Source: Clostridia bacterium 41_269
Lineage (GTDB): Bacteria > Bacillota > DTU086
Length of the DNA: 33,589 nucleotides
Direction of reading: 5' to 3'
Assembly: GCA_001508005.1 (NCBI GenBank)
Contig: LGEZ01000021.1
Location: 1 to 33,589, forward strand
Part shown: positions 1-33,589 of the stretch, piece after piece
Layout of the letters: every line of letters begins with the position of its first letter
Numbering within the stretch: the stretch's first letter is position 1
The notes under the pieces: generated by a model
Seen by the model: only the letters and a program-made list of their open reading frames with translations
Told to the model about the DNA's origin: nothing
The model's database searches: none
Position numbers and translations under genes: made by a program

Positions 1-962
1 ACGGCGCACAAATATTAAGCCACGAAACGATACGGCAGATACTGCTGAAAGCAGCAGCATCCATAGAACAAGAGGAGCAAAAAAACATAAACGTCCAAGA
101 TTCTGACAAGCGTGCTGTAGAAGCCATATTTATCGAAGTGGATGGATTTAACACATACATATAGAGGAAAAAGAAGCGCAGCAAAAGTCGACGGGAAGTC
201 AAACTGGCAGTAATTCATGAGGGTTGGGAAGTTCGGCAGGGGAATGGAGATAAAGCTGACTATCGGCTGATAAACCCGACATACGTACCAATAGTGGACA
301 CTTCCCAAGAATTTTGGGAGCACATACGCAGCATTTTGGATGCCAAGTATAAAAACATTGACGCAATCCCAGTTATTATCAACGGAGATGAAGCAGCATG
401 GATTAAACAGGGGGAGGGCACCTTTAGAACAGCATTTTACCAATATGATCGCTTTCACATATCACGGGCCATAACCGAAGCATTGCGAGGGGACAAAGGG
501 TATCTTAACAAAGCCCATAAGGCTCTAGCGGAAGGGGACACAGAGCGGTTACTACAAGTAATAAATGAAGCATACCATAAATCTCGGGAACCGGCAGCAA
601 AAGGGAGACTTAACGTTCTTAGAAAAAACCTTACTAACAATCACGAAAACATAAGGGATTACCGCCAACGCTTACAAGAAGCAGGAATAAAAGTATTGCC
701 CACCTGGCGGAGCAAGGGGGCAGCAGGATCAAACGTTGACAAATTCAAAAACCGTATTGCAAAGAGGGGCCAGGCCTGGTCCCAACAAGGGCTAAAAGGT
801 ATACTTACATGCTTAGCTAAACTTTACCAGGGTGTTTTACCAGAATTTGTTCTTACCCCAAAAATTTTAATAATCTTGTTACCCTTGTTTTGTAGCAAGG
901 GAAAATATACCCGATACAACTTGACACATTCACAAAATAATGTCTATTGTTACAATCTTTGA
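1..962 (+). pseudogene. ISLre2-family (UPF0236) transposase, 5'-truncated by the window edge, with in-frame stop
   Basis: Frame 3 is open from the left edge to 962 apart from one TAG at 162-164. The reading before the stop (SHETIRQILLKAA, then IFIEVDGFNTYI) continues after it in the same frame (RREVKLAVIHEGWEV, INGDEAAWIK, QYDRFHISRAI). This is the order of the ISLre2/UPF0236 transposase core: an EVDG acidic motif, a NGD motif and a DRFH motif. The TAG falls where a glutamine codon CAG would be natural (TYI*RKKK). The C-terminus after about 830 becomes hydrophobic and unlike the family, so the 3' end may be replaced too. The element is probably inactive. Terminal inverted repeats could not be located. 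The family call is by recall of motifs, not a search. Confidence 0.75.
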
Positions 963-1091
963 TCTGTATGGTATACTTCTGATAATAAAATCTTTAAAAA
1001 AATTAATAAAGAAATAAAAAGAAATGGCTTTTTATCTATACCATTAGTATTTTTAACCAGTTAAGGGTAGATGACTAAAGGCTGGTTATAA

Positions 1092-2141
<1,050 letters not shown>

Positions 2142-2316
2142 TAATTTGAAGAGATGATTTTTAATTTTAAAAATATAATTAAGTAAAATTGATTTCAGCA
2201 GTTTAGATTGAAGAGTGAAAATATAACATAAAGTTTAAAATATGGAATATGGTAGGATTTTCTTTTTTTTATGTTGAATTCAAATTACTGATGCTTGCGT
2301 TTTTGGAGGAAGTTTC

Positions 2317-3669
2317 ATGGGGAAAAACGGACAAAATTTACTAATTAGTTTATGTCAGGTAATCGGTGATTTAATTTTAGTTAATATATCCGTTGTTGCA
2401 GCTTTTTTAATTCGTTTTCATGGAGATATCCCATTTGCAAATTTTTCTCCTTATCTTAAGATACTTCCGTATATATCTATTACTGCTTTAATATTATTTA
2501 ATTTTTATGGTCTTTATCACACAGAAAAAAAATCATGGTCGGAAATTATGGCTTCCTTAATTGCATCAGTAAGCATTCTTGCTTTGTGCACCATCGCTTT
2601 GTCATATATGTTTCAGGGGTTCAGCTTTCCCCGAAGTGTACTTTTAATAGCCCCTCTAATTCAGTTAATTGTTCTTTGTATTTGGCGTTACCTTATGTTT
2701 TCATTTGAGAAAAAATATATTCCTAAAAAGAAAGCCATAATAATTGCTCCCGAAAAAAATTTAAAGTTACTGTTAAGTAATGTTGTTAAAAGCAATTTTG
2801 AAGTTGTCGGGATAATCTCAGATGCTGCTGAGGAAGCTGCGTGTTCTTGTGATGTTTCTGTTGATTTTTCCAGCACTAAAGATGCCTTTTTAAAGAGTGA
2901 AAAGTTAGATGCTGTAATTATGTCTGGAGCAGTGCCGGAAGAAATAAAGGAATGGGTAGCTAAGGAAGCTTTAAAAAATAGGTGGCAGGTTTTTGTTGTT
3001 CCTGACCTGTATGAAATAATGGTTGCCCAGTCTCGTTTTGATCAGATACAGGATACTCCTGTATTTGAAATCAGCCTCACCCGTAATTCAGGCAGGGAGC
3101 AGGTTAAAAGAATTATTGATGTTGTGGTAGCAGGAGCAGCTCTGCTTATATTATTGCCAGTAATGCTGCTGATAGCTCTTGCTATTAAAATAGATTCCCC
3201 AGGTCCCGTTTTCTACGTTCAGGAGAGGGTAAGTATAGGGGGGAAAAGATTTTTATTATATAAATTTAGAACCATGGTTGATAATGCAGAAGAATTAACA
3301 GGACCTGTACTGGCTTCGGAAAAAGATCCTCGGATAACAAGAGTGGGGCGTTTTTTAAGGGCAACCCGTCTGGATGAACTTCCTCAGCTTTTAAATGTCA
3401 TAAAGGGAGATATGAGCATTGTAGGACCTAGGCCCGAGCGTCCTGTTTTTGTTGAGCAGTATATTGAAGAAATACCAGAGTATAAGTATAGGCATCTGAT
3501 GAAGGCTGGAATTACGGGTTTAGCTCAAGTTTCGGGGAAATATTGTACTTCTGTTGAAGACAAGCTTAGGTATGATCTTTTGTACGTAAAAAATTACTCT
3601 CCATTACTAGATTTTCAGATTATACTTCAAACTTTAAAGGTAATTTTTATGAAAGAAAAATCATCATGA
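2317..3669 (+). CDS. Exopolysaccharide polyprenyl glycosylphosphotransferase (WcaJ/WbaP-type)
   Basis: Membrane enzyme that moves a sugar-1-phosphate from a UDP-sugar onto undecaprenyl phosphate, the first step of a lipid-linked polysaccharide unit. The 450-aa protein has about four hydrophobic segments in the first 125 residues, a soluble CoA-binding-like Rossmann domain (about 135-245), then the bacterial sugar transferase domain from about 263 to the end. Family motifs seen are KRIIDVVVA before the re-entrant helix, SPGPVFYVQERVG-like (here SPGPVFYVQERVS), KFRTM, RLDELPQLLNV and GDMSIVGPRPE. Start ATG follows TTTGGAGGAAG. It lies downstream of galE but 175 bases away in A+T-rich DNA, so cotranscription is uncertain. 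Its last codons overlap the minus-strand frameshifted gene at 3664. Confidence 0.93.
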   Translation: MGKNGQNLLISLCQVIGDLILVNISVVAAFLIRFHGDIPFANFSPYLKILPYISITALILFNFYGLYHTEKKSWSEIMASLIASVSILALCTIALSYMFQGFSFPRSVLLIAPLIQLIVLCIWRYLMFSFEKKYIPKKKAIIIAPEKNLKLLLSNVVKSNFEVVGIISDAAEEAACSCDVSVDFSSTKDAFLKSEKLDAVIMSGAVPEEIKEWVAKEALKNRWQVFVVPDLYEIMVAQSRFDQIQDTPVFEISLTRNSGREQVKRIIDVVVAGAALLILLPVMLLIALAIKIDSPGPVFYVQERVSIGGKRFLLYKFRTMVDNAEELTGPVLASEKDPRITRVGRFLRATRLDELPQLLNVIKGDMSIVGPRPERPVFVEQYIEEIPEYKYRHLMKAGITGLAQVSGKYCTSVEDKLRYDLLYVKNYSPLLDFQIILQTLKVIFMKEKSS

Positions 3670-4069
3670 CTTAATGGTTCGGGTTTTCTTTGTTCTCAAT
3701 CTAGAAGGAGTAAGCTCTGTTTTATTGGAAAAGTCCTCCTTAAAGTTATTATCAGCAGAATCTTTGTCCTTCTCATATGCTGTGTCCTTTTCTGATGCTG
3801 CTGGGTTATGAGGTCTCAACTGATTCTCAGATCTTTTGCCCTTTTTGTTTTTATTATTTTTTTGTTCTGGGCATCCTGGTGCTTTAAATTCAACAGCTGT
3901 AATTTCGGATAAAACGATTTTGTATATGGTGCAGCCGTTGATAAGGACTATGAACTCGTGGAATACGCAGACAAGAACGCCGCTGAATCTAAAACCTCCT
4001 GTAAAAACGCTGATATAGGAAAGGATAAGGTTTTCCAGACCTTTTTTTGAATTCTAAAGCTGCTCCCAT
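3664..4069 (-). pseudogene. Small conserved hypothetical protein (Sm-like/SH3-like barrel suspected), frameshifted in an A7 run
   Basis: Read on the minus strand, an ATG at 4067-4069 (AAAGGAGG twelve bases upstream) opens MGAALEFKK. The frame then fails at a run of seven A (plus-strand T at 4042-4048). Dropping one A gives a continuous 134-residue protein ending in TGA at 3664-3666. It contains LILSYISVFTGGFRFSGVL, then EFIVLINGCTIYKIVLSE, then ITAVEFKAPGCPEQK, followed by a lysine-, asparagine- and glutamate-rich tail. The first half resembles small Firmicute proteins built on a GFSGVL-type beta barrel. I recognise the pattern but no named function. The last six bases overlap the sugar-transferase 3' end on the opposite strand. 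The break may be a true mutation or a homopolymer base-call error. Confidence 0.6.
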
Positions 4070-4200
4070 TGTAATTTAATACCTCCTTTTGAAAGATATT
4101 ACATTTCTATTCCATACTTTGCCTGTAATGGTTATATGTTCCATCTTTATTGAATTTTTGGTTTTAGGAAGTTATGATGAGGAAAATAGGGAGGAGGCAT

Positions 4201-4241
4201 TGTGGATAACCCTGTGGAAAAGCACAAATGTTTGTGGATAA
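4201..4241 (-). promoter_or_regulatory. Cluster of three DnaA-box-like sequences
   Basis: On the minus strand TTATCCACA, a perfect match to the DnaA-box consensus TTATNCACA, occurs at 4201-4209 and again at 4233-4241. A one-mismatch copy, TTTTCCACA, lies at 4213-4221. All three have the same orientation. They lie in the 260-base non-coding stretch between the end of rsgI and the start of the frameshifted minus-strand gene. A 10-base palindrome (ATCGTACGAT) follows at 4256-4265. The sequence match is direct; binding by DnaA is inference. I see no gene in 4070-4330. Confidence 0.5.
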
Positions 4242-4330
4242 TTAGTCCCATGTGCATCGTACGATCGGTATAGGACTTTTAAAATAAAAAAAGAAAAGAG
4301 GGAGTATGGAAAGGGTTTAGGGGGAAAATT

Positions 4331-5461
4331 TTAAGATTCTTTCTTTTTTCCTTTGGAAATGTTTTTGTTTTCTGATTTTTTATTCTTTTGCTGTTTATCA
4401 TCTGGAACATGAGACTTTGGAATGATTTCTGTTTGTTCGGTGTTTAGGCTTTTGTTAGATGGTGCCTTGTCATCAGCAGGTATTTTTTGTTTTGTCTCAT
4501 TTTTGTCATTTTCATTTTTATTTTCATTGGTTTTATTTTCAAAAGTTCTGCTGTTTTCATAACCAGTGGAGGTGTTTTTACTGCCGCTTGCTTTTATGTT
4601 TCTGTCTTCTCTGCCGTTTTTAATTTCTGTGCTTTTGTTTTTCTGCCTGATATTTTCTTTACCACTTTCTTTTTTATCATTAATGGTTCTTTCTGCAGCT
4701 GAAGATTTTGTTTTGAATTTAACCATGGAAAAACTATATATCTTTGAAAGATTTTCTTTATTTCTGTTTATATCAAGCTTTTTATTGCTGGTACGCAGGC
4801 CTGCTTTTTCATCCAGAAGGATGGAATTTACAGAAACACCTTTTTTGATGGCGGTTTCCCTTAATTTTAGCTCTACGTCTGCTATACCTACCATGCCTTC
4901 AAGGTTGTATTCTTTCAGGCATTGGGTTATTCTGGTTCTTATCTCTTCGGCAGAAATTGTTCTGCTGTATCCCAAAACCTCGTTTTTAATTATGCTGATC
5001 AATACGGTGTTGCTGCGATCTGGTCCCAGGTAGCCGAGCTCTGCAGCTTCTTTAATAATATTTTCCAATGCATCGGCAGCGTAAAGAGCTTTTATCTTTA
5101 CTCCATTCAGAATTTGCTGGCCTTCTTTGTTAAGAGCTTTAGCTTCTTTAACTGTTAGGTCCTTTGAAAGCTGAAGTTCTATGCTTGGGTTGATATCTAT
5201 GTGGAGGTAATAGGCAGGCTCGGCCAGTGCTGTCAGCATAGGCTGTATGATAATGAAAAGTGCAATGACAGCTGCTGCAGCAAGGGACAGTATTTTAAGC
5301 GCTGCCGGTGCGGGTTTTTCTGCATCTGCAGTTATTTCCTCGCCTATCTTAGGAGGCGTACCGTGAACATCCGTTTTAATAAACTCTCCATCGGGGGTAA
5401 TTAGAAATACTGTGCTGCCCTCGATTTTGATTACTCTTCCTCTGACTTTTCTTGTTTTCAT
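4331..5461 (-). CDS. rsgI: Anti-sigma-I factor RsgI family protein
   Basis: Membrane-spanning anti-sigma factor that holds SigI through its cytoplasmic N-terminus and releases it on an outside signal. Of 376 aa, residues 1-50 form the RsgI_N beta domain (RGRVIKIEGSTVFLITPDGEF), 53-80 a single transmembrane helix, and 84-98 the conserved segment YYLHIDINPSIELQL. The Asn91-Pro92 bond in that segment matches the site where RsgI proteins are reported to self-cleave. A periplasmic-type domain follows to about 245. From about 250 to the end the protein is a Lys/Glu/Asn/Ser-rich, probably disordered tail with no carbohydrate-binding module, unlike cellulosome-type RsgI. The start overlaps the sigI stop by four bases (ATGA), so the two are translationally coupled. 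Confidence 0.9.
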   Translation of the reverse strand: MKTRKVRGRVIKIEGSTVFLITPDGEFIKTDVHGTPPKIGEEITADAEKPAPAALKILSLAAAAVIALFIIIQPMLTALAEPAYYLHIDINPSIELQLSKDLTVKEAKALNKEGQQILNGVKIKALYAADALENIIKEAAELGYLGPDRSNTVLISIIKNEVLGYSRTISAEEIRTRITQCLKEYNLEGMVGIADVELKLRETAIKKGVSVNSILLDEKAGLRTSNKKLDINRNKENLSKIYSFSMVKFKTKSSAAERTINDKKESGKENIRQKNKSTEIKNGREDRNIKASGSKNTSTGYENSRTFENKTNENKNENDKNETKQKIPADDKAPSNKSLNTEQTEIIPKSHVPDDKQQKNKKSENKNISKGKKKES

Positions 5462-6177
5462 TGTTCGTTTTCCCCCTTAAAGAGAGAATTTATGTATTCC
5501 TTGATAAGGGTGAACTGAGGACCGGCTTCAATGATTATAAGGGCGATTAGGTAGCGCCTCCATGTTTCAACAAATTTTCGCTGCAGTTTAAATTTGCTTA
5601 CTATTTCTTTTATGGGCAGACGCCGGTTTTGTAAAATATAGCAGGTAAGTTTGCTGTCTGAGGAAATTTTTTTGGCAATATCTGCTATTTTTCTGCGGAC
5701 GCGCTGGTGCTTTGGTGAGCTGGCAGCAAGTTCTTTGAGAGTTATGCCGAAATCTTCAATGGTCCTGCAGAAAAGCAGCATTTCTTCCTTCCACATTATT
5801 TTTTCAAGTTCTCTTTCATCATTAAACCCTTTGCCTTCGATTTCAAGGCAGGGGTCTGTAAAGATGTCTCCTGCCGGTATAAAACGGCGCCTATTTTTCC
5901 CTTCTTTGCGCATATAATCAGTAAGCCTGCGGTTTATAACCAGATATGCATAGCTTAGAAAGGAGCTGCCCATGCTGTGATCAAAATTGTCAATGGCTTC
6001 ATTGAAAGCCATCAGGGCAATGCTTAGCTCTTCGTCATTTCCCCAGCTTAGAGATCTGCCGCAGAAACTTGCAGAAACTTTCAAAATAAAGGGTTTATAT
6101 TTTTGTATCAGATCACTGCGGGCAGTTTCATCGCCGGATTTTGCCCTTTCTATTAATTGTTCCATTGAAGGTTTCAT
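5458..6177 (-). CDS. sigI: RNA polymerase sigma factor SigI
   Basis: Alternative sigma-70-family factor controlling heat, envelope or polysaccharide responses in Bacillota. The 239-aa protein has the region-2 signature: an N-terminal LIERAKSGDETARSDLIQKY helix, then WGNDEELSIALMAFNEAI, then FLSYAYLVINRRLTDYMRK. The C-terminal SigI-specific DNA-binding half includes KEIVSKFKLQRKFVETWRRYL near the end, where a -35 recognition helix is expected. The start ATG follows TAGGTGAGCCT, a normal ribosome binding site. It is transcribed away from the secreted copper-amine-oxidase-N protein at 6404 and is followed immediately by rsgI. The family usually regulates its own operon; a possible sigma-I-like element upstream is listed separately. 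Confidence 0.93.
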   Translation of the reverse strand: MKPSMEQLIERAKSGDETARSDLIQKYKPFILKVSASFCGRSLSWGNDEELSIALMAFNEAIDNFDHSMGSSFLSYAYLVINRRLTDYMRKEGKNRRRFIPAGDIFTDPCLEIEGKGFNDERELEKIMWKEEMLLFCRTIEDFGITLKELAASSPKHQRVRRKIADIAKKISSDSKLTCYILQNRRLPIKEIVSKFKLQRKFVETWRRYLIALIIIEAGPQFTLIKEYINSLFKGENEQ

Positions 6178-6196
6178 AGGCTCACCTACTAAACAG

Positions 6197-6226
6197 TGCG
6201 AAATCTTTTATTTTTTTCTTTGGGGT
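6197..6226 (-). promoter_or_regulatory. Possible autoregulatory sigma-I promoter of sigI-rsgI
   Basis: On the minus strand an ACCCCA (6221-6226) is followed by an A-rich spacer and a CGCA (6197-6200), 20-50 bases before the sigI start. Known SigI promoters have an ACCCCC-like -35 followed by A-rich DNA and a CGAA-like -10. The spacing here (20 bases) is longer than usual and both elements are imperfect, so this is a weak call. Confidence 0.25.
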
Positions 6227-6403
6227 ATGTTTAAAATTTGTTAAATTTTTTCTATAACCTTCTTATTACCTTAAAAATTTAAATGATGAAAACGAATTAT
6301 TTAATGAAAGGATAGGTTTGGTAAAAAGGTGTGGAGGTGATGTTTTCCCCGGATAATTTGAAATTGTTTTCTGTAAAATTTTGTCGATTGGAGGGATAAA
6401 TAA

Positions 6404-7231
6404 ATGCGGAGATTAAAGCGCTGTTTGATTGCTGTATTGGCTTTGATTATGATAGCAGCTCTTGCAGGCACCTGTTTGGCGAAGCCAAGCAGTGGGAAGG
6501 CAAATCCAGGAAAAGGGAAAAGCAGTGTTCAATCAGTGGAGAAAGGCAGAATAAATGCAGAAGTGGAAGCAGTTGAAAATGAAGCTGAAGAGGAAAAAGA
6601 AGACAGCACTGCAGAAGAAGATGTACAAGAACCCGTTATAGATAAAAAAGAACAGAAAAATATGATAAAGATAAAGATAGAGCATAAAGCCAGCATAAGA
6701 GAAAAACAGACATTAAAGGCTCAGGAAAGGGCCAGGTTTAGAATAATGGTAAATGGAGCATCCCTTTTGGATCAGCCTCCTGTAATTAAAGAGGGAAGGG
6801 TGTTGGTCCCTGTTCGCGCACTTACAACGGCTTTTGGGGCCAGTGTGAATTATGATGCTGAAACTAAAACGGTAACAGTTGTAAAGGGTGAAACGACACT
6901 GGTGCTGCGCCTGGGGGATTTGACTGTTACTGTAAATGGAGAACCATATGAACTGGATGTTCCCCCTGTATCTGTTAATGGGAGAACAGTGGTGCCCTTA
7001 AGGTTTATTGCAGAAGCTATGGGGTTAAATGTTTCCTATGATCCCGATACTGGTACGGTGGAAGTTAATGAAGATACTGAAGAAGCCGTAGAAGAAGGTA
7101 CTGAACAGACCACAGAAAATGAAGGGGCAGTAGAAGAAGCAGCAGGTGAAGAAACAGGTGGGGAAAGTACAGTGGAGGAAAATACCAATGCTGAGGAAAA
7201 TCCCACCAGTACGGAGGTTGTAGTTCCATAG
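6404..7231 (+). CDS. Secreted copper amine oxidase N-terminal (stalk) domain protein
   Basis: Exported protein of 275 aa with a Sec signal peptide at residues 1-26 (basic start, hydrophobic core, cleavage near TCLA/KP). Residues 27-110 are a charged linker rich in Lys and Glu. A copper-amine-oxidase-N-like domain covers about 112-223, with two typical half-repeats: ...VLVPVRALTTAFGASVNYD and ...TVVPLRFIAEAMGLNVSYD. Residues 224-275 form an acidic Glu/Thr-rich tail. The domain is common in Clostridia envelope proteins and does not itself imply oxidase activity. The start follows TTGGAGGGA. It faces away from sigI-rsgI across a 226-base shared upstream region, so it could belong to the SigI response, but that is inference. 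A strong terminator follows. Confidence 0.88.
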   Translation: MRRLKRCLIAVLALIMIAALAGTCLAKPSSGKANPGKGKSSVQSVEKGRINAEVEAVENEAEEEKEDSTAEEDVQEPVIDKKEQKNMIKIKIEHKASIREKQTLKAQERARFRIMVNGASLLDQPPVIKEGRVLVPVRALTTAFGASVNYDAETKTVTVVKGETTLVLRLGDLTVTVNGEPYELDVPPVSVNGRTVVPLRFIAEAMGLNVSYDPDTGTVEVNEDTEEAVEEGTEQTTENEGAVEEAAGEETGGESTVEENTNAEENPTSTEVVVP

Positions 7232-7248
7232 CTGATAGAGACCACAGG

Positions 7249-7280
7249 CAGGGCAGTATGTGCTGCCCTGTTTTTTTTTT
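7249..7280 (+). terminator. Rho-independent terminator
   Basis: CAGGGCAG (7249-7256) pairs perfectly with CTGCCCTG (7263-7270) around a six-base loop and is followed by ten T. It ends the transcript of the secreted domain protein. Confidence 0.92.
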
Positions 7281-7367
7281 AATAGATAACAGCGATTTAT
7301 TCAGAAAAATAGAGATAGAAGGCTTAATTTTTGGCAGGAAAGAATTACTAATATGTTCAATTGGATA

Positions 7368-7376
7368 TGCTATAAT
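7368..7376 (+). promoter_or_regulatory. Extended -10 promoter element, probably for the MNT-HEPN cluster
   Basis: TGCTATAAT is a perfect extended -10 (TG-N-TATAAT). No convincing -35 lies 17 bases upstream, which extended -10 promoters tolerate. The stretch from the terminator at 7280 to the nucleotidyltransferase start at 7615 is otherwise A+T-rich with no gene that I can see. A transcript from here would have a leader of about 230 bases. Confidence 0.45.
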
Positions 7377-7614
7377 CAAAAGGGGCAGAGAAGCTTAATT
7401 TAAGTTTTGGCGGGTTTTCAACTACTAGAATACGTGGTTTAAAAGCTAAGCTGCTTTCTGTTTTCATGAAATATTAAATTTTGGCAACCTATTTGTTCGG
7501 CTCGAGGAGTGATGGGAGCACGCAGCCGGATTGTGACTTAATCCTAAAAAGTATAATTTTGAATTTATTTGCTTCTGGAAGATGAGATTGAGGATATGCT
7601 GGAGGCCAGCGAAA

Positions 7615-7953
7615 ATGGCAGGTTCTGCTGAGAAGCGTAAAAAAATTTTAACAGAAGAGCTGAAGCGGATTGTAAGCACTGCTGCTGAAATGGGGGCTGA
7701 AAAAATAATACTATTTGGTTCCCTTGCGCGCGGGGATGTGGGCAGAGAAAGTGATATTGATCTTTTAATTGTGAAAAAAACCAATAAGAGGTTTTTAGAT
7801 AGGCTGGACGAGTTTTACAGCAGGATACAGCCCAGGGTTGCTGTTGATGTTTTAGTGTATACTCCTGAAGAGCTTGAGAGTCTTGCAGAAACCAGAAGGT
7901 TTGTAAAGGAAATTCTGGCCGAGGGGGTGGTAGTGTATGAGAAGGCCCGGTAG
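7615..7953 (+). CDS. MNT-family nucleotidyltransferase domain protein
   Basis: Small (112 aa) minimal nucleotidyltransferase of the polymerase-beta fold. The signature is FGSLARGDVGRESDIDLLIV: a GS motif followed by a D-x-D pair, the metal-binding residues of the family. Such proteins pair with HEPN proteins and often act as antitoxins that modify the HEPN toxin. ATG 7615 is chosen over an in-frame ATG at 7582 because GGAGG at 7601-7605 lies nine bases upstream and the extra N-terminus looks unlike the family. The 3' end overlaps the start of the HEPN gene (ATG at 7937), as is usual for the pair. Confidence 0.85.
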   Translation: MAGSAEKRKKILTEELKRIVSTAAEMGAEKIILFGSLARGDVGRESDIDLLIVKKTNKRFLDRLDEFYSRIQPRVAVDVLVYTPEELESLAETRRFVKEILAEGVVVYEKAR

Positions 7954-8340
7954 AGAAGAAGCGGCAAGATGGATTGCGCAGGCAAAAAGGGACCTGGAAG
8001 ATGCCAATACTGCAGGAACGCTAGTCGTTACAATTTAGCATGTTTTGTATCTCAGCAGGCGGCTGAAAAAGCTGTCAAAGCACTGTTCCAAAAACTCCAT
8101 CAAGATGCTTGGGGGCACAGCGTAAGCATACTGCTGGGAAGCTTGCCTCAGGAAATAAATGTTCCCCAGGAGATAATGGATAAAGCAAAAATTCTCGATA
8201 AGCATTACATACCGGCCCGTTATCCCAATGGTTTTGAGAGCGGAGCACCTACGGATTATTATACCCGTGGTGAAGCGGAAACTGCTGTTGAGATTGCGGG
8301 TGAGATTATTGAGTTCTGTAAGAATCATCTCAACAAATAA
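7937..8340 (+). pseudogene. HEPN-domain protein, frameshifted near its N-terminus
   Basis: Translation from ATG 7937, which overlaps the nucleotidyltransferase stop, gives a typical HEPN start (AARWIAQAKRDLEDANT) but ends at a TAG soon after. The family continues in another frame as RYNLACFVSQQAAEKAVKAL, then ARYPNGFESG and the C-terminal helix EIAGEIIEFCKNHLNK. Total length is one base short of a multiple of three, so a single base lost around 8005-8010 explains the break. The surviving part lacks a clear R-x4-6-H ribonuclease motif and is the RYP-containing HEPN subtype. As written the gene cannot make a full protein unless the break is a sequence error or is bypassed. Confidence 0.75.
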
Positions 8341-8632
8341 AAAGGCAATTTTAAAAGCAGTAAAAGAGTATGCAGCCGATCTTAAAAAGCGTCCTGAAGT
8401 GGAAGAAATTTACCTATGCGGTTCCTGGGCTAAGGGGAATTATTCACCATACAGCGACGTGGATATTTTAATTGTTATTAACAAAGAAGACGAGCATATG
8501 CCCCATGAAAGAGTTCCTGCTTACCTGCCGGCCCGCTTTCCCACAAGCCTTGACCTATTTATATATACCAAAGATGAGTTAAAGAAAAGCTCCTTTGCTC
8601 GAAGCTTGCTGGAGCATGCTTTAAAGCTTTAA
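8309..8632 (+). CDS. Second nucleotidyltransferase domain protein of the MNT-HEPN cluster
   Basis: A second small nucleotidyltransferase, about 107 aa, with the metal-binding signature CGSWAKGNYSPYSDVDILIV (GS motif and D-x-D). It ends with a helix (FARSLLEHALKL). The start is uncertain: no ATG is well placed, and TTG 8309, five bases after GGTGAG, or GTG 8300 are the best choices. Either makes the gene overlap the 3' end of the HEPN gene by about 30 bases, implying translational coupling. Having two different nucleotidyltransferases flank one HEPN gene is less common than the simple pair. Confidence 0.75.
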   Translation: MSSVRIISTNKKAILKAVKEYAADLKKRPEVEEIYLCGSWAKGNYSPYSDVDILIVINKEDEHMPHERVPAYLPARFPTSLDLFIYTKDELKKSSFARSLLEHALKL

Positions 8633-8686
8633 ATCCAAATGAAAAGTGCTTTCTGTTTCAAAGGCCTGGCTTGTTTTTTCTGCAGA

Positions 8687-8716
8687 GCAGGAGGGAAATG
8701 TCCTGCGTTTTTATTT
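8687..8716 (+). terminator. Probable terminator after the MNT-HEPN-MNT cluster
   Basis: GCAGGA (8687-8692) pairs with TCCTGC (8701-8706) over an eight-base loop and is followed by GTTTTTATTT. The stem is short, so strength is uncertain. Confidence 0.55.
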
Positions 8717-8777
8717 CATAAAAATATAGTAAAATTGAAATAGCATAATAGTATAACCAAACCGGAGGCAGCCTGTT

Positions 8778-9385
8778 ATGGAAGGAAGCAATCTTACATA
8801 TCTTGGCGTTTTTGGAGCTGGGCTGATATCCTTTTTTTCTCCGTGCGTACTGCTCCTGGCCCCTGCATTCTTAAGCTACCTCACTGGGGTTAAGGCTGAC
8901 AGCATAAGGCAGGGAAGGTTTGACAGGTCTGCTGCCTTTATAAGGGGCCTGGGTTTTATCCTAGGCTTTTCCATGATTTTTGTGGCTATAGGAGCTGCTG
9001 CAACCATACTGGGCCGGATGTTTTATTCGTATAGGGATTTGCTTGTTAGGGCTGGGGGGGGGTAGTGGTTTTTATTGCGGGATTGAATTTTGCAGGCCTT
9101 CCGCCTGTAAAAGCTTTTTTAAAAGAGTACAGAATAAAATATGCGCCTAAAAAGTTCGGCTATGCTGCTTCATTAATATTGGGGATGGCCTTTGCGGCGG
9201 GCTGGACGCCGTGCGTGGGTCCTATATTATCGGGAGTATTGGTTCTGGCAGCTTCAAGCAGCGACCCGGCTTTTGGGGTTTTTCTTCTCAGCTTATACTC
9301 CATGGGGTTTGCTCTTCCCTTTGCAGCTGTTGCCCTGGCTATGGAGCAGGGGAAGCAGCTGTTGAAGATTCCGAGGGCGTTTTAA
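8778..9385 (+). pseudogene. ccdA: CcdA/DsbD-type thiol-disulfide transporter, split at a G9 run and 3'-truncated
   Basis: CcdA carries electrons across the membrane for cytochrome c maturation or reduction of extracytoplasmic thiols. The first part, from ATG 8778 after CGGAGGCAG, has helix 1 with the conserved SFFSPCVLLLAPAFLSYL cysteine-proline motif. It stops at TAG 9063-9065, directly after nine G (9054-9062). The rest continues in the next frame as VFIAGLNFAGL and then AFAAGWTPCVGPILSGVL, which carries the second redox cysteine motif. Removing two G or adding one restores the protein. The 3' end is also abnormal: after SMGFALPFAAVALAM the expected last transmembrane helix is missing and the sequence runs into a TlpA-like coding segment in another frame. 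Confidence 0.8.
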
Positions 9386-9708
9386 AGGGAAAGGCAGCTC
9401 CGCAGTTCAAGCTGGAAAATCTTGAAGGAGAAATGGTTTCTCTCAGTGATTTTTCAGGAAAGACGCTGGTGCTCACATTTTGGGAAACCTGGTGCCCTGG
9501 ATGCCAGAAGGAAAATCCGTTTATCAACAGACTGGCTGAAAAATACAACGGTGGGGACAGTATTGCTGTGGTGACTGCTAATTTAATGGAAAAAGATACT
9601 CCTCAAACTATAAGACATTATATGGAATCCCATGGGTTTGATTTTCCAGCTCTCCTGGACAGAGATGGATTCAAATTTTTACTTCCAGGGTACAATATTA
9701 CTGCATAA
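9361..9708 (+). pseudogene. TlpA/ResA-type thioredoxin-fold fragment
   Basis: The reading KGKAAPQFKLENLEGEMVSL, then TFWETWCPGCQKENPF with the CPGC redox site, is an AhpC/TSA-redoxin domain of the TlpA/ResA type, the natural partner of CcdA. The N-terminal export signal is absent: homology starts at about 9361, inside the end of the ccdA frame. It stops at YNITA followed by TAA, where family members normally continue with PTTFF-like residues and the last strand and helix. So both ends are lost. The simplest reading is a deletion that removed the 3' end of ccdA together with the 5' end of this gene, plus a second lesion at the 3' end. Confidence 0.75.
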
Positions 9709-10258
9709 ATTAAACAGCGGGAGATGATTTTATGGGTACTGTAAAAGGTCCGGGAGGAAGGGGCCTGGGGCGTTCTGAAACTCAAAAGGATATCCACCGG
9801 CCCCCGCAGGTTCACCGCAGAAAAGGGAAGCAAAATCCCAGCTGGCACAGCTGAAAAGCGCTCACGATCATGGGACGAAGAAAGATGTTAAAAGGGGAAT
9901 GGAGTTTAAAGACGGAAGAGCAGAAAAGGAAATGTGAAGGGAGTGGAACGAACCTTACAGTAAAGAGTATTGAAGGGATAAAGGGTTACGAAATTAATGT
10001 TGCAGTTAATGCTTAGGATGCCAACCTGCTTCCACCAGAAGAAGAAAAAAGGATAAGAAAAGAAAAAGAAGGGGCAGGTGGGGAAGAAAGGCTTGCGGCT
10101 TCTCTGGAGAATGAAAGTATCTTTCACAGCCAGGTAAGGAATGATGATGAAAGATGGAGGTAGGGGTTTAAGTTCAGCAGCTGCGGACAGATGAACCTAC
10201 ATTGAATGCAATGTTTTCCCTCTTTCGACATATCTCGACAAATTTCTCTTATTAGAGG
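9709..10258 (+). other. Degraded non-coding stretch, no gene recognised
   Basis: Only short interrupted frames are seen. ATG 9732 gives 40 residues of Arg/Gly-rich sequence. ATG 9885 gives MLKGEWSLKTEEQKRKC, then VKSIEGIKGYEINVAVNA before a TAG at 10014-10016, after which the same frame stays open for about 50 residues rich in Glu, Lys and Arg. The second reading looks like an eroded coding region but I cannot assign a family. Nothing else convincing is present on either strand. Confidence 0.4.
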
Positions 10259-10267
10259 TGATATAAT
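10259..10267 (+). promoter_or_regulatory. Extended -10 promoter element
   Basis: TGATATAAT matches the extended -10 consensus (TG-N-TATAAT). Two TCGACA-like hexamers lie upstream, the nearer at 10235-10240, but 21 bases away. Transcription would start near 10273, just before the long inverted repeat. Confidence 0.45.
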
Positions 10268-10273
10268 AGCCTT

Positions 10274-10416
10274 AGCATGACTGCTGTTATCCGGGTGGAG
10301 CCGGTGATTTGTGATCTTTTTTCTCTCCTTTCCTTAAAAGTTTTTAATGATTTTTTTAAAATGAGCTGAGCAGTTTCTTCTAAATTTTGTTGGTTTTTCT
10401 CCACCCGGATTTTTTT
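10274..10416 (+). ncRNA. Candidate small RNA or structured leader closed by a 12-bp inverted repeat
   Basis: ATCCGGGTGGAG (10289-10300) is perfectly complementary to CTCCACCCGGAT (10399-10410), enclosing 98 A+T-rich bases, and the 3' arm is followed directly by a run of T to 10416. An extended -10 element lies just upstream. Together this resembles a short transcript whose ends pair and terminate intrinsically, or an attenuator-type leader for the gene at 10455. I do not recognise a known riboswitch class in it. The inner region has no strong secondary hairpin that I could find by eye. Confidence 0.4.
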
Positions 10417-10454
10417 AAATTGATTGACTTTATATAGTTGGAGGGAGCGATGAT

Positions 10455-10893
10455 ATGGGGAAGGTTGAGAGAAAGCTTCTCCTTGCATACGTTAATAATG
10501 TTCGGCAGATAACCCGTTATGATAAACAGCTTCATAAGGATTTTTTTTATTTTAAGATGATTATGGAGGAAGAGTTTAATTTTAAGCCGGACCTATATTT
10601 TGAGCTGGCAAATGAAAAAAAAGGGCAATACTGAGTTTAAGGATGAACCATACTGCCACGCACTGGAAATGCTGGTATTTAAACTGCTCCAGGAAGGAAA
10701 GTTTGAATATGTAGAAGCAGGATTAATTGATATAACTAAGGAAGGGTATAAGGAGCTTGTGGAATTGAGAAAAGTTGTTGATCCCATAGCTCCATCAGTA
10801 CGCTATATGATAACAAGGCTCGATGATGAAAAATATCATCAAAAGTACCGTCAGTTAATAAAGAAAATGAAGGAAACCAATGAGCCCTATTAA
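10455..10893 (+). pseudogene. Conserved-looking hypothetical protein, split in an A8 run
   Basis: ATG 10455, nine bases after GGAGGG, opens a frame (MGKVERKLLLAYVNNVRQI ... DLYFELANEKKG) that ends at a TGA just after eight A (10615-10622). Dropping one A joins it smoothly to the next frame (NTEFKDEPYCHALEML, then GLIDITKEGYKELVELRK, then KYHQKYRQLIKKMKE) to make a 145-residue soluble, mostly helical protein ending at 10893. I do not recognise the family and see no catalytic motif. A strong terminator follows, so the unit was transcribed as a single gene, perhaps from the promoter at 10259. Confidence 0.6.
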
Positions 10894-10912
10894 AGCCTGC
10901 ATTTTCCGCAAT

Positions 10913-10936
10913 CCCAGATATTCATCTGGGTTTTTT
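10913..10936 (+). terminator. Rho-independent terminator
   Basis: CCCAGAT (10913-10919) pairs perfectly with ATCTGGG (10924-10930) over a four-base loop and is followed by six T. It ends the 10455-10893 unit. Confidence 0.9.
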
Positions 10937-10994
10937 ATTTCCAGTTTTGGTTGGCTAATTTAAAGGAGAGATAATAATTTGAAGGAGAGATAGA

Positions 10995-11108
10995 ATGGCG
11001 AAGACTAAGGTCTTTGTTTATGGGACCCTTATGAGGGGAAGGGGAAATCACCATGTATATCTACTTTGGTACCCTATCATAAGCAGCCATGGCTGGAAAG
11101 GAGCTTAA
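10995..11108 (+). pseudogene. Gamma-glutamylcyclotransferase-like stub (N-terminal fragment)
   Basis: ATG 10995, preceded by GAAGGAGAGATAGA, encodes 37 residues beginning MAKTKVFVYGTLMRGRGNHH. The YGTLM..G motif is the hallmark N-terminus of the gamma-glutamylcyclotransferase/YtfP fold, a protein normally of about 110-150 residues. After position 21 the similarity is lost and a TAA follows, so only the first strand and loop survive. The ribosome binding site region is duplicated (AAGGAGAGATA occurs twice within about 20 bases). This is a truncated remnant. Confidence 0.65.
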
Positions 11109-11133
11109 GAGTTGAGAATAGGAGGAGCGAATA

Positions 11134-11877
11134 TTAAATCTGCTTAGGATCCCATAAAGGACTTTCGCTTTTAAGAAATGCAGTGAGAAAGCGTTCTTTT
11201 ATTTTGGGATAGCGTTTTTGAAGATAGTTAACTACCTCTTTTATGTCTTCCCGTTTAGTTTTACCACTTGCGGGGCAGGGATTTTGGACTACAGGAAGGT
11301 TTTCAGCTTTTGCTATAGCGGATACGGTTTCTCTGGTTAGGTAAACCATAGGTCTTATAAGCCATAGACCTGTACGGTCAAGAAATGTATTGGGTTTAAA
11401 AGTGCTCATCTGTCCTGTATAAAATAGGTTAAGAAAAAAAGTTTCAATGGCATCATCAAGGTGATGACCCAGGGCTACTTTTCTGCAGCCCAGTTTAATA
11501 GCAGTTTCATGAAGGGCACCCCTGCGCAGATTGGAACAAAGGGCACAGGGGTTTTTTTCCTTTCTTATATCAAAGACTATTTTTCCTATGTCAGTTTTTT
11601 CTACATGATAAGGAAGGCCTTCCTCTCTGCAGAACTGCTCCACAGGTGAAAAGTCAGTATTAAAACCCAGCTCAAGGGATATGGGATAAATGTCAAATTT
11701 GAAGTTGGACCATTTTTTTAAAAGGTTGAGGATAAAAAGAAGAGTTATACTGTCTTTTCCTCCGGAAACTCCCACAGCAATTTTGTCGCCGTCCTGAATC
11801 ATTTTAAAATCAATAATGGCGTGTTTTACCTTAGTTAAAAACCATTTGCTGTAATTTCTGCGGATTTTTCTGTTCAT
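11134..11877 (-). CDS. TtcA-like tRNA 2-thiolation PP-loop ATPase
   Basis: Cytoplasmic ATP-pyrophosphatase of the TtcA/TtuA group, which adenylates a tRNA base and replaces oxygen with sulfur. The PP-loop SGGKDS lies near residue 39. A CALC pair follows in NPCALCSNLRRG, then GHHLDDAIETF, and a further Cys in NPCPASGKTKR. These cysteines match the Fe-S/active-site cysteines of TtcA-type enzymes. The length is 247 aa with the start at 11877 (GGAGG eight bases upstream); an in-frame ATG five codons earlier sits before that ribosome binding site. The exact base modified cannot be told from sequence. It stands alone on the minus strand, between the cyclotransferase stub and a membrane protein. Confidence 0.85.
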   Translation of the reverse strand: MNRKIRRNYSKWFLTKVKHAIIDFKMIQDGDKIAVGVSGGKDSITLLFILNLLKKWSNFKFDIYPISLELGFNTDFSPVEQFCREEGLPYHVEKTDIGKIVFDIRKEKNPCALCSNLRRGALHETAIKLGCRKVALGHHLDDAIETFFLNLFYTGQMSTFKPNTFLDRTGLWLIRPMVYLTRETVSAIAKAENLPVVQNPCPASGKTKREDIKEVVNYLQKRYPKIKERFLTAFLKSESPLWDPKQI

Positions 11878-11917
11878 AAAAATTTCCTCCAATATTTACT
11901 GAATTTTATTTTTTTGA

Positions 11918-11946
11918 TACGAATCGTAGTTTTTCCTTTTAAAAGG
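11918..11946. promoter_or_regulatory. Two adjacent short palindromes in a divergent intergenic region
   Basis: TACGA-A-TCGTA (11918-11928) and CCTTTTAAAAGG (11935-11946) lie between the divergent ttcA-like gene and the gene at 12024. They have operator-like symmetry, but neither matches a regulator site that I know. Confidence 0.25.
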
Positions 11947-12023
11947 GTAATCAATTTTTTCCTTTGGGTAAAATTTATAATTTTTTTGTGGTAAAATAGG
12001 ATCTGCTGGGGAGGTGTGTCGAT

Positions 12024-12590
12024 TTGGAAAACGGCATTCTGTCGGATATGGATTTATTGAATCAGGCTAGATATATCCGCAGAAAACTGCGTGAGACCTC
12101 CGAGATTTTTGATTGGAAACAGCTTTTGATACCGCAGCTTACCCTTGCTGCTGCCTTGGCCTGCAGCGCTTTTAGTATTTATAAATCATCCCTTATTTCA
12201 TACAGTATTTTTTTCGGCAGTTTTTCTATTTTAGCCCTGGTTTTTTGGGTATATCAGTGCCTTAGAAATAAACAGGCTGCAAATAAGATACAGGACATAG
12301 GGCTTGAGGTGTGCGCAAGGATTACAAGCCTAGCTCTGGATAAAAATGTTATAAATGAGGGCAGAGAGCTGTATAAGGAGATTGAGCAGCATGAATCCCG
12401 TCTGATTGAAGAAGTAAAAAGAGCGGGAAGCAGTATATTAATTTATACTTTTCTTTTTCTTGCGTGGCTTGCTTTTATAATTGGGGATATATCTGAAGTT
12501 TTTAGGTATGAGTATACCCTTGTGGGTAATGTATTCGTTTTTATTGCTTTGTTTTTAGTCGTAAAGGATATTATGAAAAAACGCGGATAA
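12024..12590 (+). CDS. Hypothetical membrane protein with central soluble helix
   Basis: I do not recognise this 188-aa protein. It starts at TTG 12024, eight bases after GGGGAGGTG. Hydrophobic segments lie at about 37-55 and 58-80 and again at about 136-153 and 160-180. They flank a charged helical middle part (about 82-132: NKQAANKIQDIGLEVCARI ... ELYKEIEQHESRLIEEVKRA). The layout suggests four transmembrane helices with a cytoplasmic coiled segment. No enzymatic motif is visible. The adjoining menA-like gene lies 109 bases downstream on the same strand, so they may be cotranscribed. Confidence 0.7.
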   Translation: MENGILSDMDLLNQARYIRRKLRETSEIFDWKQLLIPQLTLAAALACSAFSIYKSSLISYSIFFGSFSILALVFWVYQCLRNKQAANKIQDIGLEVCARITSLALDKNVINEGRELYKEIEQHESRLIEEVKRAGSSILIYTFLFLAWLAFIIGDISEVFRYEYTLVGNVFVFIALFLVVKDIMKKRG

Positions 12591-12699
12591 AATAATAAAA
12601 TAATAAAATAAATAGAAAATAAAAAGCCCGAAGGGATAATTTTTAAAGAATTGGGTAGATCATAAAAAAAGCCTTTTATTTATGTAGAAAGGGATTTTT

Positions 12700-13617
12700 A
12701 TGAAGACTTTTAAGTTTTGGTTTAAGGCCTTTCGGGCTCATTTTTTTCCTGCAAGCATTGTTCCGGTACTGTTGGGGACATTTCTTGCTGGTTACGAAAC
12801 GGGTGAGATTAACTGGCTTTTTTTTACACTGGTTCTCGTTAGCGCATTGGCCTGCCACAGCGGCTCCAATTTGATAAACGACTACTATGATCATTTTATT
12901 GGTACAGATGAGATCAATCAAAACCGCACTGTTTTTAATGGAGGCAGCGGATATATTCAAAATAAACTTCTGCCTCCTGATAAATTTAAAAGCTTAGCGT
13001 TGATCTGTTATATTATTTCTTTTACTGCAGGGCTTGTTTTATCTTTTCTATGCGGATATTATACATTATTTTTTACAGCTGCTGGTATTGCAGCAGGGTA
13101 TTCTTACAGCGGATATCCATTTTTCGGTTGTCGGGGTATAGGGGAGCTGCTGGTGGGTTTGAGCTTTGGTCCTCTTATTGTGACAGGAGCTTTTTTCGTT
13201 CAGACAGGCTACATATCAAATACAGCAGTTATTTCTTCCATTCCCGTAGGCCTGCTCATTGCAGCTGTGCTGTATATTAATCAGTTTCCAGATTATGAAG
13301 CGGACGGTTGCTGCGGTAAAAGAAATCTGGTGGTTAAATTGGGGTTAAAAAGGGCCTTACCCCTTTTTTATTTTTTTATAGTAGGAGCTTATTCAACAAT
13401 TGCTGTTGGAATAGTTTTTAAAGTTATACCCTTTTCAGCGGCAGCAGTTTTTTTGACCCTTCCTCTGGCAGTGAGGGCGGTGGTTACTGCCAAAAATTAT
13501 TATTTTTGCCCTAAAAAGCTTCTGCCTGCAAGTATGTACACTGTAATGACTCATTTGGGTTTAATTCTTCTTTTAACAGTGGTTTTTGTTTGGGAGATGC
13601 TGACAGGAAGAAAGTAA
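12700..13617 (+). CDS. UbiA-family prenyltransferase, MenA-like
   Basis: Integral membrane enzyme attaching a polyprenyl chain to an aromatic acceptor; the closest-looking group is 1,4-dihydroxy-2-naphthoate prenyltransferase of menaquinone synthesis. At 305 aa it has about eight or nine hydrophobic helices. Both Mg-diphosphate motifs are present: NLINDYYDHFIGTDE (N-D-x-x-D-x-x-x-x-x-D) near residue 58, and INQFPDYEADGCCGKRNLVVKLG near 200. The start follows AAAGGGA. No other menaquinone gene is in the window, so the acceptor is inferred from the family only. Its 3' end overlaps the original 3' end of the frameshifted HAD gene on the other strand. Confidence 0.85.
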   Translation: MKTFKFWFKAFRAHFFPASIVPVLLGTFLAGYETGEINWLFFTLVLVSALACHSGSNLINDYYDHFIGTDEINQNRTVFNGGSGYIQNKLLPPDKFKSLALICYIISFTAGLVLSFLCGYYTLFFTAAGIAAGYSYSGYPFFGCRGIGELLVGLSFGPLIVTGAFFVQTGYISNTAVISSIPVGLLIAAVLYINQFPDYEADGCCGKRNLVVKLGLKRALPLFYFFIVGAYSTIAVGIVFKVIPFSAAAVFLTLPLAVRAVVTAKNYYFCPKKLLPASMYTVMTHLGLILLLTVVFVWEMLTGRK

Positions 13618-14305
13618 ATTTTCTAAATCTTTCAGTGTTCCACGGTAGTCGCAGCTTATGCTGGGGCTTTTTCTAATGATGATGTAATCTTCCACAAGAA
13701 AAGTTTTCACCCCTATTTTTTTTTGCCACCATGTCTTCTTCCACATCATTTCCCACCATCAGGCAGTTTTCCGGTGCTTCATCTATTTTGTCAAGCACCT
13801 CCTTGTAGTACTCCAGATTGGGTTTGCAGAAATGCATATTTTCATAGGTGGTAATGAGATCAAAATCCTCCGGATTCAAAAAGGCCCACCTCATTCTTTC
13901 AAGAACAGCTTTTTCCGGGAAAACGGGATTAGTGGCAAGAACAGTTTTTAATCCCAGCTGTCTTACCTTTTTTACTAGTTCCGATGCTTTTTTATCAGCA
14001 GAAATTAGACTGCCCAATTGTTTGAAATCTTTTTCATAAAACTCATTAACGAGGGGCATCAGTGCTTCTATTTTATCGGGTACCCTTTGGGACATATGCA
14101 TCCAGAAAACCTCTGCGTTGGTCATGCTGGGATTGAGATCTTCTATCATTTTTTCAGTGGCAAAAAATAAATGGTCCAGAAATTCTTTTGGATCCATGAC
14201 AGATGAAATTTTCTTGGATAGAGCTGCGGTGTATTCTTTAAGAAAAATACGTGTATCAAGGGGTAGAAGGGTACCGTCCAGATCAAACAGCACTGCCTTT
14301 AGCAA
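13573..14305 (-). pseudogene. HAD-superfamily phosphatase, frameshifted at an A9 run near the C-terminus
   Basis: Haloacid dehalogenase-type hydrolase starting at TTG 14305 (AGAGGTG seven bases upstream). Motif I is FDLDGTLL near residue 6, motif II is VLATNP near 125, the motif III lysine is in FCKPNLEYY, and motif IV is MVGNDVEEDMVA. After MVAKK the frame slips in a run of nine A (plus-strand T at 13716-13724) and ends in an unlikely tail RLHHH at 13673. One A fewer restores IGVKTFLVEDYIIIRKS, the normal HAD ending, and extends the protein to a TAA at 13573-13575 (243 aa). All catalytic motifs precede the break, so a shortened protein might still fold. Confidence 0.75.
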
Positions 14306-14601
14306 TTCTTACACCTCTCTTAAAAAATTTTCCCTGTCTATGATAACACAAATAATTCCAATTGTCTTATGGGCTGATATAACGGTTCTATATTTTATCT
14401 GAAAGCAATACAAATAACCTAGAAACATTAAGGGGTAAATAACAATGTATGTTATTTTTGTTTGGCTGCGTTTAGTTTTTTGGATTTTATTTTTTATAAC
14501 ATTTATGGGTGCTATTTCTGCTGTTTTGAGTAGATATGCATGGAACAGCTTTATTTTCAGTTCTGCATCTTTATCCAGTACCTTAAAGCCGAAGATTATA
14601 A

Positions 14602-14820
14602 AAATTTTTCCCGAGAATAACTCTTTATATTTTAGAACCCAACACAAAGTATGAAGTTAGAGCTTCTGTAAAATCTGAGGTAGGACAGTGGAGCAGAAAG
14701 GTAAAATCGGTTTTTAAAACAAAAGATATGGGCAGCGAAATTTGGGTTGCAGTAAATCTTGGAAGGGTACATACAGTGAGAATTTATGAATTTATGAAGG
14801 AAATTATCCAGTCCATATGA
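14602..14820 (+). pseudogene. Remnant resembling a fibronectin type III-like module
   Basis: The open reading ITLYILEPNTKYEVRASVKS followed by VGQWSRKVKSVFKTKD has the strand pattern and the L-x-P-x-T-x-Y-x-V-R motif of an FN3 domain ending. It has no start codon or ribosome binding site and stops at TGA 14818-14820, next to the spmA remnant. It looks like the tail of a lost extracellular protein gene. The 296 bases upstream (14306-14601) contain no gene that I can support. Confidence 0.35.
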
Positions 14821-15074
14821 TGATTGCATCAGGAGGCAGGGATGAAGAAGAAAACAGCACTCTAAGGGGTATTTTTAGGGTTCAGGACTTCCTTGCTATT
14901 AATGTTACCAGCATAACTTTGTTTCTCACAACAATAATTGCCCTGCGTATGGAGGCTGGTTCAGCTGATCCGATGGAGATTGTGGGAACAACTCCTTTTG
15001 CTACTACCTTTTCAACTTTAACTGCAGTTGCGGCTGATTATGTTTTTAGGAAAATTAACAGAAGGGGGATATAG
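14817..15074 (+). pseudogene. spmA: Spore maturation protein A remnant (C-terminal part only)
   Basis: From about residue 24 this reads DFLAINVTSITLFLTTIIALR, then AGSADPMEIVGTTPFATTFSTLTAV, which is the C-terminal nucleoside-recognition (Gate) helix region of SpmA, where intact members have FLxxNTSSxTLxPTTVIALR and GSxxPxEIxG. An intact SpmA is roughly 190-200 residues; here only about the last 65 remain, preceded by unrelated residues. SpmA and SpmB together are needed for full dehydration of the spore core. The next gene begins two bases after this stop, the ancestral spmA-spmB arrangement. Confidence 0.7.
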
Positions 15075-15075
15075 T

Positions 15076-15287
15076 GTGTTAATAAAAATATTTGCTGCAG
15101 TATCTCTCTGGATCATCCCCACTTTTTTGCTTCTGGTTTTTTTGTACTCATCTTTGTCAGGAATTAAAATATTTTATATATACTCACCATATATTTTGCA
15201 TCAGTTGGAATAAAAAGAGCCCGTTATTCGCTTCAAGTGGGATTGCTGTCTGATGCTGCGGAGTTCTGCGCTGCGGTATATATGTAA
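15076..15287 (+). pseudogene. spmB: Spore maturation protein B remnant with internal deletion
   Basis: GTG 15076 opens LIKIFAAVSLWIIPTFLLLV, then FLYSSLSGIKIF, matching the SpmB N-terminus (ISLWxIPxxIL...). From about 15174 the family C-terminus appears in a different frame: LYILTIYFASVGIKRARYSL, then QVGLLSDAAEFCAAVYM and TAA at 15285-15287. Intact SpmB is about 170-180 residues; here roughly 35 N-terminal and 37 C-terminal residues are joined at about 15170, so the middle hundred residues are deleted and the frame is lost. The read-through frame stops at 15213. Neither half can be functional. Confidence 0.7.
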
Positions 15288-15337
15288 TCATGTATTCAGG
15301 TAATTTATTCTGCTGCAGACAAATAAGACTGAAGATT

Positions 15338-15366
15338 TTGACAGGTTAACAACAATAGAATATAAT
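15338..15366 (+). promoter_or_regulatory. Consensus sigma-A promoter of the Asp23 pair
   Basis: TTGACA (15338-15343), a 17-base spacer and TATAAT (15361-15366): a perfect match to the housekeeping consensus. It lies about 30 bases before the first Asp23 gene and implies strong constitutive expression. Confidence 0.9.
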
Positions 15367-15398
15367 ATGCTCCAATAAAGGAAATGGGGGGATAGCAT

Positions 15399-15839
15399 TT
15401 GGATACAAATGTGGGTGAAAAGGAGGATAAGGGTTTTACAAAGGTAATTGAAATAGCTGATGAAGTGATACAGGTAATTGCGGGCATTGCAGCAAGCGGG
15501 ACAGAAGGGGTAGCAGCCATGAGCGGTGGTATTGCTGACGGAATTGCTAAGCGGCTGGGACGAAAAAACTTGTCCAGGGGAGTAAAAGCAGCAGTTGGTG
15601 AAGAAGGGGCAAAAATCGACGTTTACATTATTGCAAAATATGGAACCGATCTAACGCAGCTTTTTAAAGAAGTTCAAAAAAACGTAAAAAATGCTGTGGA
15701 AGGAATGACTGGTATTACCGTCGTAGAGGTTAATGTTTCTACCCAGGGATTATCTTTTGAAAATGAAGAAAATTTAAATGAAGATAATGTTGAAGAAGCT
15801 AATGAAGAACAGGAACAAGAACAGAAACAGGAAAACTGA
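15399..15839 (+). CDS. Asp23/Gls24 family envelope stress response protein
   Basis: Small cytoplasmic, membrane-associated protein of the alkaline-shock protein 23 family, linked to cell-envelope homeostasis. The 146-aa product starts at TTG 15399, behind GGGGGAT. It has the family core IEIADEVIQVIAGIAASGTEGV-like segment (here KVIEIADEVIQVIAGIAAS), then VKAAVGEEGAKIDVYIIAKYG and VEGMTGITVVEVNVSTQGL. The last 27 residues are a Glu/Asn/Gln-rich acidic tail. It is driven by the consensus promoter at 15338 and followed at once by a second Asp23 gene, a common paired arrangement. Confidence 0.88.
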   Translation: MDTNVGEKEDKGFTKVIEIADEVIQVIAGIAASGTEGVAAMSGGIADGIAKRLGRKNLSRGVKAAVGEEGAKIDVYIIAKYGTDLTQLFKEVQKNVKNAVEGMTGITVVEVNVSTQGLSFENEENLNEDNVEEANEEQEQEQKQEN

Positions 15840-15861
15840 AAAAATGTGGAAGGTGATGAAT

Positions 15862-16176
15862 TTGAGTGATATTCAGGGAAAGTTTGAAATTTCTAATGAT
15901 GTTTTAATATCACTGGTTTCGCATGTGCTTGATGAAATAGAAGGTTTACAACCTGGAACGTCATCGGGTTTTGCCAGGTGGGGAAGAAAAAGCATTCGTG
16001 TAAAGCAGGAAGATCAGGGAGTAATTGTAGAAGTTCGTGTAATAGCGGATTATGGGGTTGCCATACACAAAGCTGCTGAAGAGGCTGTGGAAAAGATTTC
16101 TTCCAAAATCCAGGAGATCACAGGTTTAAAAGTTTCGGAGATTCGCATAAAGGTTGAGGGAGTAAATTATGAGTGA
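15862..16176 (+). CDS. Second Asp23/Gls24 family protein
   Basis: Asp23-family partner of the preceding gene, 104 aa from the chosen start. The core reads GKFEISNDVLISLVSHVLDE, then KSIRVKQEDQGVIVEVRVIA, then ITGLKVSEIRIKVEGVNYE. TTG 15862 is preferred because AAGGTGA ends five bases before it and the product then begins SDIQGKFEISNDV, like relatives. ATG 15844 is an alternative with a weaker site, and frames further upstream lie inside the first gene. The spacing of 22 bases and the terminator at 16216 make a two-gene operon. It lacks the acidic tail of its neighbour. Confidence 0.82.
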   Translation: MSDIQGKFEISNDVLISLVSHVLDEIEGLQPGTSSGFARWGRKSIRVKQEDQGVIVEVRVIADYGVAIHKAAEEAVEKISSKIQEITGLKVSEIRIKVEGVNYE

Positions 16177-16215
16177 TGTATAAAAATAGTTAAAAAAATA
16201 ATAAATTTAAGGCAC

Positions 16216-16240
16216 AGGTATCCGTTACGGATACCTATTT
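16216..16240 (+). terminator. Probable terminator of the Asp23 operon
   Basis: AGGTATCCG (16216-16224) pairs perfectly with CGGATACCT (16228-16236) over TTA, followed by ATTTTATAGCTTTTTT. The stem is strong but the T tract is interrupted. Confidence 0.75.
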
Positions 16241-16346
16241 TATAGCTTTTTTACAGGAAGAGGTTATTATTGGTAATTTAAAGGGAATCATTGTAGGAAA
16301 AAATATAATTAAATAATAATATCAGCCTTTGGAAGGAGACCCTCAT

Positions 16347-16598
16347 ATGAATCAGGTTTGTCCCGTATGCAACGGTATGGCAGCATTTGTTATTCAGTGC
16401 CCAGAATGCGGGAAACCCATGGATGATCAGGGGCATATAAGCGATTTTTATGGTCCGTATAGTCCTTATGAGGAGGATTTATGGCCGCAGCTTACGGGAT
16501 TATCAGGAAGGGTTGCATCTTCCAGATGTATTCATTTTCTTTACTGTAGTCGGTGCCGCATTGGTAGGAGAAGGGCGGTGAAAAAAATACTGATTTAA
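16347..16598 (+). CDS. Small zinc-ribbon protein
   Basis: An 83-aa protein with paired cysteines: CPVC at residues 5-8, CPEC at 19-22 and a third group C-x5-C-x2-C near 63-72 (CIHFLYCSRC). This looks like two metal-binding knuckles. The middle carries a conserved-looking acidic aromatic stretch (DFYGPYSPYEEDLWP). ATG 16347, seven bases after AAGGAGA, is the start. The last residues (RAVKKILI) resemble the end of homologues in Clostridia. The molecular function is unknown; a nucleic-acid or protein-binding role is only a guess. It converges on yhaM, whose stop lies 11 bases beyond. Confidence 0.75.
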   Translation: MNQVCPVCNGMAAFVIQCPECGKPMDDQGHISDFYGPYSPYEEDLWPQLTGLSGRVASSRCIHFLYCSRCRIGRRRAVKKILI

Positions 16599-16609
16599 AT
16601 TATTTAAAC

Positions 16610-17554
16610 TTAAAAGGAGCTGAAAGGAAATTTTTCATAGATTTTGATAAGTTTTGGATTGGATGGGGACCTTGTTCCCGCTGCTTGGCTTATTCTTGCA
16701 CTGGTCAGATCTGCGTGGAAAAGGGCTAGAGCCTCTATTGTTTTTGGTGTTTCCGGAGAACCCCACTCTCGGCATCCGTGGTGTGAAAGAATCATATGAC
16801 CCAATTCATCTTCCAGTTCCTGGGGAAAATTTTTTATTTTAGAAATACCTTTTAGAAGAATATCCCTTCCTAAAACTAAATGACCGTGCAGTTTGCCCTT
16901 TAATGTTTTTTGAAAGGAAAGGCTTTCAACATCATATTCCAGTGTTTTTCCAATGTCATGAAGCAGTGCTCCAGCGATGAGAAGATCTTTGTTCAAAAAG
17001 TCTGGAAATATGTGGGTAAGGTTTTCAGCTATGGAAGCAACTTCAACGGTATGTTCCAAAAGTCCTCCGCGGTAAGCATGGTGGATTTTTTTACCTCCAG
17101 GGGCAGCGCAGAATTTTCCCTTAAAGGCATTATCAAAAAGTTTGTTTAACAGTTCATTTATGTATGGATTTTCAATTTTATTGATAAATTGGACAAGTTT
17201 TTCCCACATTGTGTCAATATCAAACTCAGCAGTGGGTATAAAATCAGAAATTTCTACTTCTTCAATGGAAACGCGTTCAATTTCATGGACGGTTATCTGT
17301 AGACCGTTATATTTACAAACTGTTCCCTTTACAAAAACGATATCGTCTATTTCAAACTGCAGATCATAATAAAGAGCATTATCCCAAATTCTTCCTTCTA
17401 TGGTTCCTGATTTATCTTTTAAAATAAGTTTTAGATAGAACTGTCCCGCTTTTGAGCTTTTATTTGAATAGGGAACCAAATTTTTTGATGCTACTACAAA
17501 TAAGCTTTCCACTCTATCGCCATTTTTTAAATCAGCGACGAATTGTTTTGTCAT
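16610..17554 (-). CDS. yhaM: 3'-5' exoribonuclease YhaM family
   Basis: Cytoplasmic 3'-5' exoribonuclease that trims RNA ends. The 314-aa protein combines an N-terminal OB-fold nucleic-acid-binding domain (about 10-95; YLKLILKDKSGTIEGRIWD and VFVKGTVCKYNGLQITV) with an HD hydrolase domain (about 155-290). HD metal ligands are visible: HHAYRGGLLEHTVEV, the ALLHDIGK His-Asp pair near 200, LHGHLVLG, and ILSHHG near 260. The order and length match YhaM. The start is odd: the only good GGAGG (plus-strand 17571-17575) is 16 bases from the ATG, with a T7 run between them. An ATT start or a small indel in that run is possible. Confidence 0.9.
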   Translation of the reverse strand: MTKQFVADLKNGDRVESLFVVASKNLVPYSNKSSKAGQFYLKLILKDKSGTIEGRIWDNALYYDLQFEIDDIVFVKGTVCKYNGLQITVHEIERVSIEEVEISDFIPTAEFDIDTMWEKLVQFINKIENPYINELLNKLFDNAFKGKFCAAPGGKKIHHAYRGGLLEHTVEVASIAENLTHIFPDFLNKDLLIAGALLHDIGKTLEYDVESLSFQKTLKGKLHGHLVLGRDILLKGISKIKNFPQELEDELGHMILSHHGCREWGSPETPKTIEALALFHADLTSARISQAAGTRSPSNPKLIKIYEKFPFSSF

Positions 17555-17784
17555 AGTGAAAAAAATTCTGCCTCCTATTTTGTAATTTATGGGTTCTTTA
17601 GATAAAATTCTATTTAAAGAGTTTTTTTCCTTGAATTGTGGGTTAATTTTAATTTGGTGTATGTATTTAATGCAGAAAAAATGATTGAAGGGTAAACATT
17701 AAAAGGTAATAGCAGGAAGAAGCATTTACAAATAGAAATTTATTGTGAATGTGATGAGAAATATGTGAGGGGGTGTTTTTTATA

Positions 17785-18219
17785 GTGCGAGAGATAAGAA
17801 CGGATTTTGAAACCATAGTTGGAGCTGTAGCCCATGGTTCGGAAAATGAACGATGGTTTCTTGATGCAGAAACAGGAAGGGTTTTTTTAATTTCTGTTGA
17901 TTTTTGCGATGAAGAATTAACAATGAATATTATTAAAAGGATCAAGGAAGATCCTGAAAGGTATATTCCACTGCCGTTCCTAAGTCAGCAGGATTTTCTG
18001 GAAGAAGTGCGTATTTACAGCCGCTTTTTAACAGACAACCCTGCTCTGGCAAAACTGCTCAATGAAGCGGTGGAAAAAAATTATACAAGGGCTCAGGTTA
18101 AAAAGATTTTAAATAGGGAGCCGGGTCAGGGGAAAAAGTTTGGAGAATTTTTTATAAGCAGAGTTCGGGAGAGAGTGCAGGCTTGGCTTGACTATAAGGG
18201 TATAAAACTGGTGGGCTAG
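17785..18219 (+). CDS. UPF0158-like hypothetical protein
   Basis: A 144-aa acidic soluble protein whose start region (DFETIVGAVAHGSENERWFL then DAETGRVFLI) and later segment (DPERYIPLPFLSQQDFLEEV) resemble the UPF0158 family, of unknown function. The end (RVRERVQAWLDYKGIKLVG) also fits: family members finish with a helix containing an AW...GI pattern. GTG 17785 is taken as start, 12 bases after GAGGGG; GTG 17773 is in frame but overlaps the ribosome binding site. The next gene begins 17 bases downstream, so the two are probably cotranscribed. Confidence 0.7.
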   Translation: MREIRTDFETIVGAVAHGSENERWFLDAETGRVFLISVDFCDEELTMNIIKRIKEDPERYIPLPFLSQQDFLEEVRIYSRFLTDNPALAKLLNEAVEKNYTRAQVKKILNREPGQGKKFGEFFISRVRERVQAWLDYKGIKLVG

Positions 18220-18236
18220 TTCTGGAGGAAAGTGCT

Positions 18237-20666
18237 ATGGCAAAGAAAAAAAAGGTAAAGTTCCGTAAAGAAAAGGAAAGGGAAAGGGAAAAAAATAATC
18301 TTTTATTTTATTTAACTTTTTGGGGTCTTGGATTGATTCTTTTTTATCCCCCATATTTTCGCGGGCTTTTTTTCAAAGGAGAACAGCAGTGGACGCTGTT
18401 TTTAGCAGGTATTGTTTTTCTGCTGTGCTGGATGTGGAAAGCTTCTAGAAAGGACTATGCACTTTTTGCCAATATTTTTGAGCTTTTAGCCTTTTGTATG
18501 CTTGTTTCCTACATAATTTCATGTTTTAATGCTGCGGACTTAGGGCTGGCAGTGGCTGAAATAGTTAAAATGTCCATTTATTTTATTGTTTTCTGGTGCA
18601 CATCTCAGCTTTCTGTTAAAGAAGATATACCCGATAAATTGGCTGCAGTGCTTTATGCAAGCGGTGTGGGAGTTGCTCTGGCAGGTTTTTTAACTGCGGT
18701 GGATGTGGTTTACATAAAAGATGGATTTGTGGGCAATCGTATATATTCTACTCTTCAGTATCCCAATGCTCTGGCCATTTATATGGCGGCAGTAATTTTT
18801 TTAGGTTTTTATTTCTGGCACCGTGCAGATGATAGGCTGAAATTGGTTATTACACCCTGTAATTTTCTTCTTATGATGATTTTCTTTTCTGCCGGCTCCA
18901 GGGGTGGCTTTTTGGTGCTTCCCATAATGATGCTGCTTTATTTTGTGGGCCTGCCCCGGGAACATAAAATCAAATGGGTATTATATGTTTTGTTTATCTC
19001 AGTTTTGGGACTTTTCATTTCAGGAAAAGTGATTCCTGCTGCTGCTCAGGATAAATATTCTGTGTCATGGATTTGGTTTATTGTGGGCATAACAGTTTCA
19101 TTGGCAGTACAGTTTTCAGCACAGCGGCTCAGCAGCAGAGGAGGTCAGAAAGAAATACTGTCCTTTGATGGTGCGGCTTCAAAGAAAAAATTGCTTATTG
19201 TCGGTTCAGCTGTTCTGGCAGCAGCTGTACTCCTTGCTTTCCTATTAGTATTTAATCAGCCGGCAGTGGAAGGAAGCAAAATTAATGCCGCGGATGCTGA
19301 TAATAAAGGTATTCTCTATAGAATACTGCCGGAAAATATTGCTTCACGAATTTCAGACATCAGCCTGAAGACTCATAACGCTCAAACGAGGATTTTCTGG
19401 ACCTTTGAGGCTCTGGATCTGGTTAAAAACAGCCCCCTTATTGGAATGGGAGGGGGAGCCTGGGAAGCTGCATATAAGAAATTTCAGGATTATGACTATT
19501 CAACTACCCAGGTACACAATCACTTTTTCCAGCTTTGGGCAGAAGTGGGAACGCTGGGATTGATTATATATGCCGCCGTTTGGATAATGTTTTTAATAAC
19601 TGCATATAAAAATTACAGGCACAGTTCGGGTCTTCCCAAACTGTTAAATCTGTCCATCATCGTTTCTGCTGTTGGTCTGGGTCTTCATTCATTTATCGAT
19701 TTTGATCTGGCTCTGGGAGCTGTATCTATATTCTTATGGACGGCTTTTGGTTTTGCTTCAGGTATTTCCAAAAAGCTGTCTGCTACGGAACAAGAAGGAA
19801 TTAAGAGCATGATTTTTGGTGAAAAATTTTTGGGCAAACAGGACAGGAGAACGTTTTTTGCCGCTGCATCTCTTTTGACCCTTTTCTTTGTGGTTCTGCC
19901 AATTATGCTTATAGCAGCAGCCGATTATGCAAAAAGTGCTGTTATATATCTCCAGCAGGGAAGGGATGCTGATAGGGCATTTGAATATTTTAAGAAAGCT
20001 TCAATCCTGGACCCCTTTTCAAGTGATTACAGAGCAAATATGGCATCAATAAAGCTGGCGCTGGGGGATCCCAAAGCTGCCGAGGAATATATGAAGCAGG
20101 CTATAAAACGTTCACCATATGATGCCGGATATTATGGCTTCCTTAGCAGTATTTATAAGGAGCAGAAAGATTGGGAAAAATCAATTGCTGCAGCAAAGAA
20201 AATGGAGGAGCTTGCTCCCTGGGTTCCTTCAACCTACGAAGGAATAGCCAGAGCCTATGTTTCAGCAGGGCTGGGGCTCATGGAAGAAGGTAAAAAAGAT
20301 AAAGCCGAACAGTATTTTAAGGAATGCGCTTATATACCAGTAATACTGAAAGAACGGGTGGAAAATCTCCCTCCCAAAATTCATGAAATCTGGAGAGCTG
20401 CAGAAAAACAGGAATTTTTGAATTTAACTCCGGCTGCTAATTTGAATTTTGGGATTTCCCAATGCATTCTGGGTAATGATGAAGAGGCCTCTGCGTTTCT
20501 TAATCAGGCTCTCAGTGATACCAATATTCAGCAGGAAGCTCATCTATGGTTGGCTGTTCTGGCTGCTAAAAACGGTGACCAGAAAGCTGCGGATGAGCAT
20601 CTGAAACAGGTAAAGGATAAGGAACTAATTGATAACTTTGAGAAGTACAAAAATTATAGTTTATAA
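18237..20666 (+). CDS. O-antigen ligase/polymerase-type membrane protein with C-terminal TPR repeats
   Basis: Large (809 aa) polytopic protein. A very basic cytoplasmic start (KKKKVKFRKEKEREREK) is followed by about a dozen hydrophobic segments to about 570. The Wzy_C (O-antigen ligase) region is near 380-480, including IGMGGGAWEAAYKKFQDYDY, then QVHNHFFQLWAEVGTLGLIIY, with the family's conserved G-x-G and H-N-x-x-x-x motifs. From about 575 there are TPR-like helical pairs (ADRAFEYFKKASILDPFSSD; AEEYMKQAIKRSPYDAGYY; SIAAAKKMEELAPW). Proteins of this build ligate or polymerise lipid-linked glycans outside the membrane, consistent with the sugar transferase at 2317. It starts at ATG 18237 after TCTGGAGGAAAG. 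Confidence 0.88.
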   Translation: MAKKKKVKFRKEKEREREKNNLLFYLTFWGLGLILFYPPYFRGLFFKGEQQWTLFLAGIVFLLCWMWKASRKDYALFANIFELLAFCMLVSYIISCFNAADLGLAVAEIVKMSIYFIVFWCTSQLSVKEDIPDKLAAVLYASGVGVALAGFLTAVDVVYIKDGFVGNRIYSTLQYPNALAIYMAAVIFLGFYFWHRADDRLKLVITPCNFLLMMIFFSAGSRGGFLVLPIMMLLYFVGLPREHKIKWVLYVLFISVLGLFISGKVIPAAAQDKYSVSWIWFIVGITVSLAVQFSAQRLSSRGGQKEILSFDGAASKKKLLIVGSAVLAAAVLLAFLLVFNQPAVEGSKINAADADNKGILYRILPENIASRISDISLKTHNAQTRIFWTFEALDLVKNSPLIGMGGGAWEAAYKKFQDYDYSTTQVHNHFFQLWAEVGTLGLIIYAAVWIMFLITAYKNYRHSSGLPKLLNLSIIVSAVGLGLHSFIDFDLALGAVSIFLWTAFGFASGISKKLSATEQEGIKSMIFGEKFLGKQDRRTFFAAASLLTLFFVVLPIMLIAAADYAKSAVIYLQQGRDADRAFEYFKKASILDPFSSDYRANMASIKLALGDPKAAEEYMKQAIKRSPYDAGYYGFLSSIYKEQKDWEKSIAAAKKMEELAPWVPSTYEGIARAYVSAGLGLMEEGKKDKAEQYFKECAYIPVILKERVENLPPKIHEIWRAAEKQEFLNLTPAANLNFGISQCILGNDEEASAFLNQALSDTNIQQEAHLWLAVLAAKNGDQKAADEHLKQVKDKELIDNFEKYKNYSL

Positions 20667-20718
20667 AGTCTTTCTGCTAAAAAGGTATTCAGAGTTTGTA
20701 CAGCATATAAAAATTTAA

Positions 20719-21291
<573 letters not shown>

Positions 21292-21320
21292 ACGCTTAAA
21301 AAACTCATGGAAATATTACT

Positions 21321-21344
21321 CCTCCTGTTCGAGGAGGTTTTTTT
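21321..21344 (+). terminator. Terminator or attenuator between pyrR and pyrK
   Basis: CCTCCT (21321-21326) pairs with AGGAGG (21332-21337) over a five-base loop, followed by seven T. It sits directly before the pyrK ribosome binding site, where it could end pyrR transcripts or attenuate pyrK. No PyrR binding-loop sequence is recognisable near it. Confidence 0.75.
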
Positions 21345-21370
21345 CTATGCTGAAAAAGGAGAGAAGGAAA

Positions 21371-22168
21371 ATGAGGGTTAGGGCTCAAATTGTTGAACAT
21401 TTAAAAATAGGACGGGCATATTATCTTCTTGGCTTACATGCACCTGAAATTGCTCGTACTGCTGAAGCAGGTCAGTTTATAAACATCAGATGTGCTGAAA
21501 CACTGGATCCCTTGCTTAGGAGACCCTTCAGTTTCTATTCCATTGATAGGGATGCTGGAATTATTAAAATACTGTATGAAGTTAAGGGAAGGGGTACTGA
21601 AATCCTTTCAAAATATAAAGTGGGAGATTTTCTTGATATTATGGGACCCTTGGGCAGAGGTATTGATGAGTTGGATAACGGGGGGATACAGGTTATTCTG
21701 TTAGGTGGCGGAGTTGGTGGAGCTCCCATGGCAGCTTTGGCTGAAAAGCTTCATGAATGCGGCATGAGGGCAATTCGCGTTCTCTTAGGAGCTTCTACCA
21801 TGGATAGGTTGATCCCTTTTGATGTTTTTAAATCCCTTGGAATTGAAGTCTCTGCAGCCACTGAAGATGGAAGTTTAGGATACAAGGGTTTTGTAACGGA
21901 TCTTCTTAAAAAGCAACTTGAAAAATTCGAAAGAAAGGATTGTTTGGTGTATGCCTGCGGTCCAAAAGAAATGCTCAAGGCTGCAGCGGAAATCTGCAGA
22001 AACAAAGGGGTAAAATGTATTGTCCTGATGGATGCATTAATGGCCTGTGGGGTTGGTGCCTGTCAGGGATGTGCTTTAAAGGTCAGGGATGAAGATGGTG
22101 TAGAAACATACGTAAGAGTCTGCACGGAAGGACCCAATTTTGATGCCCGGGAGGTAGTATGGGAATGA
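21371..22168 (+). CDS. pyrK: Dihydroorotate dehydrogenase electron transfer subunit
   Basis: PyrK carries FAD and a [2Fe-2S] cluster and passes electrons from PyrD-B to NAD. The protein has 265 aa from ATG 21371, nine bases after AAGGAG; an in-frame ATG at 21347 touches the terminator and has no site. Domains: an FAD-binding barrel (LLRRPFSFYSID near 45, then DFLDIMGPLGRG), an NAD-binding part (VILLGGGVGGAPMAALAEKL; VYACGPKEML) and a C-terminal cluster loop CGVGACQGC (C-x4-C-x2-C), with the fourth Cys in VRVCTEGP. The pyrD start overlaps its stop by ten bases, as expected for subunits of one complex. Confidence 0.94.
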   Translation: MRVRAQIVEHLKIGRAYYLLGLHAPEIARTAEAGQFINIRCAETLDPLLRRPFSFYSIDRDAGIIKILYEVKGRGTEILSKYKVGDFLDIMGPLGRGIDELDNGGIQVILLGGGVGGAPMAALAEKLHECGMRAIRVLLGASTMDRLIPFDVFKSLGIEVSAATEDGSLGYKGFVTDLLKKQLEKFERKDCLVYACGPKEMLKAAAEICRNKGVKCIVLMDALMACGVGACQGCALKVRDEDGVETYVRVCTEGPNFDAREVVWE

Positions 22169-23085
22169 GCATTGAGGTGGATCTAAGTATAGATATAGCA
22201 GGTATAAAAATGCAAAACCCTGTAATAACGGCTTCAGGAACCTTCGGCTTTGGCCTGGATTATCTCCATTACTATGATGTTAATAAACTTGGTGCTGTAG
22301 TGGTTAAAAGTATTACAAAAAATAAAAGAGAGGGAAATCCTCCGCCTAGAATTATAGAAACCCCAGCGGGACTGCTCAATTCCATAGGGCTGGCAAACCC
22401 AGGCATAGACTTTTTCATTAAGGAAGTTATACCCCAAATGGATTCCATAAGAATTCCTGTTATAGTCAGCATAGCAGGGGATGAAATCGAAGAGTATGTG
22501 GAACTTGCATCTAGGCTGGATAAACAGGATAGAGTTGCTGCACTGGAATTAAACATTTCATGTCCCAATGTTAAAAAGGGCGGCTTAGAATTTTCAACCA
22601 GTGCAGAACAGGTAGAAAAGCTGACTGTTTCTGTCAGGAAGGCAACCAGCCTTCCCATAATAGTGAAGCTGTCGCCCAATGTAACGGATATTGTGGAAAT
22701 TGCCCAGGCTGCTGCTGCCGGTGGAGCCCATGCCCTTTCCCTTATAAATACAGTTTTGGGTATGGTTATTGATGTTAAAATGAGAAAACCCGTTTTGGGA
22801 AATAAAAAAGGAGGGCTGGCCGGTCCGGCGATTAGGCCCATTGCAGTGAGAATGGTTTGGGATGTTTCCCAGGCAGTGGATATACCAGTGATTGGTATGG
22901 GGGGAATATGTACTGCCGAAGATGCCCTACAGTTTATAATGGCCGGTGCAAGTGCTGTTGCAGTGGGAACATGGAACTTTGTGAATCCCACTGCTCCGCT
23001 GGACATCATTGATGGGCTTAAAGAGTTCTGCATAAAAGAAGGAGTTAAAGATATCAAAGAATTAATAGGGTGTTCGTGGAAATGA
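22159..23085 (+). CDS. pyrD: Dihydroorotate dehydrogenase, class 1B catalytic subunit
   Basis: Oxidises dihydroorotate to orotate using FMN, with PyrK as electron outlet. The length is 308 aa, as for the family. Visible are NPVITASGTFGFG near residue 18, the substrate loop TPAGLLNSIGLANPG near 70, the catalytic cysteine in LNISCPNVKKGG near 135, KLSPNVTDI near 170, and the FMN-phosphate loops IGMGGICTAEDA and AGASAVAVGTWNF. ATG 22159 or 22165 could both serve. Class 1B is indicated by Cys at the catalytic position and the linked pyrK. The gene ends 18 bases before the IS607 insertion point. Confidence 0.95.
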   Translation: MGMSIEVDLSIDIAGIKMQNPVITASGTFGFGLDYLHYYDVNKLGAVVVKSITKNKREGNPPPRIIETPAGLLNSIGLANPGIDFFIKEVIPQMDSIRIPVIVSIAGDEIEEYVELASRLDKQDRVAALELNISCPNVKKGGLEFSTSAEQVEKLTVSVRKATSLPIIVKLSPNVTDIVEIAQAAAAGGAHALSLINTVLGMVIDVKMRKPVLGNKKGGLAGPAIRPIAVRMVWDVSQAVDIPVIGMGGICTAEDALQFIMAGASAVAVGTWNFVNPTAPLDIIDGLKEFCIKEGVKDIKELIGCSWK

Positions 23086-23162
23086 GAAAATGCAATGATA
23101 GGAGGTAGCAACAGTTAAAGATAGTTATGCAAAAGGGTATAATTTTAATTAGGCGATGATAG

Positions 23163-23756
23163 ATGTTATTAAGTGTGCAAAAAGTAAAAGAAATATACTC
23201 AATTAGTCGAAGGACACTTATAAACTGGGAAAAAGAAGGGTTAATTACGCCTCTTAGAACTCCAAAGGGTAGAAGAAGGTATAGAAAAGAAGATATAGAG
23301 AAGCTATTAGGTATGATAGAAGAAAAACCAAAACCGACTGTAGTTTTATATGCAAGAGTATCTACAAAAAAGCAGGGAGAGTACCTAAAAAATCAAATCA
23401 GGAGACTTGAAGAATATGCCAATTTGCAAGGTTGGCGGTATGAAGTCATATCCGAAATAGCAAGTGGGGTAAATGAAAACAGGAGAGGTTTATTAAAGTT
23501 TCTGAACAAAATAAAAAGAGGAGAAGTTCAAAAAGTTGTAATAGAATATCCTGATAGACTGGCAAGGTTTGGTTTTGAATATCTTAAATTTTTTATGGAA
23601 AGCATTGGAGTAGAGCTTGTAGTTTTGAATGGAAAGGAAAATGAAGAAGATGTAAACAAAGAACTAGCAGAAGACTTAATAGCAATAGTTACATCATTTG
23701 CAGCCAGGATTTACGGGCAAAGAGGTGGTAAAAAGCATGATAACAATACAGGCTAA
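23163..23756 (+). CDS. tnpA: IS607-family serine recombinase transposase
   Basis: Small serine site-specific recombinase that catalyses IS607 transposition. The 197-aa protein has an N-terminal MerR-like winged helix (residues 1-50: VKEIYSISRRTLINWEKEGL, then TPKGRRRYRKEDIEKLL), the reverse order of usual resolvases and typical of IS607. The catalytic domain begins with VVLYARVSTKKQ, with Ser67 as nucleophile and Arg65 nearby. It continues with ASGVNENRRGL and the arginine motif EYPDRLARFGFEYL, ending in the FAARIYGQRGGKK helix. It overlaps tnpB by 20 bases. No frameshift or stop is seen, so it appears active. Confidence 0.93.
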   Translation: MLLSVQKVKEIYSISRRTLINWEKEGLITPLRTPKGRRRYRKEDIEKLLGMIEEKPKPTVVLYARVSTKKQGEYLKNQIRRLEEYANLQGWRYEVISEIASGVNENRRGLLKFLNKIKRGEVQKVVIEYPDRLARFGFEYLKFFMESIGVELVVLNGKENEEDVNKELAEDLIAIVTSFAARIYGQRGGKKHDNNTG

Positions 23757-25188
23757 ACTTACTTTCCCGAGCGAGGGAGACGAGCAAATAGTGCTGGATT
23801 TAATGAGAAGATGGTCATCCTGCATGAGATATGCATACAACAGGCTTTTAGAAGGATACAGCAGAAATGAACTCAAAAGAGAACTTCAAGGAGTTTTCAA
23901 TTTAAATTCGAGGTATGTAGATGATGCGATAATGAAGGCGAAAAGCGTTCTTGAGTCATGCAAAGAAAGGGGCGAAAACCCCGGCAATGTTATTTTTGGT
24001 GGCAGGGGCTTATTTGAGAAGCTCAAGAAGCGGCACATAAATGGAAAAGCATACAAAAAACTGCAGCGCAAGTGGCAGGAAAAGCGTAAAGGCAACCTTT
24101 ATTCACGGGGAGACAAAAGCAAGAAGGGAAATCTTAACACAAGAATTGAAACCAAAGGCAAGGGCACTTGGCTTAGAATCAATATAGGGGAAAGACAATA
24201 CATATATGCAAGATTAAATGCAGGATGGAAGAAAGGCGAAAGTCGAGACCTAATACTTCAGACAATTGGTATTAACGAAGATCCTTATTCCGTAGAGTTA
24301 AAGGTTAAGAACGGCAGGGTATATGCTTACTTTACAATTGAAGAAAATCTTCCAGAAATTGTGGTAACAAAGGGAAATGGAGTTATAGGCATAGACGTTA
24401 ATGCTTATCCGAACCACATAGCATGGGCAGAAGCGGATGAGAACGGGCAACTGATAAGATACGGTAAAATTCCGATGCCTGAACTTGAAAGCGGGAATTC
24501 GGATAAGAGGGAATACTTTAGGTGGCAGTATGCTTACAAGATAGTAGGAATAGCCAAAGAGAAACGGAAGGCCATAGTAATCGAAAGACTGGACATAAAA
24601 GATAAAGGTAAGCGAGGCGACTTTTCTGGTAGGAAATCTAGGAGGATAAGGCACAGCTTCAGTTATAAGTCTTTTTTAGAAAAGATCAAAGTCTTAGCTA
24701 AACGCAATGGAATAGAGGTCATAGAAATTAATCCTGCTTATACATCGGTAATAGGAATGTTGAAGTATGCACCGCAGTACATGATAAGCAAGGACGTTGC
24801 AGCAGCGTATGTGATAGCAAGAAAAGGATTGGGATTAAAAGAAAGGATTCCCAACAATTACATTAAAGTTCTTGAATCATTGGATATTGAGAGTTTAGAA
24901 GAGTTAAAGGACTATGTTAGAAAGACTGTTCAAAATAAGCATTTAAGGAAGAAACATTTAAGAGAAATAGACAGGACAATAGAGATTTTACAAAGCCTTG
25001 GGAGTAAGTCAGGGAGGGCATCAGAACCTCTGGATGGAACAAGCTCTGGTGCCTGTAGCGCAAGCTATAATCTCTGGCGAGTTCTCAAGGCAGCGGTGGT
25101 AACCCCACTCTCCCCTGAGAGGGTATTAAGGGACGTCTCTGTCCTGAAGGGAGTATTACATTCAGGGCAAGTGGGGAGACCCGGTTAA
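23737..25188 (+). CDS. tnpB: TnpB RNA-guided nuclease (RuvC), zinc-ribbon-less variant
   Basis: TnpB proteins are omega-RNA-guided DNA endonucleases, ancestral to Cas12, that help keep their element. ATG 23737 (AGAGGTGG seven bases upstream) gives 483 aa. RuvC motifs: Asp220 in VIGIDVNAYPNH, Glu283 in IVIERLDIKDKG and Asp353 in MISKDVAAAYVIARKGLG, so the D-E-D triad is complete. Between Glu283 and Asp353, where most TnpB have a CxxC...CxxC zinc ribbon, there are no cysteines; the segment reads NPAYTSVIGMLKYAPQY. The last 60 or so residues are low-complexity and lie on DNA that is strongly structured as RNA, so the coding 3' end overlaps the omega RNA. Confidence 0.9.
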   Translation: MITIQAKLTFPSEGDEQIVLDLMRRWSSCMRYAYNRLLEGYSRNELKRELQGVFNLNSRYVDDAIMKAKSVLESCKERGENPGNVIFGGRGLFEKLKKRHINGKAYKKLQRKWQEKRKGNLYSRGDKSKKGNLNTRIETKGKGTWLRINIGERQYIYARLNAGWKKGESRDLILQTIGINEDPYSVELKVKNGRVYAYFTIEENLPEIVVTKGNGVIGIDVNAYPNHIAWAEADENGQLIRYGKIPMPELESGNSDKREYFRWQYAYKIVGIAKEKRKAIVIERLDIKDKGKRGDFSGRKSRRIRHSFSYKSFLEKIKVLAKRNGIEVIEINPAYTSVIGMLKYAPQYMISKDVAAAYVIARKGLGLKERIPNNYIKVLESLDIESLEELKDYVRKTVQNKHLRKKHLREIDRTIEILQSLGSKSGRASEPLDGTSSGACSASYNLWRVLKAAVVTPLSPERVLRDVSVLKGVLHSGQVGRPG

Positions 25189-25334
25189 AAGGGCGCGAGT
25201 TCCTGCTTCTTGGGGCAGGGGCTATGGGAGTGCTTAAATATCGCCTGCTGGGAGTGAGCACTCTCTGAAAGGGCGAACCATAAATAGCCCAGCCGTCTAA
25301 ACTTGTGTAGTTTTGCACAGTTTAGATGACCAGG
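25103..25334 (+). ncRNA. Probable omega RNA (reRNA) scaffold of the IS607 TnpB
   Basis: The tnpB 3' end and following non-coding DNA hold a chain of paired segments. CCCCACT (25103-25109) pairs with AGTGGGG (25170-25176), enclosing CCTGAA (25143-25148) with TTCAGG (25161-25166). Then CCTGC and GCAGG lie near 25202-25218, GAGTGCT (25228-25234) pairs with AGCACTC (25257-25263), a GGGC/GCCC stem follows, and last comes the TCTAAACT/AGTTTAGA hairpin at the element end. TnpB guide RNAs occupy exactly this position and take their guide from the flank. The guide here would begin at about 25333-25335, reading into pyrF. The 5' limit is uncertain. Confidence 0.65.
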
Positions 25335-25343
25335 ATATAACAG

Positions 25344-26072
25344 GTGAATGGGAATTCCGAAAAATTAATTGTGGCACTTGATTTTGATAATTTTAGCGAT
25401 GCTGCTGCTGTTGTTGAGCAGGTTCATGATGTTGTGGGAATGTTTAAGGTGGGAATGGAGCTTTTTTACAGCGAAGGCTCAAAGGTATTGGACTTTATTC
25501 ATCAGAAGGGATCAAAGGTATTTTTGGATCTGAAATTACATGATATTCCCAATACAGTGGCCAAGGCAGTCAGGGTCTTGACCCGCTGCGGAGCTGCAAT
25601 AATAGATGTACATATTTCTGGGGGAAAGGAAATGGTGAAGAAAGCGGTGGAAGCAGCAAAAGAGGAAGCATACAGGCTTAATATTGATCCTCCTTTCGTT
25701 GTAGGGGTAACGGTGCTTACAAGCCTCACAGAAGAAATGTTGAGGTCAGAAGTGGGCATTAATGAAACCCCTGAAGAAACTGTATTGAGATGGACGAAAA
25801 TGGGGCTTGAATCAGGTTTAGATGGGGTTGTTGCTTCAGCTAAGGAAGCTTCTGCAATTACTAGGGAATGCAGCTGCGGCTTAATTATTACTCCGGGAAT
25901 AAGGCCTGCTTGGGCTGCGGAAAATGATCAGAAGAGAGTTCTTACTCCAAGGGAAGCAGTGGAAGCAGGAGCTACCCATCTCGTGGTGGGAAGGCCAATA
26001 ACCCAAAGCAGCGATCCCAGGTCTGCTGTTCTGCGTATACTGGAAGAGTTGGAAGGCTTAACTGAAAAATAA
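25344..26072 (+). CDS. pyrF: Orotidine 5'-phosphate decarboxylase
   Basis: Decarboxylates OMP to UMP, the last step of de novo pyrimidine synthesis. The 242-aa protein has the catalytic D-x-K-x-x-D array in FLDLKLHDIPNTVAKAV near residue 60, an N-terminal VALDFD substrate strand, GVTVLTSL near 122, and the phosphate loop IITPGIRP near 180, followed by VVGRPITQ. GTG 25344 is the start. Its original ribosome binding site AGGAGG was cut by the IS607 insertion; the site left now is only a weak AGG in CCAGGAT, so translation is probably reduced unless the element supplies help. pyrE follows 15 bases later. Confidence 0.94.
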   Translation: MNGNSEKLIVALDFDNFSDAAAVVEQVHDVVGMFKVGMELFYSEGSKVLDFIHQKGSKVFLDLKLHDIPNTVAKAVRVLTRCGAAIIDVHISGGKEMVKKAVEAAKEEAYRLNIDPPFVVGVTVLTSLTEEMLRSEVGINETPEETVLRWTKMGLESGLDGVVASAKEASAITRECSCGLIITPGIRPAWAAENDQKRVLTPREAVEAGATHLVVGRPITQSSDPRSAVLRILEELEGLTEK

Positions 26073-26087
26073 AGGGGGATGGTTTTA

Positions 26088-26660
26088 ATGCTTACAAAAG
26101 CGAAAGTTGAGGAAATTCTCAAAAGCTGCGGTGCACTGTGGGAAGGGCATTTTCTTTTTACCTCAGGATTGCATGGAGATAAGTACATCCAATGTGCAAA
26201 GGTTTCACAGTATCCCAAATACAATGAGCTTTTCTGCAGGGAGCTGGCCTCCAGGTTTGATGCCGGCACTATTGATGTGGTTTTGGGACCTGCAGTGGGA
26301 GGAATATTGATAGCTTATGAGATGGCCCGTCAACTGGATGCCAGGGCAATTTTTACTGAAAGAGTGGACGGAAAAATGAAACTGCGCAGGGGAATGTGTA
26401 TAGAAGAGGGGGAAAACGTTCTTATTGTTGAGGATGTGATTACAACGGGCGGTACAGTAAAGGAGCTTATACCCATTGTGCAGGAAAGCAAAGGGAATGT
26501 AGTGGGCATAGCGGCTTTTGTAAACCGAAACAAGGACAGGGTAAAATTTGATTATCCTGTGGAAGTGCTTTATGAAGGAGTTTTGGAAGACTATAAACCC
26601 GAGGATTGCCCCCTTTGCAAAAAGGGAATTCCACTAGTAAAACCTGGTAGCAGAAAATGA
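26088..26660 (+). CDS. pyrE: Orotate phosphoribosyltransferase
   Basis: Joins orotate to PRPP to form OMP. The 190-aa protein has the PRPP loop VLIVEDVITTGGTVKELIP near residue 110, VVLGPAVGGILIAYEMA near 65-81 and a TERVDGKMKLRRGM segment. ATG 26088 is the start because AAAGGGGG at 26071-26078 is correctly spaced; the in-frame ATG 26079 touches that site. The C-terminus has a CPLC pair followed by KKGIPLVKPGSRK, seen in some Clostridia PyrE. It is the last gene of the pyr cluster; no clear terminator follows within the 76 bases before the next gene. Confidence 0.94.
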   Translation: MLTKAKVEEILKSCGALWEGHFLFTSGLHGDKYIQCAKVSQYPKYNELFCRELASRFDAGTIDVVLGPAVGGILIAYEMARQLDARAIFTERVDGKMKLRRGMCIEEGENVLIVEDVITTGGTVKELIPIVQESKGNVVGIAAFVNRNKDRVKFDYPVEVLYEGVLEDYKPEDCPLCKKGIPLVKPGSRK

Positions 26661-26736
26661 AAAACCCTTAAGTTGTTTTTATTTGCCTGTTATGGTATAT
26701 TTTTAGTAAAGAATAAGATATTGTGGGGTGCTGTAC

Positions 26737-27432
26737 ATGCCTAAAATAACTTTTCATGGGCATTCCTGCTTTGTTATTTCGGGAAATGAAGGTAGCGTTA
26801 TTATAGATCCTTTTCTAACGGGCAATTCCATGGCAGATATAAAACCCGAGGATGTTTCAGTGGATGCCATTTTGCTTTCCCATGGCCACGGAGATCACCT
26901 GGGAGATACTTTAACCATTGCTGAGAGAACAGGAGCTCTAGTGGTGGCACCCTTTGAGCTGGCAAGTTACTGTCAGATGAAGGGTGCACCGAAAGTGCAC
27001 GGTATGCATATAGGGGGAAGCCGCCAGTTTAGTTTCGGATGGGTTAAGCTTGTTCCTGCATTCCACGGTTCTGCCTGTATAGAAAATGATGGCAGTATTG
27101 TCTACACCGGCAATCCCTGCGGTTATCTGGTCAAAATTGACGGGAAATTGATATATCATGCAGGGGATACGGGGCTTTTTGGAGACATGAAGCTTTGGGG
27201 AGATCTTTATAATATTGATGTCTCTCTGCTTCCCATTGGAGATAATTATGTTATGGGTCCGGAAGATGCAGTGGTTGCTGCGGGCTTTTTAAAATCAAAA
27301 ATAGTAATTCCGATGCATTATGATACCTTTGAACTTATTAAACAGGATGCGGAAAAATTTAAAAAAGTGGTAGAAGAAAAGACAGGTAGCAGCTGCATAA
27401 TATTAAAACCAGGAGAGAGTTTGGAGCTGTAG
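26737..27432 (+). CDS. UPF0173 metal-dependent hydrolase (metallo-beta-lactamase fold)
   Basis: Cytoplasmic MBL-fold hydrolase of the UPF0173/UlaG-like group; the substrate is not known. The 231-aa protein begins MPKITFHGHSCFVI, typical of the group. Metal ligands are seen in LLSHGHGDHLGD (H-x-H-x-D-H) near residue 52, VPAFHGSACIEN near 108, HAGDTGLFGDM near 145 and the C-terminal VIPMHYDTF near 193. ATG 26737 follows GTGGGGTG; an in-frame GTG nine bases earlier is less likely. It may be transcribed with the pyr genes or from its own promoter. A clear terminator follows. Confidence 0.88.
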   Translation: MPKITFHGHSCFVISGNEGSVIIDPFLTGNSMADIKPEDVSVDAILLSHGHGDHLGDTLTIAERTGALVVAPFELASYCQMKGAPKVHGMHIGGSRQFSFGWVKLVPAFHGSACIENDGSIVYTGNPCGYLVKIDGKLIYHAGDTGLFGDMKLWGDLYNIDVSLLPIGDNYVMGPEDAVVAAGFLKSKIVIPMHYDTFELIKQDAEKFKKVVEEKTGSSCIILKPGESLEL

Positions 27433-27445
27433 TTTTAAGTTTATG

Positions 27446-27478
27446 GGTGGTTGATAAAACCACCTTTTTGTTTTTTTA
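27446..27478 (+). terminator. Rho-independent terminator after the UPF0173 gene
   Basis: GGTGGTT (27446-27452) pairs with AACCACC (27458-27464) over GATAA, followed by TTTTTGTTTTTTT. Confidence 0.9.
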
Positions 27479-27511
27479 AGTTAAATTCATAGGGAAAGGA
27501 GGAGGAGAATT

Positions 27512-28444
27512 ATGAGAAAAACAGTTTTGGTGGGAACCCGGGAGATTAAACATGTGAAGGTGCAGGCTCAGTGGGTAATTAATCAGCTCTACAGCATAAA
27601 TAATGAATATAGATATCAGCTGGTTGAAGTAAGAACTAAAGCTGATATTTACGGAGACTGCAGCAGAGAAGTGTTTAAGGACAATGATGATAAAAAAATA
27701 TTTACTGAAGAGCTTGAAGAAGCTCTCAGAAAAGGTGAAATTGACATAGCTGTTCACAGAATGAATGATGTTCCTTATGAAATAGAACCAGAATTTTCCA
27801 TTGCTGCGGTGGTGGGAAGGTCGGATCCGTCGGATGTACTTGTTTCCCACAAAAATTTGTCTTTGGATAATCTTCCCCAAGGTGCAATCATCGGTGTAAG
27901 CAGTGCCCTAAGAAAGGCACAGCTCCTGCGTTTTAGACCGGATTTTAATATTGCTGCCTGCCGGGGCAACATACATAATCGTATTTCCAAGGTTAAGAAA
28001 AAGGAGCTTGATGCTGTAGTGGTTGCTGCCTGTGATATGGAACGCTTGGGTTTGGAAGACAAGATAACTGAATATTTACCATACAGTCTATGCATGCCTG
28101 AGGCCGGTCAGGGGGCTGTTGCAGTAGAAATCAGGTCGGATGACAGTGAAATTAGAAGTTTAGTGGAGAAAATTAATAACCCCATAGTGGCCAACGAAGT
28201 GGAAGCTGAAAGGAGCCTTGTTAAATATTTACTGCTTGCAGAGTGCAATCTGCCCGTGGGAGCACTGGCAAGATATAAAGGAAAAAGGCTTCATTTAGAA
28301 GCTGTGGTTTTAAGCTTTGATGGCAGTAAAAGTGTGAGGGCTTATGCTACGGAATATATTACTTCTCCGGAAAGGCTGGGCCTAAAAGTTGCCAATAAAC
28401 TTCTTATGAGAGGAGCAGATAAAATCCTTCAAGAGGTCAGCTGA
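27512..28444 (+). CDS. Divergent hydroxymethylbilane synthase homologue
   Basis: Same fold as HemC (porphobilinogen deaminase), which polymerises four porphobilinogens on a dipyrromethane cofactor. The length is 310 aa. Kept features: Arg10 in GTRE, catalytic Asp86 in HRMNDVP (HSMKDVP in HemC), RGNIHNRI near 151 with both arginines, PEAGQGAVAVEIR near 207, and Cys245 in ECNLPVGALA at the cofactor-attachment position. Changed features: Lys to Asn in HRMND, and GVSSALRK in place of GTSSLRRQ, so one substrate-binding arginine is Leu133. No other haem or corrin gene is nearby. It may be an active divergent HemC or a paralogue with another role. It starts 7 bases after AGGAGGAG. Confidence 0.8.
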   Translation: MRKTVLVGTREIKHVKVQAQWVINQLYSINNEYRYQLVEVRTKADIYGDCSREVFKDNDDKKIFTEELEEALRKGEIDIAVHRMNDVPYEIEPEFSIAAVVGRSDPSDVLVSHKNLSLDNLPQGAIIGVSSALRKAQLLRFRPDFNIAACRGNIHNRISKVKKKELDAVVVAACDMERLGLEDKITEYLPYSLCMPEAGQGAVAVEIRSDDSEIRSLVEKINNPIVANEVEAERSLVKYLLLAECNLPVGALARYKGKRLHLEAVVLSFDGSKSVRAYATEYITSPERLGLKVANKLLMRGADKILQEVS

Positions 28445-28571
28445 CTGTTGTGGGTTGATTGCTTTAAAAATGATAAAAAAGAAGGATATAAATGCTGCGA
28501 GACGAAAAATACTAATATCTTCTAAATTATTAAAATTAATACAAACTATCAATGCAGCCGGGGTGATTTTA

Positions 28572-30593
28572 ATGAGCCAGTCCGGAGAAGCATCAGAAGT
28601 TTTTGCCCTGGATATTGGAACACGAACAGTTATCGGTCTTGTGGGGACAGTTTGTAAAAACAGCTTAAAAATTAAAGCAGCTGAGATTGAAGAGCACAGA
28701 AACCGCTCCATGGTTGATGGTCAGATACACAATATAGAAGAAGTTGCAGAGCTGGTTAAAAAAATCAAAAAAAATCTTGAGAAAAAATGCGGATGCACAT
28801 TAACAAAGGTTTCCGTGGCAGCTGCAGGAAGGGCTTTAAAAACCATAAAGGGAACTGCAGAAAGAAAAGAAACTCCTTTAAGGCAGCTTACCAGTGAAGA
28901 TGTTATAGCTCTGGAAATTCAGGGAGTAGAAAACGCATTGAAGTCAATAACAGAAGAAATTGACAAGAATAAAGAAAGCAGCTATTACTGTGTGGGATAC
29001 AGTGTGGTTCAGTATTTGCTAGATGGCAATCCCATCGGAAGCCTTGTGGGACAGAGAGCCAACAGTATTTCGGTGGAAATTATAGCTACTTTTCTACCCA
29101 GGGTAGTTGTTGATTCTTTATATTCTGTGCTGGATGCTGCAGGACTTGAGCTTGAAAGCATTACTCTAGAACCCATTGCTGCAAGTACCGTGGTAATTCC
29201 TGAAAATATGAGGAAGTTGAATATTGCTCTATTGGATGTGGGAGCAGGAACCACTGACATTGCTGTTTCGTCTTCAGGTAGCATGATAGGTTATGGAATG
29301 GTGCCCTGTGCAGGAGATGAAGTAACTGAAGCCATATGCAGTGAGTACCTAGTGGACTTTGATACAGGAGAAAAAATAAAAAGGTCTCTATCTCCAGGGA
29401 AAAAGGTTAAGTTTCAGAATATTTTAGGAACAAACTGCGAGGTAAGTTCAGAAGAAATAGCATCGTGCTATGAGGGCGTACTGGAAGAATTAGCTGAAAA
29501 AGTTAAAGAAAACCTTATAGAAATCAACGGAAAAATACCCCAGGCAGTAATTTGTATTGGTGGAGGAAGTTTAACATTCGGATTTGCTGATGTTTTCGCC
29601 CGTGTCCTTGGTCTGCCGCGGGAAAGAATTGCTGTTAAGGGAAGGGAAGTGCTCCATGAAGTAAAGGGTGCAAAAAATCTTAAAGGCCCCCAAGCGGTAA
29701 CGCCCATTGGCATTGCTGTGGCTTCCCAGAGCAATAAGGCACTGGAAAAGTGTAAAGTTTTTGTAAACGGAATGCCGGTGATAATTTTTAAAGAGGGAGA
29801 ATTTACTGTTGCTGATGCCCTGCTTTCATGCGGGTTGAAGGTTTCGGATATTTATGGGAAGCCCGGAAAAGGAATTGCTGTGGAGGTTAATGGGCAGGTT
29901 CAGTTTATCAAAGGAAAAAAAGGAGAGCCTGGGAAGATTTTTGTAAATGGAGAAGAGGCTTTTCTTGAAAAAGCTATAAAATCCGGGGATAAAATACAGT
30001 TTATTCCAGCCAAACATGGCGAAGAGGCAAGGGCTAGAGTAGAGGATATATTGGATGAAGTTGAATCAAAAACGGTTAAAATAAATGGGAAGGAATATGT
30101 GCTGGATCCAGTTATAACTGTTAATGGAAAATTGGCAGATAAAAACACACTGCTGTCTGATAATGATAGGATATTTATAAAAAAATATGATACGTTAAAG
30201 GAAATATTGGAATTTATAGGAAAAGATTATGCTGGTATTGATAAAATATTAATTAATGGAAAAGCTGCTGAGCTCAATTCCTCTGTTATGAACGGTGATG
30301 AAATAGAGTTTTATGAAAAAAATGCAGATGAAGATAAAAAAGGTGATGAGGATTCTGAAAAAATTAATATAGTTGTCAACGGCAGACCCTATACTCTTTC
30401 ATATTATGCTGATAAAAAACCAATTTTTTCAGATGTTTTTTCACTGATTAAATTTAAAACAACTCCGCCCACAAAAAACAGCAGATTAATCATGCTCGTT
30501 AATGGGAATCAGGCAAAATTTACTCAAAGTTTAAATGAAGGAGATCAGATAATTTTAAAATGGGAAGAAATTAAGAAAAAGTTTAATTCTTAA
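28572..30593 (+). CDS. FtsA/PilM-like actin-fold protein with tandem beta-grasp-like C-terminal repeats
   Basis: A 673-aa protein from ATG 28572 (GGGGTGA upstream); an in-frame ATG 39 codons earlier has no site. Residues 10-370 are an FtsA-type actin ATPase: phosphate-1 ALDIGTRTVIGLVG at 12-25, a 1C-like subdomain (NRSMVDGQI ... KVSVAAAGRALKTIKG), phosphate-2 IALLDVGAGTTDIAV at 218-232 and adenosine motif ICIGGGSLTFGFADVF near 328. From about 393 to the end there are repeated units of the form VNG..., then L...A, then GDxIxF: VFVNGMPV, IFVNGEEAFLEKAIKSGDKI, ILINGKAAELNSSVMNGDEI and MLVNGNQAKFTQSLNEGDQI. These look like ThiS/MoaD-type folds. No membrane anchor is visible. Its role in division or pilus assembly is uncertain. 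Confidence 0.85.
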   Translation: MSQSGEASEVFALDIGTRTVIGLVGTVCKNSLKIKAAEIEEHRNRSMVDGQIHNIEEVAELVKKIKKNLEKKCGCTLTKVSVAAAGRALKTIKGTAERKETPLRQLTSEDVIALEIQGVENALKSITEEIDKNKESSYYCVGYSVVQYLLDGNPIGSLVGQRANSISVEIIATFLPRVVVDSLYSVLDAAGLELESITLEPIAASTVVIPENMRKLNIALLDVGAGTTDIAVSSSGSMIGYGMVPCAGDEVTEAICSEYLVDFDTGEKIKRSLSPGKKVKFQNILGTNCEVSSEEIASCYEGVLEELAEKVKENLIEINGKIPQAVICIGGGSLTFGFADVFARVLGLPRERIAVKGREVLHEVKGAKNLKGPQAVTPIGIAVASQSNKALEKCKVFVNGMPVIIFKEGEFTVADALLSCGLKVSDIYGKPGKGIAVEVNGQVQFIKGKKGEPGKIFVNGEEAFLEKAIKSGDKIQFIPAKHGEEARARVEDILDEVESKTVKINGKEYVLDPVITVNGKLADKNTLLSDNDRIFIKKYDTLKEILEFIGKDYAGIDKILINGKAAELNSSVMNGDEIEFYEKNADEDKKGDEDSEKINIVVNGRPYTLSYYADKKPIFSDVFSLIKFKTTPPTKNSRLIMLVNGNQAKFTQSLNEGDQIILKWEEIKKKFNS

Positions 30594-30639
30594 AAACTAT
30601 AAAGGACCAGTCAGGGTGACTGTGTCCTTTATAGTTTTT
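30592..30639. terminator. Strong bidirectional terminator
   Basis: AAAAACTATAAAGGAC (30592-30607) is a perfect 16-base complement of GTCCTTTATAGTTTTT (30624-30639), with a smaller AGTCA/TGACT stem in the loop. A-rich and T-rich arms make it work in both directions, between the FtsA-like gene and the converging 3D-domain gene. Confidence 0.92.
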
Positions 30640-30658
30640 ATATTATAGTTTTTAGTTT

Positions 30659-31153
30659 TTATAATCTGAAATCTGTATCCATACTGTTTTCTTTATTTTC
30701 TAATAAGATGTAAGCTGTTAATTCTCGTATTCCAAATTGTTTTGCCTGCTCATGGGTATCCATAAAAATATCTATTCTGTTTCCTATAATTTTCCCTCCT
30801 GTATCTTCTGCAGTATAAATTTTCCCCAATTCAGCTATATAAACTTTGGATCCCAAGGGAATTACTTTTGGGTCCACTGCTATAGTATGGTCTGTTTTTG
30901 CTTTCGTTCCGGTTTTTGTTATTCCATCAGTTTTTCCGCAGCAAATTTCACAGCTGTCATATGCGGTGGCTTTTACTTTAATAACTTTTTTCAGCTGATA
31001 ACCATACAGCTGCATTGATGTTAGGATATATGCTGTCTCAAAATTTCTTAAATTTGGTACTTTTTCATTTATTTCGGCTTTGGCAGCAGGTGTTCAACTT
31101 GGGAATACGGTTAAGTATGCTGCAACGAGAAAGCTGGCTAGTATTTTTTTCAT
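30659..31153 (-). pseudogene. Secreted 3D-domain protein with an in-frame TGA in the signal peptide
   Basis: On the minus strand GGAGG, seven bases from ATG 31153, starts a signal peptide MKKILASFLVAAYLTVFPS, which is followed by TGA at 31094-31096. The same frame then continues TPAAKAEINEK and on to a complete 3D domain: KVKATAYDSCEICCGKTDG, then GTKAKTDHTIAVDPKVIPLG, then YTAEDTGGKIIGNRIDIFM, with the three aspartates (AVD, AED, RID) that name the domain. The domain occurs in cell-wall lytic enzymes and sporulation proteins such as YabE/YuiC. The full gene would give 164 aa. An internal ATG at 31015 would give 118 aa without export. A TGG (Trp) to TGA change is the simple explanation. Confidence 0.75.
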
Positions 31154-31289
31154 TTTTGAACCTCCTTTTTGCGTTATTTATTTTTGTCTTAAAGTTAAAC
31201 ACTTAAACATGAATTTTATGAGTTTTGTGGAAAAATTATCATTTTTTTTAATTTGCAAAAATATAATACTCCCCAAAGGGGGGTTCTAA

Positions 31290-31796
31290 ATGAAAAAATT
31301 TTTGGAAACAAATTTTACTAATTTAATGGAAAAAAGATTTATTATTATCCTTCTTATAATTTCAGCTTTAGTGGTTGTGGGTTTTAATATAAAAATTCAA
31401 GGGGAAGCTGAATATGATCTTAAAAACATTTTTATTAAACTGGACGGGAAGGATTATCAACTTCAAAGTTTGGTGGGAAAAGAAGATAATTTTAAGGAAG
31501 CTGCTGAGGAAATTTATGAACAGCCGCAGCTGGGTAGAGTATTGAATTACTTAAAAGAAATGAAAAGGAAAGGTATTTATTTTAAGCTGAATTCTGTGAA
31601 ATATGAAAATATCCATGTAACAGACTGCAGTGCTGAAGAAGCGGTGCTAGTTGTTAAAACAACAGTAAAGGGTGGCTATTACAGTATTAAAGAGCCTGAA
31701 AGAAAAATAAAAGAGGTTGATCTTACCAGCAGTTTTAGGGTTTATATGGTTAACCGGGATAATAAGTGGAAGATAAGGGATATTGAATTTATCTAG
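31290..31796 (+). CDS. Membrane-anchored hypothetical protein
   Basis: I do not recognise this 168-aa protein. It starts at ATG 31290 behind AAAGGGGGG. A short cytoplasmic tail is followed by one hydrophobic helix at about 17-34 (FIIILLIISALVVVGF), then an outside domain that is probably alpha-plus-beta. Near the end, EEAVLVVKTTVKGGYYS and VDLTSSFRVYMVNRDNKWKIRDIEFI have the alternating pattern of a cone-shaped NTF2-like or lumazine-binding-like sheet, though that is a guess. It is divergent from the 3D-domain gene and is followed 83 bases later by dinB, which has its own promoter. Confidence 0.7.
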   Translation: MKKFLETNFTNLMEKRFIIILLIISALVVVGFNIKIQGEAEYDLKNIFIKLDGKDYQLQSLVGKEDNFKEAAEEIYEQPQLGRVLNYLKEMKRKGIYFKLNSVKYENIHVTDCSAEEAVLVVKTTVKGGYYSIKEPERKIKEVDLTSSFRVYMVNRDNKWKIRDIEFI

Positions 31797-31822
31797 AAAA
31801 ATTATTTAATAATTTTTTTGCC

Positions 31823-31852
31823 TTGACATCGAACATATATTCCCACTAAAAT
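31823..31852 (+). promoter_or_regulatory. dinB promoter with a LexA (SOS) box in the spacer
   Basis: TTGACA (31823-31828) and TAAAAT (31847-31852) are spaced by 18 bases. Inside the spacer CGAACATATATTCC (31830-31843) matches the Bacillota SOS box CGAAC-N4-GTTCG with two mismatches, both in the right half. This placement would block polymerase when LexA is bound. Confidence 0.65.
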
Positions 31853-31879
31853 TTTAGATCAGAAGGGAGGGGGAGAGTG

Positions 31880-33058
31880 GTGAACCGTTGGATTATCCTT
31901 GCGGATATGAATTCTTTTTTTGCATCTGTTCACCAGGCTGAAGATATTTCCCTTAGGGGCAGACCTGTTATAGTAACCGGGGATCCTGATAAAAGACGGG
32001 GCATTGTTCTTACCGCTTCTTATGAAGCAAAAAAATACGGTGTAAAAACGGGCATGCTTATATGGGAAGCTAAAAAATTGGTTCCCGACGCAGTTTTTAT
32101 AAAAGCTGAGCATGATAAATATCTTCAGTATTCAATGCGGATTTTAAAAATAATGCGGGATTTTACTCCCCTTGTGGAGCCCTTCAGTATAGATGAGGCA
32201 TTTATGGACGTAACGGGATGTGAAGATCTTTTTGGCTCCCCAATGGAAATTGCTAAAAAGCTGAAAGACCGAATTAAAAATGAAGTGGGAGTAATGTGTT
32301 CGGTGGGAATAAGCACCAATAAGCTTCTTGCCAAGATGGCCGCTGAGCTGGAAAAGCCCGATGGATTGACCATGCTTCTTCCCGAGGAAGTGCCTCACCG
32401 TCTTTGGCCCCTTCCTGCTGGGGAACTTTTTGGAGTGGGACCTAGAATAGAAAGGAGGCTTGACCGTTTGGGCATTAAAACCATAGGCGATATAGCAAAA
32501 TGTCCTGTGGAAATCCTAAAGAGGGAGTTTGGAGCAGTAGGCGCTGCGCTGCATATGGCTGCGAAGGGTATAGACTGCAGTCCTGTAAATCCAGAATCTC
32601 TAAATGTGCTTAAAGGCGTCAGCAACCGGTATACCCTACCCAAAGACTGCAGGGGAGAGGAGATAAAAGTAGCAGTGGTTGACCTCTGCGAGAAAGTGGT
32701 CAGAAGGGCAAGAAAAGGAGGGTATGTGGGAAAGTGCGTGGGACTTACGTTAAGGGATACGGATCTTTTTTATTATCACTGGACTAAAAGACTTCCGGAA
32801 TACACGGATATAACAGAAGATGTTATTGATACAGCTCTTGAACTTTTATATTCCCATTGGCTCCTTGAAAAACCTGTAAGGCTTGTGGGCGTCAGCTTTA
32901 CGGAGCTTGTAAAGAAAAAGTGGGAACAGCCGGATATATTTGGAAGAAAAAAACGCCTTGGGCAGCTTGCCCGTACCTGCGACTTTTTAAAGGATCGTTA
33001 CGGGGAAAATTCAGTCCAAAGAGCTGTACTGCTGGAAAAAAAGAGCATATTTGCCTAA
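31880..33058 (+). CDS. dinB: DNA polymerase IV (Y-family)
   Basis: Translesion polymerase of the SOS response. The 392-aa protein has the DinB palm motif ILADMNSFFASVHQ at the N-terminus (first catalytic Asp), steric-gate region SVHQ, RGIVLTASYEAKKYGV near 41-56, catalytic FSIDEAFMDVTG near 102, CSVGISTNKLLAKMA near 140 and a helix-hairpin-helix FGVGPRIERRLDRLGI near 185. The little-finger domain follows to the end; no clear beta-clamp binding motif is obvious at the C-terminus (...VLLEKKSIFA). GTG 31880 or GTG 31877 is the start, both acceptable from GGAGG at 31866-31870. The promoter carries a likely LexA box. Confidence 0.93.
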   Translation: MNRWIILADMNSFFASVHQAEDISLRGRPVIVTGDPDKRRGIVLTASYEAKKYGVKTGMLIWEAKKLVPDAVFIKAEHDKYLQYSMRILKIMRDFTPLVEPFSIDEAFMDVTGCEDLFGSPMEIAKKLKDRIKNEVGVMCSVGISTNKLLAKMAAELEKPDGLTMLLPEEVPHRLWPLPAGELFGVGPRIERRLDRLGIKTIGDIAKCPVEILKREFGAVGAALHMAAKGIDCSPVNPESLNVLKGVSNRYTLPKDCRGEEIKVAVVDLCEKVVRRARKGGYVGKCVGLTLRDTDLFYYHWTKRLPEYTDITEDVIDTALELLYSHWLLEKPVRLVGVSFTELVKKKWEQPDIFGRKKRLGQLARTCDFLKDRYGENSVQRAVLLEKKSIFA

Positions 33059-33156
33059 TCTGCAGGTGCCGAAGTAATAACACCTTTAATAAAGCTAAAT
33101 AGTAAGAATCCAAATAGTGGTAATTGCATGTGCGTGGCTCGCATTCAAGGATATAT

Positions 33157-33589
33157 TTACTGGCCATTGTATCTGTATTGAGCCATAGTTTCGTTCACAG
33201 CCTTATTTTTAGGAGAGTAATCCCAAGGTATAAAACAAGGGATGATTAACTCCGAAAGCTCTGAGCCAAGCCTCAACCAAGAGCATGAAAGTGAGGCCAT
33301 TTTCAAAAGAGAGAGAATGGGCATAAGCGATAAACCTGAGTCTGGTTTTAACATCGATAGCAGTGAACTGATAAAGGGGCAATTTATTTTTAAACAAAGC
33401 GGCATAAGCCTTGCTGGGTAGAGCATTTTGGTCAGCGATATGCTTAGTTATCGAACTGGAAGAACTCCAGGGGTTTAAAAGGAGACAAATCAGCGGCGTA
33501 ATAACGGTAGGTACTATTTTTAGAACGTTTTTTACGGCAGCGGATGCCATAACGTTTTAAGATATTTCTGATAGTAAAAGGGGACAAAG
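33157..33589 (-). pseudogene. Degraded integrase-core (IS481-like) transposase, running off the right edge
   Basis: Reading the minus strand from the right edge, one frame gives TIRNILKRYGIRCRKKRSK, then YYAADLSPFKPLEFFQFDN and stops. The next frame continues KHIADQNALPSKAYAALF, then KLPLYQFTAIDVKTRLRFIA and MLLVEAWLRAFGV. A one-base insertion (GATAACTAAG for GATACTAAG) near 33444 explains the switch. This is the segment of a DDE integrase-type transposase containing the FFQxD and AIDVKTR aspartates. After RAFGV homology is lost and the last acidic residue and C-terminus are missing, so the element is both frameshifted and 3'-truncated. The 33059-33156 stretch before it holds nothing recognisable. 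Confidence 0.65.

What the first reader, a model, noticed from the sequence alone, without database searches (positions are those of the whole stretch)
23098..25346. IS607 insertion sits exactly inside the ribosome binding site of pyrF, and the empty site can be rebuilt
The left flank ends ...GATAGGAGG at 23105 and the right flank begins GGATATAACAG before the pyrF GTG. Sharing one GG, the joined flanks read AGGA-GG-ATATAACAG-GTG, an ideal Shine-Dalgarno site and spacing. In the present state pyrF keeps only a weak CCAGGAT. The element therefore both separates pyrK-pyrD from pyrF-pyrE and damages pyrF translation, unless transcription or translation from the element compensates. GG targeting is established for IS607; the rest is read directly.
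Basis: partly seen in the sequence, partly recalled or inferred. Interest (0 to 1): 0.72.

Follow-up and report, generated by a model that had tools for sequence, protein, structure and literature searches.

The report
Transposon that nests in ribosome-binding sites
A jumping gene of the IS607 family sits inside the translation start signal of the gene pyrF, and about 80 related copies in other heat-loving bacteria show that this kind of element usually lands in exactly such start signals, even those of essential genes, and leaves a weaker signal of its own in place.

Summary
An intact IS607-type element (tnpA, tnpB, structured right end) separates pyrD from pyrF inside pyrF's Shine-Dalgarno (SD) sequence. 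Occupied copies alone left the left border ambiguous, because GGAGG precedes every copy. Eleven orthologous empty sites in sister genomes settled it: ten hold GGAGG exactly where the element sits, one a G-run. So GGAGG is target DNA, the crossover GG is 23104-23105, and the rebuilt site AGGAGG-ATATAACAG-GTG is right. The same-genus relative has GGGGGGATATAACA there.

The larger result is that this is the rule for the subfamily. Of 79 independent insertions, 65 (82%) have a start codon 4-13 nt after the right end, against 15% for random GG and 25-27% for GGAGG. Downstream genes include dnaN, gyrA, thrS, aspS, metG and rimM. Elements with RAGATH-18 RNA show the same trend (about 14 of 19). The published TAM of such TnpBs is AGGAG, which is an SD core.

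Predicted SD pairing falls from -10.2 to -4.1 kcal/mol at pyrF (median -11.8 to -4.3), but AGGA remains. Tolerated insertions at essential genes argue that the replacement site works, so pyrF is probably weakened, not lost. I found no report of SD nesting in the searched library. No expression was measured.

The parts
22159..23085 (+). pyrD (dihydroorotate dehydrogenase), upstream neighbour
   Evidence: PF01180 E 1e-86; stop TGA 19 nt before the target GGAGG
23101..23105 (+). GGAGG: host target, the 5' part of the former pyrF Shine-Dalgarno (AGGAGG with A 23100), left upstream of the element; crossover GG = 23104-23105
   Evidence: GGAGG in 54 of 58 left junctions and in orthologous empty sites of 10 of 11 insertions
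23104..25334 (+). IS607-family element (2231 bp with one GG at each end)
   Evidence: both ends shared with copies in other genomes that have unrelated flanks
23115..23143 (+). likely tnpA promoter (-35-like TTAAAG; TTGAAA in most copies; 17 nt; -10 TATAAT)
   Evidence: read from the sequence and from aligned copies; not picked up in the window by the consensus scan, so inferred
23163..23756 (+). tnpA, serine recombinase with N-terminal MerR-type HTH, intact
   Evidence: NF033518 E 2.9e-67; PF00239 and PF00376; matches the ISC1926 TnpA catalytic domain, PDB 6dgc, E 1.4e-31
23737..25188 (+). tnpB, 483 aa, open frame intact; its 3' end overlaps the structured right-end RNA
   Evidence: TIGR01765 E 5.7e-24, TIGR01766 E 1.1e-18, guided_TnpB NF040570 E 1.7e-15 but below its cut-off; no Pfam-A match at E 0.001, no PDB sequence match
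25145..25334 (+). right-end structured RNA, probable omega/reRNA scaffold, ending CCAGG
   Evidence: 26-copy alignment: 39 predicted pairs, 15 with compensatory change; no Rfam family matches
25332..25336 (+). AGGAT: present SD remnant of pyrF, made of right-end AGG and right flank AT
   Evidence: anti-SD duplex -4.1 kcal/mol now, -10.2 in the rebuilt site
25335..25354 (+). predicted 20-nt guide: pyrF leader and start codon
   Evidence: position next to the right end, by analogy with PMC10711439 and PMC11061315; inferred
25344..26072 (+). pyrF (orotidine 5'-phosphate decarboxylase), intact, only copy found in the genome
   Evidence: PF00215 E 4.9e-58; single match in G000

Best explanation
The element belongs to an IS607 subfamily whose target is GGAGG, the Shine-Dalgarno core. 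Shown: insertion at the last GG of GGAGG, so that the element always points in the direction of the downstream gene; the host GGAGG stays at the left junction, and the downstream gene is left with the element's right end (..ACCAGG) plus its own spacer and start codon; the right end is a conserved structured RNA. Inferred: TnpA recombines the element GG with the GG of GGAGG; the right end yields an omega/reRNA whose guide is the leader and start codon of the downstream gene; TnpB, with a TAM of about (A)GGAG, cuts the empty allele after excision so that copies at SDs persist; most copies inside genes are lost by selection; downstream genes survive because the AGG left at the junction, with read-through transcription, still allows weaker translation. 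At pyrF this means an altered and probably weaker ribosome-binding site, not a knockout.
For: Empty sites with GGAGG for 10 of 11 insertions; 65 of 79 independent insertions have a start codon of an ORF of 40 aa or more 4-13 nt after the right end (51 with ATG), against 15% of GG and 25-27% of GGAGG in the flanking DNA (binomial P about 1e-24); the same in Caldicellulosiruptor-like genus g129 (33/40), G050 (4/4) and other genera (27/34); downstream genes dnaN, gyrA, rimM, thrS, aspS, metG, plsY, lon, sigE, ilvD, ychF; covarying right-end RNA; TAM 5'-AGGAG or GAGGG measured for 23 other IS607 TnpBs (PMC11061315); the right-flanking G belongs to the reRNA scaffold in ISXfa1 (PMC10711439), which fits AGGAG+G+guide; RAGATH-18 type elements show the same start-codon pattern.
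Against: No expression, transposition or cleavage data for this element. H. pylori IS607 TnpA alone needs only (G)GG (PMC6188088), so GGAGG preference may come from TnpA of this subfamily or from TnpB-dependent retention; not resolved. 14 of 79 insertions have no start codon in the window used, some inside genes (L055, L058). The TnpB is divergent and its nuclease activity untested.
Confidence: 0.85

Rival explanations
1. The left border lies 3 nt further left: GG 23101-23102 is the crossover and AGG 23103-23105 is element DNA, so the empty site was GATAGGATATAACAG and the pyrF SD is unchanged by the insertion.
For: All aligned copies begin GGAGG with unrelated DNA before it, as an element end would.
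Against: Orthologous empty sites contain GGAGG: the subject is 5 nt, not 2 nt, longer than the joined flanks; junction variants AGAGG and GAAGG keep the last GG but not the first; G001 has GGGGGG there.
Confidence: 0.02
2. The position in the pyrF SD is an accident of a transposase that needs only GG; nothing about SDs is special.
For: IS607 of H. pylori targets (G)GG with no further motif (PMC6188088).
Against: 54 of 58 left junctions are GGAGG; 82% have a start codon at SD spacing against 15% for random GG.
Confidence: 0.03
3. The target is GGAGG wherever it occurs; the excess at gene starts beyond the GGAGG background is produced wholly by selection against insertions inside genes, with no active preference for real SDs.
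For: GGAGG by itself already gives 25-27% start codons; non-SD GGAGG sites are mostly inside genes, where insertions would be purged.
Confidence: 0.5
4. The captured host SD drives a leader peptide at the left end that is translationally coupled to tnpA (RBS theft by the element).
For: Most copies have TTG 9-10 nt after GGAGG and a 13-codon open frame that ends 6 nt before tnpA.
Against: No codon-position pattern in the substitutions: mean entropy 0.69, 0.71, 0.83; the window copy has TTA instead of TTG; the same bases fit a -35/-10 promoter.
Confidence: 0.1

Closest known systems
IS607 family (IS607, IS1535, ISC1926; PMC6188088)
   Same: HTH plus serine recombinase TnpA, TnpB, GG at both ends, GG target, no target duplication
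   Different: Target here is GGAGG, in practice the SD of genes; H. pylori IS607 shows only (G)GG
RAGATH-18 reRNA IS607 TnpB systems (ISFba1; PMC11061315)
   Same: TAM AGGAG measured there matches the target found here; their insertions also lie before start codons
   Different: No RAGATH-18 match in this element or this genome; TnpB here is a different type (TIGR01765); the paper's text holds neither 'ribosome' nor 'start codon'
ISXfa1 IS607 TnpB (PMC10711439)
   Same: right-flanking G inside the reRNA scaffold, guide downstream of it
   Different: TAM GGG rather than AGGAG
IStrons (PMC4227781)
   Same: elements related to IS607 or IS605 that limit harm to the host gene
   Different: IStrons do so by self-splicing and 58% are intragenic; no group I intron was found here and the position before the start codon does the job

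Membership tests
IS607 family | TnpA: N-terminal MerR-like HTH plus serine recombinase catalytic domain | tested here: met
IS607 family | GG at both element termini and in the target, no target-site duplication | tested here: met
IS607 family | tnpB downstream of tnpA | tested here: met
   (TIGR01765, TIGR01766); guided_TnpB model only below its cut-off
IS607 family | excision as a circle and integration by TnpA | not testable with these tools
   needs PCR or an assay
RNA-guided TnpB (OMEGA) system | structured right-end RNA adjoining a variable guide | tested here: met
   15 covarying pairs among 26 copies, sequence variable directly after the terminal GG
RNA-guided TnpB (OMEGA) system | RNA-guided cleavage next to a TAM | not testable with these tools
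   TAM (A)GGAG inferred from empty sites and PMC11061315
RAGATH-18 reRNA IS607 group | RAGATH-18 RNA (RF03064) after tnpB | tested here: not met
   no match in the window or genome, while 16 other genomes of the phylum match
IStron | group I intron at the 5' end | tested here: not met
   no Rfam match in the window at gathering threshold

The most novel reading that the evidence does not exclude
A broad part of the IS607 family uses the Shine-Dalgarno sequence itself as integration site and TAM, so that each copy makes the leader and start codon of a host gene, often an essential one, into the guide of its own omega RNA and places its omega RNA at the 5' end of that gene's message; TnpB binding and ribosome loading would then compete on one transcript, which could make the element a regulator of the gene it sits in.
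Probability: 0.3. Interest if true: 0.85.

Novelty: new variant of a known kind. Interest (0 to 1): 0.62.

Why it matters
A mobile element that targets ribosome-binding sites can spread through essential genes without killing its host, because what it breaks (an SD) can be replaced by a few bases at its own end. It gives a biological reason for the AGGAG TAM measured for IS607 TnpBs: an SD core is present near thousands of genes in every Bacillota genome, in fixed orientation and always next to a gene that must stay intact. It also means that insertion points of such elements are natural tests of how much SD strength essential genes need, and that the omega-RNA guides of such elements can be read directly from gene starts.

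Tried and rejected
Left border at 23101 (my own first reading, note 1), dropped after the empty sites. Leader peptide at the left end, dropped for lack of codon periodicity. RAGATH-18, group I intron or other Rfam RNA in the element: none. + strand terminator in the element: none found. TnpB against PDB sequences: no match.

Full report
Observation. The window lies in a 1.67 Mb assembly (G000, 30 contigs). Between pyrD (22159-23085) and pyrF (25344-26072) lies an element with tnpA (23163-23756; IS607 transposase NF033518, E 2.9e-67) and tnpB (23737-25188; TIGR01765, TIGR01766). It is single copy in that assembly, and pyrF is present once.

Borders. Homologous copies were found in Caldanaerobacter, Thermoanaerobacter, Caldicoprobacter, Thermovorax, Thermosyntropha and other genomes, in an unnamed genus of 12 genomes (g129, single-contig genomes of 2.4-3.0 Mb; I take it to be Caldicellulosiruptor from genome sizes, not verified) and elsewhere in the phylum. 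All start GGAGG-T..-AACAGTTG and end GATGACCAGG, with unrelated DNA outside. Occupied copies cannot tell whether GGAGG is element or target. I first took it as element (note 1). The joined flanks of 24 insertions, without GGAGG, were then searched in the 12 sister genomes. Eleven insertions had orthologous empty sites among the loci fetched; in ten the empty site holds GGAGG between the flanks, in one (L171) a run of Gs. One insertion, L143 (before rimM), also has more diverged relatives with other SD variants. The same-genus genome G001 has the pyrD-pyrF junction TGA-aataatGGGGGGATATAACAAA-ATG, which aligns with AGGAGGATATAACAG.

SD nesting is the rule. After removal of inherited duplicates there are 79 independent right ends. 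In 65 (82%) an ATG, GTG or TTG opening a frame of at least 40 codons lies 4-13 nt after the terminal GG; 51 (65%) have ATG. In 242 kb of flanking DNA the figures are 15% (ATG 6%) after any GG and 25-27% (ATG 15%) after GGAGG (binomial P about 1e-24). ATG positions pile up at offsets 6-13, with about 8 per position against 1.2 further downstream. The pattern holds in g129 (33/40), in G050 (4/4) and in other genera (27/34). Thirty downstream proteins were scanned with NCBIfam: among the named ones are DnaN, GyrA, RimM, ThrS, AspS, MetG, PlsY, SigE, Lon, IlvD, YchF, HinT and YbaB. Several of these are usually essential (established knowledge), and the genomes are from living strains, so genes with the element in their SD are expressed well enough.

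Effect on the downstream gene. Pairing with the anti-SD (ViennaRNA duplex) falls from a median of -11.8 to -4.3 kcal/mol over 58 insertions; at pyrF from -10.2 (rebuilt) to -4.1 (present), with -10.5 for G001. AGGA remains 8 nt before the pyrF GTG. No terminator-like site was found on the + strand of the element. A weaker pyrF RBS is thus predicted; loss of function is unlikely. Nothing was measured.

Right-end RNA. The last 190 nt of 26 copies give a consensus fold with 39 pairs, 15 of them with compensatory changes, and a closing helix between UGG (columns 38-40) and the terminal CCA (columns 203-205) just before the last GG. The window's own RNA is more stable than shuffles (z -2.6). No Rfam family matches. 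This is the expected anatomy of an omega/reRNA with its guide in the right flank, so here the guide would be the pyrF leader and start codon (25335-25354), and the omega-RNA scaffold lies directly upstream of the pyrF start on one transcript.

Known work. TAM depletion with 23 other IS607 TnpBs gave 5'-AGGAG (18 of 22 strains) or 5'-GAGGG (PMC11061315); ISXfa1 gave GGG, with the right-flanking G in the RNA scaffold (PMC10711439). AGGAG plus that G plus guide equals the AGGAGG target seen here. I therefore looked at RAGATH-18 (RF03064) elements of the same phylum: of about 19 right ends recognised by eye from their shared terminal sequence, 14 are followed by a start codon at 6-10 nt (10 with ATG), so SD nesting is not limited to this subfamily. 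Full-text searches for IS607 or TnpB with Shine-Dalgarno, ribosome binding site or AGGAG found no statement of it; subscription papers are not covered. IS607 TnpA from H. pylori inserts at (G)GG with no further motif (PMC6188088).

Which protein chooses GGAGG is open. tnpB has kept a long open frame in most copies while tnpA is often decayed, and eight copies in genome G401 (L144, L145, L147-L152) share a derivative of about 1.73 kb without a full tnpA, yet seven of the eight sit at GGAGG (L151 at GGAAG). This fits TnpB-dependent retention but does not exclude TnpA specificity in trans.

Noticed in passing
L144, L145, L147-L152 (genome G401): Eight insertions of one derivative of about 1.73 kb that keeps tnpB but lacks a full tnpA, seven at GGAGG and one at GGAAG: a TnpB-only element that has multiplied.
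   Followed up: partly
L075 (724 bp) and L185 (753 bp): Short non-autonomous derivatives with both ends and no full tnpB, also placed before start codons.
   Followed up: no
window 25145-25334 and homologous right ends: Covarying right-end RNA that has no Rfam family; a candidate new omega/reRNA family.
   Followed up: partly
window 23737-25188: The TnpB (TIGR01765 type) has no Pfam-A match at E 0.001 and no PDB sequence match, although the D-E-D motif can be read by eye (GIDVN, IERLD, SKDVAAA).
   Followed up: no
L134, L135, L151, L055 left junctions: Left-junction 5-mers AGAGG, GAAGG, GGAAG and GGAGA: for L134 the empty relative has GGAGG, so the stranded SD seems to decay after insertion.
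   Followed up: partly
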